A stretch of 64,000 nucleotides of DNA from the NCBI RefSeq assembly GCF_900142535.1, contig NZ_FRBE01000006.1:1-64000 (forward strand), read 5' to 3'. The translations under genes were made by a program, and so were the position numbers. The notes beneath the pieces are model-generated. The model was not told where the DNA came from, did not search any database, and saw only the letters and a program-made list of their open reading frames with translations. Source of the stretch: Fibrobacter sp. UWEL (GTDB taxonomy: Bacteria; Fibrobacterota; Fibrobacteria; Fibrobacterales; Fibrobacteraceae). Shown here one piece after another: positions 1-64,000 of the stretch. The stretch's first letter is position 1; the number at the start of each line of letters is the position of its first letter.

Positions 1-149
1 AGCTCCTTATCCGCGACGCTTCTGCAAACGCAGAACTGTTCGGCAAGAGCGCCAAGGTTTACCTGAACCTCGCTGAAGCAGAAGTGATGAAGCACTCCAA
101 CTTTGTCATGAACCTGACCGCTGATCAGATCGCTGATTATAAAGCTTAA
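1..149 (+). CDS. C-terminal end of an unidentified protein (5' truncated by window edge)
   Basis: An open frame enters the window and ends at a TAA at 147-149, giving 48 residues that finish in TADQIADYKA. Codon use matches the neighbouring genes and a strong terminator follows about 80 bases later, so this is very probably the real end of a plus-strand gene. The visible part is helical and mildly charged, with no motif I recognise. The product cannot be named from this piece. Confidence 0.6.
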   Translation, partial: LLIRDASANAELFGKSAKVYLNLAEAEVMKHSNFVMNLTADQIADYKA

Positions 150-177
150 TGGACAATAGGGCGTTCGCGCGCCCCAG

Positions 178-221
178 TGTCATCCCGAGCGAAGTCGCGA
201 AAGCGACGGAGTCGAGGGATC
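178..221 (+). repeat. Dispersed palindromic repeat, GTCATCC-type
   Basis: The sequence starts TGTCATCCCGAGCGAAGTCG and ends in GTCGAGGGATC, with an inner GTCGC/GCGAC inverted repeat. The same start (GTCATCC[CT]GAGCGAAG) recurs at 23277 and, on the other strand, near 3062-3105. A related version lies inside a gene at 17786. It sits between a gene end and its terminator, a usual place for such elements. Confidence 0.6.
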
Positions 222-230
222 AAGCAATTT

Positions 231-267
231 AAAAGACCTCGACTCGCAAGAGTCGGGGTCTTTTTTG
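231..267 (+). terminator. Rho-independent terminator of the gene ending at 149
   Basis: The stem AGACCTCGACTC pairs with GAGTCGGGGTCT (one G-T wobble) across a GCAA loop and is followed by six T residues. It ends the plus-strand gene and lies just past the stop of the converging helicase gene. Confidence 0.85.
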
Positions 268-295
268 ACTTTATTTGTCAGAGGTTTTGAAACCG

Positions 296-1927
296 CTATT
301 TTCCGCCGCGGGCAGCTGCAGCTGCGGCAGAGGCGGCAGCCTGCTCACGCATACGCTTGCGGGCGCGGGAACCGGGGCGGTTCTTGCCGATGGTGCGGCG
401 GTTCAGATTGTCATCGCCGGCGGCGTTATTCTTTGCAAAATTCTGCGGGCGGTTATCGTCGCGGCGTTCTTCACCATTTTGTCCATTGCGACGTTCCGGC
501 TTGCGGCCGAACTTTTCTGCACGATTGCCACGGCGTTCTTCACGAGTTTGTGGGCGGTTTTCACCGCGGTCGCCGCCGTTTTCGCGGGCCTGTTCAGCTG
601 CGCGAGCATTGCGCTTGTCAGCCTGGTGCTTACGCCAATCAAACTTTGCAGGTTGCTGATCTTCGCCCTCACCAGAAGCCTGGCGATTGTCACGACGGTC
701 ATTGCGACGGTCACCCTTCTGGCCACGAGGCAAACGTCCGCGGGCATTACGCATTTCACTTTCGGGAGTTTCCTTCTGCTGTTCGGGCAACTTTTCGTAG
801 ATAGCCTTGTCGCCTTCAGGAATCTTCACCTTGGTCAACTTTTCAATGGCACGCAAATCCTGTTCTTCGTCAGGTGCGCAGAAGGAAATGGCAACGCCTT
901 CCTTGCCTGCGCGAGCCGTGCGGCCAATGCGATGCACGAAAGTTTCCGGTTCATTGGGAAGATCGTAATTGAAAACGTGTGTGACATCATCCACATCGAT
1001 ACCACGGGCAGCAATGTCGGTTGCCACCAGTACGCGGATCTGTTCACTCTTGAAGTTGCCAAGAGCTTCCTGACGGCGGTTCTGGCTCTTGTTGCCGTGA
1101 ATGGCAGCGCACTTAACACCAGCCTTTTCCAACACACGCACAATCTTGTCAGCGCCGTGCTTGGTGCGGGTAAACACCAGCACCTTCTTCATTTCTTCGT
1201 GGGAAGAAAGCAGTTCCTTCAGGAGGGCGCCCTTGCGGCGCTTATCAATGCGATAAAGTTCCTGACGGATGCGTTCAATGGGAGTGCTCTGGGGAGCCAC
1301 TTCGACGCGAACCGGATTGGGGCGCAAGATGGTAGCAGCCAAGTCAGAAATTTCCTTAGGCATGGTTGCGCTGAAGAACAAGTTCTGGCGCTTGCCCGGA
1401 AGCATTCCCACCACTTTACGAATGTCATGAATGAAGCCCATATCCAACATACGGTCGGCTTCATCCAAAACGAAGAATTCCACATTCTTAAGGGTCACAG
1501 CCTTCTGGCCAATCAAATCCAGCAAACGACCCGGAGTTGCCACCAGAACGTCCACACCGCGAACCAGAACGTTCTTCTGTTTCACATCGCTAACGCCACC
1601 AAAAATACAGGCGGTAGAAATTGCGGTGTATTGTGCATACTGTTTAAAACATTCTTCCACCTGAATGGCAAGCTCACGAGTGGGGAGCAAAATCAGGGCG
1701 CGGCAGGTTCTGGGCTGGCGGAACTTTCCAGAGTCCAACAGACGCTGCAGAATAGGCAGCGCAAAAGCGGCGGTCTTTCCCGTACCCGTCTGGGCAATAC
1801 CCAGCAGATCCTGACCTTCCAGCAAGCTGGGGATGGACTGTTCCTGAATGGGAGTGGGAGTTTCGTAGCCTACAGTGCGAACGGCGCGCTGCAACGGTTG
1901 TGCCAAAGGAAGTTCTTCAAATTTCAT
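296..1927 (-). CDS. rhlE: DEAD-box ATP-dependent RNA helicase (RhlE-like)
   Basis: This 543-residue protein carries all the DEAD-box motifs in order: a Q-motif region near residues 20-30, AQTGTGKT (motif I), PTRELA (Ia), TPGRLLD (Ib), DEADRMLDMGF (II), SATMP (III), ATDIAARGIDVDD (V) and HRIGRTARAG (VI). The helicase core takes up about the first 370 residues. It is followed by a basic, Arg/Asn/Gly-rich disordered tail typical of RhlE-type enzymes and likely to bind RNA. The family unwinds short RNA duplexes in ribosome assembly and RNA decay. The start is the ATG at 1925-1927; a longer plus-strand frame over the same DNA is a shadow. The exact subfamily symbol is by resemblance only. Confidence 0.93.
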   Translation of the reverse strand: MKFEELPLAQPLQRAVRTVGYETPTPIQEQSIPSLLEGQDLLGIAQTGTGKTAAFALPILQRLLDSGKFRQPRTCRALILLPTRELAIQVEECFKQYAQYTAISTACIFGGVSDVKQKNVLVRGVDVLVATPGRLLDLIGQKAVTLKNVEFFVLDEADRMLDMGFIHDIRKVVGMLPGKRQNLFFSATMPKEISDLAATILRPNPVRVEVAPQSTPIERIRQELYRIDKRRKGALLKELLSSHEEMKKVLVFTRTKHGADKIVRVLEKAGVKCAAIHGNKSQNRRQEALGNFKSEQIRVLVATDIAARGIDVDDVTHVFNYDLPNEPETFVHRIGRTARAGKEGVAISFCAPDEEQDLRAIEKLTKVKIPEGDKAIYEKLPEQQKETPESEMRNARGRLPRGQKGDRRNDRRDNRQASGEGEDQQPAKFDWRKHQADKRNARAAEQARENGGDRGENRPQTREERRGNRAEKFGRKPERRNGQNGEERRDDNRPQNFAKNNAAGDDNLNRRTIGKNRPGSRARKRMREQAAASAAAAAARGGK

Positions 1928-1982
1928 AGGTACGCAAGATAGAAAAATCCTCCATCCCCAATTTTTTTTAATTTTGAATTCA

Positions 1983-3002
1983 ATGCTATACGTTCATCAA
2001 TATCCCGACTGGACCCATTTCCGATACGATTCCCAGGCCATTATGAATGCGCTGGGGCTAGTGCGACGCACCCAAGGGAAATTGATTGGCCTTGCAGAAA
2101 TTTGCGGAGCCCAGGAACTGGAAGCAGAAATTATTACGCAGGAAATTGCAGCCAGTTTTTCAATAGATCATCACGATTTGAATCTGGAAGACATCCGCGC
2201 CGATGTGGAGAAGCGAGCCAAGGCATCTCGAAATTTTATCATCAACAGTCTTGGCGCAATTCAGAATGCAAGTACAGCATTCACTACGGAACGTCTTTTC
2301 AACTGGCACAGCGCGCTAAGCAAGAAGAATCCGTTCCGACTCCGCAATACGGACAACAAAATCACAAGCGGAAATGCTCCTGCGGAATTATCCTTTGTGG
2401 GGCCGCATCACGAGAGTTTGGCTAAGTTGGTTGAAAAATTCATCGCCTGGTTCGAGACTTCGCCTCTGGACGGAATAGTAAAGGCCGCCATTGCCCAGTT
2501 CTGGTTCTTGACCCTGCGTCCCTTTGAGGAAGCCAATGGCCGCCTGGCTCGAATGATTACCGCCATGCAGCTGGTGCGTTCCAGCGATTTCGGCAAATAC
2601 CTCTACCCCATCAACAGTCAGATTCTTGCTCGCCGCGATGAATACATGAGCATTCTAAATAAGGCCCAGCGTAGCAGTGGCGACATTACGGAATGGATTT
2701 TGTGGTTCCTCCAGCGACTGCAGGATGCCATGGAAGAAACACTCCGGACGCTTACCGCGAAGGCAAGCCAGATCCAGCAACAGCAGCGTTTCGCCGGCGC
2801 CGCCTTAAGTGTCCGCCAGCAAATGCTTTTAGACGCAGCTCTTTCCGGAAAACTCCCTCAGTTGTTCTCAGCGAAGGACGTGGCCCTCATCCTGGAAGCC
2901 AGCCACGACACCGCCCTCCGAGAAATTCAGGGAATGATCTCCAAGGGCGTTTTCAAGGCCGCACCGAAAGGCGGACGCAGCCAGAAATACTGCCTGGCTT
3001 AA
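1983..3002 (+). CDS. Fic family protein (DUF4172-type) with altered catalytic and inhibitory motifs
   Basis: The ATG at 1983 gives 339 residues that begin with the DUF4172-like segment MLYVHQYPDWTHFRYD. An upstream in-frame start at 1875 would run into the helicase gene and is rejected. The Fic core covers about residues 100-275 and a winged-helix-like tail lies at about 300-339. The Fic loop reads RPFEEANGRLAR (179-190) where the family has HPFxxGNGRxxR: the catalytic His is Arg179 and the first loop Gly is Ala184. The upstream inhibitory segment, usually SEIEG, reads SFSIDHH (58-64). Active Fic enzymes transfer AMP to target hydroxyls; this one may lack that activity or use another chemistry. 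It has no paired toxin-antitoxin gene. Confidence 0.85.
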   Translation: MLYVHQYPDWTHFRYDSQAIMNALGLVRRTQGKLIGLAEICGAQELEAEIITQEIAASFSIDHHDLNLEDIRADVEKRAKASRNFIINSLGAIQNASTAFTTERLFNWHSALSKKNPFRLRNTDNKITSGNAPAELSFVGPHHESLAKLVEKFIAWFETSPLDGIVKAAIAQFWFLTLRPFEEANGRLARMITAMQLVRSSDFGKYLYPINSQILARRDEYMSILNKAQRSSGDITEWILWFLQRLQDAMEETLRTLTAKASQIQQQQRFAGAALSVRQQMLLDAALSGKLPQLFSAKDVALILEASHDTALREIQGMISKGVFKAAPKGGRSQKYCLA

Positions 3003-3017
3003 ACCCATTCTGATAAA

Positions 3018-3051
3018 CAAAAAATCCCGATGGTTTTAAACCTATCGGGAA
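3018..3051 (-). terminator. Rho-independent terminator for glucokinase
   Basis: Read on the minus strand, TCCCGATAGG and CCATCGGGA form a stem around TTTAAAA, followed by six T residues. It lies downstream of the minus-strand glucokinase gene. On the plus strand no T-run follows, so it should act mainly on the minus strand. Confidence 0.75.
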
Positions 3052-3059
3052 CTTGTTGC

Positions 3060-3139
3060 TAGATCCTTCGGCTCCGCACCTTCGGCGCTTCGCTCAGGAT
3101 GACTCGCAGGAGCCGGCCCTTCGGCAGGCTCAGGAGCCT
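3060..3139 (-). repeat. Dispersed palindromic repeats, two adjoining units
   Basis: On the minus strand this holds GTCATCCTGAGCGAAGCG followed by GGATC-type ends (about 3062-3105). Next to it is a second unit with GGCCCTTCGGCAGGCTCAGG (about 3116-3135). Both resemble the units at 178 and 23277 and the short one after 18440. They occupy the space between the terminator and the glucokinase stop codon. Confidence 0.5.
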
Positions 3140-3144
3140 TATAT

Positions 3145-4212
3145 TTACTTTTGCAGATTCAGGCTTGCGTTGGCAGCGCCGTAGAGGCTGATGCTGTAAT
3201 CCTTAATCACGTACACCGGAATCTTGTTCAACAGCGGGCGGATGTTGGGATTGTAGTTCTTTTCGAAGTACTGCATGAACAGGTTATCGCGTTCCAGCCA
3301 GCGGAGATCCTTCTGGACGGTGCCGCCAGCCAGGTAGAAGCCACCCAGCGGGAGGAACAGGGTAGAAGCGTCAGAAGCGAAACGTGCCAGCATCTTCACG
3401 AAGAGGCGCATCATTTCTGCAGCAACGGGATCGTTGTCGCTAGCGCGGGAAATGTACTTGGGGCGATCGTTGGGTTCGGTTTCTTCGATCTTCTGGAAGT
3501 ATTCATTGTTAGGAACGCCGCGGGTTTCCTTCCACCATTCGTACATGTTACGTAGGCCCATGCCGGAAACGAGCGGTTCTACACCGGGAACGGTACCGAT
3601 CTTCTTTTCCATGTAGTCGTGGAATTCCTGAGAGTCCTTATCAAAGGGGGCGAAAGTAGAGTGGCCGCCTTCAGAGGAAGCGGGAATGTACTTCTGACCG
3701 TCAAATGCCAGGAAGCCAACGCCCATACCAGTACCCGGACCAATCACAGCCTTGGTAGCAGCCTGGGGAGCGGGAACGCTACCATCGGTATGAACCAGCT
3801 TGTGGATCTGTTCCGGATCATCCACATCCAGAGTGGGGATGCCGTAGCTAATGGCCATGAAGTCGTTAATCACGAGAGTAGGAATGCCGGTTGCTGCGGA
3901 GAGAGCTTCTCCATCCACAGACCAGGGCAGGTTGGTCATGACGCACTTGTTATTGGCAACAGGACCTGCAGCGCTAATGCAAATGTGGGTAGGCTTCAAG
4001 TCTGCACGAGCTTCGGCAGCAATCTTCAAAGTTTCACGAATGGGAGCATCCAGACCGTCAATATCCTTGGAGGGGCAGACCGTTTCCAGAATCAGGGTGA
4101 ACTTGCCATCCTTATAGCCTACGATACCCAGATTGGTGTTGGTACCACCGATATCGCCAGCGAGAACGAGGCGGTCAAACTTTGCGTCGGGATTTTTCCA
4201 CTTAATTTCCAT
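3145..4212 (-). CDS. glk: Glucokinase (Glk family)
   Basis: The 355-residue product phosphorylates glucose with ATP at the entry to glycolysis. The N-terminal phosphate-binding motif is LAGDIGGTNTNLGIV (about residues 17-31). Other hallmarks are the sugar-site segment LVINDF, the adenosine-loop GPGTGMGVGF and the EGGHSTFAP segment with the Glu and His of the Glk family (PF02685) rather than the ROK CxCG zinc motif. Length is close to the usual 320-350. The gene is alone on the minus strand with its own terminator. In a Fibrobacter that lives on cellulose it would handle glucose released from cellodextrins. Confidence 0.92.
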   Translation of the reverse strand: MEIKWKNPDAKFDRLVLAGDIGGTNTNLGIVGYKDGKFTLILETVCPSKDIDGLDAPIRETLKIAAEARADLKPTHICISAAGPVANNKCVMTNLPWSVDGEALSAATGIPTLVINDFMAISYGIPTLDVDDPEQIHKLVHTDGSVPAPQAATKAVIGPGTGMGVGFLAFDGQKYIPASSEGGHSTFAPFDKDSQEFHDYMEKKIGTVPGVEPLVSGMGLRNMYEWWKETRGVPNNEYFQKIEETEPNDRPKYISRASDNDPVAAEMMRLFVKMLARFASDASTLFLPLGGFYLAGGTVQKDLRWLERDNLFMQYFEKNYNPNIRPLLNKIPVYVIKDYSISLYGAANASLNLQK

Positions 4213-4274
4213 AATAATGCTCCAGATTATATAAAATCTTTAGATAAAAACTTGCAGCTTGTAATCTAGTATAA

Positions 4275-4312
4275 GAAAAGGGATTCCGTATTCGGGAATC
4301 CCTATTTTTTCA
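4275..4312 (-). terminator. Terminator downstream of the paralogous-domain lipoprotein
   Basis: GGGATTCC and GGGAATCCC form a stem around GTATTC. A T-rich tract follows on both strands (TTTTCTT on minus, ATTTTTT on plus), so it can work in either direction. The only gene that ends into it is the minus-strand gene at 4345-5553. Confidence 0.75.
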
Positions 4313-4344
4313 TAAAAATGCGTTGTTAAATAGCAATTTTTGAA

Positions 4345-5553
4345 TTATTGAGCATTCTTGATGCAGCGAAGGGACCAGCCACCATGCTTTACGGAAGCGA
4401 CGCTCGAGTAATACTTAAGAGTTTTACGATTATAATCATGATCCGCCGCATACACAAAGGCGTTACTTTCACCAGTCTCATTGACGCTCCAGAATCGGGT
4501 ATCATGGGTAAAGTCCAAGAAGAGCGAACCTACGATAACGCCATCATTTCTCACGCTTATGTAATGCCAGCCCACAGGAAGGGCGTTGAATCCAACCGTA
4601 TTCCTGCCCTTGGGCACCATCACCTTTTCGCCATCAACTTCCTCATATCCATCAGCCCACAGACTATCGGACTTCAGATGCACATCCAGGGAGTAGGCGG
4701 AATCAGGATCCACCACCGTGTAGATATAATCTTCTAGGGCATACCACTCCTTATGATTGGGAACATGCCAGCCATTGGGACATGCGCCCTGGTAATCCTT
4801 GGTGGTATCCACGACAGCGGTGGTTCTAATATAGTTGTACTCGTTTGGAATGTTCATGGCTCCGGCCCACCGATAATAACGGCCGTACTTTTCGCAATCA
4901 CCCAAGGTATTCTCCGTAGAGGAAGCCACATGACCGCCGGCACACCAGCTGCTGTCCACCTTGTAATTCAAGTTCTGGGCCATCCATACCTGATTGCCAA
5001 TCCTTACACTGCGATAATACTGATCATCACGTTCATCTACAAAGTATTCGTATCGACGATTGCCTAGCTGAACGTATCGTTCATGCGGTTTATTCTTATA
5101 ACAGATGCTCTTGGTAGAATCAAAAACCGTTCCGCCACAGCCCACGACTTCGATGTCGTTTACGCAGACCACGCTGTCGGTGTTATAGGTTTTACCCTTG
5201 CACAAGGGGTAAGCCTTTCCCTGGTAACAGAACTGTTTCGTACTATCAAAGTCCACATCACCACAAGAAGGAATCACATTACCCTGGGCATCGAGAGTAT
5301 CGTGAATCGTATCTCGTTCAATTTTCAGAACAGTGTCACGGACCACGACCGTGTCGGCTTTGAGAATCACCGTATCCTTCTTGGTCACCACAACGGAATC
5401 GCCATTTTTATAGATGGTGTCGACGACATAAACCGTATCTACAACACTTTTAGAATCCCGGACGCCGGACGCGCTGGTGGAATCTTCGCAGGCTAAAAAG
5501 AACATGGCTAGCAGGGAAGCCACGTAAATAAGAGGAATTCGAGCAGACCACAT
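4345..5553 (-). CDS. Lipoprotein with Fibrobacter major paralogous domain (TIGR02145-like)
   Basis: I place the start at the ATG at 5551-5553, behind AAGGAGAAAATT. This gives 402 residues with a lipoprotein signal ending FFLAC. Upstream in-frame codons would put 47 unlikely residues before the signal. After the lipid Cys comes a low-complexity stretch of repeated DTV units (about residues 35-95), then two Cys-containing repeats. The C-terminal Fibrobacter paralogous domain (about residues 180-402) holds IGNQVWMAQNLNY, the GRYYRWAGAMN segment, CPNGWHVPNHKEW and a terminal LRCIKN. The domain is abundant in Fibrobacter surface proteins and has no firm function. The protein is predicted to be anchored in the envelope. 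Confidence 0.88.
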   Translation of the reverse strand: MWSARIPLIYVASLLAMFFLACEDSTSASGVRDSKSVVDTVYVVDTIYKNGDSVVVTKKDTVILKADTVVVRDTVLKIERDTIHDTLDAQGNVIPSCGDVDFDSTKQFCYQGKAYPLCKGKTYNTDSVVCVNDIEVVGCGGTVFDSTKSICYKNKPHERYVQLGNRRYEYFVDERDDQYYRSVRIGNQVWMAQNLNYKVDSSWCAGGHVASSTENTLGDCEKYGRYYRWAGAMNIPNEYNYIRTTAVVDTTKDYQGACPNGWHVPNHKEWYALEDYIYTVVDPDSAYSLDVHLKSDSLWADGYEEVDGEKVMVPKGRNTVGFNALPVGWHYISVRNDGVIVGSLFLDFTHDTRFWSVNETGESNAFVYAADHDYNRKTLKYYSSVASVKHGGWSLRCIKNAQ

Positions 5554-5685
5554 AATTTTCTCCTTTGCGCAAAAATAGTTTTCCAGGGGAGGGAATCCAA
5601 TGGCAAACAAAAAGATTTGACAAAATGAGGGATAAAAACGATAATCTAAAAGAACAAATCTCCTTTTTAAAAATATATTGCCACT

Positions 5686-8600
5686 ATGCTTCACTTAAAG
5701 TTCGCTCTGAATCTTGAAAGCCTTGCCGATCACTTGATGGCAACCGTTAAAGCCGCATGGAAAAATCCCTTTGTGGCCCCCATCATTGTCTTTCCTGACC
5801 CTAAAATGGAACAATGGTTCCGCCTGCGCTGGGTTCAAAAGCAGGGAACTTTAGCCAACTTTAATTCCATGATGATCGACCGATTCCTCATGGAAATTCT
5901 AGTCGGTGACGATATTACCAAGCAGAAGCTGAACAGCGATGTGCTGCAGAGCGTGATTCTCGCCTACCTTTACGAAACGGACGAAAATGCCCAGCCCAAT
6001 TACAAGAGCCTGGGTGATGAAGTGGTCCGCTATTTGGAAGTGGATGGCAAACTAGACGAAAACCACATTTTCGATTTATCATTGAGAATGGCCTCCATGT
6101 TCCTGGAATACGAGACTTCCAGGCCTGCTGGGTTTGTACTGACTCGCGGAGGCAAGTGCGACGAAAACGGTAAGGCTCTAGGCATTCTGGATTGCTGGAA
6201 GCAGGGTGATCTAAAGGACTTCTTTGATGGCAGTCCTCGTGAAGAGTGGCAGCGAAAGCTCTATTCCAAGATTTTCCATCAGGATGGGAAAAAGCCCTCC
6301 TTGCTGACCCGCGCCTTTGACGCCATGAACGCCCGCAAGAATGCCGGCATGGAAGGCCCTGTAAATGTCAATTACTTGACCATTCCCTTCCTGTACAAGA
6401 CCTGCGAAAAATTCCACTGCGAAAGTTTTACGGACGGCGATAACGTTCTCCCTGTATTTATTTTCGGTCTGAGCGGTATGGGTCAGTTCTATCGCGTGAT
6501 CCTGCAAAAGTTTGCAGAAGAACATGACATTTACGCCTTCATCCAGAACCCCTGTATGGACTTCTGGGAAGACGTGGCGGCACCAGGCAAATACCACCAT
6601 TGGGAAAAATCCGGCAACCGCTGGACCAGTGGCGGTAACGACCTGCCCGAAGATCTAAAGAAACGTCTTCACGTTTCTGTTTCCGACGCGTCTCCGGATG
6701 AATTGGAAAACAGCGCTCAAGTGGAAGAAGGCGTAGATTCCGAGAATGAAAACGCATTGCTCTGCAATTGGGGACGTTCCGGTCGCGACAATATTAAACT
6801 GTGGTGTCAAGCAGCCAATTACGATTTTGAATTTGAAGACGGATTGGGGACATCTGGCGAGAACTGCGCCGACGAAAACAGCGCCGGTCTTTTGAAACAA
6901 GTACAGTCCATGATTGCCCAGCGTAAAAACAGCAGTCAGGATTTGCTGGAGTATTTCGAGGCTGACGCAGGCAAGAGCCGCGGTGGGTTCGCCGAGGACG
7001 CAACATTCTCCTTGACCTCCGCGCCCACCCGCGAAAGAGAAATCCAGGTGTTGCATTCCCGCATTTGCAAGTTGCTGAGTGAACGAGATGCCGACGGGAA
7101 GCCCGTCAACCGCATTAGCGATATTATGGTGTTCTCTCCTGATTTGGACAGTTACCGCACCGCCATCTACCAGGCGTTCGACCAGACGTCAAAAGATGGT
7201 CTCCATATTCCCTTCTCCATCGTAGACTCCCCTGCCCGCGCCTCCTTGACAGCAAATGCATTGGCGGTTCTCTGCGGTCTCTTGGATCCGGAAATTCAGA
7301 CCATCAACAGGCCCGCATTCTTTAGCCTGATGAGAAATCCCGTGGTGCAGCACACCCGCGGTATTACCGACGAAGATGTGGAAGCTTGGGAAGGCTGGAT
7401 CGAAAACATCCACATGTATCGCGACCGCAATGAAAAGCAGGGCGACTGGAAGAATGGTCTTCGCAGACTTTTGCTGTCCAAATTTACGGATGAGGACTTC
7501 CCCAACGGTTCTATGCAATGCGAGGAACTTCGTCCCTACTCCGATATCGCCAGCAGCAACAACAAGAGTCTCTGCAAGTTCGCTGATACCATTGACGAAC
7601 TGGACCAGTGGATTGATTTCGCAAAGACTCACAAGGCCGTGACGCCGGAATTGATGGACGAAGTCATCGATAAGCTTTCCAACTGGATTTCCATGCCGTT
7701 CGCTCCCGACGGATTCGCTGGCGAAACCATCGTCTACAAGCAGATCAGTACCGGCTTTGAAATTCTGAAGCATCAGTTTGACGCAGGCCGTAAGGAAATT
7801 TCCTGGCCCTGCATTATCCAGACTTTGAACTGCGCCGCCGAAAGTACGGAATACAGCTGCGGGAACCTTTTTGTGAACGGCGTTACTTTTGCGAAGTTCA
7901 TTCCCAACCGCATTATCCCAGTAAAGCATGTTTTCTTTATCGGTGCAAGTTCTGGCGCATTCCCGGGGAACAATCCCAAGAGCACCTTGGACCTTCGCAA
8001 CAATGTGGTGGCCTGGCCCGGCGATGACACACCCGTAGCCAAGAAGCGTTATGCGTTCCTGTGCCAGCTGATGAGTACTTCCAGTAGTTTCCACCTAAGC
8101 TACGTGAACAAGAACATCGCTAAGGACGAAGACCTGTACGCCTCTTCCATCATTAGCGACATCCGAAATTTCTTGAAGAACGCCATTAAGAAATCCGCCA
8201 AGGAGAAATATGGCGACGGAGCCGAAACTTGGATTGAAGAAAACAAGAACGCCATCAAGAATATTTGGCCCGAAACAGAAACTCCCCTGGATGAAAAGCG
8301 ACCCTACAGCGAACTGTTCACTCCCAAGGAATGGCGTAACCGCGCTACTTACGACGGCATGGTGAATCCCGCCGACAATGCAGAAGAAGCCCGTAAGCGC
8401 ACCCGTTTCCACTGGCAATGGGAAGACCTGGGTGATAAAAATACCATCAAGAATCCAGAACGCGTAAGTTTCCGAGAAATCCAGAAGTTCCTGGAAGATC
8501 CCTTCCAGTTCCGCATTACAAGAATGCTGGACACTAACGAACGTGAAGACGATGTGGATCCAGAATCAGAATACTTCGAACCTGTGGATTTTAACAACCT

Positions 8601-9405
8601 GGGCAACAGCGTGCTAGTCAACGCCATGGTAACCGCAGCCGTTACAGGCAACAAGGACGACAAGGACAAACTGGTCCACGACCTGAAACTGAACGGCGAA
8701 CTGCCTGACAACAAGTACGGAAACAAACTTCTGGATAGTTGTGAACACAAGTGTAATCGGGTTATTGGCCAGATGGAATCTACAGAAGGAGACGCTCCCG
8801 CCAAGGCGTCTGATTCCTGGAGTAATAAAGAAAAACTGGAGCTTGTCATCCTGCAGAATATCAATGGTCAGGATATCCGTTGGGTACTTTCGGGAACTCT
8901 TCCCTGGTGCAACGCAGATCGAAACCATCTTGTGTCCATCACGTCCACCAAGCCCAAGTCTCCCACCAAGACGCCCAACTTCAAACAGAGCAAGTATTTG
9001 AACACTTACGTAGCGGCCCTTGCCCTCATCGCACAAAAGAAGAGCGATGCGGAGGAAACCATCAAGATTTCTATTTACAGTTCCGATCTGGAAGCAGTGA
9101 AACCTGCAGAAGCAAGTGTTTCCATGTCTTCCTCCGAGGCAGTGGAGTTGCTGAAGGAAATCTACAGCACCGCATTTGTGGAACAGTATTCCAAGGCAGC
9201 CCCCGCAGATTTGCTAGGCAACGAATACAGTAACTTTGGTGACTACGCCAAGGATCTTTCTGACGTCTGGAAATTCTTCGGAAAGCGCAACATGTTCGAC
9301 AAGCGAAAAGACGTGGGCTTCACTCCCCTAGAAACCTTCCCCAGCGAATGGAATGAAGCCAGGGAACATCAGCAATCACTCATCAAGTTGAACGTGGTTT
9401 GCTAA
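5686..9405 (+). CDS. recC: Exodeoxyribonuclease V gamma subunit RecC
   Basis: The 1239-residue product starts with the RecC-type segment covering VFPDPKMEQWFR and continues with features of an inactivated SF1 helicase fold, including FIFGLSGMGQFYR (around residue 262). It lacks Walker motifs, as expected for RecC, which scans the unwound strand for Chi and holds RecB and RecD together. It is somewhat longer than E. coli RecC. No clear ribosome binding site precedes the ATG at 5686, but the first residues match the family, so I keep it. It is followed 11 bases later by recB. Expression probably starts in the 132-bp gap shared with the divergent lipoprotein gene. Confidence 0.9.
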   Translation: MLHLKFALNLESLADHLMATVKAAWKNPFVAPIIVFPDPKMEQWFRLRWVQKQGTLANFNSMMIDRFLMEILVGDDITKQKLNSDVLQSVILAYLYETDENAQPNYKSLGDEVVRYLEVDGKLDENHIFDLSLRMASMFLEYETSRPAGFVLTRGGKCDENGKALGILDCWKQGDLKDFFDGSPREEWQRKLYSKIFHQDGKKPSLLTRAFDAMNARKNAGMEGPVNVNYLTIPFLYKTCEKFHCESFTDGDNVLPVFIFGLSGMGQFYRVILQKFAEEHDIYAFIQNPCMDFWEDVAAPGKYHHWEKSGNRWTSGGNDLPEDLKKRLHVSVSDASPDELENSAQVEEGVDSENENALLCNWGRSGRDNIKLWCQAANYDFEFEDGLGTSGENCADENSAGLLKQVQSMIAQRKNSSQDLLEYFEADAGKSRGGFAEDATFSLTSAPTREREIQVLHSRICKLLSERDADGKPVNRISDIMVFSPDLDSYRTAIYQAFDQTSKDGLHIPFSIVDSPARASLTANALAVLCGLLDPEIQTINRPAFFSLMRNPVVQHTRGITDEDVEAWEGWIENIHMYRDRNEKQGDWKNGLRRLLLSKFTDEDFPNGSMQCEELRPYSDIASSNNKSLCKFADTIDELDQWIDFAKTHKAVTPELMDEVIDKLSNWISMPFAPDGFAGETIVYKQISTGFEILKHQFDAGRKEISWPCIIQTLNCAAESTEYSCGNLFVNGVTFAKFIPNRIIPVKHVFFIGASSGAFPGNNPKSTLDLRNNVVAWPGDDTPVAKKRYAFLCQLMSTSSSFHLSYVNKNIAKDEDLYASSIISDIRNFLKNAIKKSAKEKYGDGAETWIEENKNAIKNIWPETETPLDEKRPYSELFTPKEWRNRATYDGMVNPADNAEEARKRTRFHWQWEDLGDKNTIKNPERVSFREIQKFLEDPFQFRITRMLDTNEREDDVDPESEYFEPVDFNNLGNSVLVNAMVTAAVTGNKDDKDKLVHDLKLNGELPDNKYGNKLLDSCEHKCNRVIGQMESTEGDAPAKASDSWSNKEKLELVILQNINGQDIRWVLSGTLPWCNADRNHLVSITSTKPKSPTKTPNFKQSKYLNTYVAALALIAQKKSDAEETIKISIYSSDLEAVKPAEASVSMSSSEAVELLKEIYSTAFVEQYSKAAPADLLGNEYSNFGDYAKDLSDVWKFFGKRNMFDKRKDVGFTPLETFPSEWNEAREHQQSLIKLNVVC

Positions 9406-9416
9406 GGGAGGGGAAT

Positions 9417-12400
9417 ATGAATTTTGATAGTCTGAACATCGGTTCCAACAACAGTTTCGATCCGTCCAAGAGCCTCTGCATCGAGGCCTCCGCAGGAACG
9501 GGCAAGACATACACCATCCAGCAGATTGTGGCACGTCTCATTAACGACGGCACACCGCTGAGCAAGATTCTCATTGTCACCTACACGGAAAAGGCCGCTG
9601 GTGAATTGAAGGATCGTATCCGCAAAAAAATTGAGGAAGTTCTCGACACCCAAAGATTGAATAAGGACAACAAGGACGATCCTGATTTCAACAAGGTGAA
9701 GGACATCCAGCTTTTCGCAGAAGCTTTGCGTGAAGTAGACAACGCCCCCATTTTCACCATCCATTCTTTCTGCCAAAAAACACTTCGCGAGAACGCCTAT
9801 GACGCAGGCCGACCTTTTGACATGGCCATGATCGACGAAAACTTCGTGGAAGGAATTGTGGCGGAATGGTCCCGCAGCAAATGGCTTGACAACCAGCTTT
9901 ATCAAATCCTGTTGAGCGCAGGCGTCAAGGCACAAAGCCTTATTGACGGACTTTCCGCATTGCTCTGCAATTCCATCAATATGTATAAAGGCGCCGACAA
10001 CAATGGAAGCGAAATCGTCAAGTTGAGTGAGCCAAAGGGTTTGACCTTCGGCAACATTAGCGCTACCCGTGACGAAGTTTGTGCCATGCTGGAACAAGGT
10101 GGCTTTGCAGGGCTCCTGAAAATCAAGGCTGTAGGCGAAGCTTATCTCACCTTGAAAAAATATGAAGACGCCACCTTTGATGCAGTTCAGCACCAGAAGA
10201 ATAAGGACGTAGCCAAAAACGGCAAAAGCGTCAAGGCATTCCTTGAAACCCTGGAAGTGTGGGACGGCAGCGGCGACAAAAAGATTTTCGGCACGCCGCA
10301 GTTTGGTAACGAACTGATCAGCGCCCAGCCTGCAGAACTTTTCGATGCGCTGAACCTTTTCTACGAAGGCTTGGACGATTCCGCTGGTATTTACAAAAAG
10401 ATCGGGAATGTCATCAAGAACATTTTCCTCTTTGAGCAGACTCCGGATTTGTTCAGCAAGTGGCAATCCTACAAGGACACCCACAAGTGTCAATCCTACA
10501 ATGACATGATTTTGTCGGTGCATCACGCAGTTCTCGCCAAAGATTCTAAGGGTGGCGAGTCTCTGCTTTGCAAGAAACTCCGCAAGCAGTATCGTTATGC
10601 GATCATTGATGAATTCCAGGATACCAACCAGCTGCAGTGGGATATTTTCAAGCAGTTGTTCAGCCCCATCTTTGTGGTAGGCGACCCCAAGCAATCCATC
10701 TATAGTTTCCAGGGCGCAGACGTTAACGTCTACCAGAAGGCTATTGAACATATTAAGACCGTAGGCGTCAAGAATGATTTGGTAAACAACTTCCGTTCTA
10801 CCAAGAGCATTATTGAAGGTTGCAACCACCTTTTTGAAGCTGTTGAAGGCAAGGACTTTTTCGCCAAGACTCAAAGCGACGAAGCTCCGGAAAATTCAGA
10901 ATCTCCGGACGTTGCCGCAATCACCTTCACGGAATCTCATTTCCCGGAAGGCGCCATCAAGCAAGAACCCACATTCAATGGCAAACCGCAGTTGCCCTTC
11001 ATCATTCCCGAAAAGGAAATTGATGAAACAGCCTTCGCTCAGGCGGCTGTAGAAAAGATTGTTGAGTTCTGCACATTCAAGAATGTAGATGGCACGCCCA
11101 AAACCGCATTGCAGGTTTTCGATAAGGACAATCCCAAAGAACTGCGAAACGTTACCTTCAAGGATTTCGCGGTTCTTGCCCGCACCCGTTCTGAAATGGA
11201 AATCATTGAAGACGTCATGCGAAACGCAGGCGTTCCCTTCGCCCGCTATAAGGACACCAACCTGTTTAACGGCAGGGAATGTGCAGAATGGATCGCGTTG
11301 TTCAAGGCCATCGACGCCAACGACTTTACAGCCCGTAACCGCAGGCTTTTAAACGAAGTTCTGATTACGGACTTTTTCCGCGTAAAGCTTTCGGACGCCG
11401 AAAAGGATCTCTTTGATGATCCCATGAATATTGTCCGCCAGCGAATCCAGGAATGGAAAGCTCTTGCAGAAAAAAGACGTTTTGCAGAATTACAGGAAAA
11501 GGTCTACGAGCATACTCAGGTAGAAAAGCACCTGATGGATCTTTCCATGCTGCAGAACCTGGCAAAGCTCCGTCAGATTGGTAACTACTGCATCGCATTC
11601 CTCTATCAGAATAACGCAAGCCTCAGCGACATTATCCGCCATCTGGAAGGTCTACGTAACGACAACGCCGACACCGATGACGAAGACGGCAACCTGGTGG
11701 CCAAGGGAACGGACTTCGACGCCGTTCAGGTCATGACCATTCACGCATCCAAGGGTTTGGAATTTCCCGTAGTCATTTCCGTCGCAGGCTTCAAACAGTT
11801 TAACGATAACGTCAGCGGACCCTTCATCTATCACGAAGGGGAATCCACCAAGATGGGTTTTGAAAGCGAGGATAAGGCTGTTCGCAAGTCCGAAGAAATC
11901 GAAGAATGGAAACGTCTGTTCTACGTGGATTTCACCCGCGCCTCCTCCGTCCTGATTATGCCCCGCTATCTCAAATGGCATGTAAAAGACAGCGATGCTT
12001 ACAAACCTGAATTTGAATTTCTGGGACGTGCGTTCAACAACCTGTGGGACAACCATAAGGAATATGCGGAACCGCTTCCCGAATGCAAATGGAATCCAGA
12101 ACGTCCCGGCCTGTTGCGTGACATCGTGAAGACTCAAATCCTGAAGCCTCTCAGCGATTCCTCCCGCGGAGAACAGGATGCAGGCTCCCGTGAGCAGCAA
12201 GAACTTTATGCAGATGAACTGCAGAAGAACATGGCCAAGCTCAGTGTTCTGCAATTCTCCTACTCCACATTGAACGGCAAGGCCGACGAATCCGTCAGCG
12301 AAACCGGTGGAGATCGTTCCAATAAGGACGACGGCAACGACGCCCAAGGTGCAGCAATTCAAGCTAGCCTGATTAAATATCCCAAGGGCAACAAGCTGGG

Positions 12401-13142
12401 TAACGCACTCCATTCCATTTTTGAAAATTTGAAATTCCAGGAATTCGGTCAGATCGTTAAAACTCTGGAATCCGCTAAGAATCACGCCCAGCTGGTGAAC
12501 CTTATTGACGATCATTTCAAGAAACAAGGTCTCCCCATCTGGAAGCATCAAAAGGAATGGACAGACTATACCGCAGAAATAGTGTGGAACACCCTTCACG
12601 CGGAACTTCCTGCCATTACCGGCGGGGAGCATACCGAGGAATCCTTCCCGCTGGTAAGCATCCCCACCAGCTGTATCAAGAAGGAATGTCAATTCAACGT
12701 GAATGCCACTCTTGCAGAATGTGGCGAAGCCAGCGATTATATCGTCCGCATGTTCAAGGGCTTTATGGACATGGTCTTTGTCCGCAATAATCGCTACAGC
12801 ATTCTGGACTGGAAATCCGACGTCCTTGAAAACGACATCTACAGCGATGCAGCCGTCCAGGCAAAGGTAGACGAGGACTACTCCATCCAGCGAGTTCTTT
12901 ACAGCTATTGCCTCATCAAGTGGCTCAAGCAATTCTATTCGGAAAAATCCGACGAAGAAATTTTCAATCAGCACTTCGGTGGTATTTACTACGTCTTCCT
13001 TCGCGGCACCTGCGAGGGCAAGGGCAGCGGCATTTACGCCCACACCTGGAAAACATTTGACGATTTGCAAAAAGCCTTCGATAAAATTAAGAGTCTGATG
13101 ACCAAGAAAAAAGCACAGGAAGGAGACGAAGACAATGACTAA
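9417..13142 (+). CDS. recB: Exodeoxyribonuclease V beta subunit RecB
   Basis: The start is the ATG at 9417 behind AAGGGAGGGGAAT, giving 1241 residues; an in-frame codon at 9399 lies before this site. SF1A helicase motifs are all present: EASAGTGKT (22-30), the aspartate-rich IIDEFQDTNQLQW, VVGDPKQSIYSFQGAD, MTIHASKGLEFPVV and LFYVDFTRA. The C-terminal nuclease has FMDMVF and, about 15 residues later, LDWKSD, the Asp-(x)-Asp-x-Lys pattern of the RecB nuclease. The enzyme is the 3'-5' motor and sole nuclease of RecBCD, which resects double-strand breaks for RecA loading. It overlaps recD by 8 bases, which suggests coupled translation. Confidence 0.95.
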   Translation: MNFDSLNIGSNNSFDPSKSLCIEASAGTGKTYTIQQIVARLINDGTPLSKILIVTYTEKAAGELKDRIRKKIEEVLDTQRLNKDNKDDPDFNKVKDIQLFAEALREVDNAPIFTIHSFCQKTLRENAYDAGRPFDMAMIDENFVEGIVAEWSRSKWLDNQLYQILLSAGVKAQSLIDGLSALLCNSINMYKGADNNGSEIVKLSEPKGLTFGNISATRDEVCAMLEQGGFAGLLKIKAVGEAYLTLKKYEDATFDAVQHQKNKDVAKNGKSVKAFLETLEVWDGSGDKKIFGTPQFGNELISAQPAELFDALNLFYEGLDDSAGIYKKIGNVIKNIFLFEQTPDLFSKWQSYKDTHKCQSYNDMILSVHHAVLAKDSKGGESLLCKKLRKQYRYAIIDEFQDTNQLQWDIFKQLFSPIFVVGDPKQSIYSFQGADVNVYQKAIEHIKTVGVKNDLVNNFRSTKSIIEGCNHLFEAVEGKDFFAKTQSDEAPENSESPDVAAITFTESHFPEGAIKQEPTFNGKPQLPFIIPEKEIDETAFAQAAVEKIVEFCTFKNVDGTPKTALQVFDKDNPKELRNVTFKDFAVLARTRSEMEIIEDVMRNAGVPFARYKDTNLFNGRECAEWIALFKAIDANDFTARNRRLLNEVLITDFFRVKLSDAEKDLFDDPMNIVRQRIQEWKALAEKRRFAELQEKVYEHTQVEKHLMDLSMLQNLAKLRQIGNYCIAFLYQNNASLSDIIRHLEGLRNDNADTDDEDGNLVAKGTDFDAVQVMTIHASKGLEFPVVISVAGFKQFNDNVSGPFIYHEGESTKMGFESEDKAVRKSEEIEEWKRLFYVDFTRASSVLIMPRYLKWHVKDSDAYKPEFEFLGRAFNNLWDNHKEYAEPLPECKWNPERPGLLRDIVKTQILKPLSDSSRGEQDAGSREQQELYADELQKNMAKLSVLQFSYSTLNGKADESVSETGGDRSNKDDGNDAQGAAIQASLIKYPKGNKLGNALHSIFENLKFQEFGQIVKTLESAKNHAQLVNLIDDHFKKQGLPIWKHQKEWTDYTAEIVWNTLHAELPAITGGEHTEESFPLVSIPTSCIKKECQFNVNATLAECGEASDYIVRMFKGFMDMVFVRNNRYSILDWKSDVLENDIYSDAAVQAKVDEDYSIQRVLYSYCLIKWLKQFYSEKSDEEIFNQHFGGIYYVFLRGTCEGKGSGIYAHTWKTFDDLQKAFDKIKSLMTKKKAQEGDEDND

Positions 13143-15153
13143 GGATATCATCACAAATGGTTCTGTCTCTCAATTCTTCGACTTGCTGCGAGAGGCCCGA
13201 GGTATCGCCGCCATTAACGCGCACCTTCAAAAGTTCGTACAGGATTTACAGCCCGACATTTCCGCAGACGCCCAGAAATATCTCCTGATGCTTTTATCCC
13301 TCCAGGAAGAGGGCAATACCCGTTTTTCCCTGGATCCCGAAATTTTCTACAAGAAATGGGAAACCAAGTGGAACGGATTGATGCTAAGCATTGACGCCGC
13401 AGAAATGCCCAGCGCCAGTGATTTTAAATCCGTAGTGGAAAAAGGCATCGTAGACATCCGTCAAAACAAGTACACCAACATCATTGATTGGAACGGCACC
13501 ACCAAACTTTTCGTGGTGAAGGAAAATTTCATTTTCGCCACCAAGTACTACAAGGCAAAAGTTGCCATCGAAAACGCAGCCACTACTCACTTTACCGACG
13601 GCAAGAACTTCCCCGAAGCCGACGTAAAGAAATGCACCCAGAAGGTAGCTACACTCCACAAGAAGAATCCGCGATTCACCAACGAAGAAAATCCTCAAGG
13701 AGAATTCCGAATTAACGAAGAGCAGGCTCAGGCCATTCTTCGCGGGCAAAAGGAAAATCTAATTATTACAGGCGGCCCCGGTACCGGCAAGACCACCGTG
13801 GTTCTCTACATCCTGTGGAATCTTCTGGAAAACAACCCTCAGTACCTTGAGGATTGGGAAATCAAGCTGGCAGCTCCCAGCGGAAAGGCCGCCGACCGCA
13901 TGCGCGAAAGTATTGCAGGCGGCCTAGCCGACATCAATGACGAATTTAAGAACAGTCCTATATTCAAGAAGTTGGAAGGTCTTGAAAGTTACACCATCCA
14001 TCGTCTGCTCAAGTACCTCCCCAAAACAGGAAAGTTCTACTACAATAGCGAAACCCAATTCAGCGAAAGGACCATTTTCGTCATTGACGAAGCCAGCATG
14101 ATTGACATCTCGCTGTTCGCCGCTCTTTTGCAGGCCATTGCCGCGGGCTCCCGCATTTTCATTCTAGGCGATCCGTTCCAGCTCCCTTCTGTGGAAGCAG
14201 GTGCTGTTCTGGGAGAAATCCTCTCCCATCAAAATAGGAGTCGCAATTTTGTGGTGAAGCTCTTGAAGTCCAACCGCTTTACCGATGATTCAAACATCGG
14301 GCAGCTAGCCCACGCCATCCAGGCCCGTGCGGAAGGATCCGAAACCGGTCCCGTTTCCTTCCTGGAAATTCAGGAAAAAGTCCGCGAAGCCGCCCGACAC
14401 AAAAACCGCACAGAACCCAAGGACAAAATCCTGCTGAAATCTCTGGATGGAATGGGCGGGCTGTTCGAGGAACAGGTCCAGAATCTGGTTTGCGAAACTC
14501 TGGAACCCTTCAGCATCCTGCCGGAACTTGCAGAACAAATCATCCCCGACGCTTCCCTCCTGAATGAACAGCAGAGAGACGAACAAAACAGCATTCGTGA
14601 AAAACTCTGGAACTTGACCCTCTCCCTGCGATTACTTTCCGCAGAACGCAGAGGCACCTGCGGGGTAGAAAACCTCAACAAGGTGGCCTGCAAGAAAATT
14701 CGCGGTCACTGGATCAATTACTGCCGCCGATTCGCACCGGATTTCGTCCCCCCGCGAAGCAGGTACTTCCCGGGACAGCTCCTGATCCTCACCCAGAATC
14801 AGGCCATGTACAAGTTGTATAACGGCGACACCGGAGTGGTGATTTTCCACGAGGAACGTCCCTACCTCATGTTGAAGAAGGACGATTTCGTCTTTTACCC
14901 CCTCTCCCTGCTGCCCGAGGACTCCCTGGAACCGGCTTTTGCCATTACCATCCACAAGTCCCAGGGGTCTGAGTACAAGCACGTAACCATGTTCCTACCC
15001 AAACAGAAGGGTCACCCCCTGCTCACCAACCAGATTCTCTACACGGGCATCACCCGCGCCAAGGAAGAAGTGGTCATTATCGCCACCCCCGAGGCCTTCG
15101 ACGACGCCTGTTGTACAGTTACGGAACGCGAAACCGGGATTATAATGATGTAG
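13135..15153 (+). CDS. recD: Exodeoxyribonuclease V alpha subunit RecD
   Basis: The 672-residue SF1B helicase has ITGGPGTGKTT (Walker A, about residues 211-221), FVIDEASMIDISL (Walker B), ILGDPFQLPSVEAGAVLG (motif III) and the C-terminal AITIHKSQGSEYKHV and YTGITRAKEEV (motifs V and VI). In RecBCD this is the fast 5'-3' motor. The N-terminal 190 residues fit the RecD domain that contacts RecC. The ATG lies inside the recB end, with AGGAGACGAAGACA just before it as the ribosome binding site. The recC-recB-recD order is compact and complete, so a working double-strand break repair complex is expected. Confidence 0.94.
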   Translation: MTKDIITNGSVSQFFDLLREARGIAAINAHLQKFVQDLQPDISADAQKYLLMLLSLQEEGNTRFSLDPEIFYKKWETKWNGLMLSIDAAEMPSASDFKSVVEKGIVDIRQNKYTNIIDWNGTTKLFVVKENFIFATKYYKAKVAIENAATTHFTDGKNFPEADVKKCTQKVATLHKKNPRFTNEENPQGEFRINEEQAQAILRGQKENLIITGGPGTGKTTVVLYILWNLLENNPQYLEDWEIKLAAPSGKAADRMRESIAGGLADINDEFKNSPIFKKLEGLESYTIHRLLKYLPKTGKFYYNSETQFSERTIFVIDEASMIDISLFAALLQAIAAGSRIFILGDPFQLPSVEAGAVLGEILSHQNRSRNFVVKLLKSNRFTDDSNIGQLAHAIQARAEGSETGPVSFLEIQEKVREAARHKNRTEPKDKILLKSLDGMGGLFEEQVQNLVCETLEPFSILPELAEQIIPDASLLNEQQRDEQNSIREKLWNLTLSLRLLSAERRGTCGVENLNKVACKKIRGHWINYCRRFAPDFVPPRSRYFPGQLLILTQNQAMYKLYNGDTGVVIFHEERPYLMLKKDDFVFYPLSLLPEDSLEPAFAITIHKSQGSEYKHVTMFLPKQKGHPLLTNQILYTGITRAKEEVVIIATPEAFDDACCTVTERETGIIMM

Positions 15154-15177
15154 GGGGGGGGCGCAGACCTTTTGTGT

Positions 15178-15204
15178 TTGAGGGGCGCTAAAGCGCCTCC
15201 TCAA
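15178..15204. repeat. 27-nt hairpin element (TTGAGG family)
   Basis: A 27-base unit begins TTGAGGGGCGC, has a TAAA loop and ends GCGCCTCCTCAA, forming a long stem. Units of the same length with a different inner stem (GTAC instead of GCGC) lie at 54293, 54437 and 54581, and a looser one at 54700. The paired changes keep the stem, which supports selection for, or inheritance of, a hairpin. Confidence 0.65.
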
Positions 15205-15313
15205 AGGCTGTCGAGATGGCTTTGCGGGCTTTCGCCCGCTCGCCTAGGCATTTAGACGTTCTAAACCGCCGAGTGGAACGCGAGGCGGCAGGACTTTGCG
15301 TAGCAAATGTCCT

Positions 15314-15341
15314 GGGGGGTCCAGGGGGCAAAGCCCCTTGC
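15314..15341 (-). repeat. GC-rich dispersed element (GGGGTCC...GCCCCTTGC)
   Basis: Read on the minus strand the unit is GCAAGGGGCTTTGCCCCCTG followed by GACCCCCC. Close relatives are at 54847-54875 on the same strand and, in plus orientation, at each start of the 144-bp tandem copies from 54215. The stretch 15154-15484 has no convincing gene: it holds this element, the hairpin at 15178, more GC-rich inverted repeats at 15219-15290 and a terminator. Confidence 0.6.
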
Positions 15342-15347
15342 GTCTTG

Positions 15348-15382
15348 AAAAATGGCGATTTTTCAACAAAATCGCCATTTTT
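15348..15382 (+). terminator. Probable terminator of the recCBD operon
   Basis: AAAAATGGCGATTTT pairs perfectly with AAAATCGCCATTTTT across a CAAC loop. The stem itself supplies A and T runs on both sides, so it can end transcription in either direction. It is the first such structure after recD, about 195 bases past its stop, with repeat elements between. Confidence 0.7.
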
Positions 15383-15484
15383 CGTAAAATACGGGTTTTA
15401 CAACACCTGTTGAAAAAATTTCAACGGCATTTCTCAACACCCCCTTTAAGGTTGAACTCTAGATAACTACTTTTGTATAAATTT

Positions 15485-16348
15485 ATGAACATGCCTGAAG
15501 TATTAGAGTATCTAGAATATCGCGAATTTTTGAGAGATTGGTTTGTCGAGACTAAAAAGGACAATCCGTTCACCTCATACCGCTATCTCGGCCAAAAGAC
15601 CGGCGTTGACCCGGCCTGGCTTGTTCGTGTATTCCAGAAGGAAGGCCACCTGAACGAAAGCACCCTGCCGGTGTTTATCCGCCTTTGCGGTCTGGACGAC
15701 CGTCGTGCCGAATACTTCAAGACTCTTTACCGTTTTAACAAGACCAAGGCGAAGCAGGCTCTTTCTGAACTGTACTACCGCCTGATGGAACTGCGCTCCC
15801 TGGAAACCCGCGTTCTTTCTACGCCGGAACTTTCCTACTTCGGTAGCTGGGCATGCGCCGCTCTCCGCGCCCTCATTGGCATTACCAAGGACACCAGCGA
15901 TTTGAACAAGCTGGCAGCCAACCTGACTCCGGCTATTTCTCAGGACGAAGCCCGCAATGCACTGGGCGTCATGAAGCAGCTGGGCCTTGTTGTCCCCGAT
16001 GGAAACGGCGGCTGGAACATTACAGACCAGATCGTAAGTACCGGCGGCGAAGTGAAGAGCACTGCCGTCCGAGACTTCCACAGACGCACTCTGGAACTGG
16101 CACTGGAATCCATTGACCGTCATAAGCCCGACGATCGTGACATCTCCAGCGTGGTATTTACCGCCGATGAGTCCGACCTTCCGGAAATCCGCCATCGTAT
16201 CGAGGAATTCCGTCGTGGCCTCCTGCAGTTTGCCCGCAAGAGCGAACGTGCCGATCGCGTCTATGCACTGAACATCGCAATGTACCCCCTGTCCAACAAG
16301 GTGGACGACCCCTGCACGGGTTCTGAGCCTCCTAAGAAGGGGGCGTAA
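15485..16348 (+). CDS. TIGR02147 family protein (Fibrobacter paralogous regulator-like)
   Basis: The 287-residue product from the ATG at 15485 shows the family's opening (EYLEYREFLRDWF, then TSYRYLGQKTGVDPAWLVRVF), a helix-turn-helix-like region near residues 20-60. A middle winged-helix-like part contains ARNALGVMKQLGLVV, and a DUF4423-type C-terminal domain follows (about 170-275). The family is a large paralogous set in Fibrobacter, usually beside genes for secreted or lipid-anchored proteins, and is presumed to be regulatory. A TTG at 15473 is a possible but less likely start; neither has a strong ribosome binding site. Its stop overlaps the ATG of the next gene (TAATG). Confidence 0.85.
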   Translation: MNMPEVLEYLEYREFLRDWFVETKKDNPFTSYRYLGQKTGVDPAWLVRVFQKEGHLNESTLPVFIRLCGLDDRRAEYFKTLYRFNKTKAKQALSELYYRLMELRSLETRVLSTPELSYFGSWACAALRALIGITKDTSDLNKLAANLTPAISQDEARNALGVMKQLGLVVPDGNGGWNITDQIVSTGGEVKSTAVRDFHRRTLELALESIDRHKPDDRDISSVVFTADESDLPEIRHRIEEFRRGLLQFARKSERADRVYALNIAMYPLSNKVDDPCTGSEPPKKGA

Positions 16349-17580
16349 TGAGACACTTCAGCGATTTTTTATATCTTTTGGACATGCATAAGTCTTACAG
16401 AACATTAGCTGTTTCTGCAGTCCTTGGCTTTGGCCTTGGTCTTTCAGCATGTTCTGATAGCCAAGTCGCAGGTGGCGGTCCCTCCGGTTCCGAAGCGGGC
16501 AACGCCATTACCGCACAGCTTTTGACCGCAGACGCAAAGCCTGCCACCTCGGCAAAGATCAAGATTATCGACAGCGAAAGCCTGGATGGCGCAGCTAGTG
16601 CACGCATCGTCAAAGCAGATCGTAACGGCAACATCACCATTCCCGATATGCCAAAGGGTAGCTACATTCTGGAAGCAACCCAAGGTGATGAAGCGCTCCA
16701 GATGAGTATTGACTACGATGGTAACAAGCAGGAATTAGGTCTTGCCGCCCTGGAAAAAACCGTCAGTGTTTCTGGTAAGGTTAGCGAAAGTAACGGTACC
16801 ATCAAGATTCGCGGCATGGACCATTCCGCCCCCGTTGTAGATGGCAACTTCACAATCAACTCCTTACCTGCAGGCGCCATAAGCCTGGTATTCGTTCCCA
16901 GTGAATCCATCGACACCTCCATGTCCTATGTGGCAGTGGAAGCCGGCGAACAAATTGAAGCAAAGTCCTTTGCAGAAGAAAAGGAAGCATTGCTCCTGGA
17001 AGACTTCCAGGACAGCAATTACCAGCACCGTTTTATGCTGCCCCACACCTATGACGGTGGTTGGTGGTATTTCACCATGGAAGAAGACGCTGTTGAAGCG
17101 CAAAACCTGACTAAAGACGGTCTCATCTCCTTGGATAAGGAAGAAAACGGCAACATCGCAGCCCACGTTCAAATGGTTATCAACAATGGTGGATGGGCAC
17201 TTATAGGAGTAGAACTCGGCAAGAGCGACAAGAAGCTATGTAACGACATTTCCTCCGTTGAATCCGTTTCCTTCAGAGCCAAGGGCGCAGCCACCCTCGT
17301 ATTTAAGGTAATGCACATTCCCGACAGAGACTCTACCGAAGAATACAAGGAAAATGTCATCTTCGAAAGCGAGTTCAAACCCAACGATGATTGGAGTACA
17401 TTTACCATGCCCATCGCCGAACATGTACAACCTGGTACAAGTTTGACCTGCGCTACCCAGATTGCATGGCTCTTCAAGTATGTTAAACCGGCAGATGGCG
17501 AAGACACGCCCGTAAGCGAGCTGTGGCTGGATGACATCAAACTGATTGGCGGCGATCGCCAGCAGATTTGGGCACGCTAA
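16348..17580 (+). CDS. Lipoprotein with Ig-like and carbohydrate-binding-like domains, partner of TIGR02147 gene
   Basis: The frame from the ATG at 16348 has a strong AAGAAGGGGG site and encodes 410 residues. An ATG at 16384 gives a more typical signal (MHKSYRTLAVSAV, lipobox LSAC), so either start is possible. After the lipid Cys comes a Gly/Ser stretch. Next is a carboxypeptidase-regulatory-like beta domain (about residues 50-160, with GNITIPDMPKGSYILEA). The C-terminal jelly-roll-like part (about 205-405) contains LLEDFQDSNYQHRF and LWLDDIKLIGG, a pattern seen in CBM11/CIA30-like modules. It is probably exposed on the envelope. It is translationally coupled to the regulator before it and the methyltransferase after it. 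Confidence 0.8.
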   Translation: MRHFSDFLYLLDMHKSYRTLAVSAVLGFGLGLSACSDSQVAGGGPSGSEAGNAITAQLLTADAKPATSAKIKIIDSESLDGAASARIVKADRNGNITIPDMPKGSYILEATQGDEALQMSIDYDGNKQELGLAALEKTVSVSGKVSESNGTIKIRGMDHSAPVVDGNFTINSLPAGAISLVFVPSESIDTSMSYVAVEAGEQIEAKSFAEEKEALLLEDFQDSNYQHRFMLPHTYDGGWWYFTMEEDAVEAQNLTKDGLISLDKEENGNIAAHVQMVINNGGWALIGVELGKSDKKLCNDISSVESVSFRAKGAATLVFKVMHIPDRDSTEEYKENVIFESEFKPNDDWSTFTMPIAEHVQPGTSLTCATQIAWLFKYVKPADGEDTPVSELWLDDIKLIGGDRQQIWAR

Positions 17581-18437
17581 TGAGCGATAAAGATTGCAGC
17601 CAAAGCTACAATCCCAAAGCCGTCACATCTAACCAGACGGACATTTATAAAAATCTTGAACAGGTGGTTCGCAAGTATGCAGCCACCCGTTTTTTACGCC
17701 CGGTAGCAGACCATACCCGCGAGGCTTTTGAGTCCGCAAGACAGTTCGTCCAGAATTTTTATGAGACCACCGGCTCAATTCCAGTTGTCATCCCCGGCTC
17801 GACCGGGGATCTTACAGATCCAATCGCGAAGGGAGCGTTTCCCGTTATTCTAGACTCCGGTTGCGGCACGGGAGAAAGCACCCTCCATCTGGCCCGCAGG
17901 TTTCCAGGCGTACCCGTCATCGGGATCGACAAGTCCGCCGTCCGTCTGAATAAGGCGGGAAACGAACATCAGCTAGAAAATGTTTCACCGCTAGATTCTC
18001 GCCTTCGCGAGAATGACAAAGAGAATCTCGCGGTACCCGCCAATGCATTCTGGGTCCGCGGAGAACTTCTGGATTTCTGGCGCTTGGCGCTGGACGAAGT
18101 ACAGGCTGGCCGCTGGACCATCCCGCATCACGCAGTCTTTTACCCCAATCCTTGGCCTAAGGAAAGTGAAGCCACCCGCAGGTTCCACCTCCATCCCATT
18201 TTTTCCACCATGATGGCCTTGGGACACGTCACGGAGTTACGTACCAACTGGGAAATCTACGCCAGGGAATTTGCAGAAGCCGCCCGCATCCTGGCAGACA
18301 GCAACGCCTCGGCCGACTCACCAATCTTGCCCACCATCACTTGCGAAGCCTTCCAGCCGATCCATCCGGAAACCGCCTTCGAGCGCAAATACAAAGAAGC
18401 CCGCCAACAGTTGTGGCGGGTCCTCGTCCAAAAGTAA
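17580..18437 (+). CDS. trmB: TrmB-like tRNA (guanine-N7) methyltransferase with two repeat-derived insertions
   Basis: The start is the ATG of a TAATG overlap at 17580, giving 285 residues. The SAM-binding motif is LDSGCGTGESTLHLARRFPG followed by VIGIDKSAVRLNKA, and the TrmB signature appears as YPNPWPKESEATRRFHLHP (the family has FPDPWPK..HxKRR). The family makes m7G46 in tRNA. The protein is longer than typical TrmB (about 200-240). Two of the extra pieces are translated copies of dispersed palindromic repeats: VVIPGSTGDL, encoded from 17784, and LDSRLRENDKENLA, encoded from about 17991. Both keep the frame and fall just before the SAM motif and just after the second strand, at plausible loop positions. 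Activity and tRNA target are inferred. Confidence 0.82.
   Translation: MSDKDCSQSYNPKAVTSNQTDIYKNLEQVVRKYAATRFLRPVADHTREAFESARQFVQNFYETTGSIPVVIPGSTGDLTDPIAKGAFPVILDSGCGTGESTLHLARRFPGVPVIGIDKSAVRLNKAGNEHQLENVSPLDSRLRENDKENLAVPANAFWVRGELLDFWRLALDEVQAGRWTIPHHAVFYPNPWPKESEATRRFHLHPIFSTMMALGHVTELRTNWEIYAREFAEAARILADSNASADSPILPTITCEAFQPIHPETAFERKYKEARQQLWRVLVQK
17786..17811 (+). repeat. Palindromic repeat inside the TrmB-like gene, unit 1
   Basis: TGTCATCCCCGGCTCGACCG continues to GGGGATC and forms the perfect arms ATCCCCGG/CCGGGGAT around CTCGA. It begins like the intergenic GTCATCC repeats. It is read in frame as VIPGSTGD. Confidence 0.75.
17991..18034 (+). repeat. Palindromic repeat inside the TrmB-like gene, unit 2
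   Basis: GATTCTCGCCTTCGCGAGAA forms a hairpin (ATTCTCG/CGAGAAT). It is followed by TGACAAAGAGAATCTCGCGG, which repeats the arm. It is read in frame as DSRLRENDKENLA, a peptide typical of translated dispersed repeats of this kind. Confidence 0.75.
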
Positions 18438-18467
18438 TCTTGCCCTCCGGCAAACTCAGGGATCTAA

Positions 18468-19694
18468 TTAGAACTTGCGATCCTTGATCCAGTTCAGGAA
18501 GCCCTTGGTACCGCGAGTGAACTTCACTTCGATTTCAGCACCATCCCTCACGATGAATTCGGTCAGGCCATACTTGCCACCATCGGTGCGGCCCCAGTCA
18601 TAGGTGTAACCCAAACGAGTCCACATAAAGCCACCATCTCTGGACTTTGCCTTGTGTTCCGTTTCCTGGAACCAGTTCTTGAACCACATGGCGTTATCGC
18701 TGGTGTCTTCTTCAAAGCTAGAAGAGAAAGCGGCATTCATCATCACGTCACCCGTTTCAGGCACATAGGCGGGGCGGAACACATCCTTCACGTTAGCCCA
18801 ATAAACAGTAAAATAACCAGCATCGAAATCCGGAGATTTACCGAAGAGCTGTTTCAGTCGCAGATTCCAGTTGGTCACCTTGTCGTTATTTTCCTGGAAC
18901 CACTTCAGGAATTCCTTGTCGGCAAATGCCCACAGGGTTTCGCCATCCAGCTTGACGGTAGAATTGTCAGTATACTTGTTCGCATCATTGTGCCAGGAGA
19001 CCAACACCACCTGGGAGTTGTCACCGCTGGTCTGAGCAAGACCGCGACCATCCAGAGCCACCAGCGGGTAGGCATCTTCAGCAGTCAAGTTGCGAGAGGC
19101 TTCAAGAGCAGTTTCGTAATTAGCGCGATTCAGGGAGTCACGATCCATGAAGGAAACCGTGTTGCCCTTGGTGTCAATCACATCGCAGTAAGGAACATCA
19201 CCATACTTCAGGGCTACTTCATTCTGCATGAACTGTTCGGACAGCAAATCGTCATCATGATTGAACAGCTTGTCATTTTCCAGGAAGGAAATCACAATCT
19301 TGCAGAAGCCAGATTCGGGAATCTTCACGGAAACGGGGAATGCCTTCTTGCCATTGTCTGCAGTATCCAGCACCAGCTTGCTTTCTTCATTGGAGCAGGT
19401 ATATTCGTAGGAATACAGGGTGGCAATACCCGGCTTCATTTCGCTGTAGAACAGGTTATCCTGTTCGTTGCTCCAGCTAGGCTTCACAAGAATCTTGGAT
19501 TCACCCAAGGTCATATACTGGGGAGCAATATCAGAACAGTAGAAAGCAGCCTGACGGAATACGCCAATGACACCAGTCTTGTTCTGGAATGTTTCAGGCT
19601 TATTCATCTGATTGCCACGGGCGCAGGCAACCAGAGCAGAGCTGGCAGCCACCACAGCGGCAGAGACGAGAGCGGTCTTGATAAACTTGTTCAT
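18468..19694 (-). CDS. Lipoprotein of unknown function
   Basis: The ATG at 19692-19694 follows AAGAGGTGAAAATA and encodes 408 residues with a lipoprotein signal (MNKFIKTALVSAAV..., lipobox LVAC at about residues 22-25). A GTG nine bases upstream is in frame but less likely. The mature part has several Cys residues, many aromatic residues and alternating hydrophobic stretches that suggest beta structure. I do not recognise a domain. It ends 30 bases from the converging TrmB-like gene and lies 64 bases downstream of another minus-strand envelope protein, with which it may be co-transcribed. Confidence 0.75.
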   Translation of the reverse strand: MNKFIKTALVSAAVVAASSALVACARGNQMNKPETFQNKTGVIGVFRQAAFYCSDIAPQYMTLGESKILVKPSWSNEQDNLFYSEMKPGIATLYSYEYTCSNEESKLVLDTADNGKKAFPVSVKIPESGFCKIVISFLENDKLFNHDDDLLSEQFMQNEVALKYGDVPYCDVIDTKGNTVSFMDRDSLNRANYETALEASRNLTAEDAYPLVALDGRGLAQTSGDNSQVVLVSWHNDANKYTDNSTVKLDGETLWAFADKEFLKWFQENNDKVTNWNLRLKQLFGKSPDFDAGYFTVYWANVKDVFRPAYVPETGDVMMNAAFSSSFEEDTSDNAMWFKNWFQETEHKAKSRDGGFMWTRLGYTYDWGRTDGGKYGLTEFIVRDGAEIEVKFTRGTKGFLNWIKDRKF

Positions 19695-19758
19695 TATTTT
19701 CACCTCTTAATTCGGGGCGAAATATAGAAAGAACAAAGCTATCGTAAAGAAGAGAAAC

Positions 19759-20832
19759 TTATTTCAATCCCTCAAAGAAGGCTTGAAGGGCAGCCGGATC
19801 CGAGGAAATCCAGAATCCTTCATTTTCGGTATAGCCCGAAGGTTGAATGGTTCGCTTCAGCAAAACGTTGAATTTCTGGTCATTCATCTCCCACAGTTCC
19901 ATTTCGGGAGCGGAGTCTTTGTACAAAGTAATCACGACATCGTTTTTCGTAGGAGCTCTTTCGCTCATGGCGAAGGTTTCCAGAGTCGGGCGTTTCAGCA
20001 AGCCCGCAAGAGTTTGCATTTGTTTTTCATCAAGAGCAAATGACTTTTCCGCCTGGGTTGCCATACTGGAATCAAAGAACACCACTTCCACGCGATTCCA
20101 GCGGGCAAAACGTTCTGCCAAAGGTTCACCGACAGCCGTATCCGCAGGAAGAATCATTTCTTCCAGCATATTCACTGCATTTTCAGACATGCCCTTTACG
20201 GACGAATCCAGCTTTGAAATTTCAGAGGCGGACTGAGCCACACGATTGCGGATAGAATCACGCTCCATATTTTTCTTTGCCTTGCGGGCAGCGCCAAACT
20301 GAGGCATGGTCAGCACAGGCCTTGCACTTCCGGCGGAGTCCTGAAGTTCGCTTTCGGCGGGAGCGTTGTCCCCACAGCCCATAAACTGGGCACCCTGATC
20401 TTTCAGAAACTTGTGGATCTTGGCAATGCGGCGAGGAACCCACGCGCCCAACACATCATCGCGACGGATGCGGTCCGTCAGACGGAATTCTCCCAACAGG
20501 ACCGTATCGCGGTAAAACTCCAAACGAGCACCCACCTTGCAATCCGTATTGGAGGTATCCTGAGCGGCCCACCCGCCATTCGTCTTCAAAAGCTGTACGA
20601 AATTTTCGTAAAGACGGCCGCTAATCACCTTGCGACGTTCCTCTTTCCCCAACCCCACGGAAGCAACCATCACCATATTGGCATCAGCGGCAACAGAAAA
20701 CAACGTCACTTCCTTTTCCTGAGACCCCGCTGACACCAAGGTCTCGGATTCCAAAGTTCCTTTGGAAGGCATCAAGAACCAGGCAAGACCAGCAACAATC
20801 ACCAAGGCAAAAACAATCAAAATCTTTTTCAT
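19759..20832 (-). CDS. Membrane-anchored protein of unknown function
   Basis: From the ATG at 20830-20832 the 357-residue product begins MKKILIVFALVIVAGLAWFL, one N-terminal membrane anchor or uncleaved signal. The remainder is predicted to be outside the cytoplasm. Weak features include an opening part with TLESETLVSAGSQEKEVTLF, reminiscent of DUF4340-type envelope proteins, a central charged helical stretch (about 185-255) and a C-terminal beta-rich part. An upstream in-frame start at 20865 would add 11 residues without a ribosome site. The 169-bp AT-rich gap before the next plus-strand gene probably holds divergent promoters; I see no clear operator in it. Confidence 0.7.
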   Translation of the reverse strand: MKKILIVFALVIVAGLAWFLMPSKGTLESETLVSAGSQEKEVTLFSVAADANMVMVASVGLGKEERRKVISGRLYENFVQLLKTNGGWAAQDTSNTDCKVGARLEFYRDTVLLGEFRLTDRIRRDDVLGAWVPRRIAKIHKFLKDQGAQFMGCGDNAPAESELQDSAGSARPVLTMPQFGAARKAKKNMERDSIRNRVAQSASEISKLDSSVKGMSENAVNMLEEMILPADTAVGEPLAERFARWNRVEVVFFDSSMATQAEKSFALDEKQMQTLAGLLKRPTLETFAMSERAPTKNDVVITLYKDSAPEMELWEMNDQKFNVLLKRTIQPSGYTENEGFWISSDPAALQAFFEGLK

Positions 20833-21001
20833 ACGGATATAAAATAAAAAATGACAATTACACATTCTGGAACAGAAAAATCAACAAATCCCCCAAATAG
20901 AAAAGAAGTGTAAAGAAAAGTCCTTTTCCGCCAAAAATATCCGTAAAAAAACATTTTTTGGCCACTTTCCAAAATAATAGGCCCTTCCTAACTTCGCAAG
21001 T

Positions 21002-21718
21002 ATGAAGACGAACCTGATAATTTTAGACATGGGCAGCACCTATGCGGATCTTGTAGAACGCATTGGGGATTTTTCCGAATGGATTTATGAAAGAGTTCCC
21101 GAGGAACTGAAAACATCCACCGCCATCGTGTCCCACCAGGATTTACCTCGTTACGTCAGGTCTCACGAAATTTCAGGAATCATCATTACCGGTTCCCACG
21201 ACATGGTCACGGATCCGGATAGAGACCATGCGCTTTGCTTTGATACGCTGCAGGACCTGCTGGAAGCCCGCCCCTTCCTACCCGTTTTTGGAATTTGTTA
21301 TGGTCACCAGCTCCTGGCTCACCTGCTGGGTGGTAAGGCCGCCCCCAAGCCCGAAGGCCCGGAAATCGGTCTTAAGGAAATCTCCTTCATCGTAAGCGAC
21401 GACGAAATCTTTGGAGGATACAGCAAGAAGGAGGTTCCCTTCTACTGCGTCCATTACCAATGCGCCGAGGAAGTTCCCCCGGGAGCAAAGGTTTTCGCCA
21501 CCAGCGAACAGGAAGAACATCACGCCTTCCGCATCCGCAACTGCTGGGGCGTACAGTTCCATCCGGAATTTCCAAAGGAAGCGGATCTCTATTACGAAAG
21601 AGCCAATAGCCCTATTGACGGTATAGAAAAAAGACTCCTCCAGATTCAGGAGGAGTACGTGGAAAACGATCTGATCGCTCGGTTCTGCCGGTTCGTGGCA
21701 AAGCCCAGCGAAGATTAG
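21002..21718 (+). CDS. Class I glutamine amidotransferase (GMP synthase-like domain protein)
   Basis: This 238-residue stand-alone GATase has GIIITGSHDMV as the oxyanion-side strand, the nucleophile elbow FGICYGHQLLAHLLGG (catalytic Cys at about residue 99) and GVQFHPEFP with the His and Glu of the triad. Such single-domain proteins release ammonia from glutamine or hydrolyse gamma-glutamyl compounds, for example PuuD- or GuaA-like stand-alone enzymes. No synthase partner is adjacent, so the acceptor is unknown. Its last four bases overlap the end of the converging nitroreductase gene. Confidence 0.85.
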   Translation: MKTNLIILDMGSTYADLVERIGDFSEWIYERVPEELKTSTAIVSHQDLPRYVRSHEISGIIITGSHDMVTDPDRDHALCFDTLQDLLEARPFLPVFGICYGHQLLAHLLGGKAAPKPEGPEIGLKEISFIVSDDEIFGGYSKKEVPFYCVHYQCAEEVPPGAKVFATSEQEEHHAFRIRNCWGVQFHPEFPKEADLYYERANSPIDGIEKRLLQIQEEYVENDLIARFCRFVAKPSED

Positions 21719-22257
21719 CGGATATAATAAACGTAATTTTCCTTACGGGGCAGAGCCTTGGGGACGGGAGTCAAGCGATATCCCAGAGCCACATGGCCAA
21801 TGCCTTCGTAGTTTCCCTTGATGCCCAGCTTTTCCAGAATGGACTTGCCGAACTCGCTCTCGAATTCCTGGCGAGCACGGTGGATCCAGACGCTACCCAA
21901 GCCAATGCTAGCGGCGGCGTTCATCAAGTTGCCCATAACGAGACTTCCGTCATTGATGTAAGTTCCGGAACCGTTGTTTGCATCTCGGTCCGCAATTACG
22001 ATAAGAATAACGGGTGCTCCATAGAAAGGATCGAACCCCTCATCCCAACCGCCGATCTTGCGATTTTCCTCCGCAATCTGGTCGCGCATTTCCTTGTTGG
22101 TAACCGCGATGATAATGGAAGACTGCTGGTTCTTTCCGGAAGGCGCAAAAGTACCTGCGCGGATCACGGCTTCCAATTCTTCGTCCGTGATCATATCCGG
22201 CTTGAACTTACGGCAGCTACGGCGGGTTTCCAGGGTCGTTAGAGTTTCATTCTGCAT
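21715..22257 (-). CDS. Nitroreductase family protein
   Basis: The 180-residue flavoprotein starts with the family pattern TRRSCRKFKPDMITDEELEAV, has APSGKNQQS (FMN phosphate and ring contacts, about residues 38-46) and later GLGSVWIHRA and LGYR near the end. The family reduces nitro- or quinone-type compounds with NAD(P)H as FMN-bound dimers. The true substrate is unknown. The ATG at 22255-22257 is preceded by GAGGACTTTCAT. It is divergent from the DHH phosphoesterase with a 66-bp AT-rich shared upstream region. Confidence 0.88.
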   Translation of the reverse strand: MQNETLTTLETRRSCRKFKPDMITDEELEAVIRAGTFAPSGKNQQSSIIIAVTNKEMRDQIAEENRKIGGWDEGFDPFYGAPVILIVIADRDANNGSGTYINDGSLVMGNLMNAAASIGLGSVWIHRARQEFESEFGKSILEKLGIKGNYEGIGHVALGYRLTPVPKALPRKENYVYYIR

Positions 22258-22323
22258 ATGAAAGTCCTCAGTTATTTTTTCTAAAAATACAATTTTCTAT
22301 ATATCATCAAAAAGAAGGTTTTT

Positions 22324-23268
22324 ATGACGATTGACGAAATGCTTGAAAAGGCTAGCACTGTTGCAATTTTTGGCCATGTCCGCCCCGACGGAGACTGCAT
22401 CGGTTCTACCCTAGGTCTCTACAACTACATCAAGGATAACTACCCCCAAATTGACGTCACTGTCTTTGTGGAAGGTTTCCCCGATAGTTACCGCCTGCTG
22501 AACGGTTCGGATAAGACCCAGCTGGAATACGACGGTCGCGAAATCGACCTGGCATTTCTGATGGACACCCCCAGCTTTGAACGTTGCGGCGCCAAGGGCG
22601 CAGAATGCTTGGCCAAGGCAAAGTTCACCTGCAATATCGACCATCACATTAGCAATCCCCTGAACCTCTGTAACGTGAACATCGTGGAACCGGAAGCAAG
22701 TTCCGCCAGCGAAGTTCTGTTCTACCAGCTGAACAAGGATAAGATCAGCAAGAACGCTGCCAACTGCATGTACCTGGGCGTGGTTCACGATACAGGCGCC
22801 TTCAAGTTCAGCTGCACCAGCAAGCGCACCATGAACGCCGTGGGCGATTTCATTGACAAGGGTTGCGACTTCGCAAAGATCGTCAACGAAACTTACTACA
22901 CCCGCAGCTACAAGCAGACGCTCATTACCGGCTTCGCCCTGGAAAAATCCAAGCTAGCTTTGGACGGCAAGGTGGTTTATTCCTACGTCACCCCCGCCGA
23001 CATGGAACGTTACGACGTGAAGCCTTTTGAAATGGGCACCGTGGTGGACACCCTCCGTGAAGTCAGCGGCACCGAAGTCACCGTCTTCCTGTATCCCGTC
23101 AACGGCAAGTACAAAATCAGCCTCCGCTCCAACTACTTCGTAGACGTAAACAAGGTGGTCAGCAACTTTGGCGGTGGCGGCCACGTTCGCGCTGCCGGCG
23201 GCGACACGGAATTGGATCCCGAAGTTGCAATCGCAAAGATTGTGGGCCTCATCAAGGAACAGATGTAA
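22324..23268 (+). CDS. nrnA: DHH/DHHA1 phosphoesterase, NrnA-like
   Basis: The 314-residue product has the DHH-family metal motifs: GHVRPDGDCIGST (about residues 19-31), MDTPSFERCG, NIDHHISN (the DHH signature, about 107-114) and a DHHA1 end with NFGGGGHVRAAGG. The family degrades very short RNAs from the 3' or 5' end and/or dephosphorylates pAp, finishing RNA turnover. Length is normal. AGAAGG lies 6 bases before the ATG. The gene is followed by a repeat and a short degenerate coding remnant. Confidence 0.9.
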   Translation: MTIDEMLEKASTVAIFGHVRPDGDCIGSTLGLYNYIKDNYPQIDVTVFVEGFPDSYRLLNGSDKTQLEYDGREIDLAFLMDTPSFERCGAKGAECLAKAKFTCNIDHHISNPLNLCNVNIVEPEASSASEVLFYQLNKDKISKNAANCMYLGVVHDTGAFKFSCTSKRTMNAVGDFIDKGCDFAKIVNETYYTRSYKQTLITGFALEKSKLALDGKVVYSYVTPADMERYDVKPFEMGTVVDTLREVSGTEVTVFLYPVNGKYKISLRSNYFVDVNKVVSNFGGGGHVRAAGGDTELDPEVAIAKIVGLIKEQM

Positions 23269-23276
23269 TTTCCGCG

Positions 23277-23295
23277 TGTCATCCTGAGCGAAGCC
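23277..23295 (+). repeat. Truncated GTCATCC-type repeat
   Basis: TGTCATCCTGAGCGAAGC matches the first half of the element at 178 and then breaks off where the coding-like remnant at 23296 starts. It lies eight bases past the nrnA-like stop. Confidence 0.5.
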
Positions 23296-23364
23296 CCAAA
23301 GTTCATCATCGTCCCCATCGCCTATGACGACCACAAGGGCGCTGTTTTGTCCACGCAGTTTTGA
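23296..23364 (+). pseudogene. Possible gene remnant (tail of an unknown protein)
   Basis: Immediately after the truncated repeat, the frame ending in TGA at 23362-23364 reads PKFIIVPIAYDDHKGAVLST plus QF. Its codon choice (ATC, GTC, GAC, GGC, AAG) matches real genes in this window and differs from the AT-rich DNA that follows. There is no start codon. It looks like the last 20 or so codons of a lost gene, joined to the repeat. The rest of the 230-base gap up to 23498 is leader of the lyase gene. Confidence 0.4.
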
Positions 23365-23498
23365 TTGGCAACGGGATATCGCCAGCCCAGTCGTTGTCCC
23401 AAGACAACAAAAATTCACTCCAAAAGAAGCACAATTCTATAAAAAAGAGTAGATTTCCTGTAATCATTAGGGACCAAAGTCCCAATTGGAGTGTGTTT

Positions 23499-26447
23499 AT
23501 GGGATATGGATTCGTTAAGACCGCTTTAGCCTTTGGGCTAGGGCTTGGTTTGGCTACGCAGGTAAATGCGGCTAGACAGATGGAAAATCTGAGCCGAGGC
23601 CTGGTGGCTGCAAATGTCAATAGCGGAATGCTGGTAAGCTGGCGCCTTTTGGGCACCGAAAAACCGACGACCGCTTTCAACCTTTATCGCGACGGCACTA
23701 AAATCGCCACAGTGAGTGGAACCCAGGCAACCAATTATCTGGATGCCTCCGGCAAGGCAACTTCCGTTTATACGGTCGCCCCCGTGGTGGATGGAGTGGA
23801 GGGAAAGGCCCAGGGTCTATCTTTCGTGTACGATAAAACCTATAAGTTTGGCAACACCTATTTCCCCTACGCCAATCTTTCTGTGGATGTTCCTAAGGAC
23901 TTGACCATGCCAGACGGCACCACATGCAGTTACACGCCCAATGACATGAGCGTGGGTGATTTGGATGGTGATGGTGAACTGGAATTCATTTTGAAATGGG
24001 ATCCCAGCAATTCCAAGGACAACTCACAGTCCGGCTATACAGGCAACGTATATCTGGATGGTTATAAGTTTAATGGACAAAAGTTGTGGCGTATTGATCT
24101 TGGTCGCAACATTCGCGCAGGCGCTCACTACACCCAATTCATGGTCTATGACCTGGATGGTGACGGCATTGCAGAAATTGCCGCAAAGACCAGCGATGGA
24201 ACCGTTGACGGTGCAGGAAAGGTTATTGGCGACGCGTCCAAGGACTACCGCACCTCTACCGGAACCATTATGAGTGGTAATGAATTCCTGACGGTGTTCA
24301 ACGGAACTACTGGCGCCGCAATTCATACTATCGATTACTGGCCCGCCCGTGGCAAGATTACCGGCGACACTTATGGCAATCGAGACAACCGCATGCTTGC
24401 AGCAATTGCATACCTGGACGGGGAACACCCCAGCTTGATCATGTGCCGAGGTTATTATACCCAGGCATTCGTTGCCGCCTACGATTTCAAGAATGGAAAG
24501 CTGGTAAACCGCTGGCAGTATTCCGCAACCACTTCAGGCCAGGGCCTTTATGGCGAAGGCAATCATAATCTTTCCGTTGGCGATATCAATGGCGATGGCA
24601 AGGATGAAATCGTTTACGGTTCTGGAGCATTGAAAGCCGACGGAACCTTGCTGTATCGCACCGGCTTTGGTCACGGCGATGCCATGCATCTTTCCGACAT
24701 GGATCCGGATCGTACAGGTCTTGAAGTTTACAGTGTTCACGAAGAAAAGAAAAACAAGTATTCCGAAGAATTTCGCGGCCCCGATGGCAAGGTAATCTGG
24801 GGTACGGAACAAACCGGCGACGGCGTGGACAACGGCCGCGGTCTTGCCGCAGATATTGATTCAACAAATCGTGGTTTTGAAATGTGGTCAGGTACAAGCG
24901 GTGGCGTCCGTACCGTCAAGGGCGAACTGCTTGGCACCAACAAGCCTTCTGTCAATTTCCGCATTTATTTTGATGGCGACCTGCAGGATGAACTGTTGGA
25001 CGCCACAGGTAGCGGCGGCAGCGGTGGCAAGATTGAAAAGTGGAATTCTACTTCCAAGGCAGTGGACCGCTATTTCAGTTTCTACAACGTAAATAGTTCC
25101 ACCCTGAATAATTCAACAAAAGCCAACCCTTGTATTTCTGCGGACCTGTTCGGTGACTGGCGCGAAGAATTTATTGCACGCTCCAGCGCAGACCCTTCCT
25201 TGTTGACCATTTTCTCTACTCCGGTAAAGACTGATTTTCGCCTATATACACTGCTTCATGATTCACAGTACCGTGTAAGCGTTGCTTGGCAGAATGTGGC
25301 TTATAACCAGCCGCCTCACGCAGGTTACTACCTGCCGGATATGGTGAAAAATTTGAAGCAGCCAGATATTTACACCGTATCTACCTCTGGTGAAGTGGTC
25401 ATGCCGGCCGCAACCATCACAAAGAATGGCGCTGGATCTAGCCGCCAGACGGTGGTGTTAGGCACCGCCATCGCTGACTTCGCTTACGCTTACACCAACT
25501 GCACAGGCGTTAAGGTAGAAGGCCTTCCTAAAGGCGTGACAGCAACTCTTAATACCACCGACAAGAAGATTTATATTTCCGGCACTCCTACGGAAGTTGG
25601 CACGTTCGCCTTTACGGCTACAACTGTTGGCGGTACTGGTGACGCAGCATCTCTCTCGGGTCAGATTGTGGTCACGGACCCCTCCGTTCCAGAATCTTCC
25701 AGCAGTGTCTATGTACCCGAGGAATCCTCCAGCAGCGAGGGCGGCAAGCCGACAGTTTCAACGAACTATCCTTCCGAAGTGAACGCCGCGGTACCGGACG
25801 ATATGCAGGGCGTTTATGAAGAATATAATGCAGGTTGGCTGGATAGCGGTTACTTCAATTCCGACAACGCAGTTGGAAGCTACGGCACATGGGAACTGTA
25901 TTCCAAGAAAGCCGGAGATGTCGTGGTAACCATCCGCTTTGCAAACGGCGGCGCAGACCCACGTAATATGACCTTGTCCGTCAATGGCGAGGACGTTCGC
26001 GAAATTGAATTCAGCTCCACGGATGGCTGGACCAACTGGGCGGAAACAGAAGTGAAGGTGACCTTTGTGGAAGGCAAGAACGTAATCAAGCTGACATCTA
26101 CTTCTGCCTTGGGCGGCCCCAACATAGACCTGTTCTATTTCGACCAAGCGGACATTTGTCTCTATCGTGATCACATTGAAGGTCCAACTGCGATAGAAGC
26201 CGCCAAGGTTCAGGGAATCAACAGCTACAACGTCCATACCGGAGTTCTCCGTACAGCAACAGCGGGCTTTGCCGAAGTCTATTACTTCGACATGCTAGGC
26301 AACATGCGTGTCGGGCATTCCGCCGACGTACCTGCAGGCGAATCCATATTCAAGGTCCATGAGGAACTCTTACCTAAGGGAACCTACATGGTAAAGGTGA
26401 AATTGAACGGCAAGATGATTTCCAGCGGAAAAATCTCAAAGTTCTAA
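23499..26447 (+). CDS. Secreted rhamnogalacturonan lyase (PL11) with CBM35-like module and sorting-like C-terminus
   Basis: The ATG at 23499 gives 982 residues with a signal peptide (MGYGFVKTALAFGL..., cut after VNA); the frame is open back to 23361 but without a signal. Residues about 25-650 match PL11 lyases: RQMENLSRGLVAAN and LYRDGTKIATVSGTQATNY start an Ig-like domain. A propeller follows with Ca-binding DLDGDGELEF, DLDGDGIAEIAAK and DINGDGKDEI. A putative Ig domain (ATLNTTDKKIYISGTP) and a Ser-rich linker (about 729-752) lead to a CBM35-like module (about 760-890, DSGYFNSDNAVGSYGTWELY). The last 85 residues resemble a type IX sorting domain. The enzyme cuts the rhamnose-galacturonate backbone of pectin, opening plant cell walls. 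Confidence 0.9.
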   Translation: MGYGFVKTALAFGLGLGLATQVNAARQMENLSRGLVAANVNSGMLVSWRLLGTEKPTTAFNLYRDGTKIATVSGTQATNYLDASGKATSVYTVAPVVDGVEGKAQGLSFVYDKTYKFGNTYFPYANLSVDVPKDLTMPDGTTCSYTPNDMSVGDLDGDGELEFILKWDPSNSKDNSQSGYTGNVYLDGYKFNGQKLWRIDLGRNIRAGAHYTQFMVYDLDGDGIAEIAAKTSDGTVDGAGKVIGDASKDYRTSTGTIMSGNEFLTVFNGTTGAAIHTIDYWPARGKITGDTYGNRDNRMLAAIAYLDGEHPSLIMCRGYYTQAFVAAYDFKNGKLVNRWQYSATTSGQGLYGEGNHNLSVGDINGDGKDEIVYGSGALKADGTLLYRTGFGHGDAMHLSDMDPDRTGLEVYSVHEEKKNKYSEEFRGPDGKVIWGTEQTGDGVDNGRGLAADIDSTNRGFEMWSGTSGGVRTVKGELLGTNKPSVNFRIYFDGDLQDELLDATGSGGSGGKIEKWNSTSKAVDRYFSFYNVNSSTLNNSTKANPCISADLFGDWREEFIARSSADPSLLTIFSTPVKTDFRLYTLLHDSQYRVSVAWQNVAYNQPPHAGYYLPDMVKNLKQPDIYTVSTSGEVVMPAATITKNGAGSSRQTVVLGTAIADFAYAYTNCTGVKVEGLPKGVTATLNTTDKKIYISGTPTEVGTFAFTATTVGGTGDAASLSGQIVVTDPSVPESSSSVYVPEESSSSEGGKPTVSTNYPSEVNAAVPDDMQGVYEEYNAGWLDSGYFNSDNAVGSYGTWELYSKKAGDVVVTIRFANGGADPRNMTLSVNGEDVREIEFSSTDGWTNWAETEVKVTFVEGKNVIKLTSTSALGGPNIDLFYFDQADICLYRDHIEGPTAIEAAKVQGINSYNVHTGVLRTATAGFAEVYYFDMLGNMRVGHSADVPAGESIFKVHEELLPKGTYMVKVKLNGKMISSGKISKF

Positions 26448-26469
26448 AACAAACCGCAAAAAACTTGGC

Positions 26470-26504
26470 AACAGCCCGGCCTGTAAAGGACGGGTTGTTT
26501 TTTG
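26470..26504 (+). terminator. Rho-independent terminator of the lyase gene
   Basis: AACAGCCCG pairs with CGGGTTGTT around a 12-base loop and is followed by a T-run. It lies 22 bases after the stop. Confidence 0.8.
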
Positions 26505-26607
26505 TTCTTAAAGCTTATTTCCGTCCCCAGAACGCTGTCGCTTTCAAAGCGACCCCACCCATTTTCAGAACATTTAGTTTATATGAGTATCCCTAAAGGA
26601 GGTTCAT

Positions 26608-26823
26608 ATGGCCAAAAGATTCCAGGAAGTCGTCATGTACAGAGACCACTTGCATATGCATGGGGTAATCGATACAAAGACTGGGATATTCAGCAGGTTC
26701 TACGATATGGAAAACGACGAGACCGATCGAATCCAGAGAGAAAAGAACATTAGAAACGAAAAGGATTACCCGGAGCAAATGCCCCATGACGGAGCCACAA
26801 CCATTTTGAGGGAATGGGATTAA
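26608..26823 (+). CDS. Small hypothetical protein, 71 aa
   Basis: The ATG at 26608 sits behind AAAGGAGGTTCAT, one of the best ribosome binding sites in the window. The 71-residue product is very polar, with many Asp, Glu, Arg and His, no signal peptide and no membrane segment. It opens MAKRFQEVVMYRDHLHMHGV and contains an FSRFYDMENDETDRIQ stretch. I do not recognise it. It lies alone between the lyase terminator and the hisE operon. Confidence 0.65.
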   Translation: MAKRFQEVVMYRDHLHMHGVIDTKTGIFSRFYDMENDETDRIQREKNIRNEKDYPEQMPHDGATTILREWD

Positions 26824-26941
26824 CCAACCCCATACACTCAATGGAACTATTATAAGGACTAAATCGCAAAATCACAAGCGACCCCATCCTGCGGATTTTC
26901 TAAATTTCGTCTCGTATAGAAATAACTAAACGAGGTCAATT

Positions 26942-27202
26942 ATGACGTTTGAAGAAATCTACGCGCTGGTTTGCGAACGCAAGAGAACCATGCCCGAAGG
27001 CAAGAGCACCACTGAACTCTTTAAGAAGGGTGCTCACGGCATCGGCAAGAAGCTGGTGGAAGAAGCCGGCGAAAGCTGGATGGCTGCTCGCTACGAAACT
27101 CGCGACGACCAGTGCCTGGAACTTTCCCAGGTTCTATACTATGTAGCCTGCATGATGGCAGAAAAAGGTCTCACCCTCGAAGAAGTGTACGCTAAACTAT
27201 GA
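26942..27202 (+). CDS. hisE: Phosphoribosyl-ATP pyrophosphatase HisE
   Basis: This stand-alone 86-residue HisE catalyses the second step of histidine synthesis, removing pyrophosphate from phosphoribosyl-ATP. The alpha-helical MazG-like fold is seen in IGKKLVEEAGESWMAARYE (metal-binding Glu pairs) and CLELSQVLYYVACMMAEKG. The second motif has Ser-Gln where many HisE have Ala-Asp, as I recall from actinobacterial HisE. No HisI domain is attached. It overlaps hisG by 4 bases (ATGA) and leads a tight seven-gene run. The ATG at 26942 follows AACGAGGTCAATT. Confidence 0.9.
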   Translation: MTFEEIYALVCERKRTMPEGKSTTELFKKGAHGIGKKLVEEAGESWMAARYETRDDQCLELSQVLYYVACMMAEKGLTLEEVYAKL

Positions 27203-28038
27203 TTAAGGTAGCTCTCCCGAATAAGGGCATGCTCTTTGAACCCACCCAGGAACTTCTGAAGGCCTGCGGTTACAAGGCATCCAAGCCCTACAAGACTTTG
27301 ACTCAGATCGACACCAAGAACGGTATCGAATTCTTCTTCCTGCGCCCCAGCGACATTCCTATGTACGTTGGCCGCGGCATCATCGACGCTGGCATTACCG
27401 GCATCGACTTCAACGCCGAAGCAAAGAGCCCGGCAGTGAAGGTTCTGGACCTGCCCTTTGGCGCCTCCAAGATGTGTGCCGCAGTTCCTAACGAAAGCCC
27501 CATCCAGTCTCTGGAAGAACTGAAGAACTCCACCATCGCCACCTCCTTCCCCAACATCGTGGAAGCTTACTACAAGAAGCCCATGAACTTTGTGGTTCTG
27601 GAAGGTGCCGTGGAAATCTCCGTTAGCCTGGGCGTTGCCGACGCTATCGTAGACGTTGTGGAAACCGGTACTACTCTGAAGCAGGCAGGCCTCCGCATTA
27701 TCGGCGAACCGCTGTTCCGCTCCAATGCAGCCCTTTACTGCAACCCCCAGAAGACCGATCTTGAAGAAGTCAACACTCTGATTCGCCGAATCCAGGGTAA
27801 GCTGGTTGCCCAGTCCTACATGATGATCGAATACGACTGCCCCGCCGAAGTGCTGGACAAGGCCGTAGCCCTCACCCCGGGTCTGGACGCTCCTACCGTC
27901 GCCAAGCTCCACGGTCGCGACTGGTACTCCGTAAAGGCCATGGTGCCCCAGGAAGATGCCAACGCCATCATGGATAAGCTGTGGGACGCAGGTGCACGCA
28001 GCATCCTGCTCTTCGGTATCAAGTCCGCTCGCATTTAA
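27199..28038 (+). CDS. hisG: ATP phosphoribosyltransferase HisG (long form)
   Basis: The 279-residue product is the long HisG with its own C-terminal regulatory domain, so no HisZ is needed. It opens MIKVALPNKGMLFEPTQELL, has FFFLRPSDIPMYVGRGIIDAGITG, and the PRPP-binding loop lies in DAIVDVVETGTTLKQAGL (about residues 150-167). The ACT-like end (about 205-279) includes HGRDWYSVKAMVPQEDAN. The enzyme performs the first, feedback-controlled step of histidine synthesis. The hisE-hisG order and sequence style resemble Actinobacteria. The stop overlaps the next ATG by one base. Confidence 0.93.
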   Translation: MIKVALPNKGMLFEPTQELLKACGYKASKPYKTLTQIDTKNGIEFFFLRPSDIPMYVGRGIIDAGITGIDFNAEAKSPAVKVLDLPFGASKMCAAVPNESPIQSLEELKNSTIATSFPNIVEAYYKKPMNFVVLEGAVEISVSLGVADAIVDVVETGTTLKQAGLRIIGEPLFRSNAALYCNPQKTDLEEVNTLIRRIQGKLVAQSYMMIEYDCPAEVLDKAVALTPGLDAPTVAKLHGRDWYSVKAMVPQEDANAIMDKLWDAGARSILLFGIKSARI

Positions 28039-29270
28039 TGGAATCACTCGCTTATTTAGCCCGCCAACCCATCCTTGATCGGGACGGGAAGATTTTCGCC
28101 TATGAATTGCTGTTCAGAGATTCTCCGACCAGCGATACGGCGATTATTGCCAGCGACGTCCTAGCAACAGCCCAGGTGCTGGAAAACGTACTGAACAACA
28201 TCGGTATCCAGCGTCTCATTGGCAACAACAAGGCGTTTGTCAACTGCAGCCGCAACATGCTGCTGGACAATTTGTTCGGACTCCTGAACCCCAAGTGCTT
28301 TGTGCTGGAAGTTCTGGAAGACGTGGATGTGGACGAAGCCGTTGTGAAGGCCATTCAGAGATACAAGGCCCTGGGTTTTGAAATCGCCCTGGACGACTTC
28401 ATCTTTAACGAAGACTTTATACAGCGATTCAAGCCTCTGTTCCCTTACGTCAGCTATGTGAAAATGGACGTGGTGGACAACAGCCTGGAAGACATGACCA
28501 AGGCCGCAGGATTCTTTAAGGTCCTGGACATCAAACTTCTGGCAGAAAAGGTGGAAGACGAAGCTACCTTCAAGCGCTGTCAGGATGCAGGCTACGATTA
28601 CTTCCAGGGGTTCTTCTTCGCCAAGCCGGAACTGGTCACTGGCCGCAAGATCGACGCAACCTCCGCAGCAATCCTCCAGTTGATTCTGCTGTTGCGCTCC
28701 CGCCCTTCTCTGGAAGACCTGTGCGACAACCTGAACAAGAATCAGGACATCGCCACCAACCTGCTGCGTTTCGTCAACTCCAACACGGATACCAAGCACA
28801 GTAAAATTGAAACCGTAAAGGACGCCATCGTCTGGGTGGGCATGAGGAACATTCAGGAATGGTTGATGCTCATGCTGTACGCACGTCCCGAGCTGGGCAT
28901 GACCCCTCAGGCATCGCCCCTATTCCAGAACGCCAGCCATCGAGCCAAGTTCCTGGAAACCCTGGCCCGGGAGATGGATCCGGAAAACGACGACTTCTGC
29001 GCCAAGGCATTTATGGTGGGTCTGCTCAGCCGTATGGACGCGTTGGTCCGTGCCCCGCTGGAAACCATCCTTCCCGACGCACCTACCGACGATGAAATGC
29101 AGGAAGCCCTGCTGAACCGCACCGGACGTCTGGGACAGCTCCTCCAGCTGGCAGACGCCGTGGAACTGGATGACAGCCAGGCAATCCAGTCCATCGTTAC
29201 GGAGCTGAGCATTTCCGCTATTCAATTGAAGTACAGCATTACCGAATCCTACAGCTGGGCCGAGAACTAA
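28038..29270 (+). CDS. EAL plus HDOD domain signalling protein (YuxH-like)
   Basis: The ATG in the TAATG at 28036-28040 gives 410 residues starting MESLAYLARQPILDRDGKIFAYELLFRDSP, the typical start of EAL-HDOD proteins. The EAL part (about 1-205) has YELLFR in place of EALLR, FVNCSRNML, FEIALDDFIFNEDF (the DDF of the EAL site) and FQGFFFAKPE. The HDOD part (about 210-400) follows. The EAL motifs are only partly conserved, so it may bind c-di-GMP or a partner protein without cutting it. In some bacteria such proteins control motility and surface behaviour. Its place between hisG and recR is unusual. It is separated from recR by 3 bases. Confidence 0.87.
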   Translation: MESLAYLARQPILDRDGKIFAYELLFRDSPTSDTAIIASDVLATAQVLENVLNNIGIQRLIGNNKAFVNCSRNMLLDNLFGLLNPKCFVLEVLEDVDVDEAVVKAIQRYKALGFEIALDDFIFNEDFIQRFKPLFPYVSYVKMDVVDNSLEDMTKAAGFFKVLDIKLLAEKVEDEATFKRCQDAGYDYFQGFFFAKPELVTGRKIDATSAAILQLILLLRSRPSLEDLCDNLNKNQDIATNLLRFVNSNTDTKHSKIETVKDAIVWVGMRNIQEWLMLMLYARPELGMTPQASPLFQNASHRAKFLETLAREMDPENDDFCAKAFMVGLLSRMDALVRAPLETILPDAPTDDEMQEALLNRTGRLGQLLQLADAVELDDSQAIQSIVTELSISAIQLKYSITESYSWAEN

Positions 29271-29273
29271 CAG

Positions 29274-29870
29274 ATGAACGCAGAACCGCAGAGCCTCGTC
29301 ACCCTTATTGGGGAATTTGCAAGCCTTCCTGGCATCGGGCAGAAAACCGCCCGACGTCTGGCTTACCATATTTTATCCAAGCGCAAGGATGACGTGGAAC
29401 GTTTTGCGGACAACCTAATTAGCGCCGTCACCAAGGTCCATCATTGCCCCAACTGCTTTGCTTTTACAGATGAAGAAATCTGTGAGACCTGCAAGGGACG
29501 AACTGGAGCAAAGTCCATCTGCGTCGTCGAGAAGAGTTCCGACATTATCCCCTTTGAACGCTCTGGCGTCCATAAGGGGCTGTACTTTGTATTGGGCGGT
29601 GTCATCTCCCCGCTGGACGGCATCGGTCCGGAGCAGCTCCACCTTCCCCTCCTGGTAAAGCGCATTCAGGACGAAGGCATCGAGGAACTGGTACTCGCCT
29701 TAGGTTCCAGTCCGGAAGCGGACAGTACCGCACTCATGATTGACCGCATGCTCCAGAATACCAGCGTAAAGCGTACCCGCCTGGCCCGCGGTATTCCCAT
29801 GGGCAGCGAACTTGAATTTGTTGATGAAGTCACCATGCTACGAGCTTTCGAAGGGAGAGTATCCTTATGA
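29274..29870 (+). CDS. recR: Recombination protein RecR
   Basis: The 198-residue product has the RecR order: helix-hairpin-helix (FASLPGIGQKTARRLAYHIL), a four-Cys zinc finger (CPNCFAFTDEEICETC), a Toprim domain beginning ICVVEKSSDIIPFE and a Walker-like C-terminal part ending in the LARGIPMGSELEFVDE segment. With RecF and RecO it loads RecA at single-strand gaps. Length equals the usual 195-200. Its stop overlaps the ATG of engB by 4 bases. Confidence 0.95.
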   Translation: MNAEPQSLVTLIGEFASLPGIGQKTARRLAYHILSKRKDDVERFADNLISAVTKVHHCPNCFAFTDEEICETCKGRTGAKSICVVEKSSDIIPFERSGVHKGLYFVLGGVISPLDGIGPEQLHLPLLVKRIQDEGIEELVLALGSSPEADSTALMIDRMLQNTSVKRTRLARGIPMGSELEFVDEVTMLRAFEGRVSL

Positions 29871-30562
29871 CAGAAATTGCCAAGCCCGCCAAGACGCTAC
29901 ATCCCATGGCCCCCAAGCTGAAGGGTAAAAAAGCTAGACCGCCTAAAGTGCAGACTGCCCAAGCTGTAGTCCAAATCGGCAACTTCAAGATTACCTCCGC
30001 CGAATTCGTAAAGGCAGCCACCAGCTTGAAGGGACTTCCCGAGGAACGCCTCCCCCAGGTAGCATTCCTGGGTCGCTCTAACGTGGGCAAGTCTTCCCTC
30101 ATGAATGCTCTCATGGGCCGCAAGAACCTGGTGAAAGTCAGTTCCACTCCGGGTAAGACCCGCGAAATCAACTTCTTCGGTGTCAACAAGAAATTCTATC
30201 TGGTGGACCTTCCGGGCGTAGGTTACGCCAAGGTCAGCAACAACAAGCGCGACGAAATGTCCGACTTCATCCGCGAATACGTGGAGAAGTGCCAGGACCT
30301 GAAGGGTCTAATCTATCTGGTAGATATCCGCCACGGCGGTCACGCCATTGACATCGAGACCGTCGAAAGCATTCGCGAATCCGGATGTCCCGTTTTGATC
30401 ATCGCCAGCAAGCTGGATAAGGTGAACAAGACCGAACTGGCCCAGGGAATGAAGAAAATCCGCGAAAATTTCGATTTGGATGCCGACCCGCTCTGCGTCA
30501 GCTCCCTCAAAAAAATTGGACTTGACTATCTTTGGGAAGACATCCTAGAAGCACTTAAGTAA
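29867..30562 (+). CDS. engB: Ribosome biogenesis GTPase EngB (YihA/YsxC)
   Basis: The 231-residue GTPase has FLGRSNVGKSSLMNAL (G1), a G2 region with SSTPGKTREINFF, DLPGVGYAKV (G3) and IASKLDKVNK (G4, here with SKLD where most have TKxD). A C-terminal CVSSLKKIGLDYLWEDI gives G5. The first 45 or so residues are a basic Pro/Lys-rich extension not seen in short EngB. The family matures the 50S subunit. It is coupled to recR (ATGA overlap) and two bases from mlaE. Confidence 0.93.
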   Translation: MTEIAKPAKTLHPMAPKLKGKKARPPKVQTAQAVVQIGNFKITSAEFVKAATSLKGLPEERLPQVAFLGRSNVGKSSLMNALMGRKNLVKVSSTPGKTREINFFGVNKKFYLVDLPGVGYAKVSNNKRDEMSDFIREYVEKCQDLKGLIYLVDIRHGGHAIDIETVESIRESGCPVLIIASKLDKVNKTELAQGMKKIRENFDLDADPLCVSSLKKIGLDYLWEDILEALK

Positions 30563-30564
30563 TT

Positions 30565-31443
30565 ATGCTGACGCAACAGACCAAAAAACGTTTCAAGCTT
30601 AGCCTGCCGGGAAGAATCTTCCACGGTCTTGGCATGTTTATCCTGAGACGCCCCCTTGGTCAGCAGTTTACACTGTTTTGCCGTGCAATCTCTAGCATTT
30701 TTTCCAAGAATCGAAACTTCAAGACCGATGCAAGAAACGTCATCGCCCAGACCTTCTTTACGGGTGTGGAAATTTTTCCCGTGCTGTTTGTGGTGGCCAC
30801 CTTGTTTGGAACCGCGGTCATTATTGAAGTCATGACCATGATGGGCAAGATGGGCTTTTCCGATATTATCGGTGACATGCTGGTCATCGTGATCATTCGT
30901 GAACTTGGCCCCATTCTTACCGCGTTCTTAATTGCGGGTCGAAGCGGGTCCTCCCTGACCACATATATTGGAAGTATGGTGATCAACTCCGAGGTGGACG
31001 CCCTGGCCACCATGGGCGTGAACCCCATCCGCTTTCTCGTGATGCCGGGTCTGATTGGCGGTTGTATCGCCATGGTGTTCATGAACATCATTTTCAGTTC
31101 TACCGCACTTGGAGTCGGATTCCTGGCAACAAAGGGAGCCATTCTCTTGACAGGTAACGCACTGAACTTGCAGTTGACCTGGAGCTACATGACTACGGAA
31201 ATCATCAAGGCGATTTCCATCAGTGATTTTATTTTCATCATCTTGAAGCCCATTGTATTCGGTGCAATTGTCACCACCAACGCCTGCTACCAGGCACTGA
31301 ACATTCCCCGTGACGTGAGACAGGTTCCTAAGGCAACCTCCCGTTCCGTGATTAAGTCTTTCCTCTACATTGTGTGCGCTGACGTGATTCTCTCCATCTT
31401 CTATTTTGTCGACTACATGAACAACATTAACAACCTCATCTAA
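30565..31443 (+). CDS. mlaE: MlaE family ABC transporter permease
   Basis: The 292-residue membrane protein has about six hydrophobic segments and the MlaE pattern FFTGVEIFPVLFVVATLFGTA, IIRELGPILTAFLIAGRSGSS and a conserved STEVDAL-like INSEVDALATMGVNP. MlaE permeases move phospholipids between membranes in Gram-negative bacteria with an MlaF ATPase and an MCE protein (MlaD). The ATPase follows at once (TAATG overlap), but no MCE gene is next in line; it must lie elsewhere or be absent. Confidence 0.9.
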   Translation: MLTQQTKKRFKLSLPGRIFHGLGMFILRRPLGQQFTLFCRAISSIFSKNRNFKTDARNVIAQTFFTGVEIFPVLFVVATLFGTAVIIEVMTMMGKMGFSDIIGDMLVIVIIRELGPILTAFLIAGRSGSSLTTYIGSMVINSEVDALATMGVNPIRFLVMPGLIGGCIAMVFMNIIFSSTALGVGFLATKGAILLTGNALNLQLTWSYMTTEIIKAISISDFIFIILKPIVFGAIVTTNACYQALNIPRDVRQVPKATSRSVIKSFLYIVCADVILSIFYFVDYMNNINNLI

Positions 31444-32273
31444 TGTTTGACGAAGCACTAAGACTGGAAGATATTCACCTGGCATACAAGGACCTAGCGG
31501 GCACGTTCTTTTCGAAACCCCGCGCCTTAGAATTTTTCAGCAAGGATGAAAACGACCCTCAGAATGAGCTGATCGTAGGGGCAAACCTTACGGTGACAAA
31601 GGGCGAGACCTTGTGTATTGGCGGTGGTTCTGGCCAGGGTAAGAGCGCCCTCCTGAGAATTATCGCAGGTCTGGTAAGACCCTCCAGAGGAAACATCTAT
31701 TATTTCGGTGAATACATCCCCCCGGAACGATTAACCGCTTTGGAAGTGGCGAAACGCCAGGTGGGTCTAGTGTTCCAGAACGGAGCCTTGATTTCCAACC
31801 TGAAGGTTCGAGACAATATTGCTTTGCCCCTCCGTTACCACCGCATGGGTTCCCCCGAGGAAATCGACGAAAAAATTAACATGGCCATGGACTTGATGCG
31901 AGTCCGTGACGAAGCGGATTTGTTCCCTCACCAGCTTTCTGTAGGTATGCAGAAGCGTGTGGCCATCGCCCGCTCCTGGGCAATGGACCCGAAGTTGCTG
32001 CTGATGGACGAACCAACCGCAGGTCTGGACAACTACAACCGACGCAACCTGCTACCGCTGATTGACAACATGCGTACTCTGTTCAAAACCACCATCATCA
32101 TCGTGACCCACGACCTTTTGATGGCCAAGGAACTGAACTGCAATATCTGCTTCCTCCATCGAAAAGTCTTGACCGCACCCGAAAGCTTTGACTACTGGGT
32201 TGAATCCGATAGTGAAATTTCTAGAGAATTGTTCCGCGAAATGCGCACCCAGCAATCCTCCGCCCTCCATTAA
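31443..32273 (+). CDS. mlaF: ABC transporter ATP-binding protein (MlaF-like)
   Basis: The 276-residue ATPase has GGGSGQGKSALLRIIAGLVRP (Walker A), the Q-loop LVFQNGALISNLKV, the signature LSVGMQKRVAIARSWAMDP (C in ABC ATPases is LSGGQ; here LSVGM), LLMDEPTAGLD (Walker B) and IVTHD (H-loop). The first 50 or so residues, with FFSKPRALEFFSKDENDP, insert extra sequence before Walker A compared with short MlaF. It powers lipid transport with the preceding permease and ends the seven-gene run. Confidence 0.9.
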   Translation: MFDEALRLEDIHLAYKDLAGTFFSKPRALEFFSKDENDPQNELIVGANLTVTKGETLCIGGGSGQGKSALLRIIAGLVRPSRGNIYYFGEYIPPERLTALEVAKRQVGLVFQNGALISNLKVRDNIALPLRYHRMGSPEEIDEKINMAMDLMRVRDEADLFPHQLSVGMQKRVAIARSWAMDPKLLLMDEPTAGLDNYNRRNLLPLIDNMRTLFKTTIIIVTHDLLMAKELNCNICFLHRKVLTAPESFDYWVESDSEISRELFREMRTQQSSALH

Positions 32274-32321
32274 TTTCACCCTTCATTTTTCATCTTTCAC
32301 CTTTCATTCTTCATTCAAGCT
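32274..32321 (+). promoter_or_regulatory. Pyrimidine-rich leader before pyrC
   Basis: Between mlaF and pyrC lies an almost purely C/T stretch built from repeated TTCAC, TTTCAT and CTTCATTC words. There is no purine-rich ribosome binding site before the pyrC ATG at 32322. The tract may act in translation initiation or in pyrimidine-dependent control, but nothing in the sequence proves this. Confidence 0.3.
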
Positions 32322-33323
32322 ATGTTCTTACCTTTACCAGACGATTTCCATGCACATCTTCGTCAGGGCGACCTGATGCCCGGTTACGTTCGTGATCTGG
32401 TGGGCCAGTTTGGCCGCGCCATCATCATGCCCAACACAGTTCCTGCAATGACATCCGCAGTATCTATCGCCCAGTATAAGAAGGAAATTCTGGATGCCGC
32501 CGCTGCAGTCCGTCCGGACTTCAAGCCTCTCATGACCTTCAAGCTGAATCCCAACTACACAGAACAGGACCTGAAGGATATGATGGCAGAAGGCGTGGTC
32601 GCCGGCAAGTACTATCCCGCAGGCGTCACCACCAACAGCGCCGATGGCATTAGCGATTTTGAAGCCGTATTCCCGGTTGTCGCCATGATGGAAAAGCTTG
32701 GTCTCGTATTGTGCGTTCACGGCGAAGAACCGGGCGAATTCTGCCTGGATCGTGAACCCGCCTTCATCAAGCGCGTGGAAATTCTGGCAGAAAAGTTCCC
32801 CAAGCTGAAGATTGTCTTCGAGCATCTTTCCAGCGCAAAGGCAGTGGAGGCAGTGAAGCGCCTTCCCGCCAATGTGGCAGCCACCTTTACCGTTCATCAC
32901 CTGATGATGACGCTGGATGACGTCATTGGAGACGCCCTCAGGCCTCATCATTTCTGCAAGCCCCTGCCAAAGAGGCCTGAAGACCGTGCCGCCATTCGAG
33001 AAGCCGCCTTCAGCGGCAATCCCAAGTTCTTCCTGGGCACGGACTCTGCCCCGCACCAGCAGGGTAAAAAGGAATGTCCTTGCGGGGCAGCTGGCGTCTA
33101 CAGCGCCCCCGTAGCAATCCCGCTCCTGGTTCAGGAATTCGAAAACGCAAACGCCCTGGATAAGCTCCCCAACTTCATCGCAGGTTTCGGCGCAGACTTC
33201 TACGGTCTGCCCCGCACCACCCAGCAGATTGAAGTAGTGAAGGAATCCTGGATCGTTCCCGAAATCGTCAACGGAGTCGTCCCCCTAGCAGCCGGCCAGA
33301 AGCTGAACTGGAAAATTAAGTAA
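32322..33323 (+). CDS. pyrC: Dihydroorotase, class II (PyrC)
   Basis: The 333-residue enzyme closes carbamoyl-aspartate to dihydroorotate in pyrimidine synthesis. The two-zinc site is clear: DFHAHLRQGDL (HxH, about residues 8-12), the carbamylated Lys in GVVAGKYYPAGVTTNS, LCVHGE, FEHLSS and GTDSAPH (catalytic Asp). Substrate-binding ADGISDF is also present. Length matches the E. coli-type PyrC (about 345). It is not overlapped with mlaF and may have its own promoter. A bidirectional terminator follows the stop. Confidence 0.94.
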   Translation: MFLPLPDDFHAHLRQGDLMPGYVRDLVGQFGRAIIMPNTVPAMTSAVSIAQYKKEILDAAAAVRPDFKPLMTFKLNPNYTEQDLKDMMAEGVVAGKYYPAGVTTNSADGISDFEAVFPVVAMMEKLGLVLCVHGEEPGEFCLDREPAFIKRVEILAEKFPKLKIVFEHLSSAKAVEAVKRLPANVAATFTVHHLMMTLDDVIGDALRPHHFCKPLPKRPEDRAAIREAAFSGNPKFFLGTDSAPHQQGKKECPCGAAGVYSAPVAIPLLVQEFENANALDKLPNFIAGFGADFYGLPRTTQQIEVVKESWIVPEIVNGVVPLAAGQKLNWKIK

Positions 33324-33330
33324 TCACAAA

Positions 33331-33360
33331 AAAAGTCCGCTTCATGCGGACTTTCTTGTT
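33331..33360. terminator. Bidirectional terminator between pyrC and the converging small gene
   Basis: AAAGTCCGC and GCGGACTTT enclose TTCAT. A T-run follows on both strands (seven T on the minus strand), fitting its place between two converging genes. Confidence 0.85.
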
Positions 33361-33366
33361 TAAACA

Positions 33367-33618
33367 TTAACGTTCATGCATTCGAGTGGGGCTATACGGA
33401 CAGCCGGAACCGGTACTTGACGAACCGCACCAAATGCATTTTGCACCACGTCCATGACGATGCACGCGGACCGGGCTGTAAGGGCAACCTGATCCATAGC
33501 TAGACGAACCACAAAACTCACAATGAGAGGAATCATCATTGTGTTCATGCTTTTTTGTCGGGCTATAAGGGCAGCCAGAACCATAGCTGGAAGAATTGCA
33601 ATATCTGCATTTTGACAT
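33367..33618 (-). CDS. Small protein with three CxxC...C...H repeats
   Basis: The ATG at 33616-33618 follows AAGGAGATGCCT and gives 83 residues; an ATG 24 bases upstream is in frame but leaves this ribosome site inside the gene. The protein is three near-identical units of about 26 residues: CRYCNSSSYGSGCPYSP, CEFCGSSSYGSGCPYSP and CIWCGSSSTGSGCPYSP, each followed by a basic His-rich tail (KKHEH, RVHRH, RMHER). The pattern CxxC-x8-C-x7-H could bind one zinc per unit. There is no signal peptide. I know no named function; the repeats suggest binding to nucleic acid or protein, which is inference. Confidence 0.75.
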   Translation of the reverse strand: MSKCRYCNSSSYGSGCPYSPTKKHEHNDDSSHCEFCGSSSYGSGCPYSPVRVHRHGRGAKCIWCGSSSTGSGCPYSPTRMHER

Positions 33619-33752
33619 AGGCATCTCCTTGGAAAGAGTCATCTTTTTTAATATAACCTGTCCGACCTATTTTTCAAACTTTTTTAATCACAAGCATTGT
33701 GTTCCCGCGGGCTTTTTTTATATAGATTATCCTTGAATTAGGATTGAACTTC

Positions 33753-34496
33753 ATGCGTTTTTTACTTGCAATTCTTTATTACGTCCTCGTTTTCGGGGGT
33801 ATGTGCGTCATCGGGATCCCTTATCTCATCTATAAGGGTTTTATCCGCAGACAATGGAGTGACATCACCAAGATTTGCGTTTTCTATCTGCCAAAGGTTC
33901 ATCGCCTGTTCGGCATCGACATCGCAGTGGAAGGGGCAGAAAACATTCCCGAAAAGAAGGGTTTTGTCATGGTGGCTAACCACACCAGCTTTATGGACAT
34001 TAGCGTCCTGTGGCTAGCCGTCTCCCCCACGATTTTCATTGCCAAGGCGGCCCTCTGGAAGGCACCCGTGTTTGGCACAATGCTTAGCGCCATCGGATGC
34101 ATTCCGGTCCACACCAACCCCCGTAAGAACGCAGGCATGGGCAAGATGGTCAACAGCCGTCTGGAAAAGGGTTACAACATGTCCGTTTTCCCCGAAGGAC
34201 ACCGCAGCGTAGACGGTCACCTGCTGAAATTCCAAAATGGTATATTCCGCATGGCGAAAGAGTACCATTTTCCCATTTTACCAATTACATTAATAGATGT
34301 AAATAAAATACTGCCAAAGGTCAAGTGGGCCATTTATCCGGGCCAGATCAAGGTGGTCATCCATCCCCTCATCAAGCCTGAGGATTATGCCGATAAACCC
34401 ATGGCCGAATTGAGGGATGAAGTACAAGATTTGATTGAGTCCGCCCTGCCCTACAAGCAGGCGGCATGTGCAAGCGATGCACAAAAGGAGGCTTAA
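33753..34496 (+). CDS. plsC: 1-acyl-sn-glycerol-3-phosphate acyltransferase (PlsC-like)
   Basis: From the ATG at 33753 (TTG at 33744 is also in frame) the 247-residue product starts with a membrane anchor (FLLAILYYVLVFGGMCVIG). It then has the acyltransferase motifs VANHTSFMDI (HxxxxD), the substrate segment KAALWKAPVFG, and VFPEGHRSVDG. The enzyme adds the second acyl chain to make phosphatidic acid at the inner membrane. Length is normal for PlsC. It ends one base before the rnr start, which is likely co-transcribed. Confidence 0.9.
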   Translation: MRFLLAILYYVLVFGGMCVIGIPYLIYKGFIRRQWSDITKICVFYLPKVHRLFGIDIAVEGAENIPEKKGFVMVANHTSFMDISVLWLAVSPTIFIAKAALWKAPVFGTMLSAIGCIPVHTNPRKNAGMGKMVNSRLEKGYNMSVFPEGHRSVDGHLLKFQNGIFRMAKEYHFPILPITLIDVNKILPKVKWAIYPGQIKVVIHPLIKPEDYADKPMAELRDEVQDLIESALPYKQAACASDAQKEA

Positions 34497-34497
34497 A

Positions 34498-36873
34498 ATG
34501 GCTATGCAGTTACCTAGCGAAGATCAGATCCTCGCCATTCTCCACGACGAACCTATGGTAGGCAGCCGCCTGCGCGCCGCCCTGGGCTTGCCCAAGAAAC
34601 AGAAAGTTGCATTTAAGCAGTTGCTTGCCGAAATGGTGGAGCAGGGTCTCCTGAAGCGCACCAGCAACAAGGAATACCAGCCCGGCGATGGCGAATCTCT
34701 GGAAGAGAAGCGTGAAAAGCGCCTGAAAAAGATGGCTGAAATCAGCGACGGGGACAACCGCCGTCCGGCAGCCCGTAGCCGCCGCCAGACCACCGACGAC
34801 AAGAGCACCCGCGTCCGCCGCGGTATCCTCCATCAGGTAGGCGAAGAAGACTGGATCGTCACGGAACTGGAAACGGAAAAAGAATTCGAGATGTGCCACC
34901 GCAAGCAGGCTCCGGGCAAGGAAGGGGAAACCATCAGTTTCACCCTCTATCCCCATCCCAAACGCAAGCACAGCTATTTGGCAAAGGTGGATCATTCCGC
35001 AGAACTGGAATCCATGACCTGGCAGGAAATCACCCAGAAGTTCCAGGATGACGCCAACCTTCCCAAGGGATTCAGCAAGGAAATTCGCGACTACGTGGCC
35101 GGCCTGAAGGCTCCCACCGCCAAGGATTTCAAGGGCCGTGTGGACTACCGCAAGACCACCATTCTCTGCATTGACCCGGAAGGGGCTATGGACCACGACG
35201 ACGCCATCTCTGTGGAACGTACGGAAGACGGCGGCTACAAGCTGGGCGTCCATATTGCAGACGTGAGCTACTACGTACCGGAAGGCAGCCCTCTGGATTA
35301 CGAAGCTATGGAACGTAGCTACACCCAGTATCTGCCCTGGACTGCAGTGCCCATGATTCCCGATGAACTGTCCAGTGACATTTGCTCCCTCCACGAAGAC
35401 GTGGATCGTTGTGCACACACCTGCATGATTATCCTGGACAAGGACGCCAACGTACTTAGCTGGGATTTCCATCGCAGCATCGTCCGCATTACCCGTTCCC
35501 TCACTTACCAGCAGGCAAAGGCCCTCTGGGAACAGGGCGACAAGGATATGCAGGACCTTGCAGAAGTGACGGCAAAGCTGAAAAAGAACCGCACCAAGGA
35601 TGGCCTGCTGGAATTCAAGAGCACGGAATTTGGATGCCACTTCGACGAAAAGGGCGAGCCCATCGACATCTATCCCCGCACCACAGACATTTCCAACAGC
35701 TGGGTGGAAGAATGTATGTTGATCGCCAACAACTGCTGCGCCAAGGAATTGAAGAAGCGCGGTCTCCAGGGCATCTACCGTATTCACGAAGCTCCGGACA
35801 CCAAGGACATTATGGAACTGTACTATATGTACCCCAACCTGTTCCAGGGTTCTCCCGTCATGCTTCGCGAGCTGGGCAAGCCCCGCAGTGGCGATACCAA
35901 CTTGAATCCCACCGCCTTTAAGCTGTACGAACATCTGATTAAGAAAGCGGGTGATGATGAAACCCTCACCAACCGAATTCTCCGTTCCATGCAGAAGGCT
36001 CATTACGACTCCAATAGCTTCGGCCACTTCGCCTTGAACTGGCAGGACTACAGCCACTTCACTTCACCCATCCGTCGTTATGCCGACTTGTGGTGCCATC
36101 GTGAACTGGCTCGTAAGGGCAAGGAAATTTCCGCAGAACGTAAGGAAAGCGTTATCGAAGTCTGTGACCTGATTTCCGCAAACGAAATCAAGAACATGAA
36201 GACTGAACGTATCGCCATCAAGGTCTGCAGCAGCTACATTCTGCGCAACCGTATTGGCGACAACTTCGAAGCCACCGTCAACGGCATTGAAGAATGGGGC
36301 ATCTACGTTTCCATCGCAGATCCCATTGCCGAAGGCCTTGTGCGCTACCGCGATATCGCCGGCGATGACTTCTACGTATTTAACGCTGACCAGGGTCTTG
36401 CATTCGGCAAGCGCAGCGGTCGCACCTTCCGCCGTGGCGACAAGGTGATGGTCCAGTTACTCCGTGTGGATCCTCTCCGCGGCCAGGTAGACTTTAGCCT
36501 CATCGAAAAGCTTTCTCCCGAGCCCAAGAAGCAGCGCCGCACGCGCCAGGATGTGGACAACGACGCACGAAACTTCAACGAACGTATGGACCGTGCCGAA
36601 GCCGCAGAAGCTCTGGGATACGTCAGCCAGCCCGATGATGACGATTACGAACCGGCATTCACCTCCGTAGGGAACCGCGGTCGCCGTGGCCGTCGCGGAT
36701 CTGACGCAGACGCACCTAGCTTTGAACGTTCTGGTCGTGACGCCCGTGGCAAATCCTCCCGCGGGGGCCGTGGATCCAGAAGTCGCGACGAAGAACCTCG
36801 CTCCTCTCGTGGCGGCAAGGTAGGCATGTCTGCAGCCGCAAGGCTTAAAAACAAGAAGCGCGGTCGTCGCTAA
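34498..36873 (+). CDS. rnr: Ribonuclease R (RNB family)
   Basis: The ATG at 34498 follows AAAAGGAGGCTTAAA, giving 791 residues. The order is an N-terminal winged helix (about 8-60), a basic linker rich in Arg, cold-shock-like domains (about 100-215) and the RNB catalytic domain. The latter carries CIDPEGAMDHDDAIS (metal-binding Asp residues, about 223-237) and HFTSPIRRYADLWCHREL. An S1 domain (about 590-670) and a long Arg/Gly-rich basic tail follow. The enzyme degrades structured RNA 3' to 5' and joins rRNA and tRNA quality control. The in-frame codon at 34435 lies inside plsC and is rejected. Confidence 0.94.
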   Translation: MAMQLPSEDQILAILHDEPMVGSRLRAALGLPKKQKVAFKQLLAEMVEQGLLKRTSNKEYQPGDGESLEEKREKRLKKMAEISDGDNRRPAARSRRQTTDDKSTRVRRGILHQVGEEDWIVTELETEKEFEMCHRKQAPGKEGETISFTLYPHPKRKHSYLAKVDHSAELESMTWQEITQKFQDDANLPKGFSKEIRDYVAGLKAPTAKDFKGRVDYRKTTILCIDPEGAMDHDDAISVERTEDGGYKLGVHIADVSYYVPEGSPLDYEAMERSYTQYLPWTAVPMIPDELSSDICSLHEDVDRCAHTCMIILDKDANVLSWDFHRSIVRITRSLTYQQAKALWEQGDKDMQDLAEVTAKLKKNRTKDGLLEFKSTEFGCHFDEKGEPIDIYPRTTDISNSWVEECMLIANNCCAKELKKRGLQGIYRIHEAPDTKDIMELYYMYPNLFQGSPVMLRELGKPRSGDTNLNPTAFKLYEHLIKKAGDDETLTNRILRSMQKAHYDSNSFGHFALNWQDYSHFTSPIRRYADLWCHRELARKGKEISAERKESVIEVCDLISANEIKNMKTERIAIKVCSSYILRNRIGDNFEATVNGIEEWGIYVSIADPIAEGLVRYRDIAGDDFYVFNADQGLAFGKRSGRTFRRGDKVMVQLLRVDPLRGQVDFSLIEKLSPEPKKQRRTRQDVDNDARNFNERMDRAEAAEALGYVSQPDDDDYEPAFTSVGNRGRRGRRGSDADAPSFERSGRDARGKSSRGGRGSRSRDEEPRSSRGGKVGMSAAARLKNKKRGRR

Positions 36874-36884
36874 TTAGGGTCACC

Positions 36885-37802
36885 ATGGTCAACATCACCA
36901 GACTTGCACTATATGCCAGCTATCAAACCGGGGATACCCTCCCCGGCTATGTCCAGTTTGCGCTTACCCATCTGGCAGAGACTGGCTTTCATGTAGTGCT
37001 GCTGACAAACAGGCGCGAGTTTTCCAAAGACACTCTGGATTTTCTATCCGAACGGAAAATCGAACTGTACCTGACGGAAAACCACGGGTTTGACTTTGGC
37101 ATGTGGCGACGCTACCTGAAGGACAAGGCCCCCATGGGAATGCAATCCCTGGAGCGCCTCCTGCTCATCAACGACTCCATGGTGTATTACCAGAACAAGT
37201 TTGGCGATTACATCCGTAGGGCAGAAGCTAGCCCGGCTGACGTAGTCTCCCTGACGGAAAACAACGAAGTGAGACCGCACCTCCAGAGTTTCTTCCTATA
37301 TATGAAGCAACCCGCATTAGGTGCGTTCTACCTCCACATGATGGAAATTCCCGAGCAGGACAACTTCTATGACGTAGTCCACAAGCTGGAAATCGGTCTC
37401 GCCAATACATTCGATGAGGCAGAAATCCAGATGGAAGCCTTGTACAAGACGACCGGTCCCGTCATGTTCTGCTATCCCGAAATCATCTCCCAGGGAGCGG
37501 GTTTCGTCAAGCGGAAGCTTCTGCAGAATCGTTTCAACTTTATGGAAAAGGTCCACTTTATCCGTCGGGATGCTTACGATTCCCTCAATGCAGATTACAT
37601 CCAGCACATTCTGGATGCAGGCCTAGCAGAAGATTTCAAGGAGGAATGGCTCCCCCGCCCTGTCAACAGCTCGTTACAGAAAACGGCGGACCTATTATGG
37701 GAAAAACCTTTCCAGAAGGTGGGCTGGCCCCTTCTTCGAACGGCCATCAAGACAAAGTACAGACTGTTAGGCAAGACGCTCGAAGGCGACGAATACAAAT
37801 AA
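36885..37802 (+). CDS. Rhamnan synthesis F-like (RgpF family) glycosyltransferase protein
   Basis: The 305-residue product matches RgpF proteins (PF05045): an N-terminal LALYASYQ segment, a Rossmann-like FHVVLLTNRREF, the hallmark ENHGFDFGMWRRYL and LLLINDSMVYY, then LQSFFLYMKQPALG. RgpF proteins act in building rhamnose-containing wall or surface glycans. Here it stands alone, 11 bases after rnr, without other polysaccharide genes, so the sugar product is unknown. A strong terminator follows. Confidence 0.82.
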   Translation: MVNITRLALYASYQTGDTLPGYVQFALTHLAETGFHVVLLTNRREFSKDTLDFLSERKIELYLTENHGFDFGMWRRYLKDKAPMGMQSLERLLLINDSMVYYQNKFGDYIRRAEASPADVVSLTENNEVRPHLQSFFLYMKQPALGAFYLHMMEIPEQDNFYDVVHKLEIGLANTFDEAEIQMEALYKTTGPVMFCYPEIISQGAGFVKRKLLQNRFNFMEKVHFIRRDAYDSLNADYIQHILDAGLAEDFKEEWLPRPVNSSLQKTADLLWEKPFQKVGWPLLRTAIKTKYRLLGKTLEGDEYK

Positions 37803-37807
37803 TTCTA

Positions 37808-37836
37808 GACGGATCCCCCAAAGGATCCGTTTTTTC
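37808..37836 (+). terminator. Rho-independent terminator after the RgpF-like gene
   Basis: ACGGATCC and GGATCCGT form a stem around CCCAAA and are followed by six T residues. Confidence 0.88.
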
Positions 37837-37908
37837 GTTATACATGTCACGCTATTTTGCAAAAACGGAAAAACCGGTTGTCTTTGTTAAAAAAAACATT
37901 ATGTTTGA

Positions 37909-37955
37909 CAATGATGGGAAATAATCCATTGTTTATCAGGTTGGGTTCCTGATAA
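37909..37955 (+). promoter_or_regulatory. Two stem-loops in the leader of the secreted-protein gene
   Basis: ACAATG/CATTGT (37909-37931) and TTATCAGG/CCTGATAA (37933-37955) form two neighbouring hairpins. The second ends 10 bases before the strong AGGAGG ribosome site. No T-run follows on the plus strand, so they are more likely mRNA-stabilising or translational elements than a terminator. A TTGACA lies just before (37905-37910). Confidence 0.4.
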
Positions 37956-37974
37956 AAAAACATTAGGAGGCTAT

Positions 37975-39381
37975 ATGAAGAAGTTATATAGAACTTTTGC
38001 AGTTTCTGCTGCATTACTCGCTGGCGCAACAAGCGCATTTGCCGGCAAGACAATCAACGTACTCGTTCCTTCCGACAATGAAAGTTGGGAATCCCAGACA
38101 CCTATGATTTCAATGGATGGAGGCGTGACCGGTAAGGCCATGACCGAAATTCCCAATAGGTGCGGCTGGTTTACCTACACTTTTGAAGGCGAAGTTTCAG
38201 ACAACGTCGTTTTTTACCCCAGCAACGATGCAAATCGTGATAACGTGATCGGTCTAAAGGGGAACTGGGAATCCAGTTCCGCTGTGACCGCCATTCCCCT
38301 GGCCTCGCTCTTTAAAGCATACGATAAGGAAACCCTGTACTTCGTCTCAGACGAGGATCAGCTCCTTGATGGTACCGAAGAAATTGGCTGGTATACCTTC
38401 GATCCTTTTGTTGATGGGAACTGCAGTGACGAAAACAAAGTTGCAATCACTGTCAATAAGCATCGTGATGTATCGGAAAATACAACAGCCTATGATATTT
38501 GCTACAGCACGTTTGATGAAACCGCATGTGGCAAGGACATAGAAGAACTTGTGGGTTCCAATATTGAGTACTATCTGATATCTAACGCTGACTGGAATAC
38601 AGGAAAAACAACACATCTTACTTCTGGCAAGGAAAGTGTACCCGGAATCGACTTGACCAACCCTTATGAACCTAAGGTGAACAAGAAACGACTCTCCATT
38701 CAACCCGGCAGATGGACTCTGTTAGTATCCATCAATGGTCGCACAAAAAAAATGGAAACATTCCGTTCTACAGGTGGTGTCAACATTCTGGCTACAGCAG
38801 AAGCCGACGTATTGGACTCCAACGGCAATCAGCTAAAGGGACTCCACTACACGGCCACAACGGAAATTGTCGCAGGTGTCCCCACCCCGATCTACATTTC
38901 CACAATTCTTGACGATACAGAAAATCATGCTTATCTAAGTATTGATGATGCCGTAGGAATAACCTACTTCGCCGATGCAGACAATCCTAGGGTTCATCTC
39001 TACGAAAAAATCGGAGAGGACGAATACCTCTGTGTTGATGGTTCAAGCCGAATCATTGGAAACGATGGCGTTGACACTCTGTACGTCTTCTTGGATCCGA
39101 AGGACCTGAACGCAAGCTCCAACGAAGCAACCATCCTCCTGAACGGAATTAACGAACTTACCGTCAATTTCAAGGCAGGCCAGGTTCTTCAGAAGGCTGT
39201 CATGGGAATCGGCTCCATGGCAAAGAGCGCTCCCTCCAGCAAGAGCTATGCAATCTACAACATGCAGGGCCAGCTTATCAAGAAGGGAATGCTCACCGAT
39301 GGTGCACAGCTCACTGTTCCCACCAGCGGTACCTACATGGTTCGCATGGGCAATACCTCCAAGGTAATGAAATTCAAGTAA
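37975..39381 (+). CDS. Secreted protein with type IX-like sorting domain, unknown function
   Basis: The ATG at 37975 follows AGGAGGCTAT. The 468-residue product has a signal peptide (MKKLYRTFAVSAALLAG..., cut near AFA-GKT). The first mature domain (about 23-120, with VLVPSDNESWESQTPMISMD and GWFTYTFEGEVSDNVVFYPS) looks like a starch-binding-type or related beta-sandwich. The middle is beta-rich with scattered Cys. The last 60 residues (YAIYNMQGQLIKKGML ... GTYMVRMGNTSKVMKFK) fit the type IX secretion C-terminal pattern. The mature part has no enzyme motif I can name. The protein is likely displayed on or released from the cell surface. Confidence 0.8.
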   Translation: MKKLYRTFAVSAALLAGATSAFAGKTINVLVPSDNESWESQTPMISMDGGVTGKAMTEIPNRCGWFTYTFEGEVSDNVVFYPSNDANRDNVIGLKGNWESSSAVTAIPLASLFKAYDKETLYFVSDEDQLLDGTEEIGWYTFDPFVDGNCSDENKVAITVNKHRDVSENTTAYDICYSTFDETACGKDIEELVGSNIEYYLISNADWNTGKTTHLTSGKESVPGIDLTNPYEPKVNKKRLSIQPGRWTLLVSINGRTKKMETFRSTGGVNILATAEADVLDSNGNQLKGLHYTATTEIVAGVPTPIYISTILDDTENHAYLSIDDAVGITYFADADNPRVHLYEKIGEDEYLCVDGSSRIIGNDGVDTLYVFLDPKDLNASSNEATILLNGINELTVNFKAGQVLQKAVMGIGSMAKSAPSSKSYAIYNMQGQLIKKGMLTDGAQLTVPTSGTYMVRMGNTSKVMKFK

Positions 39382-39399
39382 TCCTCCTCAATTCAATCA

Positions 39400-39433
39400 A
39401 AAACTCCCGGGTGTTCACACTCGGGAGTTTTTT
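39400..39433. terminator. Bidirectional terminator between converging envelope genes
   Basis: AAACTCCCGGGTG and CACTCGGGAGTTT enclose a TTCA loop, with T-runs on both strands. It serves the plus-strand gene ending at 39381 and the minus-strand gene ending at 39455. Confidence 0.88.
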
Positions 39434-39454
39434 GCATTTAGCACTTTAATCATT

Positions 39455-40921
39455 CTAGAAGAACAAACCAGCTTTAACTCTTATCATAAAGCCGTTTCTA
39501 AAAAGCTGGAAGAACTTATTCACATTAGAGACGTTATCTTCTCTTACGTTTGGGACATCTTCCACTACGGGGGCTTCTGGATTATCTTCCGGAATCACAA
39601 CCTTCTGTTTTACCGGCGGATATTTTTCAAGATTGTAATAGAAGGGAACCACCTGAGAAATATCGATGGAAGAGAAGAAATGTTCCTTGGGAGTTTCAAA
39701 GCCAAAGCCCAAAGAGACCAAGGAGCCCACCACATCAATATCCCAGCTTAAGGTATCCGTGTAATGGCTGGCGTAAAGTACATTGGACGTTTCCGTACGC
39801 TTGCGTAATTCTGCATGAGCATTCGCATAAAACACATCCATGCCTACCCGCGGTTTCAAATGCCAGCCACCTTTCACAATGTCCCAGTCATATTCGTAAC
39901 CTAGATCCCCGAAGTATATGGAACCCGTTCCATACACGCGGAAACTTCGGGTAAACACGCTAAAGGAAAGAGTCTTGATAATGGAACTGGTCAAGGCACG
40001 ATTGGGAGCCATCGTCTCATAGAACCGGCGTTCCTCCCAAGGAATGTTCAAGTCCAGCTGGGCATAAGTACCACGGGCTTCCCAATAGGCATCCCTATTT
40101 GGGTCCGCAGTAGAATAATGCTTGTAATTGAGGTGAAGCAAATTTACATCAAGTCCTGCAGGCAGATAGAAGAAACGTTTTTCACTTCCGTCTTCCCGCA
40201 GCAAGCCAAAGAAATGCTGGTCAGCGTAAATGTAGATGAAGTCTGCAGAGAACTCATGAGGAAAGTTCCTGTAGGAATAGGAAGGATCAACGGCCCAGAA
40301 TTCGGACGAGTCGCTGAACACATAACCTTCCCGATTTGTAACAGGATCAGTATCTCCATAGGTAAAGCCCACATCAACCTGATGGTTACCTAATTTTGAA
40401 CCTAGGGTAAAGCGCCTAAACTGGAACGTATTTTCGTAAGCGCCTTCCACCACGGGAATAATATTCAAGGCGGCAGCAGATTTCCACTTCACGTTGACGG
40501 AGTCCAGACGACCGCGACCATAGTAGGCGCCAGCAAACACCGTAGAGTCAAAGGTGTCCCAGTGGGTGGATGCCACAAAAAGAGGCAAGGACATTACGTC
40601 CACGCGAAAGTTGACATGCTTGAAATCCGACTGTATGGTAGCGTATCCCAGATTCAAGTCCTTGCTTCCGGAAAGAGTCCAGGTGTAATACTCGTTCATG
40701 CCATCATATTTCCAGCTGCCCTCAAATCCCAGATGGACAAAGCCGCCCTGTACCATCCAGTTTTTCACCTGGGTGGAATCGGAAACAATGCAAGCGGAAC
40801 CGCTGATTTTTCGTTCCTTCTGGTCAAGCAAAAAAAGGCCGTTGCAATCCACAAGGGCCTTTGTATTCCAGGCGAAGCTGCTCACAGCAAGGAGCAGTAA
40901 ACCGAGAAGAATTTTCATCAT
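39455..40921 (-). CDS. Probable outer-membrane beta-barrel protein, unknown function
   Basis: The 488-residue product has a signal peptide (MMKILLGLLLLAVSSFAW), many alternating hydrophobic strands with aromatic residues, and ends in FMIRVKAGLFF, the C-terminal Phe typical of barrel proteins. A charged, Pro-rich linker with PVVEDVPNVREDN lies just before the last strand (about 450-470). No named domain is visible. It starts 10 bases after the lipoprotein gene upstream on the same strand, so the two probably form an operon and may act together in the outer membrane. Confidence 0.75.
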   Translation of the reverse strand: MMKILLGLLLLAVSSFAWNTKALVDCNGLFLLDQKERKISGSACIVSDSTQVKNWMVQGGFVHLGFEGSWKYDGMNEYYTWTLSGSKDLNLGYATIQSDFKHVNFRVDVMSLPLFVASTHWDTFDSTVFAGAYYGRGRLDSVNVKWKSAAALNIIPVVEGAYENTFQFRRFTLGSKLGNHQVDVGFTYGDTDPVTNREGYVFSDSSEFWAVDPSYSYRNFPHEFSADFIYIYADQHFFGLLREDGSEKRFFYLPAGLDVNLLHLNYKHYSTADPNRDAYWEARGTYAQLDLNIPWEERRFYETMAPNRALTSSIIKTLSFSVFTRSFRVYGTGSIYFGDLGYEYDWDIVKGGWHLKPRVGMDVFYANAHAELRKRTETSNVLYASHYTDTLSWDIDVVGSLVSLGFGFETPKEHFFSSIDISQVVPFYYNLEKYPPVKQKVVIPEDNPEAPVVEDVPNVREDNVSNVNKFFQLFRNGFMIRVKAGLFF

Positions 40922-40931
40922 GCAGAGAAAA

Positions 40932-42503
40932 TTACAGACGATCTAACTGAATCAGGAAATCCCAGACATCCTTCTGAGTCTTGAACTTGGGGAAGATTCC
41001 ACCAAAGGACGGATCCGGGAAGTACAGCTTGTTGTAGACGTTAGCTTCCGTCAAGTGAGTATTATCGCCCTGGAAATCCCGGAGGGTAGAAACCTTGTTA
41101 CCCTCGGCATCCGTAAAGTAGAAGGTACCAAAGTCAGAAGGATCTTCAAAGGAATAATACGGAAGGAACGGTTCGTAGCCCTTGGTATTTTCAAAGAGTT
41201 TCTTGATATCCACGGTCAGCTTGTAATCCAGATCGCCCTTGACATCCCCAAAGTCAATGATATAAGGACCATCCAGGACTTCGTTCAGGATTACGTCAAT
41301 GGCACTTACCGCATCCTGCAAGTCCTTCACGCTTACGTCAGCATCGGCACCATCGCCCACAACGTAGATGTCGTAGATCTGGGAGCCTTCATCCATAGAT
41401 TCGTTGATACCATACTTCAAGCCAGCGCGAGTTTCGCGAAGGGCGCTATCCAGCAAGGCGGGAACAGAATTCCACTGCTTTTCCCAACCCGGATTTACAG
41501 CAGAGAACACGCCATTTCTACCCAGCAAGTTGCTCAGGAAACGGATAGCAGCGGTCTGCTTTGCAGAATGAGCACCCACATCCGTAAGGCGAACGTCCGT
41601 GTAATTTGCGAACCAGTCATAGGAACCATTTTCGTCAAATTCGAAGTTCAGGCTAACAGCCATCGTGAACACAGCCTTTGCGCCGAACATCGCGCCAAGA
41701 GCCGGGCCAAATTCACTCTTGTCCAATTCACGCTTTCTGCCATCCGCCATAAACTGCATGGTGTAATCATCCTGTGCAAGGACATTCTGCATATAGGCGA
41801 TGGAGGTATCCAGGGCAGGCAGGACCTGAGTTGCAATAATGTTCTGGGCATTAATCGTAATGGATTCACCCGCTCTATTCGCAAAGCTCTTCAGGAACTT
41901 GGAAGTCTTGAGGGTGCCTTCGTAAAGCCAGGTTGCTTCGTCAGCGTCGTTAATCGTCTCGACGAACTTCTTAACTTCCGGATTGTTGATCAAATCCACC
42001 AGGCTAGAAACGGCATAACCCAGCTGAGCACCGCAACTGTTGGGATACTTCTGCAGGATTTTGGCATACATGGGCTTGACTTCGGCACTCAATTCCTGAG
42101 CGTCAGCAAAACGTTCATTGCCCAGAGTCTTGAACAATTCAAACGCCTTGGAGTTGGTTGCATCCAGAGCCTGCAATTCTACATCGCTCATCTTGCTGTC
42201 GCAAGCGGAGCGTTCAATATCCGATTCCACCGGCTTAACCACAGAAGATTCCTTAGAGGAGGAACTTACCTTGGAAGCACCTTCGATAGAACTGGAAGAC
42301 TTTGCATTACTTGCAGAACTCTTTGCAGAGGGAGTTTCTGCAGAACTGGAGCTCAGGCCCAGCAGTTCATCTAGATTCACAGAAGAACTACTTGCGGGAG
42401 CTTCGTCCTTGGGAGTGCTGGGAGCGTGACTGTCGGAAGAACAACCGACAAAAAATGCAGCAACAGCTGCGGAGGCCAAAAACTTAAGAGCCTTGTTATT
42501 CAT
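40932..42503 (-). CDS. Lipoprotein with Ser-rich linkers, unknown function
   Basis: The 523-residue product has a lipoprotein signal (MNNKALKFLASAAVAAFF, lipobox VGC at about 19-21). A Ser/Ala/Lys-rich linker typical of Fibrobacter surface proteins follows (about 22-95). A mostly helical mature domain contains the ILQKYPNSCGAQLGYAVS segment, which is TPR-like, and the Tyr-rich C-terminal part ends YFPDPSFGGIFPKFKTQKDV. No catalytic motif is seen. Its partner is the barrel-like protein 10 bases downstream. Confidence 0.75.
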   Translation of the reverse strand: MNNKALKFLASAAVAAFFVGCSSDSHAPSTPKDEAPASSSSVNLDELLGLSSSSAETPSAKSSASNAKSSSSIEGASKVSSSSKESSVVKPVESDIERSACDSKMSDVELQALDATNSKAFELFKTLGNERFADAQELSAEVKPMYAKILQKYPNSCGAQLGYAVSSLVDLINNPEVKKFVETINDADEATWLYEGTLKTSKFLKSFANRAGESITINAQNIIATQVLPALDTSIAYMQNVLAQDDYTMQFMADGRKRELDKSEFGPALGAMFGAKAVFTMAVSLNFEFDENGSYDWFANYTDVRLTDVGAHSAKQTAAIRFLSNLLGRNGVFSAVNPGWEKQWNSVPALLDSALRETRAGLKYGINESMDEGSQIYDIYVVGDGADADVSVKDLQDAVSAIDVILNEVLDGPYIIDFGDVKGDLDYKLTVDIKKLFENTKGYEPFLPYYSFEDPSDFGTFYFTDAEGNKVSTLRDFQGDNTHLTEANVYNKLYFPDPSFGGIFPKFKTQKDVWDFLIQLDRL

Positions 42504-42539
42504 AACTAACCCCGTGTTGTTATTTATCAGCTACAAAAT

Positions 42540-42572
42540 AAAAAAAGAGCGAGTCGAAAAAGACCCGCTCTC
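42540..42572 (-). terminator. Terminator of the rpmH-rnpA-yidD-yidC operon
   Basis: On the minus strand AGAGCGGGTC and GACTCGCTCT form a stem around TTTTTC, followed by seven T residues. It lies 21 bases after the yidC stop. Confidence 0.88.
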
Positions 42573-42593
42573 TAAGAATTCACCTAAAAACTC

Positions 42594-44381
42594 TTACTTG
42601 ACGATCTGTGCATCCTGAACTTTCTTACCTTTCACGGTCTTGCTGGTGTTGGAACCATTCTGATCGCGACGGATAATCTTGTACTGGGCAATGCTCCAGA
42701 TGTTGGAAACGATCCAGTAGAGCACCAAGCCAGAGGGCATCACAGCACTGAACAGGAACATCATGGCGGGCATCATCCAGGTCATCATCTTGGCCTGGGC
42801 AGGATCCATACCGGCATTAGAGCCCATGGTCACCTTGGTCTGGAAATAGGTAGTGATCACCATGATGATGGGGAGCAGGGCAAGACCCGCAGGCATGATG
42901 AACGGAATGCTGAAACCGCTCAGCACCACGTCACTACGGCTCAAGTCAGAGATCCACAGGAAGGCGGGCTGACCGCGCAGTTCAATAGCGCGACCCAGCA
43001 CGAAGAACAAGCCCATAAAGATCGGCATCTGGAAGAACATGGGCAAGCAGCCACCGGTGCAGCTAGCCATGGGGTTCACGCCATTTTTCTGGTACAGTTC
43101 CATAATAGCGGCCTGCTTCTTCTGAGGATCGCTACGATACTTCACGTTGATTTCGTCCAGCTGGGGCTTCAGCTTGCTCATGGCACCCGTAGACTTCATC
43201 TGCTTGACAGTAAACGGAGTGGTGATACCGCGGACAATGAAGGTCACGATAATGATGGCAATACCATAGTTAGGAATGATGCTGTAGAACAGGTTCAAGA
43301 GTTTCAGCAACATCTTGCAAATCCAGACAAACCACACATCAGCACCGCACCAGCGCCAACCACTGACAATCACCTTCTCGTAGTCCTTGTCCAGAGATTC
43401 CAGCTGGTTCCATTCCAGAGGGAGAACCATCAGGTTGTATGCCAGGGAGTCGGAACGAACTTCGTCGCGGAGAGTAAGCTTGTAAGTACCCGGATCAGCA
43501 TCGTTTTCAAGAACCTTCATGGGGGTAGCGCTAATGGAAGCGGCCACCGGAGTATCGAACTGCATGGTCATGGCGATGTACTTGCGACGAAGACCTGCCC
43601 AGCTGACGCGACCGGTTTCGTTTTCCAGTACGCCATCCTTGTTCATTTCACGTTCAACGTTCTTGGTGTTGTTATAGATGATTTCGCTAAAGAAGTAGGA
43701 GTTGCCACCCAGGCTTCTGCCGGAGGGAATCACTTCCGTTTCCTTCAGGCCACCGTCCATGGCCAGTTCATAACCGCGGGGCTGGAAGCCAACAAACTTG
43801 TTTACCTGACGAACAGCAACACCATCCTTAGTAAAGCCGAAGGAACGAATCACCTTGCTGTTGCCTTCCGTAAAGACAAACTGAACGGTAGTATCGGATT
43901 CCACCACAATCTTCTCGGGAGCATCGCCAGCGTCAAACAGAACGGAGCCCAGGTCAAAGGCGCCAAGCTTCAAGTTCAAAGCACCCAGGTTGGTATCCTG
44001 AATCAGTTCCGGGAAAGCGCCGGTGGAATCAGGAAGAACCTTAGCCACAACACTCTGGACCTTACCGCCCTTGTTGGTAAGAGTCATGATGAACTTTTCA
44101 GTTTCCACCACGATGGTACGAGGTTCAATCACCTTGACCGGTGCTGCAGCTGCAGAATCGGAGGCTGCGGAATCAGCGGTAGCAGGTGCTACAGCTGCAG
44201 GCGCAGCAGCAACAGCAGCGGGTGCTGCAGGAGCCAAGGTCTCGCTCTGGGGAGCAGCGACAGCAGCAGGGGCTGCCGGAGCTTCTTTAGCGGGAGCCTG
44301 CTTTCCGGAAAGGCCAAAGCCAAACCAGGCAACCATGATCGCTACGACCAGGATGGTTCCGACGAGGGTATTCTTGTTCAT
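42594..44381 (-). CDS. yidC: Membrane protein insertase YidC
   Basis: The 595-residue product has an N-terminal anchor, a long Ala/Pro-rich stretch (about 28-80), a periplasmic beta-sandwich domain (about 85-330) and the conserved Oxa1-type core (about 360-570). The core has [74 protein letters not shown] and a final [13 protein letters not shown] hairpin. The conserved Arg of the hydrophilic groove is in the FIVRG segment. It inserts and folds membrane proteins with or without SecYEG. It is coupled to yidD (4-base overlap). Confidence 0.95.
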
Positions 44382-44647
44382 CTTCTTTCCTTTTTAGGAG
44401 GTACGGGATCGTAACCGCCTTTGCAGAAGGGGTTACACCTTAAAATTCTAAAAACCGCAAGATAGAAACCTTTGAGGATTCCGTGTACCCGGATAGCCTC
44501 AATTGCATACTGAGAACAGGTCGGTTGAAACCTACAGACGCCATGGAAAAAATAAGGATGAATAACCTGGTAAAGACGGATAGGCGCAATCATCATGCCC
44601 CTAGCCATATTACGGATCTTATCCATTCTGGTTGGCGGAGTCTGCAT
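44378..44647 (-). CDS. yidD: Membrane protein insertion efficiency factor YidD
   Basis: The 89-residue product has the YidD pattern [30 protein letters not shown] and [29 protein letters not shown] use the ATG at 44645-44647 because GGAG lies five bases before it; a second in-frame ATG at 44626 has no such site. It overlaps the end of rnpA by 29 bases and the start of yidC by 4. YidD sits at the inner membrane and helps YidC insert proteins. Confidence 0.92.
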
Positions 44648-44987
44648 TCTGGCTCCATTCCATTTTCTTGAAGATTTTTTCGGCTGTTTCGCGGAACCGT
44701 TCCGAAGTCACTTCTTCGGCCTTATCGTTCACGATGATCATCGCCCAGACGGGCTTTGAAATATGGGGAACCATCCCATAAAACAGCGGTCGCAATAACC
44801 TGCGGCACCTGTTGCGGTAAACGGCGTTGCCGTTTTTCTTTTTTGCTAAAAAGCAGAAACGACAAAAACCGTCCGGACTGTCAATCCACCTCATCGAAAA
44901 CGATGAACCGCGGACGTACTTTCCCTGGACGGCTACTTGCCGGTAAGCGGGCTGGTTGGGCAGCCTATAAGAACGTAGACTGGCCAC
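44619..44987 (-). CDS. rnpA: Ribonuclease P protein component RnpA
   Basis: The 122-residue product begins with a GTG at 44985-44987. The N-terminal [24 protein letters not shown], the aromatic [25 protein letters not shown] (with the RNR motif that contacts the RNase P RNA, about residues 57-65) and the alpha-helical tail fit the family. The usual VSKK is replaced by LAKK. The protein assists the RNA subunit in cutting tRNA 5' leaders. It starts 15 bases after the rpmH stop. Confidence 0.9.
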
Positions 44988-45002
44988 GAGCCAATTCCCA
45001 AA

Positions 45003-45158
45003 TTACTTCTTGTAGATAGTGTCGCTGATGGTCAGACGCTTGCGACCCTTAGCGCGGCGACGGCTCAGGACAGCACGACCCCAACGGTCTTCCATACGAG
45101 TCATGAAACCATGCTTGTTGACGCGCTTACGATTGTGAGGCTGGAAAGTTCTTTTCAT
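45003..45158 (-). CDS. rpmH: 50S ribosomal protein L34
   Basis: This 51-residue gene starts [18 protein letters not shown], the classic L34 opening, and contains [16 protein letters not shown]. The C-terminal TISDTIYKK is slightly longer than in many L34. It leads the conserved rpmH-rnpA-yidD-yidC operon on the minus strand. Confidence 0.97.
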
Positions 45159-45333
45159 TGTAGTAACCTTTATTAAAAGTCCAAAAAAATTTTTCGGTTT
45201 GCAAAGTTAGTAATTATTCATGATAAATCAAGGGGTGGAATCTTGATAAAAGCAACTTTTACAGCCGAATTTCGGTCTTCCACAGCCACCCTTTCACCTT
45301 ATCAACAATTTATAAACATTTTTATTTTTCGCC
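45159..45333. promoter_or_regulatory. rpmH upstream region, AT-rich, with DnaA-box-like words
   Basis: This 175-bp gap must hold the rpmH promoter. It contains TTATCAACA (45299-45307, one mismatch from TTATCCACA) and two weaker words, TCTTCCACA at 45276 and, on the other strand, TTATCAAGA at 45241-45249, beside an AT-rich stretch (45170-45235). Replication origins often lie beside rpmH, but dnaA is not visible here, so an origin is only a weak possibility. Confidence 0.35.
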
Positions 45334-46380
45334 CTAGCCGTCCATCATACTGCGGATTTGATTCTTCCCGAGGGACTTCGCCACCTGAAGAAGTTCCATC
45401 ACCTTATCCAGAGCAAGCTTTGCATTCAGGAGACTGCGGTTACCACAAGTCACAAACCCAGCGGAAATGGTCAAGTGGACCATGGAATTTTCCTCAAAGC
45501 GCATGTTTTCCACATCCCGGCGGATCTGTTCCCCACGGGCAAGGGCCTCCCCTTCCGAGGAATCTTCCATCACGAACACAAAGGAGCCACTTCCGCAGCG
45601 GGCCACGCATTCCTTCCCCGAGGAGGATTTCTTCTGCATAAGAAGCTGGGCTACCGCACACAAGGCGCGATCCCCAAAGGCATGTCCATAGCCATAGTTA
45701 AGATGTTCCAGGCCATCCAGGTCCAGCATGAACAAGAAGTAGGAATCCCTACGACGCCATACCTCGTTTTCCAGGAAGGTCATCAGGTAACGACGATTAT
45801 ATACTTCCGTCAGCGGGTCTCGCATGGACAGGTAGTCCAGCTTGGCCAGCAGTTCTTCCTTGGACTCTCGTTCCACGGCATAAGAGCGCATGGCCACAGC
45901 GCCCACCGCAAAAAGCGTAATGGACGTAAGAATTACAGTCACTAGGATGTCCAAGTAGGAGTCATCCCTATTCAATTCCATAAACACTAGCTCTGGTTGC
46001 CGCCAGGTCACTACAAGTGTGGTCACCTGGACCGCCACAGAAACAAGGAACGCAATCAGTTTAGGGTACCCGCGCTTTGCATAGGCCAAAAGTGCAGTAG
46101 CCGTAATGCAGTAGAGTGGCATGCCGCTAGTAATGCCCCCGCAGAATAGAAACAGCAAAGGCAGCATGAAACAGGTCAGTACGCAGCAAAGCACCAGGTA
46201 ACACTGGTCATAGAGGGAAGTTCGCACCGCAACCAATGCAACCACCAAGCAAACCGCCGCACAGCCAATGCTGCAAAGGGACGCGGTCATATTCAACCCC
46301 TCGAATATGGTAAATACCGCAGAAGATGTAGCCACCAAGGTCACCACAACCAAGATGGACCAGAACAGCCGACGCTCCAA
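45334..46380 (-). CDS. Membrane GGDEF protein with degenerate active site; 5' end interrupted by in-frame stop
   Basis: The longest open frame begins at a TTG (46378-46380) and encodes 348 residues: about five or six membrane segments (1-185) and a GGDEF domain (about 195-345) with SMRDPLTEVYNRRYL and FMLDLDGLEHLNYGYGHAFGDRAL. The signature that should read GGDEF reads CGSGSF, so diguanylate cyclase activity is unlikely. The better start is the ATG at 46417-46419 behind AAAGGAGAAAT, but its frame meets a TAG after five codons. That frame then continues, in register, into this protein. The gene is thus probably decaying, or begins at a weak internal codon. Confidence 0.7.
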   Translation of the reverse strand: MERRLFWSILVVVTLVATSSAVFTIFEGLNMTASLCSIGCAAVCLVVALVAVRTSLYDQCYLVLCCVLTCFMLPLLFLFCGGITSGMPLYCITATALLAYAKRGYPKLIAFLVSVAVQVTTLVVTWRQPELVFMELNRDDSYLDILVTVILTSITLFAVGAVAMRSYAVERESKEELLAKLDYLSMRDPLTEVYNRRYLMTFLENEVWRRRDSYFLFMLDLDGLEHLNYGYGHAFGDRALCAVAQLLMQKKSSSGKECVARCGSGSFVFVMEDSSEGEALARGEQIRRDVENMRFEENSMVHLTISAGFVTCGNRSLLNAKLALDKVMELLQVAKSLGKNQIRSMMDG

Positions 46381-46401
46381 AGTCTGCTGCTGTTTGATAA
46401 A

Positions 46402-46419
46402 CTATTTAAGTGTGCCCAT
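46402..46419 (-). other. Orphaned start codon and in-frame TAG before the GGDEF gene
   Basis: On the minus strand, AAAGGAGAAAT precedes an ATG that reads MGTLK and then TAG (46402-46404). The frame continues without another stop as FIKQQQTLERRLFWS into the GGDEF protein. A single base change would restore a 361-residue gene. Confidence 0.7.
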
Positions 46420-46526
46420 ATTTCTCCTTTGGATACAATATAAATTGTTTTATCCCGTGCGGCACTTTCTGGCTTTTATTATATTATTCCACAAAATAGC
46501 TTCGGCTCAGAAATTGCAGGTCTAAT

Positions 46527-47048
46527 ATGGAACTTACACCTCTTGACATTCGAAATCAGTCTTTCCACAAGAAAAGCCTCGGTGGCATCGATCCCGCCGA
46601 AGTGAAAGCCTTCCTCGACACAGCAGCCAAGGCCTTCGAACAAATGTCCAGAGACCGTACCGACCTGACCGAACGCCTGAAGGTAGCCGAAGAACGAGTC
46701 AATTACTACCGCCAGATTGAAAAGACCATCCAGGACGCCGTGGTTACCATGCAGCGCACCATCGACGAAGTGAAGGCCACTGCCGAAAAGGAAGCGGAAA
46801 TCATCATCGCCGAAGCCAAGGCCCGCGCCGTCCGCGAAGTGGAGAGCACCAAGCGCGAAGCCGAAGAACTCCGTATGGAAATCGAACAGCTGAAGCAGAT
46901 CCGCGCCAACTATTTCATCCGTTGCCGCTCCCTCATCAAGGGTCAGGAAGACTTGCTTTCCGCTATGGAAAACGACCAGCGTGAACTGGAAGCCCTGGAG
47001 CAGCAGCCCAGAAGACAGGTTCCCCCTACCGGTAACGTACTGGCCTAA
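46527..47048 (+). CDS. DivIVA domain-containing protein
   Basis: The 173-residue product starts with the DivIVA membrane-targeting pattern MELTPLDIRNQSFHKKSLGGIDPAEVKAFLDTAA. A long coiled coil follows (about 40-150), rich in Glu, Lys, Ala and Arg in heptads. Family members sit at curved membranes at the poles or division site and organise cell-wall growth or division. In Gram-negative lineages they are less studied. The tail is short and polar. It lies 25 bases upstream of the DUF167 gene and is likely co-transcribed with it. Confidence 0.87.
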   Translation: MELTPLDIRNQSFHKKSLGGIDPAEVKAFLDTAAKAFEQMSRDRTDLTERLKVAEERVNYYRQIEKTIQDAVVTMQRTIDEVKATAEKEAEIIIAEAKARAVREVESTKREAEELRMEIEQLKQIRANYFIRCRSLIKGQEDLLSAMENDQRELEALEQQPRRQVPPTGNVLA

Positions 47049-47072
47049 GCCGCCCTTTCAAGAGCGACAACC

Positions 47073-47297
47073 ATGAAGATCAACATCAAGGTACACGCCC
47101 GCAGCAAGCGAGAGTCCGTCACGCCCCAGCCTGACGGAAGCTTCAAGGTAGAAGTAAAGGCACCTCCCGTAGAAGGCGCCGCTAACGAAGCCATCTGCGA
47201 ACTTCTGGCCGAACACTTCAAGGTGAAAAAGCGCGACGTTCGTGTTGTGCTGGGAAGTACAAACAACAAGAAAGTCGTCGAGATCGACGGCATCTAG
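47073..47297 (+). CDS. DUF167 (YggU-like) family protein
   Basis: The 74-residue product has the DUF167 pattern MKINIKVHARSKRESV, VEVKAPPVEGAANEAICELLAEHF and VVLGSTNNKKVVEI. Length is close to the usual 75-100 for the domain. The fold is known from family structures, but no function is established. It follows the DivIVA gene, as YggU-type genes often follow cell-division genes. Confidence 0.85.
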   Translation: MKINIKVHARSKRESVTPQPDGSFKVEVKAPPVEGAANEAICELLAEHFKVKKRDVRVVLGSTNNKKVVEIDGI

Positions 47298-47318
47298 TGA
47301 TTTAAAAGAACTTTTGAA

Positions 47319-48386
47319 TTAGTTCATGGAAGGGTCGTAAACCACCACACGGTTACGGCCCTGATTTTTTGCCTGGTAGAGCGCCTTGTCCGCATTATCG
47401 ATGGCAAGCTTGTAATTCTCACCATCATAACCAGAAATACCTGCAGATACCGTTACGGGGCATACGCCATTGTTCCTGTCCTGGAACTTCTGGCGAATAT
47501 CATCCACAAAGGTATGGGCACGTTCAATAGACGTCTGGGGAAGAATCAAGATGAATTCCTCACCACCCCAGCGAACGAAGCAATCCTTCTTCTGGATGGA
47601 TTCCAATACGGTAGCCGCAAATTCCTTAAGGACACGGTCCCCGCAGGGATGACCATACTCGTCATTCACCTGCTTGAAATGGTCAATGTCGAACATGGCT
47701 AGGCTAACAGGTTCCACAAATTCGTCGATAAAGCGAGTTCCATCCCTACGAATAAGAGTCTTTGTCACGTTGCGGTTATGTGCGCCAGTAAGTTCATCGT
47801 AGAGGGACAGGTAACGCAGACGTTCGGACATAGTATAGTGCTTTACGTATAGCTTTTCCATAAAGAAATGACATCCGCAAATGCCTATCCAGCAGGGAAC
47901 GTTCAAGGACAAGATGATATCCAGATTCTGGTATTGAACAATAGGATGGCTCACCAGAATGAAGACGATAACCAGGGTATGAGCTATGGTAGAATAAGCC
48001 CAGGGAGCAGCGAAGCCTACCGCGAAAAACAGCAGCTGAGTAATGCAGGCCCCTTCAGAAAAATGAGTCTTGTCCGGAAGGAAATAGACAGCCCACATGG
48101 TACAGAGCAGAATCATATGAAGCACACCATAGGATGCAACTACCATGGGCTTGTAATAACGGGTACTGCGGGCAATCTTGATGAAAATAAGCAGTCCAAG
48201 GAAAGGAACCAGACGTGCGGGAAGAGTTTCCCAAGCCATACGTCCAAAGAGCTGGCAGTCCGAAACGAAGTACATGGGCATGCACATCACAGACAGGAAC
48301 ACCACCCAGTAAGCGAATCGCCTGTAGAAACGATACTTGGACTGGTAGAATGATTGACGATCTATATCAGCAGGAAGTAAAGTCAT
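47319..48386 (-). CDS. Membrane diguanylate cyclase (intact GGEEF)
   Basis: The 355-residue product has about six membrane segments (about 20-175). The GGDEF domain (about 190-350) contains YDELTGAHNRNVTKTLI, AMFDIDHFKQVNDEYGHPCGD, RWGGEEFILILPQ (intact GGEEF) and a final ALYQAKNQGRNRVVVY. It should make c-di-GMP from two GTP. There is no obvious RxxD inhibition site just before GGEEF. Its ATG overlaps the stop of the next GGDEF gene upstream by 4 bases (ATGA), so the two are coupled and may form one signalling unit. Confidence 0.9.
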   Translation of the reverse strand: MTLLPADIDRQSFYQSKYRFYRRFAYWVVFLSVMCMPMYFVSDCQLFGRMAWETLPARLVPFLGLLIFIKIARSTRYYKPMVVASYGVLHMILLCTMWAVYFLPDKTHFSEGACITQLLFFAVGFAAPWAYSTIAHTLVIVFILVSHPIVQYQNLDIILSLNVPCWIGICGCHFFMEKLYVKHYTMSERLRYLSLYDELTGAHNRNVTKTLIRRDGTRFIDEFVEPVSLAMFDIDHFKQVNDEYGHPCGDRVLKEFAATVLESIQKKDCFVRWGGEEFILILPQTSIERAHTFVDDIRQKFQDRNNGVCPVTVSAGISGYDGENYKLAIDNADKALYQAKNQGRNRVVVYDPSMN

Positions 48387-49486
48387 GATAGGGCCTGGCT
48401 CATTTCGTTTAACTTAGAGTTGATACTGTGCTTACCGAAATCCATTTCGAAAGCACCCATACGCACCGTAATCTTGCAGGGGCAGTCGCGAAGCTTGTTA
48501 TAGTCCGCAATGTTCGCCTTGATGCGAGCAATGCTTACACTGGACACCATAGCCGTACGAGAATGCATTAGCACGATGAACTCATCAGCGGAATAACGAA
48601 TGACGTTTCCTGTTTCACCGACGGCATGGCTCAGCAGGCGGGACAGAGAACGAAGAACACGGTCCCCCACATCACGTCCATGATTTTCATTAATCGTCTT
48701 GAAACCATTAATGTTCAGGAGAATCACGGTCACCATCTTGTTCTTCTCCTTACCGAACTGGCCGGAAATGAAATCCAGATATGCCTTGTTGAAAGCCCCC
48801 GTCAGATCGTCCTTGTAAATCATGTTTTTCTGTAAACTTGCAAGCACACCCGCAATGGACACAGCGAAGCTAGCACAAAGAACAGACACCCCATAGAAGA
48901 GTGACTGGCAAACGGTCCCTACCACAAAAGGCATGATGTAAATCCAGAAGGGGAACATCTTGAGCAATCCCCCTCTCTTGCGAGCGATCAAGTAAAGAAT
49001 CATGCTATCAATCACAAATCCGTGACAGATGAATACATACAGGTAGTACCCAAATTCACGAACATAGCGATTATTGTCATCTACGTAGAAGATGATGGGA
49101 ACAAAACAGTTCACAATCATGGCAAAGATGCCTAGAGCAAGGAACGCCCCCAAGATAGCCTTGTGGACGAACTTCAGGCGGAACTGCATGTGGCTAACCA
49201 TGAACATGAACCAGGCAAAAGCACTAAGCATGTCGACCCAGTACAACAATCCATTCAGAATGTAATTTACGTAATGGGAAACAAATCCGGGAACACCATC
49301 CAGCCAACAGACGATAGGATCAAGGATACACCCCAGGAACGCAAGCCCGCTTAAGGCAACAATGCTGCGGTTTTCCGGAGTCTTATCCTTAAGGCGCCAG
49401 GCGTTACTGGCGATCAGGACCAGAATCAGGAAAATGCCAAAGCAATTGGCTACAAGAACTGTTGAAAAGACGAAGGTCTGTTCCAT
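48383..49486 (-). CDS. Membrane GGDEF protein with altered motif (SADEF)
   Basis: I start at the ATG at 49484-49486 (367 residues), two bases after the stop of the Rrf2 gene; a GTG at 49507 is in frame but overlaps it. Eight or so hydrophobic segments (about 1-205) precede a GGDEF domain with YKDDLTGAFNKAYLDFI, VILLNINGFKTINENHGRDVGD and YSADEFIVLMHS. The first two Gly residues are Ser-Ala, so cyclase activity is doubtful while the DEF remains. It may act as a partner or sensor for the intact cyclase coupled to it downstream. Confidence 0.83.
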   Translation of the reverse strand: MEQTFVFSTVLVANCFGIFLILVLIASNAWRLKDKTPENRSIVALSGLAFLGCILDPIVCWLDGVPGFVSHYVNYILNGLLYWVDMLSAFAWFMFMVSHMQFRLKFVHKAILGAFLALGIFAMIVNCFVPIIFYVDDNNRYVREFGYYLYVFICHGFVIDSMILYLIARKRGGLLKMFPFWIYIMPFVVGTVCQSLFYGVSVLCASFAVSIAGVLASLQKNMIYKDDLTGAFNKAYLDFISGQFGKEKNKMVTVILLNINGFKTINENHGRDVGDRVLRSLSRLLSHAVGETGNVIRYSADEFIVLMHSRTAMVSSVSIARIKANIADYNKLRDCPCKITVRMGAFEMDFGKHSINSKLNEMSQALS

Positions 49487-49488
49487 GA

Positions 49489-49947
49489 CTACAATCCGCA
49501 ACTCCACTGCTTGCCATCGGGAACTACCCCTTCATTTTCAGGCAAGTTTCTCAGGAACTGATCCAGGGTAACACTTTCCAGATAGCCCCGAATCAGGGAA
49601 TCCAGTTCCTTCCACACGGGAAGAGTAATGCAGGTAGAGGCGCGCTCGCAACGGTTTTCCTCATCATCTAGGCAAGCCACAGGCGCCACAGAGGTTTCGG
49701 TCAATTTCAAAATGTCCCACACGGTACATTCGGTGGGTTCACAGCGCATGCGGTAACCACCACCCTTGCCGCGGGAGCCTTCCAGGACCTTGGCGCGGAC
49801 CAACGTTCCAAGAATTCCTTCCAGGTACTTTTCAGAGATTTGCTGTCTTGCAGACAAAGCCTGTAGCTTTACATAGTTTTCCCGACCCTGTCTGGCCAAG
49901 TCCACCATGACTCTCAAAGCATATCGACCCTTTGTAGAAATTCTCAT
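49489..49947 (-). CDS. Rrf2 family transcriptional regulator
   Basis: The 152-residue product opens with the Rrf2 winged helix MRISTKGRYALRVMVDLARQG and ISEKYLEGILGTLVRAKVLEGSRGKGGGYRM. The region ACLDDEENRCERASTC has three Cys in a spacing similar to that used for an iron-sulphur cluster in IscR and NsrR. It may sense iron, NO or redox state. It leads the minus-strand run Rrf2, SADEF protein and cyclase, which links a redox-type sensor to c-di-GMP genes. No suf or isc genes are near. Confidence 0.9.
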   Translation of the reverse strand: MRISTKGRYALRVMVDLARQGRENYVKLQALSARQQISEKYLEGILGTLVRAKVLEGSRGKGGGYRMRCEPTECTVWDILKLTETSVAPVACLDDEENRCERASTCITLPVWKELDSLIRGYLESVTLDQFLRNLPENEGVVPDGKQWSCGL

Positions 49948-49983
49948 GAAAACCTCTTTTCAATATTACAAAAGTAAAAAGAG

Positions 49984-50010
49984 AAAAGGACCCCGTCAAA
50001 GGTCCTTTCC
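49984..50010 (-). terminator. Terminator of the FKBP gene
   Basis: On the minus strand AAAGGACC and GGTCCTTT enclose TTTGACGG, followed by a T-rich tract (TCTCTTTTTA). It lies 28 bases past the FKBP stop. Confidence 0.8.
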
Positions 50011-50037
50011 TTGAAATGCTATAGGTTTTGTATGAAT

Positions 50038-51390
50038 TTACTCGCCCAGGTATTCCACAGCGAAGATCAGGGTAGATCCGCCCGGAATGGGGCCCGCTCC
50101 ACGGCTGCCATAACCCAGTCCCGGAGGTACAATAAGGATTCTCTTTTCGCCCGGAAGCATGCCCTGAACGCCCAGATCCCAACCACGGATCACGCGGCCG
50201 CCACCCAGGGGGAAGTCGAAGGGCTGGCCACGATCGCGAGAGCTATCGAACTTGTAACCGTTGGTAAGCCAGCCGGTATAATGGACCTTGGCGTTAATGC
50301 CCTTCTGGGCAGGTTCGCCTTCGCCTTCCTTGATGATAGCGTAGCGAAGACCTTCGGAGCCATTTTCAATCTTCAAGGTCGTAGTATCCGGGAAGAAGTC
50401 CATCATCTCCGCAATTTCTTCATCCACTTCGGAGGAAATCAATTCCACGCGGAAAATCAAGGTGGAGTTGGGAGGAATCATGGAGAAAGCCTGAGCACCA
50501 TAACCCATATTGGGAGAAATACGGAACCAGCGAACGCCGCCTTCACGCATGCCATCCAGACCCTGTTCCCAGCCCTTAATCATCTTGCCGTTGCCAAGAA
50601 TCACTGACAGGGGTTTACCCATGTCCTTGGAACTACCGAACTTACGGCCAGAGAGGAGCCAGCCAGTATAGTGGACCTTGAGAACGGAGCCAATGGCAGT
50701 GGGCTTTCCGGAGCCAACCTTCTCATCGTTAATCTTCAAGCCCTTGGCAACTTCACGCCACTTGAGGCCTTCCACATTCTTGGGGAAAACATCCGGTTCC
50801 ATGGGCTTTTCGGCGGCAACCAGTTCCACTTCGAAGTAAAGGTCGGAATAGGCGGGAATGCCATCCAGGGAGTTTCCGTCATAGGCCATCTGGTAAGGAA
50901 CGTAAAGCTTACGGACTTCACCCACCTTCATGCCCACAAGGCCCTTTTCCCAACCCGGAATCACCTGGCCCATACCAAGAGTGAATTCCAGAGGTTCGCC
51001 ACCTTCGTAGGAATCGGCAAACAGCTTGTTGCCCACATTGGCCGTATCTACTGCTGCAGAGGTGTCCTCGGTCTTGGCGGTATCGGCGGGAGCGTTCTTA
51101 GCATCCTTCTTTTTTGAATTGTCAGGATTTGACACTCCAGCAATTTGTTCCGCACTCAGGTCATTTGCCAGGCGAAGGGAATCTGCAACGCGGAGGGAAT
51201 CCACCAGGCGAGCCTTTTCGGCAGCGATTGCTGCGCTATCCAGATAGAGGTAACCTTTATAGTGTACCTTGATCAGCTGACCCGAACGAATGGGATCACC
51301 AGCGCCTTCCTTTACGGTTTCCGTTTTAAACGGGACGGCAAAGCACAGGGAACTCATCAACAGTACAAGAAAAATCTTTAGTTTCGGCAT
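50038..51390 (-). CDS. Periplasmic FKBP-type peptidyl-prolyl isomerase with three FKBP domains
   Basis: The 450-residue product has a signal peptide ([18 protein letters not shown]). Three FKBP domains follow. The first (about 22-190) is split by a charged insert of some 80 residues after [11 protein letters not shown] and resumes at [18 protein letters not shown]. The second (about 220-325) has [16 protein letters not shown] and [16 protein letters not shown]. The third (about 350-450) has [16 protein letters not shown] and [15 protein letters not shown] and looks most complete ([20 protein letters not shown]). These enzymes speed Pro isomerisation in secreted or outer-membrane proteins. Three domains in one chain are uncommon. 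Confidence 0.92.
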
Positions 51391-51463
51391 ATAATCTCCT
51401 ATCCCACAAAATAGAAAATGCTAGTTTTTGAGAGTACGGGAAAAACCCCAAACGGAATTGAAT

Positions 51464-52027
51464 ATGCTATCAATAGTCATTGTTATCGCAATTATCGTGC
51501 TGTCCATCATCCTGGCCGCCATCGGCGCCTACGTGGTGATCCACAGTTCAAACGAAAAAGACGAACCCAAGCCTGTGATCGACGTGTCTGGTCAGTACGC
51601 TGTGGTGGTTCGCCCCGCCAGGGAATCCCTGACTGCAGTAAAGCCCTCGGAAGCGTCTCTCCGCTCCTGGCTGGACACTCAGAATCTTAGTGCCGACCAG
51701 AAGGAAGCTTTGATTGCCCAGTGGAACGCCACCATGGAAGAAACCATCCGCACGGTGGACGAAGGGGACAAGAACGGAACCGCCACTTACCGCATCGAGC
51801 TGGGGCCCAAGGGCAAGGAATACTGCCACTTCGTCAGCGAAGACAACTTTATTACCCGCGAACAGATCAGAAACCACGCCGAAATTCTTCCGCCCTATGT
51901 TCTTGGTTGCGACTGCAGACTCCTGCCCAAGCAGCCCTGGGAAAATCCCAGCAAGTCCGGCTGGAAGGCTGTGGTTCCGTCCCGCGGCAGCAATTACGAC
52001 GTACCGGATTGGAGGCACCTTGCGTAA
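51464..52027 (+). CDS. Single-pass membrane protein of unknown function
   Basis: The ATG at 51464 gives 187 residues: an N-terminal membrane segment (MLSIVIVIAIIVLSIILAAIG) and a soluble domain with a long helix (about 60-90, SLRSWLDTQNLSADQKEALIAQW). It ends with a CDC pair (VLGCDCRLL). I do not recognise the family. A longer in-frame start at 51428 adds 12 polar residues before the membrane segment. The gene overlaps the following barrel-propeller gene by 8 bases, a sign of coupled expression, so a role in the same envelope process is likely. Confidence 0.75.
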   Translation: MLSIVIVIAIIVLSIILAAIGAYVVIHSSNEKDEPKPVIDVSGQYAVVVRPARESLTAVKPSEASLRSWLDTQNLSADQKEALIAQWNATMEETIRTVDEGDKNGTATYRIELGPKGKEYCHFVSEDNFITREQIRNHAEILPPYVLGCDCRLLPKQPWENPSKSGWKAVVPSRGSNYDVPDWRHLA

Positions 52028-54203
52028 ACAACTTCTTCCTGCTCTTCTTCTGGCTCCGGCCCTGGCATTCTCTGCAGGTTCTGCAATCATCACTCTTGAA
52101 ATGCCTGTTGGCGCCCGCCAGCTGGGTATGGGTGAAGCAGGTGCGGCCCTTGCAGATGACGCAACCGCCATGTATTACAACCCGGCAGGCCTGGCTTTCG
52201 GCCCTCTGGCTGACGAATGGCGCATGAGCTACAAGGCAGACTCAAAGACTGCTCCCTACTTTACCCGCATGGCCTCCCGTTCCAAACCAGGCCTCTTTAG
52301 CAAGAGCGAGCTGTGGGCTGGCACCGCCGAAGGTATTTTGAAATTTGATGGCGAAGAATGGGTGAACTACCACTCCATCACTCTCCAGGGTAACGCCAAG
52401 GTGAAGGACGCCGTGAAGGTCTACGCTGGTTCCGAACGTGGTCTGGAAGAAAACCTCCGCCAGGTAAAGGCTTTTAACGACATCAAGACTGCCGAAGACG
52501 AAAAGCACGTCATCGAAGTGAAGATGCCCTGGAACCTGATCGTCAAGGACACCATCACCGCCATCCTGTACGAAAATCGCACCGAAAAGCTGTGGGTAGG
52601 TACCCCCAAGTCTCTGTACCGTTTCGACGGCAAGGGCTGGAAGAACTACGACAGTGAGCTGGGCTCTCATCGAGTGAACGCCTTGGTAAGCCAGGGCGCC
52701 TCCATCTGGATCGGTACCGACAACGGCCTCTTCGTTTACCGTAACGGCCAGTTCGAACAGAAGGGCAAGGTCCTTCCCAGCCAGAACATCAAGGCCCTGG
52801 TTTGGTCCGAAAGCCGTAAGGAACTCTTTGTAGCTGCAGACGGTGCTGGTGTTGCACGTCTGGTTCCCAAGAAGAGCGTGAACGACAAGGACCGCTGGAG
52901 CCTGTTCACCGAAGAAGACGGCGTCATGGACTTGAATCCCACCGCACTTGCCGTGGATAGTTCCGGCCATGTGTGGTCAGCCCATAAGGGCGGACTCTCC
53001 CACTTCAACCTCCGCAAGTGGGAACAAGTCCAGTTTGCAGACAACAACGTTAACGACATTTCCGTAGACCAGAAGGGCGGCATCTGGATCGCCACCGACA
53101 AGGGCGTATGGCGCCACCTGCCCAACTACGCAACCGCCAGCGGTCGTAAGGCCGAATTGGAACGCACCGCCGAAGAAGAAGCCAGCGGTGAAGTCCAGGA
53201 CGAATGGGTTCACTATCACTCTGGCAACGGTCTCTCCGTAAACAAGGTCTGGTCCGTTCTCCCTCAAGGTAACGACGTCTGGTTCAGTACCGCCAACGGT
53301 ATGGAACAGTTCAAGGATGCCGACTACCAGTTGAGTGCCTTCTACGAAAAGCTTTTGCCCATCTTGAACATCCCCGACCTGTACCACCTGTACGGCGGCA
53401 TGACCGTTCCTCTGAACGACTGGGGTACCATGGGCTTCTTCGTGAACTTCGTCAGCTTCGGTTCCACAGTTGCCTCTGGCGATGTGGACGCAGATGACCT
53501 GGTGGCTTACAACAGTTCCGAAATCGTAGGCGGTTTCAGCTATGGTACCCGCTTCCCCGGTGACTGGGGTCTGGGTCTTTCCATCAAGTTCTTCTACTCC
53601 GACTTGAGCTCCGGCGCCTCCACCGGTGAAAAGGATGCAACCACCTTCGGTTACGCTTTCGACGTTGGCGTACTCAAGAAGAACCTGATTGTGGATGGTT
53701 TGAACCTGGCATTGGTTCTTGCAAACATCGGCCCTAGCGTTTACTACGTAGACAAGACCATCGAAGACCCCATTCCTCTGACTTGGCGTCTGGGACTTTC
53801 CTACGAAGTGCTGGCACTTGCAGATTACAAGCTAGTCATTGCAGCCGACTACAACCGCGAAGTGGTGTACGATGACAACAAGGGCAATCCGGAACCCTTC
53901 TACATTTCCTGCTGGAAGTCTATCCTCTATCCCGAACGCGGAGGCGAAGGCCTGACTACCGCCAAGAATTCTCTTCTCCAGGGCGTATTCAACCTGGGTG
54001 CTGAATTCACCTACGCAAATACCATTGCTCTCCGCGCAGGTTACCTGTACGATAGAACCGGTAAACGTAACGAAGTGGACTTCGGTTTCGGCTTTATGCT
54101 GTCTGACATGCTTCAGTTCGACTTCGCCACCATCAAGGACGTAGGCGATAACGATGGTGTTCGCGACGGTCAGATGCGCTTCGGCATGCTGTTTAAATTC
54201 TAA
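52020..54203 (+). CDS. PorV-like outer-membrane barrel with inserted beta-propeller
   Basis: I place the start at the TTG at 52020, four bases after GGAGG. This gives 727 residues with a signal peptide (MRKQLLPALLLAPALAFSAG); the open frame back to 51714 runs antiparallel to nothing real and overlaps the upstream gene. The mature start GARQLGMGEAGAALADDATAMYYNPAGLA is the PorV/UPF0164 pattern of barrel proteins used in type IX secretion. About residues 85-440 are propeller-like repeats (LWVGTPKSLYRFDGKGWKNY, IWIGTDNGLFVYRNG, IWIATDKGVWR, VWFSTANGMEQF). From about 455 on the barrel resumes and ends FGMLFKF. It may bind or shuttle secreted cargo. Confidence 0.83.
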   Translation: MRKQLLPALLLAPALAFSAGSAIITLEMPVGARQLGMGEAGAALADDATAMYYNPAGLAFGPLADEWRMSYKADSKTAPYFTRMASRSKPGLFSKSELWAGTAEGILKFDGEEWVNYHSITLQGNAKVKDAVKVYAGSERGLEENLRQVKAFNDIKTAEDEKHVIEVKMPWNLIVKDTITAILYENRTEKLWVGTPKSLYRFDGKGWKNYDSELGSHRVNALVSQGASIWIGTDNGLFVYRNGQFEQKGKVLPSQNIKALVWSESRKELFVAADGAGVARLVPKKSVNDKDRWSLFTEEDGVMDLNPTALAVDSSGHVWSAHKGGLSHFNLRKWEQVQFADNNVNDISVDQKGGIWIATDKGVWRHLPNYATASGRKAELERTAEEEASGEVQDEWVHYHSGNGLSVNKVWSVLPQGNDVWFSTANGMEQFKDADYQLSAFYEKLLPILNIPDLYHLYGGMTVPLNDWGTMGFFVNFVSFGSTVASGDVDADDLVAYNSSEIVGGFSYGTRFPGDWGLGLSIKFFYSDLSSGASTGEKDATTFGYAFDVGVLKKNLIVDGLNLALVLANIGPSVYYVDKTIEDPIPLTWRLGLSYEVLALADYKLVIAADYNREVVYDDNKGNPEPFYISCWKSILYPERGGEGLTTAKNSLLQGVFNLGAEFTYANTIALRAGYLYDRTGKRNEVDFGFGFMLSDMLQFDFATIKDVGDNDGVRDGQMRFGMLFKF

Positions 54204-54214
54204 TAATGACGCAA

Positions 54215-54659
54215 GGGGCTCTGCCCCTTGGAACCCCGTCGCTAGTCTGCGGCTTCACAAGTGCTCTGCACTTGCTTTCCTTGTCTCGCTCGTTGAGGGG
54301 TACTAAAGTACCTCCTCAATTTGTTATGGTATTGAACTTCTGGTGGAGTTTATTGAATGGGGCTCTGCCCCTTGGAACCCCGTCGCTAGTCTGCGGCTTC
54401 ACAAGTGCTCTGCACTTGCTTTCCTTGTCTCGCTCGTTGAGGGGTACTAAAGTACCTCCTCAATTTGTTATGGTATTGAACTTCTGGTGGAGTTTATTGA
54501 ATGGGGCTCTGCCCCTTGGAACCCCGTCGCTAGTCTGCGGCTTCACAAGTGCTCTGCACTTGCTTTCCTTGCCTCGCTCGTTGAGGGGTACTAAAGTACC
54601 TCCTCAATTTGTTATGGTATTGAACTTCTGGTGGAGTTTATTGAATGGGGCTCTGCCCC
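54215..54659 (+). repeat. Three 144-bp tandem copies plus the start of a fourth
   Basis: Copies begin at 54215, 54359 and 54503, each with GGGGCTCTGCCCCTTGGAAC, and a fourth start (GGGGCTCTGCCCC) lies at 54647. The three copies are almost identical; I see one T/C change, in the third (TTGCCTCGCT). Each contains the 27-nt hairpin TTGAGGGGTAC/GTACCTCCTCAA at copy offset 78. Because 144 is a multiple of 3 an open frame runs through, but it has no gene-like features. The 673-bp stretch 54204-54876 contains only this array, related elements and a terminator. Confidence 0.9.
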
Positions 54660-54699
54660 CTGCATCTTCGCAATCCCGATTTATAATCCCCGAATTTTC

Positions 54700-54726
54700 T
54701 TGAGGAGTCGCTTCAGCGGCGCTCAA
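54700..54726. repeat. 27-nt hairpin element, divergent copy
   Basis: It begins TTGAGGAGTCGC, has a TTCA loop and ends GCGGCGCTCAA. The length and the outer TTGAG/CTCAA arms match the copies at 15178, 54293, 54437 and 54581, with changed inner bases. Confidence 0.5.
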
Positions 54727-54803
54727 GCAAAAATACGTAAGGCGAGTGAAGTGCGGGTGCTTGCACACGCTTTTCCGAGCCGCAGTATTTTCTTCAAAAA
54801 AGA

Positions 54804-54845
54804 AAAGGCCAACCAAGCGTTGCTTGGAAGGCCGAATTCTTTTTT
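54804..54845 (+). terminator. Possible terminator of the barrel-propeller gene
   Basis: GGCCAACCAAGC and GCTTGGAAGGCC form a stem around GTT, followed by GAATTC and six T residues. It lies 600 bases past the stop, after the repeat array, so its link to that gene is uncertain. Confidence 0.45.
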
Positions 54846-54846
54846 A

Positions 54847-54875
54847 GGGGGTCCAGGGGGACAAAGTCCCCTTGC
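54847..54875 (-). repeat. GC-rich dispersed element next to rsmG
   Basis: On the minus strand it reads GCAAGGGGACTTTGTCCCCC followed by TGGACCCCC. It matches the unit at 15314-15341, with a compensating pair of extra bases (A and T) in the stem, and the opening of the 144-bp copies. Confidence 0.6.
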
Positions 54876-54876
54876 A

Positions 54877-55674
54877 TCATTTAACCCTTTCAAAGATAAC
54901 GAGGGAGCGTTCCTGGGTGCTGTTGGGGATGGTGTAGAAATGCTTTTCCAGCAGTTTATAACCATAATCCTCGGGGCGCAAAGCCTTCAGTTCATCTGCA
55001 GCAGCGGGGCCTTTCATAAAGAATACGCGACCGCCTATCTTTAGGGAATTCTGAAGACGAGGGAAAGTCTTTTCCATCAGTTCAAAGGCTCGGCTAATGA
55101 CGCCATCCACAGGGATAGTCATGCTATGGCTAGTAACCTTGTGGCCAAAGACATCGATGTTTGTAAGCCCCAACTTCTCGATGACCATGTTCAGGAAATT
55201 CACTCGATTAGGACGAGGTTCGCACAGCGTCAAATTAATCTTGGGATTTACGATCTTCAGGGGAATCCCCGGGAAACCAGCGCCACTACCCACGTCAATC
55301 ATTCGGGCGGGCCACTTTTCCACGTAGGCGTTGATCAAGGTACAGTCCGCATAGTGGCGCTCCACCATCGTTTCAAAAGCATTCAGGCGAGTCAAATCCT
55401 GATCTTCATTGTTGGCTCGGATCAACTGGTGGTATTCCCAGATTTGCTTCAGAGTTTCTTCCTGAAGTTCCACACCATAGTAATGCAGAAGCTTGTCCAG
55501 ACCTTCCAGGGAAGGCTTCACGCGCTTGCCGTTGAACAGCGGAAATTCCGTGCGGGGAGCCTTCATGTGTGGCACAAAGGCGCTACCCAGTGCATCTGCA
55601 CCGCGGGCAGGCATGCGGGAAGGAATTTTACTCCAGGACTTTCCAGATTTTTTTGACCAGTTTGAATTTGCCAT
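54877..55674 (-). CDS. rsmG: 16S rRNA (guanine527-N7) methyltransferase RsmG
   Basis: The 265-residue product has the RsmG pattern: LDKLLHYYGVELQEETL, NLTR-like QDLTRLNAFETMVERHYADC, the SAM motif MIDVGSGAGFPGIPLKI (about residues 118-134), the second motif LTLCEPRPNRVNFLNMV and VISRAF. It methylates G527 of 16S rRNA. The first 45 or so residues are a basic Ser/Lys-rich extension not found in most RsmG; an internal start would remove it, but no ribosome site supports one. It stands alone here, not beside gidA/mnmG. Confidence 0.93.
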   Translation of the reverse strand: MANSNWSKKSGKSWSKIPSRMPARGADALGSAFVPHMKAPRTEFPLFNGKRVKPSLEGLDKLLHYYGVELQEETLKQIWEYHQLIRANNEDQDLTRLNAFETMVERHYADCTLINAYVEKWPARMIDVGSGAGFPGIPLKIVNPKINLTLCEPRPNRVNFLNMVIEKLGLTNIDVFGHKVTSHSMTIPVDGVISRAFELMEKTFPRLQNSLKIGGRVFFMKGPAAADELKALRPEDYGYKLLEKHFYTIPNSTQERSLVIFERVK

Positions 55675-55759
55675 GTCCCAAAAGTAGAAATCCCGAAACT
55701 TTTACGAAAATTTTTCGTACAAATGGGGGCAAAAGAACGTGTATAGGAAGAGGTTTTTT

Positions 55760-57235
55760 ATGAACGACTGTACACGGACTTGCAAAATGAAATTTCGGAA
55801 GAAAATCCTGCTGGTTACTTTAATGTTCACGACCTGGGCAACCGCTGACCACACCCCCCTTCAGGAATCCCAGATTTTTGACTGGTGGGACGACGGCCTG
55901 ATTACGGCAGAAGAGGCAGGCGAACTTCTGGATCTGATTCAGGACGGGAATTTTGAAGAGGCATGCCTCCTGTCCCAAGCGCTTGCATTGGAATCATGCG
56001 AAGAGGAAAAGACCGTACAGAAAAGAATCGCGCCCTCCCTTACGCCGGAGGGTTACGTTTCCTGGACAGCTCGAATGGATTCGTTAGGAATGCTGGAGCG
56101 GCATTTCACGGATTTGAACATACGGTTCTACCGCTATTCCCTGCACTTGGGAACCCACTCCCAGCTAGCTTACAAGAACCACGGTAGCGAAGCCTATTTC
56201 GGGCAGATTTCCACCCGAGAATTACACAGCCAGATTCCCACCGACACCTTGTGGGGTACAGGCATTCTCTATCCGGTGGGGAAATTCCAGTTGCAAGCCT
56301 CGCTGGACACAGCACTCCATTGGAACACCTCCCTAGGGTACAAATTCCAGAAGAACGTCACCGCAAGCCTATTTTACTGGGATGGTTTCCGGAGGCCACG
56401 GGAACTTGCGTTGGGCGGAATCCAGCTGAAGACGCCTTGGCTGGATTTTGCAGGCTGGTACCAGCGGGGGCAGGACGCTCCCCTCCTGAAACTACGGCTC
56501 CATCAGAAATCAACCGCCAAGTCCGCCGGCGGAACCAACGGGAAGTCATCTACCGTCGGAACCGGCGGGAAGCCGCCTGCCGTTAAGGTTTCCTGGCAGA
56601 CGACAGCCTACTATCACGGGACGGACATTCCTGAAATCGCAAGGCTCTCCCCCACTCTCCTGAAGAACGAGTTCACCGGAACCCAGCAGGTCAGCGCAAC
56701 CGTTCCCGCCCTATGGAACAGCAGGCTGACTGCCAACGCCCAAGTCTCCATCCCGCAGGAAAACGACGCCACCGGAAAAAGCCAAGGGCGGGCGGACATC
56801 CCGACGAACGCACTTAAAGGCCGACTGAAAGTTTCCGCCGAGTCTGGCCCTGACGCCCTGCGGGGACTGTTCAGCATAACATGCCTGGAGGCGGAAAGTC
56901 ACTGTCCGGAAAACGACCTGCGGGTAAAACTCACCTCCGGATATTTTCAGCAGTTCACTCTGGAAGGGGCCATCAAGAGTCGCCATACCCGAGGCGAAGG
57001 CTTTTCCGTCCCACAGTCCCAGGTATACTTGACTTACCATCCGGCGGACCAAATCAAGGCCCGTATGGTCCTACAATTCCCCAAGGGATCCCCCCGGAAA
57101 AACACCCAAATCCGTACGGAAACCACAGTCGGAACCAACCATATCCAAAGTCAATTATTGGTCACATTTAGGAAAATACGGAACAAAGAGTTCCACCCCG
57201 TACACGGAATCGTTCAAGTAAAATGGCTTTTTTAG
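55760..57235 (+). CDS. Exported protein of unknown function, probable envelope beta protein
   Basis: The ATG at 55760 follows AGGAAGAGGTTTTTT and gives 491 residues with a late signal peptide (MKFRKKILLVTLMFTTWATA at about residues 10-29). The mature start ESQIFDWWDDGLITAEEAGELLDLI, which ends in paired Cys residues, looks like a small helical hairpin domain. The rest (about 110-491) is beta-rich with frequent aromatic residues, ending GIVQVKWLF, and may be an outer-membrane barrel. The region about 255-280 has a Gly/Thr/Lys-rich low-complexity loop. I know no function. Confidence 0.7.
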   Translation: MNDCTRTCKMKFRKKILLVTLMFTTWATADHTPLQESQIFDWWDDGLITAEEAGELLDLIQDGNFEEACLLSQALALESCEEEKTVQKRIAPSLTPEGYVSWTARMDSLGMLERHFTDLNIRFYRYSLHLGTHSQLAYKNHGSEAYFGQISTRELHSQIPTDTLWGTGILYPVGKFQLQASLDTALHWNTSLGYKFQKNVTASLFYWDGFRRPRELALGGIQLKTPWLDFAGWYQRGQDAPLLKLRLHQKSTAKSAGGTNGKSSTVGTGGKPPAVKVSWQTTAYYHGTDIPEIARLSPTLLKNEFTGTQQVSATVPALWNSRLTANAQVSIPQENDATGKSQGRADIPTNALKGRLKVSAESGPDALRGLFSITCLEAESHCPENDLRVKLTSGYFQQFTLEGAIKSRHTRGEGFSVPQSQVYLTYHPADQIKARMVLQFPKGSPRKNTQIRTETTVGTNHIQSQLLVTFRKIRNKEFHPVHGIVQVKWLF

Positions 57236-57310
57236 CTAAAAAACCGCATGTTTTACCATTTTCGAGGCATATTCCTGTATACTTCGGTAACCAAGAAAAA
57301 TACGTTTTAG

Positions 57311-57847
57311 ATGTTTTCCATCCGGAATAATATGTACTTTAACGGTACCCAAACACAAACACTCCCTCGACGCTCTTTGGTTACCTCCTTTTTCCGAAGA
57401 GCGTCTTTTTTTGTACCCCTACTTGGGGTTACTATATTTGGAGTTATGATTATTCCTGCAGCAATCGGTGCAATTACTTTTTTGCCCAGCCTGGGCCTAA
57501 ACATCGCCCTGGCTCTAGGCGCCCCTTTAGGCATGTTCGCCATGGGCGGCAAGTACCGCGTCATTCCCAAGGGATTGCGCCCCGCTTTCGTCATGCCCAT
57601 CATTATGCAGTTCGTCGCCATGTGGTTCCTGCTCACCGCAGGACATGTCCTGCCGGAAACCCTGTGTACCATTCTGCCTAACATCATCACCATTATCTTC
57701 ACGTTTTTCTTTGCCTGCTACATGACCTTCTATATGGCCACCCTGTTTTTCAGCATTAGCCCCAAGGAAAAGTGGGTCATGGGCCCCCTGGCCGTTGTCA
57801 CCGCCATCTGTTACTGGGTCACCGCCACCTACGCAGTCATCGGGTAG
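57311..57847 (+). CDS. Multi-spanning membrane protein of unknown function
   Basis: The 178-residue product has four or five hydrophobic segments (about 32-60, 62-80, 95-112, 118-145, 158-176). It has a short basic N-terminus and few charged residues in the membrane part. The start is uncertain: ATG at 57311 or at 57332, neither with a clear ribosome site. I do not recognise a family. It ends 3 bases before queH and may be expressed with it. Confidence 0.65.
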   Translation: MFSIRNNMYFNGTQTQTLPRRSLVTSFFRRASFFVPLLGVTIFGVMIIPAAIGAITFLPSLGLNIALALGAPLGMFAMGGKYRVIPKGLRPAFVMPIIMQFVAMWFLLTAGHVLPETLCTILPNIITIIFTFFFACYMTFYMATLFFSISPKEKWVMGPLAVVTAICYWVTATYAVIG

Positions 57848-57850
57848 GAA

Positions 57851-58540
57851 ATGGAACCGTCGGAACACAAGCCCCCAAAGCACAACTTCCAGCGGGATCT
57901 GGAATACATTATCCGCGGGTTACAAAAGCGGGGCGAAGTTCCCACCCTTTTGTTGCACGCCTGTTGCGCCCCTTGCAGTAGCTACAGCATCGAATATCTT
58001 TCCCAGTTTTTCAGGATTACAGTTTTCTACTACAACCCCAACATTTCACCCGACGAAGAATACCGTCATCGCGTTGCAGAAATCAAACGGTTTGTTGCAG
58101 AGTTTCCCACCAAAAATCCAGTGACGCTGATTGAAGGCCCTTACGAACCCAAGAAATTCTACGAGTTCGTCCGCGGTCTTGAAAACGAACCGGAAGGCGG
58201 CAAGCGTTGCCGCAAGTGCTTTGAAATGCGTCTGGCAGAATCCGCACGTATTGCAAAAGAACTTTGCGCAGATTTCGTCACCACCACCCTTACCATCAGC
58301 CCCATGAAGGACGCTCAAGTCCTCAATGAAGTAATGGAAGAACAGTGCCAGAAATACGGCGTAAAGCGTTTACCCACGGATTTAAAAAAGAAGGGCGGCT
58401 TCAAGCGTTCCACCGAGCTTTCGGAACAGTACCACCTGTACCGCCAGAATTTCTGCGGTTGCGTCTTCTCCCAGCGAGAAGCCAGGGAACGTGAGACGCG
58501 GGCTGCCGCTAAAGTGATTTCAGCAACGCCACAAGACTGA
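57851..58540 (+). CDS. queH: Epoxyqueuosine reductase QueH
   Basis: The 229-residue product has the QueH (DUF208) Cys pattern: LLLHACCAPCSSYSIEYL (about 36-53), GGKRCRKCFEMRLAESARIA (CxxC, about 116-135), then TTTLTISPMKDAQVLNEV and FCGCVFSQREA. The Cys sets bind an iron-sulphur cluster and an extra metal. The enzyme performs the last step of queuosine synthesis in tRNA. It overlaps the end of the next, converging gene by 32 bases. Confidence 0.92.
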   Translation: MEPSEHKPPKHNFQRDLEYIIRGLQKRGEVPTLLLHACCAPCSSYSIEYLSQFFRITVFYYNPNISPDEEYRHRVAEIKRFVAEFPTKNPVTLIEGPYEPKKFYEFVRGLENEPEGGKRCRKCFEMRLAESARIAKELCADFVTTTLTISPMKDAQVLNEVMEEQCQKYGVKRLPTDLKKKGGFKRSTELSEQYHLYRQNFCGCVFSQREARERETRAAAKVISATPQD

Positions 58541-59390
58541 AAATATCCCAGGGGTTTTCGTCCACAAATTCGCAGGGTACATGGGTTGCCGGCAAGATGT
58601 AGCTTAAGGTTGTCTTCGGCGCCCCAAAGCAGCGCTTATCCCTCATGAGGATTTCGCGGGGAGCAGGCACCAGACCCGTGGATGTTTCGCGATAGCTTTC
58701 GGCATTGTGAACCTTGTTCCCGCAAGAAATGCAAACACCGCTAACGGAGCGGGAGCCCGAAAGTACAGATCCCGCACACCAGTAATTATGAACATCGCCA
58801 CCGCAGTGAGGGCAGCCATGATAAGCGATGCCAAAACCGTACTTGTAGTAATTCAGAAGTTCACCCAGGCAAATGTACCTGCCCTTAAACCAGCAGTAGC
58901 TAAAGCCCACATTGTTAAACTGCAGTGAGGCAAATTCCCGATACTTCATCACAAAATCCCTGTGCTTCAGAATCAGCGGCAGGTTGTGCAAAAAACATTC
59001 CGCCCCATGATCACGGCCTAAGGCAGCAGACATTTTCTTGCGCAGTTCATGCTGGGCGAGAGCTTCGGCCAGTTCTTTTTCGCCAATATCCAGTGTTGCG
59101 TAAACAAAGGAACGCAAACGCCTGGGGACCATTCCATTTTCCGCCATATGGCAAAATTTTGCCAGCAGGCTGGAATCCGTTTCCCTGAGTTTTACATCAC
59201 GACTTTCGCAGTGGCGCTTGTACATTTCCAGAAGATCGCCGGGAGCGTAACCCTTCGCAGCCATGCGCTCCCGAATAATTTGCGCCAGTTCACTAGCGGA
59301 ATCCACATGAAAGCCGTCGCAGAACTTCTTTACTGCTTGAGAATGAGAACTGGATCCGTTTTTCGGACGAAAATCAAAAGACAAAGCCAT
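58509..59390 (-). CDS. Unknown protein with a Zn-ribbon-like segment
   Basis: The 293-residue product starts behind AGGAGGCCTT. It opens with a polar helical domain (about 1-150, including LAKFCHMAENGMVPRRL). A segment with paired CxxC motifs follows: CPHCGGDVHNYWC (about 190-202) and CISCG (about 215-219), a likely zinc ribbon. The end has SYILPATHVPCEFVDENPWD. No helicase, nuclease or kinase motif is seen and I do not know the family. The 32-base overlap with queH is tail to tail. Confidence 0.7.
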   Translation of the reverse strand: MALSFDFRPKNGSSSHSQAVKKFCDGFHVDSASELAQIIRERMAAKGYAPGDLLEMYKRHCESRDVKLRETDSSLLAKFCHMAENGMVPRRLRSFVYATLDIGEKELAEALAQHELRKKMSAALGRDHGAECFLHNLPLILKHRDFVMKYREFASLQFNNVGFSYCWFKGRYICLGELLNYYKYGFGIAYHGCPHCGGDVHNYWCAGSVLSGSRSVSGVCISCGNKVHNAESYRETSTGLVPAPREILMRDKRCFGAPKTTLSYILPATHVPCEFVDENPWDIFSLVALLKSL

Positions 59391-59492
59391 AAGGCCTCCT
59401 CATTTAGCTGTTTATTTACCCGCCCGCAAGTAAGGTTAAATCGGCGGTTCATTAGTTATATCGAATAATCTACAAAAATTGTCAAATAAAAA

Positions 59493-60308
59493 TTAAAGAT
59501 TTATTTCAAGGCCACCAAATCCGGACCAGTGCCAGCCTTCAAATTCGCCAAAGACGCTGGTAACGCCCAGTTGAATTCCAATACCCTTATCAAAGATGTA
59601 ACCCACACTCAAATGATGGGTAAAGACCGCAGTAGGCAGGAAACTCCCCTTAGTCTTCACATAGGGATCGAATGAGCCCTCATCGTCATTGAATACATTT
59701 TCCGGCCAATAGACACTTCCGGAATAAGTTAGGGAAACTCGTCCCTCGTAAACAGATGCGTAAATCCCCGGAGCAATCAAGTCCGAAGCGACATTTATGA
59801 AATCCTCATGGTAATTATAGTCTTCATCATCCACAACTCCATCACGGTACTGTCGATTGGCAATTTGCAAGCCAAGGGACAAGGTAACTCCGGCTTCAAA
59901 ATGGTCTGTATTAAGCCCTGCAGAAGCGGCTACGTAAAGGGCGTTGTCGTAGCCAACGCTAAAGCCCCAGGTATAAAGATCCCCTTTGCTCACAACGTGA
60001 ATCGCACCATACCAATAGCTGGAGACAACATCATAGAAAAGATTGGCGTACCTATAGTCGTCTTCAACACCAGCATTTTCGATTCGTCCGGCATATTCCC
60101 GGTCATCTCCCCCAAAGCGGGCGCCACCGCTAATTCGGACCGCCCCTGAATGAGGAGCCATTTCATGACTTGCCCCATGAATTTCAGGAGCGGGCTTCAC
60201 TTCTACAGCGGCATCCGTCAGCAAAAGGCGCCTAGGCTCGCCTTCAAGACAGCCACTCAGAACGAATAACATTAAAAATAGGAAAAGACCTTTAACGCAC
60301 AAACCCAT
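59493..60308 (-). CDS. Lipoprotein of tandem array, type A (copy 1)
   Basis: The ATG at 60306-60308 gives 271 residues with lipoprotein signal MGLCVKGLFLFLMLFVLSGC. A GTG two codons upstream is also in frame. After the lipid Cys comes the array signature AAVEVKPAPEIHGASHEM, then alternating strands with aromatic residues. The end, FGEFEGWHWSGFGGLEINL, is nearly identical to the type A copy at 61300. It also shares YSGSVYWP and YDNALYVAASAGLNTDHFE with it. The fold is probably an outer-membrane beta structure. It is the last gene of the minus-strand run. Function unknown. Confidence 0.8.
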   Translation of the reverse strand: MGLCVKGLFLFLMLFVLSGCLEGEPRRLLLTDAAVEVKPAPEIHGASHEMAPHSGAVRISGGARFGGDDREYAGRIENAGVEDDYRYANLFYDVVSSYWYGAIHVVSKGDLYTWGFSVGYDNALYVAASAGLNTDHFEAGVTLSLGLQIANRQYRDGVVDDEDYNYHEDFINVASDLIAPGIYASVYEGRVSLTYSGSVYWPENVFNDDEGSFDPYVKTKGSFLPTAVFTHHLSVGYIFDKGIGIQLGVTSVFGEFEGWHWSGFGGLEINL

Positions 60309-60334
60309 ACGCACCTAAACCTCTCAAACCTTGC
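60279..60334 (-). repeat. 56-bp duplicated gene-start region, intact copy
   Basis: It covers the upstream leader and the first ten codons of the type A copy 1 gene. An almost identical 56-bp copy lies at 61213-61268, with two changes, one of which removes the start codon there. Confidence 0.8.
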
Positions 60335-60353
60335 ATTTTGAAATAAAAAAATT

Positions 60354-61175
60354 TTAGAGGCTCAGCTCAAGGCCTCCAAATCCAGACCAAACCATATTTT
60401 CAATGCCATCGCCCTGAAGATTGACGGCACCAGCCCGAACCCTCCAACGATTATTCAAACGATAGCTAACTGCAGTGTATATGGTAAAAACCATTGGTAC
60501 TTTGGAAAGATTTTCATTTTCAAAATCTACATCATACATACTTGCGGAAACATCAAAACCGATAGAGCCAAAATAAAGAGATGTATAAAAGCCCAATAGG
60601 GAAGTTCCTGTCAAATGCGACGAGCTTTCGACACCTTGAACCATTGGCACGTGATGGAAATTATAATTGATTCCCTCGAACTCATAACCGCGGTTATTAA
60701 TCCAAGCGCCTGCGGAAATGCCAACTTCAAAATGTTTTGCGTTCAACCCCAGCGACGTAAAGCCATACACACCACTATTAATGCCTAAGCCTAGACTCCA
60801 TAGCAAAGGTCCCTTGCCACCCAGAAGAATTTCGGCACTTCCATTTATATGGCTATATTCAAAATTATACTCAACATTCACCTGATTTAACACATTGTTG
60901 TTTTTCATCACGTTGCGACATTCGTCGCCACACCAAGCCGACATTTCATTATTGATACCATGAATTTTTCGACTTGAAGAAGGGCCTAAACTCACTCCTC
61001 CGAAATAGCGAAACTTATATTTAGCATCAAAATATTCTCCGGCACCGCGCATTTCTGGAGCGGGATTCACTTCCATTTTTGCCTTGGAAAGATACTCAGC
61101 GGTAACAAAGCAACCGCTGAGCATAAATGCCATAATCAAAGCAAAAGCAAATGAAATAAGTGAATGCAACTTCAT
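60354..61175 (-). CDS. Lipoprotein of tandem array, type B (copy 1)
   Basis: The 273-residue product has signal MKLHSLISFAFALIMAFMLSGC. The array signature follows as KMEVNPAPEMRGAGEYF. The remainder matches the type B copy at 62292: GINSGVYGFTSLGLNAKHFE, AGAWINNRGY and the end SYRLNNRWRVRAGAV ... VWSGFGGLELSL. Two Cys (CGDECRN) near residue 80 are specific to this copy. It is likely lipid-anchored with a beta-rich mature domain of unknown function. Confidence 0.8.
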   Translation of the reverse strand: MKLHSLISFAFALIMAFMLSGCFVTAEYLSKAKMEVNPAPEMRGAGEYFDAKYKFRYFGGVSLGPSSSRKIHGINNEMSAWCGDECRNVMKNNNVLNQVNVEYNFEYSHINGSAEILLGGKGPLLWSLGLGINSGVYGFTSLGLNAKHFEVGISAGAWINNRGYEFEGINYNFHHVPMVQGVESSSHLTGTSLLGFYTSLYFGSIGFDVSASMYDVDFENENLSKVPMVFTIYTAVSYRLNNRWRVRAGAVNLQGDGIENMVWSGFGGLELSL

Positions 61176-61212
61176 TATTTATTTTCCAGCCATTCACAAA
61201 CCTAGATTATTT

Positions 61213-61268
61213 TAGGAAAAGACCTTTAACGCACAAACCAATACGCACCTAAACCTTTCAAACCTTGC
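61213..61268 (-). repeat. 56-bp duplicated gene-start region, remnant with ATG changed to ATT
   Basis: It matches 60279-60334 at 54 of 56 positions by eye. The base at 61240 changes the ATG of the intact copy to ATT. The shared codons (GLCVKGLFL) are then followed by a stop. It lies between type A copy 2 and type B copy 1 with no gene attached. Confidence 0.75.
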
Positions 61269-61299
61269 TATTCCAAGCACAAACAAAATAGCAAAGATT

Positions 61300-62223
61300 T
61301 TAAAGATTTATTTCAAGGCCACCAAAACCGGACCAGTGCCAGCCTTCAAATTCACCGAAGACGCTGGTTGCGCCCAGACGAATTCCAACACCATTACCGA
61401 AAATATAACCTACGCTAAAGTGGTTGGTAAAGACAGCTGCCGGTAAATAGTCACCCTTAGTCTTGACAATATTAGAAGTAAAATCTCCAGAGGGGTCTTC
61501 ATCAAATATATTATCAGGCCAGTAGACACTTCCGGAATAGGTTAGCGAAAACTGATTCCAATAGGCTGATGCATAAATTCCCGGAGAAACGATTCCAGAA
61601 AAACTGGGCTCTTCATCTTTTTCATAGCTTTCGCCATAATGCAATTTATCCGACACCTCGCAACCATCCAGACCACAGACATAGTATTTTGAGCAACCAA
61701 GAGACAAGCCCTCTCGTTCCTGTAGCACAGACATCACCCCCAAAGTAAGTGTTCCCCCTACTTCAAAATGTTTCGTGTTAAACCCTGCGGAACCCGAAAC
61801 ATAGAGGGCATTGTCAAAACCAAACCCTACTCCCCATGTCATCAGGTCCTTTTTATTGATGAACTGGAAGGTCCCATACCAGGGATATGTGGTCACGTCA
61901 TAAAACAGTTCAGAAATTTTGTATTCCGGCTTTGGCTTTACGGCACCGCATTGATTGCAAAAGCTAAAGCTTTCCGGTGTTTGAACATTTTCTAACTCGC
62001 CTGCCCTTACGCGGTCTGAGCCACCATATCGAACACCTCCACTAATACGCACTTTGCCTGTATGGGAAGCCATTTCCTGATCGGCCCCATGTACATCGGG
62101 AGCGGGCAAAACTTCTACCGCAGCCTTCTTCAAAAGTAGCCGACTGTGAACCGTTTCACAACCGCTAAGCAAAAACGCGGCAATCAAAGCAAATGCAAAT
62201 AAAACAAGTGTGCGGAACTTCAT
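61300..62223 (-). CDS. Lipoprotein of tandem array, type A (copy 2)
   Basis: The ATG at 62221-62223 gives 307 residues with signal MKFRTLVLFAFALIAAFLLSGC; an upstream in-frame start at 62244 is less likely. The signature reads AAVEVLPAPDVHGADQEM, followed by VRISGGVRYGG, close to copy 1 (VRISGGARFGG). Copy 2 has two extra loops with paired Cys: CNQCGAVKP (about 93-101) and a Cys-rich stretch CSKYYVCGLDGC (about 180-191). The end FGEFEGWHWSGFGGLEINL equals that of copy 1. Function unknown. Confidence 0.8.
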   Translation of the reverse strand: MKFRTLVLFAFALIAAFLLSGCETVHSRLLLKKAAVEVLPAPDVHGADQEMASHTGKVRISGGVRYGGSDRVRAGELENVQTPESFSFCNQCGAVKPKPEYKISELFYDVTTYPWYGTFQFINKKDLMTWGVGFGFDNALYVSGSAGFNTKHFEVGGTLTLGVMSVLQEREGLSLGCSKYYVCGLDGCEVSDKLHYGESYEKDEEPSFSGIVSPGIYASAYWNQFSLTYSGSVYWPDNIFDEDPSGDFTSNIVKTKGDYLPAAVFTNHFSVGYIFGNGVGIRLGATSVFGEFEGWHWSGFGGLEINL

Positions 62224-62291
62224 TATTCTTTTTCCATCTACCAATAAACCTAGCTTATTTTATATACAATGTTTGTTCGTTCATCATCATT

Positions 62292-63059
62292 CTAAGGAAT
62301 ATAGCTTACGCCACCAAAACCAGACCAATAACGTTTATCAAAGTTTTCTCCATGAACGCCAACCGAGCCCAGTCTTACTCTCCAATGATCATTTAAGCGG
62401 TAGCTAGCCGAAGCATATAGGGTGTAGACTCTAGGCGAAAAAGGCACGTCTTCAAGTTCCATATCCCCTTCATAGGTGCTTGCAGAAATTTCAAGGCCAA
62501 AGTCTCCCAGATAAGCGCCAGCATAGCCACCATATATAACGGAGGTTCCGTTGTTGGAATGATGGCTATATTCCTTAACCTCGTTAAAGACTAGCATAGA
62601 GGTGACAGTCATATCCCCTTCACAGTCATAGTCGCGATGGTTCATCCACACACCGCCAGAAAACCCGATTTCAAAATGGTTTGTATTCAACCCGAGAGAC
62701 GCAAACGTATATAAGCCATTGTTGATGCCAACTCCCGTATTGACCATGAATATGTTTTTCTTGAGTGCCAATTCTGCAGCAGCATTAACGAATCCGTATT
62801 CAAGACTGTATGCAAAATCAACACTACGGCCATTGCGGTAAACATCATCCACCTCCATTTTCTTTGAAGGTCCAGCATTCAAGCCACCAGAAAGACGGAC
62901 TTGATAGTCAGACGTCATGTGCTCACCTGCACCACGCATTTCAGGTGCAGGATTCACTTCCATCCGAATCTTGGAAATTCTAGGATCGCCTTCTGTAACG
63001 CAGCCACTCAATAAAAAAGCAGAAGCAATAAGAATCAAACTAATTATGCGAAAATTCAT
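62292..63059 (-). CDS. Lipoprotein of tandem array, type B (copy 2)
   Basis: The 255-residue product has signal MNFRIISLILIASAFLLSGC. The signature is RMEVNPAPEMRGAGEHM, and the middle and end match type B copy 1 (GINNGLYTFASLGLNTNHFE, SYRLNDHWRVRLGSV, YWSGFGGVSYIP). It is the shortest of the four. It lies 38 bases downstream of the partial gene at 63098, so the whole set is probably one transcript. Confidence 0.8.
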   Translation of the reverse strand: MNFRIISLILIASAFLLSGCVTEGDPRISKIRMEVNPAPEMRGAGEHMTSDYQVRLSGGLNAGPSKKMEVDDVYRNGRSVDFAYSLEYGFVNAAAELALKKNIFMVNTGVGINNGLYTFASLGLNTNHFEIGFSGGVWMNHRDYDCEGDMTVTSMLVFNEVKEYSHHSNNGTSVIYGGYAGAYLGDFGLEISASTYEGDMELEDVPFSPRVYTLYASASYRLNDHWRVRLGSVGVHGENFDKRYWSGFGGVSYIP

Positions 63060-63097
63060 GCAACCTCACTAGCCTTACGAGATTAAAATAACAATGT

Positions 63098-64000
63098 CTA
63101 GCGGGATACCATTTGTTCAAGGCACTGAGAAAAGGACTTTTCTTCATCAATGATGTACGCCATAGAAACAAGGCCATAATCGTCAAGATAATCCATATTT
63201 TCCACACTGCACTGTTCTTGAGAAATCTGTTCAATTTGAGCCTTTCTCCCGGAGCAAACCATATCGCCAGACTTTACGGTCACAGAAACATCCTGCCACA
63301 GCATATGGGCATGATTCAAGGTAATTTCATAAGTCTTTCCATTGACCGTAACAGTTTCGCTGGTATTTGTGTGGTTTACAATGGTAACGCCGTTTTCCAG
63401 TTCATCTTCCGGTTCATAGAATTCTTCTTCAAAAGTCAATGATCCCGCACCATTTGCAAGAAGGCTGTGGAGGCGTGCGAAGAATTCCGAATTCATGTAG
63501 TCGTAATCCGGATTCATATCGTAGGCGAAGGTTATTTTTTCCTTTTCAAACTTGACATAAACATTCACATACGAATCACCCACCATTTTCCAAACGCCAT
63601 CGAGCTGTCCAGAAGTACCGCCAATCAATACATCTGTAGAGCCAAGGATATCATGGATAAAGAGCGTATCTCCACTAAAATTGTACTGTGCCGTGTTCTG
63701 ACGGTTGCTATACCAACCATCAACCCACTTCACTCCCTCACCTTCTTTGAGACAACGACCTTCCAAGCCAAAATCCCAAACTAGAGTTCCAGCATTTGTT
63801 CCAGAGGGTTCTGCACTATAGTAAACCGGCATAAAATCATGGGCTGCGCTAAATTCCTTCGCAAACTTTGAGGAGGAACTTTCTGTCGTAGCGGATTCAC
63901 CAGCGGCGATCAGCTGATTCACGCATTCCCCAAATTCCTTTTCATTTCCCCAAGAGTAACGAGTCATCACATCAGGATTTGCATCCGAATAATGCAAGCC
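63098..64000 (-). CDS. Unknown protein, 5' end beyond the window
   Basis: The open frame covers at least 300 residues and runs off the window edge, so its start is not visible. It contains a Ser-rich stretch (ATTESSSSKFAKEFS), a beta-rich middle (GTLVWDFGLEGRC, WKMVGDSYVNVYVKFEKEK) and a Thr-rich TVNHTN-like region. Two similar segments, EKEFGECVNQLI near the visible start and EKSFSQCLEQMV at the end, suggest an internal duplication. The Ser-rich part fits a Fibrobacter surface protein. It is upstream of the four-lipoprotein array on the same strand. Confidence 0.7.
   Translation of the reverse strand, partial: GLHYSDANPDVMTRYSWGNEKEFGECVNQLIAAGESATTESSSSKFAKEFSAAHDFMPVYYSAEPSGTNAGTLVWDFGLEGRCLKEGEGVKWVDGWYSNRQNTAQYNFSGDTLFIHDILGSTDVLIGGTSGQLDGVWKMVGDSYVNVYVKFEKEKITFAYDMNPDYDYMNSEFFARLHSLLANGAGSLTFEEEFYEPEDELENGVTIVNHTNTSETVTVNGKTYEITLNHAHMLWQDVSVTVKSGDMVCSGRKAQIEQISQEQCSVENMDYLDDYGLVSMAYIIDEEKSFSQCLEQMVSR

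Follow-up and report, generated by a model that had tools for sequence, protein, structure and literature searches.

To our knowledge, palindromes within genes are best known from Rickettsia, and their spread there is unexplained. The Rickettsia palindromic elements (RPE) lie in frame and add residues to many unrelated proteins, in some genes twice. RPE-4 and RPE-6, like dRS3 of Neisseria, are included in the CGTC-tagged REPs, a class defined by its tag, stem and loop (Di Nocera et al. 2013, PMC3733652). Intragenic copies of CGTC REPs have been described, the five phyla listed do not include the Fibrobacterota, and no dedicated transposase is known for the class (PMC3733652). GTAG REPs are moved by RAYT-type (Y1/IS200-like) transposases. 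In this REP/RAYT (TnpA-REP) system, a palindrome family is paired with a small gene that is flanked by its copies.

We found that a TrmB-like methyltransferase gene of Fibrobacter sp. UWEL carries two repeats of the CGTC kind. The gene lies in a 64-kb stretch of DNA (the window) from the draft genome of this strain (G000; 3.53 Mb, 62 contigs). An earlier note on the window had described two dispersed hairpin repeats in frame inside the gene, running from 17786 to 18034, and our analysis bore out both the description and the positions. Repeat 1 (type 1) has the layout TGTC-ATCCCCGG-CTCGA-CCGGGGAT-CTTAC, with a perfect 8-bp stem at 17790-17810 and a 5-nt loop; its tail is degenerate, CTTAC instead of CTAGC. 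Repeat 2 (type 2) lies on the minus strand and has the layout GCTAG-ATTCTCGC-CTTC-GCGAGAAT-GACA, with a perfect 8-bp stem at 17995-18014, a 4-nt loop and an intact CTAGC tail. The last part of the span is a partial inverted copy of the type-2 arm (Table 1). The type-1 and type-2 patterns each occur once in the window. We consider it highly probable that the two hairpins are mobile CGTC-class palindromic repeats that entered two flexible linkers of the methyltransferase in frame, and that other species filled the same linkers independently.

Table 1. Positions of the gene, its linkers and repeats, and of the repeats around one nuclease gene elsewhere in the genome
Feature	Position	Strand	Remarks
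TrmB-like SAM-dependent methyltransferase gene, 285 aa	17580..18437	+	start ATG and upstream stop codon overlap (TAATG)
Variable linker V1, between N-terminal helix and first SAM-core strand	17718..17846 (approximate)	+	7/22 translated palindromes in 56 orthologues; pLDDT 56 at residues 71-80
Type-1 palindromic repeat in V1, reads VVIPGSTGDLT	17786..17815	+	29 genomic copies (control 0); borders from aligned copies; absent in orthologues
Variable linker V2, between second and third SAM-core strands	17952..18041 (approximate)	+	1/22 palindromes (the window's own); pLDDT 70 and 62 at residues 131-150
Type-2 palindromic repeat in V2, reads PLDSRLRENDK on the opposite strand	17990..18018	-	13 genomic copies (control 0); borders from alignment; absent in orthologues
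Partial inverted copy of type-2 arm (GAGAATCTCGCGGT), encodes KENLA	18019..18034	.	degenerate; makes a longer 14-bp inverted repeat, arms 93% complementary
Variable linker V3, near C terminus	18260..18373 (approximate)	+	no repeat in window gene; commonest site elsewhere, 14/22 palindromes
Type-1 repeats around nuclease gene L235	C1:58581-58604 and C1:58956-58979	+ and -	genomic pattern search

The repeats are discrete elements dispersed through the genome. Pattern searches of the 3.53 Mb, allowing at most three mismatches, gave 29 type-1 and 13 type-2 matches; the backwards control gave 0 for both. The two hairpins of the methyltransferase gene are exact-stem members of these families. Aligned with their flanks, the 42 copies are conserved from YGTC to CTAGC and not outside. 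Because identity ends so sharply, these are separate units, 30 bp long for type 1 and 29 bp for type 2, with a common consensus of YGTC, an 8-bp stem, a loop of 4-5 nt and CTAGC. As the earlier note had supposed, the repeats are otherwise mostly intergenic (24/42). Twelve copies are inside coding genes, in frame and with coding signal to either side; 4 others are at C-terminal ends and 2 at gene ends. In the sequence sampled from this genome, coding DNA makes up approximately 92%. That only 12/42 copies lie within genes therefore suggests that most insertions into genes were removed and that the survivors sit in permissive loops. Fibrobacter genomes contain related palindromes as well: ATTGCGAG-family palindromes were found in 32/41 genomes and CCCG-family palindromes in 39/41 (control 0 for each). 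Many one-mismatch, long-loop palindrome matches in the coding survey are due to chance and were left out of the repeat counts.

Measured against the definition of the CGTC REPs, the Fibrobacter elements agree in most respects. An unpaired YGTC end (CGTC or TGTC) is conserved in the 42 copies. The 8-bp stems (ATCCCCGG, ATTCTCGC) start with AT, and the loops are 5 and 4 nt, within the 8-9 bp and 4-5 nt of the class. The copies are dispersed; most lie between genes, and a minority lie in frame within them. However, the Fibrobacter tail is CTAGC and not CCA, the usual tail of the class, and the Fibrobacter dimers are joined tail to tail. Since tag, stem, loop and dispersion fit and the tail does not, we regard the element as a variant that behaves as a CGTC REP does, not as a plain member. 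The Fibrobacter elements are thus a variant of the known CGTC REP/RPE-like class, in a phylum outside the published survey (PMC3733652). The earlier note had likened the case to Rickettsia, and the likeness is close: RPE-4 and RPE-6 are CGTC-tagged REPs with the same layout of tag, stem and loop. In Fibrobacter, too, palindromes lie in frame in real genes and are absent from the orthologues (the TrmB-like gene, TrpCF and an aminotransferase). Rickettsia is intracellular and has a reduced genome, whereas this Fibrobacter lives in the gut and has a genome of 3.5 Mb. The Fibrobacter units are single and short, about 10 codons, and different families fill the same linker in different species.

We examined the host protein. 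It contains a Methyltransf_4 domain (Pfam, E 2.6e-10), and its AlphaFold model has a pLDDT of 85.5 (input alignment of 31 sequences). The top structural matches to the model are TrmB chains (Z 13.9, with 183 residues superposed at an rmsd of 3.2), and Foldseek likewise pointed to TrmB. The product is thus predicted to have a TrmB-type Rossmann methyltransferase fold. Its score on TIGR00091, the TrmB equivalog family, is 28.4 bits, below the cut-off of 112.65, whereas a second locus of the genome (G000:C1:47398-47946) scores 114.5 bits, above it. These scores rule out the gene as the main TrmB of the genome and indicate that its product is a second TrmB-like protein. The protein shares its fold and SAM motif with TrmB, the tRNA (guanine46-N7)-methyltransferase, and differs in falling below the family cut-off and in having three variable linkers. 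The name TrmB and the description as a tRNA-modifying enzyme, both used in the earlier note, are therefore not supported. Orthologues are present in most of the Fibrobacter genomes searched; we collected 63 named loci, nearly all from Fibrobacter.

The orthologues place the repeats in variable parts of the protein. An alignment of 30 of them consists of a conserved core interrupted by V1, before the SAM motif VILDSGCGTGES, by V2, and by V3, before a C-terminal ETAFERKY block. The two repeats of the window gene flank the SAM-binding core, as had been noted, with V1 before the SAM motif and V2 between the second and third strands. The residues they encode are absent from all aligned orthologues, and we found no orthologue with the same residues and no palindrome. 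Mapped on the AlphaFold model, both inserts fall in loops of low confidence, whereas the rest of the fold is modelled confidently (Table 1). Together the repeats encode approximately 20 of the 285 residues. They were said to explain much of the extra length of the protein; they account for only part of it, as undecorated relatives, including close ones and G009, also have long linkers.

The window copies of type 1 and type 2 point outward, as in true dimers of the two types elsewhere in the genome (C4:182477-182526, C48:1319-1375 and C1:41586-41642). A single dimer split around the core was considered and set aside: orthologues with neither repeat keep the same core between the two sites, so two separate insertions are simpler. 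No insertion event for the two window repeats was seen between near-identical strains, and the closest undecorated orthologues differ by approximately 30% in protein sequence.

We found that the same linkers are decorated in other species. Palindromes are present in 21/56 orthologues, and all 22 palindromes lie in V1, V2 or V3, which make up 31% of the length, with 0 in the core. As the gene was picked because it is decorated here, the fair count is 20/55. Many of the orthologues were assembled from metagenomes, a process in which repeats may be joined wrongly. With the same detector, 8/591 random genes matched, some probably by chance (the sample was the genes in 600 kb drawn from three genomes). 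V1 palindromes of other species read CHCEKRSDEAI, VIPASEPGS, DPPSEDD and DPGTESGMT; those in V3 include IPDQARND, IPNQVRDD, IPGQAGDD, DPCLCGDD, DSRSRAGMT and DCFPSSRVAMT. On a tree built from the core with the linkers left out, the palindrome labels change at least 6, 1 and 11 times for V1, V2 and V3 (approximately 18 in total). Even where species are approximately 90% identical in this gene, the content of V3 differs: a type-1 palindrome in one (L099) and an unrelated palindrome in others (L104, L110 and L120). In L100 and L101 the insertion is nested: the V3 palindrome of L099 is present with 24 additional nucleotides, a second repeat element, in its loop and the frame kept (L099 and L100 are 92% identical). 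Because both the repeat family and the linker differ among species, insertion must have recurred. These comparisons mark the linkers as hot spots for palindromic repeats, probably filled independently in different species. The earlier note had thought two insertions unusual for such an enzyme; given these hot spots, the tolerance of this gene is nothing unusual. In one further orthologue (L109), V1 and V3 are unusually long and apparently consist of piled-up degenerate repeats.

Could the hairpins instead have been selected in place as RNA structures, acting in pausing, attenuation or mRNA stability within linkers that were already long? Both fold stably (z = -2.28 and -2.94, the latter for the longer hairpin extended through 18019-18034), and the long linkers of undecorated relatives such as G009 would fit. 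However, both match dispersed elements exactly over their full length, and unrelated palindromes fill the linkers of the orthologues. An Rfam search of the hairpins gave no family match, and a structured RNA family was rejected as their identity on that ground. This explanation is already disfavoured, and we regard it as very improbable.

Wrong joining of repeats into the gene during assembly is a still more remote explanation, in our estimate extremely improbable. The draft genome is split into 62 contigs and short repeats are known to produce misjoins, but the reading frame is open across the whole gene, with coding score on both sides of each repeat. In addition, the core between the repeats is conserved and collinear with the orthologues, and independently assembled genomes of other species carry inserts of this kind in the same linkers. 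Insertion thus remains our preferred reading for the window gene.

Other genes are decorated in the same way. Repeat-bearing genes of this genome include those for TrpCF, a class I aminotransferase, an ATP-grasp enzyme, BioW, a DEAD helicase and a lipid A acyltransferase-like protein. In TrpCF (L193, G000:C48:67-1737), a tail-to-tail dimer of type 2 and type 1 (CHPREGEDLAARSPVEPGMT) lies in the PRAI half. The TrpCF orthologues are without this insert, and some have CHCEKQSDEAI or LSFPRRRES at other places. The aminotransferase (L207, G000:C1:40799-42205) likewise has a dimer insert (CHPREGEDLDARFPVKPGMT), with a ATTGCGAG repeat just upstream; its orthologues do not have the insert, some have other palindromes, and one (L215) has three translated ATTGCGAG-type repeats. 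BioW (6-carboxyhexanoate-CoA ligase; L034, G000:C7:73600-73625) contains a translated type-2 repeat that reads CHPREGENL. Two serine-rich proteins (L020, G000:C12:33500; and G000 C2:96229-97981) have repeats within a poly-serine linker (VIPDPDRGS, EIPGQAGND).

What moves the repeats? RAYT-type transposases, which move the GTAG REPs, are a very improbable answer. Y1_Tnp genes are present in some Fibrobacter genomes, but a search for PF01797 gave no match in this genome, with its 42 or more repeat copies, and none in most of the 24 other genomes of the genus that were searched. We therefore rejected a Y1_Tnp transposase as the mover here.

We found that the repeats are associated with small GIY-YIG nuclease genes. 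A gene for a 100-aa GIY-YIG nuclease (L235, G000:C1:58672-58893) has a type-1 repeat on each side, with tags outward and CTAGC tails (Table 1). To a generic palindrome detector, both 220-bp flanks were positive for 16/58 small GIY-YIG genes, compared with 0/590 random genes, 0/9 conserved GIY-YIG genes and 0/3 uvrC genes. With eight named palindrome families, the same family was on both flanks of 34/51 small GIY-YIG genes, compared with 2/590 random genes and 0/19 genes of other GIY-YIG classes. The eight families were defined after the flanks had been seen, a source of bias against which we set the generic detector and the random-gene control. On the nuclease tree, the palindrome family changes 8 times for the 8 families, whereas 500 shuffles gave 31.7 changes on average and never fewer than 25. 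One nuclease subfamily (L235, L255, L257, L263 and L265) has flanks with type-1-like or type-2-like repeats. Thus, each repeat family pairs with its own subfamily of small GIY-YIG nuclease genes. As in the REP/RAYT system, a palindrome family goes with a small gene flanked by its copies; the partner in Fibrobacter is a GIY-YIG nuclease and not a tyrosine transposase. For CGTC REPs, the survey found no dedicated enzyme (PMC3733652), whereas we propose a cognate nuclease gene in Fibrobacter. A literature search that reached few subscription papers returned nothing on Fibrobacter palindromes or on GIY-YIG proteins with REPs.

The pairing extends in part to the linkers. In several genomes, namely G000, G025 (ATTGCGAG), G027 (CCTCCG) and G024 (CCGG), the linker repeat matches one found beside a GIY-YIG gene of that genome; in others it does not. 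No matching GIY-YIG gene was found in their own genomes for the V3 element of G029 or for that of the group G002, G022, G028 and G034.

These results make the small GIY-YIG nuclease a candidate for what spreads or cuts the repeats. We propose, with close to even confidence, that these nucleases are the missing partners of the CGTC-type REPs, each subfamily recognizing and spreading its own palindrome family and so repeatedly rewriting the flexible linkers of Fibrobacter enzymes. A nuclease would nick the tagged hairpin when it is single-stranded, and repair or copying would then place a new repeat unit elsewhere; that is, copies may move by copying or recombination begun by the nuclease at the hairpin. 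Insertions in protein cores would be lost, and those in loops would persist and drift. Several reading frames cross stem and loop without meeting a stop codon, and the linkers accept extra residues, so carriers would have survived. The decorated protein is probably made, with inserts that are close to neutral.

However, the GIY-YIG genes might be tolerant or recombination-prone landing sites, or the nuclease might police DNA uptake at the repeats rather than spread them. Ssn proteins are GIY-YIG single-strand nucleases of Neisseria; they cleave a genomic repeat and influence transformation. They resemble the Fibrobacter case in being small GIY-YIG proteins, each with a repeat of its own in the genome that apparently belongs to the dRS3 class; the role described for them is in transformation. 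Policing would fit that precedent, and some linker repeats are without a cognate nuclease gene in their genome. Repeat families and nuclease subfamilies correspond almost one to one, which speaks against mere landing sites and is compatible with both spreading and policing; conserved GIY-YIG genes and UvrC are also without such flanks. We think this alternative quite possible, if somewhat short of an even chance.

The association of repeat families with nuclease subfamilies bears on the CGTC-type REPs, which have been reported without a dedicated enzyme: the GIY-YIG pairing names a concrete candidate. Dozens of Fibrobacter species with the same linker differently filled make it possible to test what moves the repeats and how non-coding DNA becomes protein.
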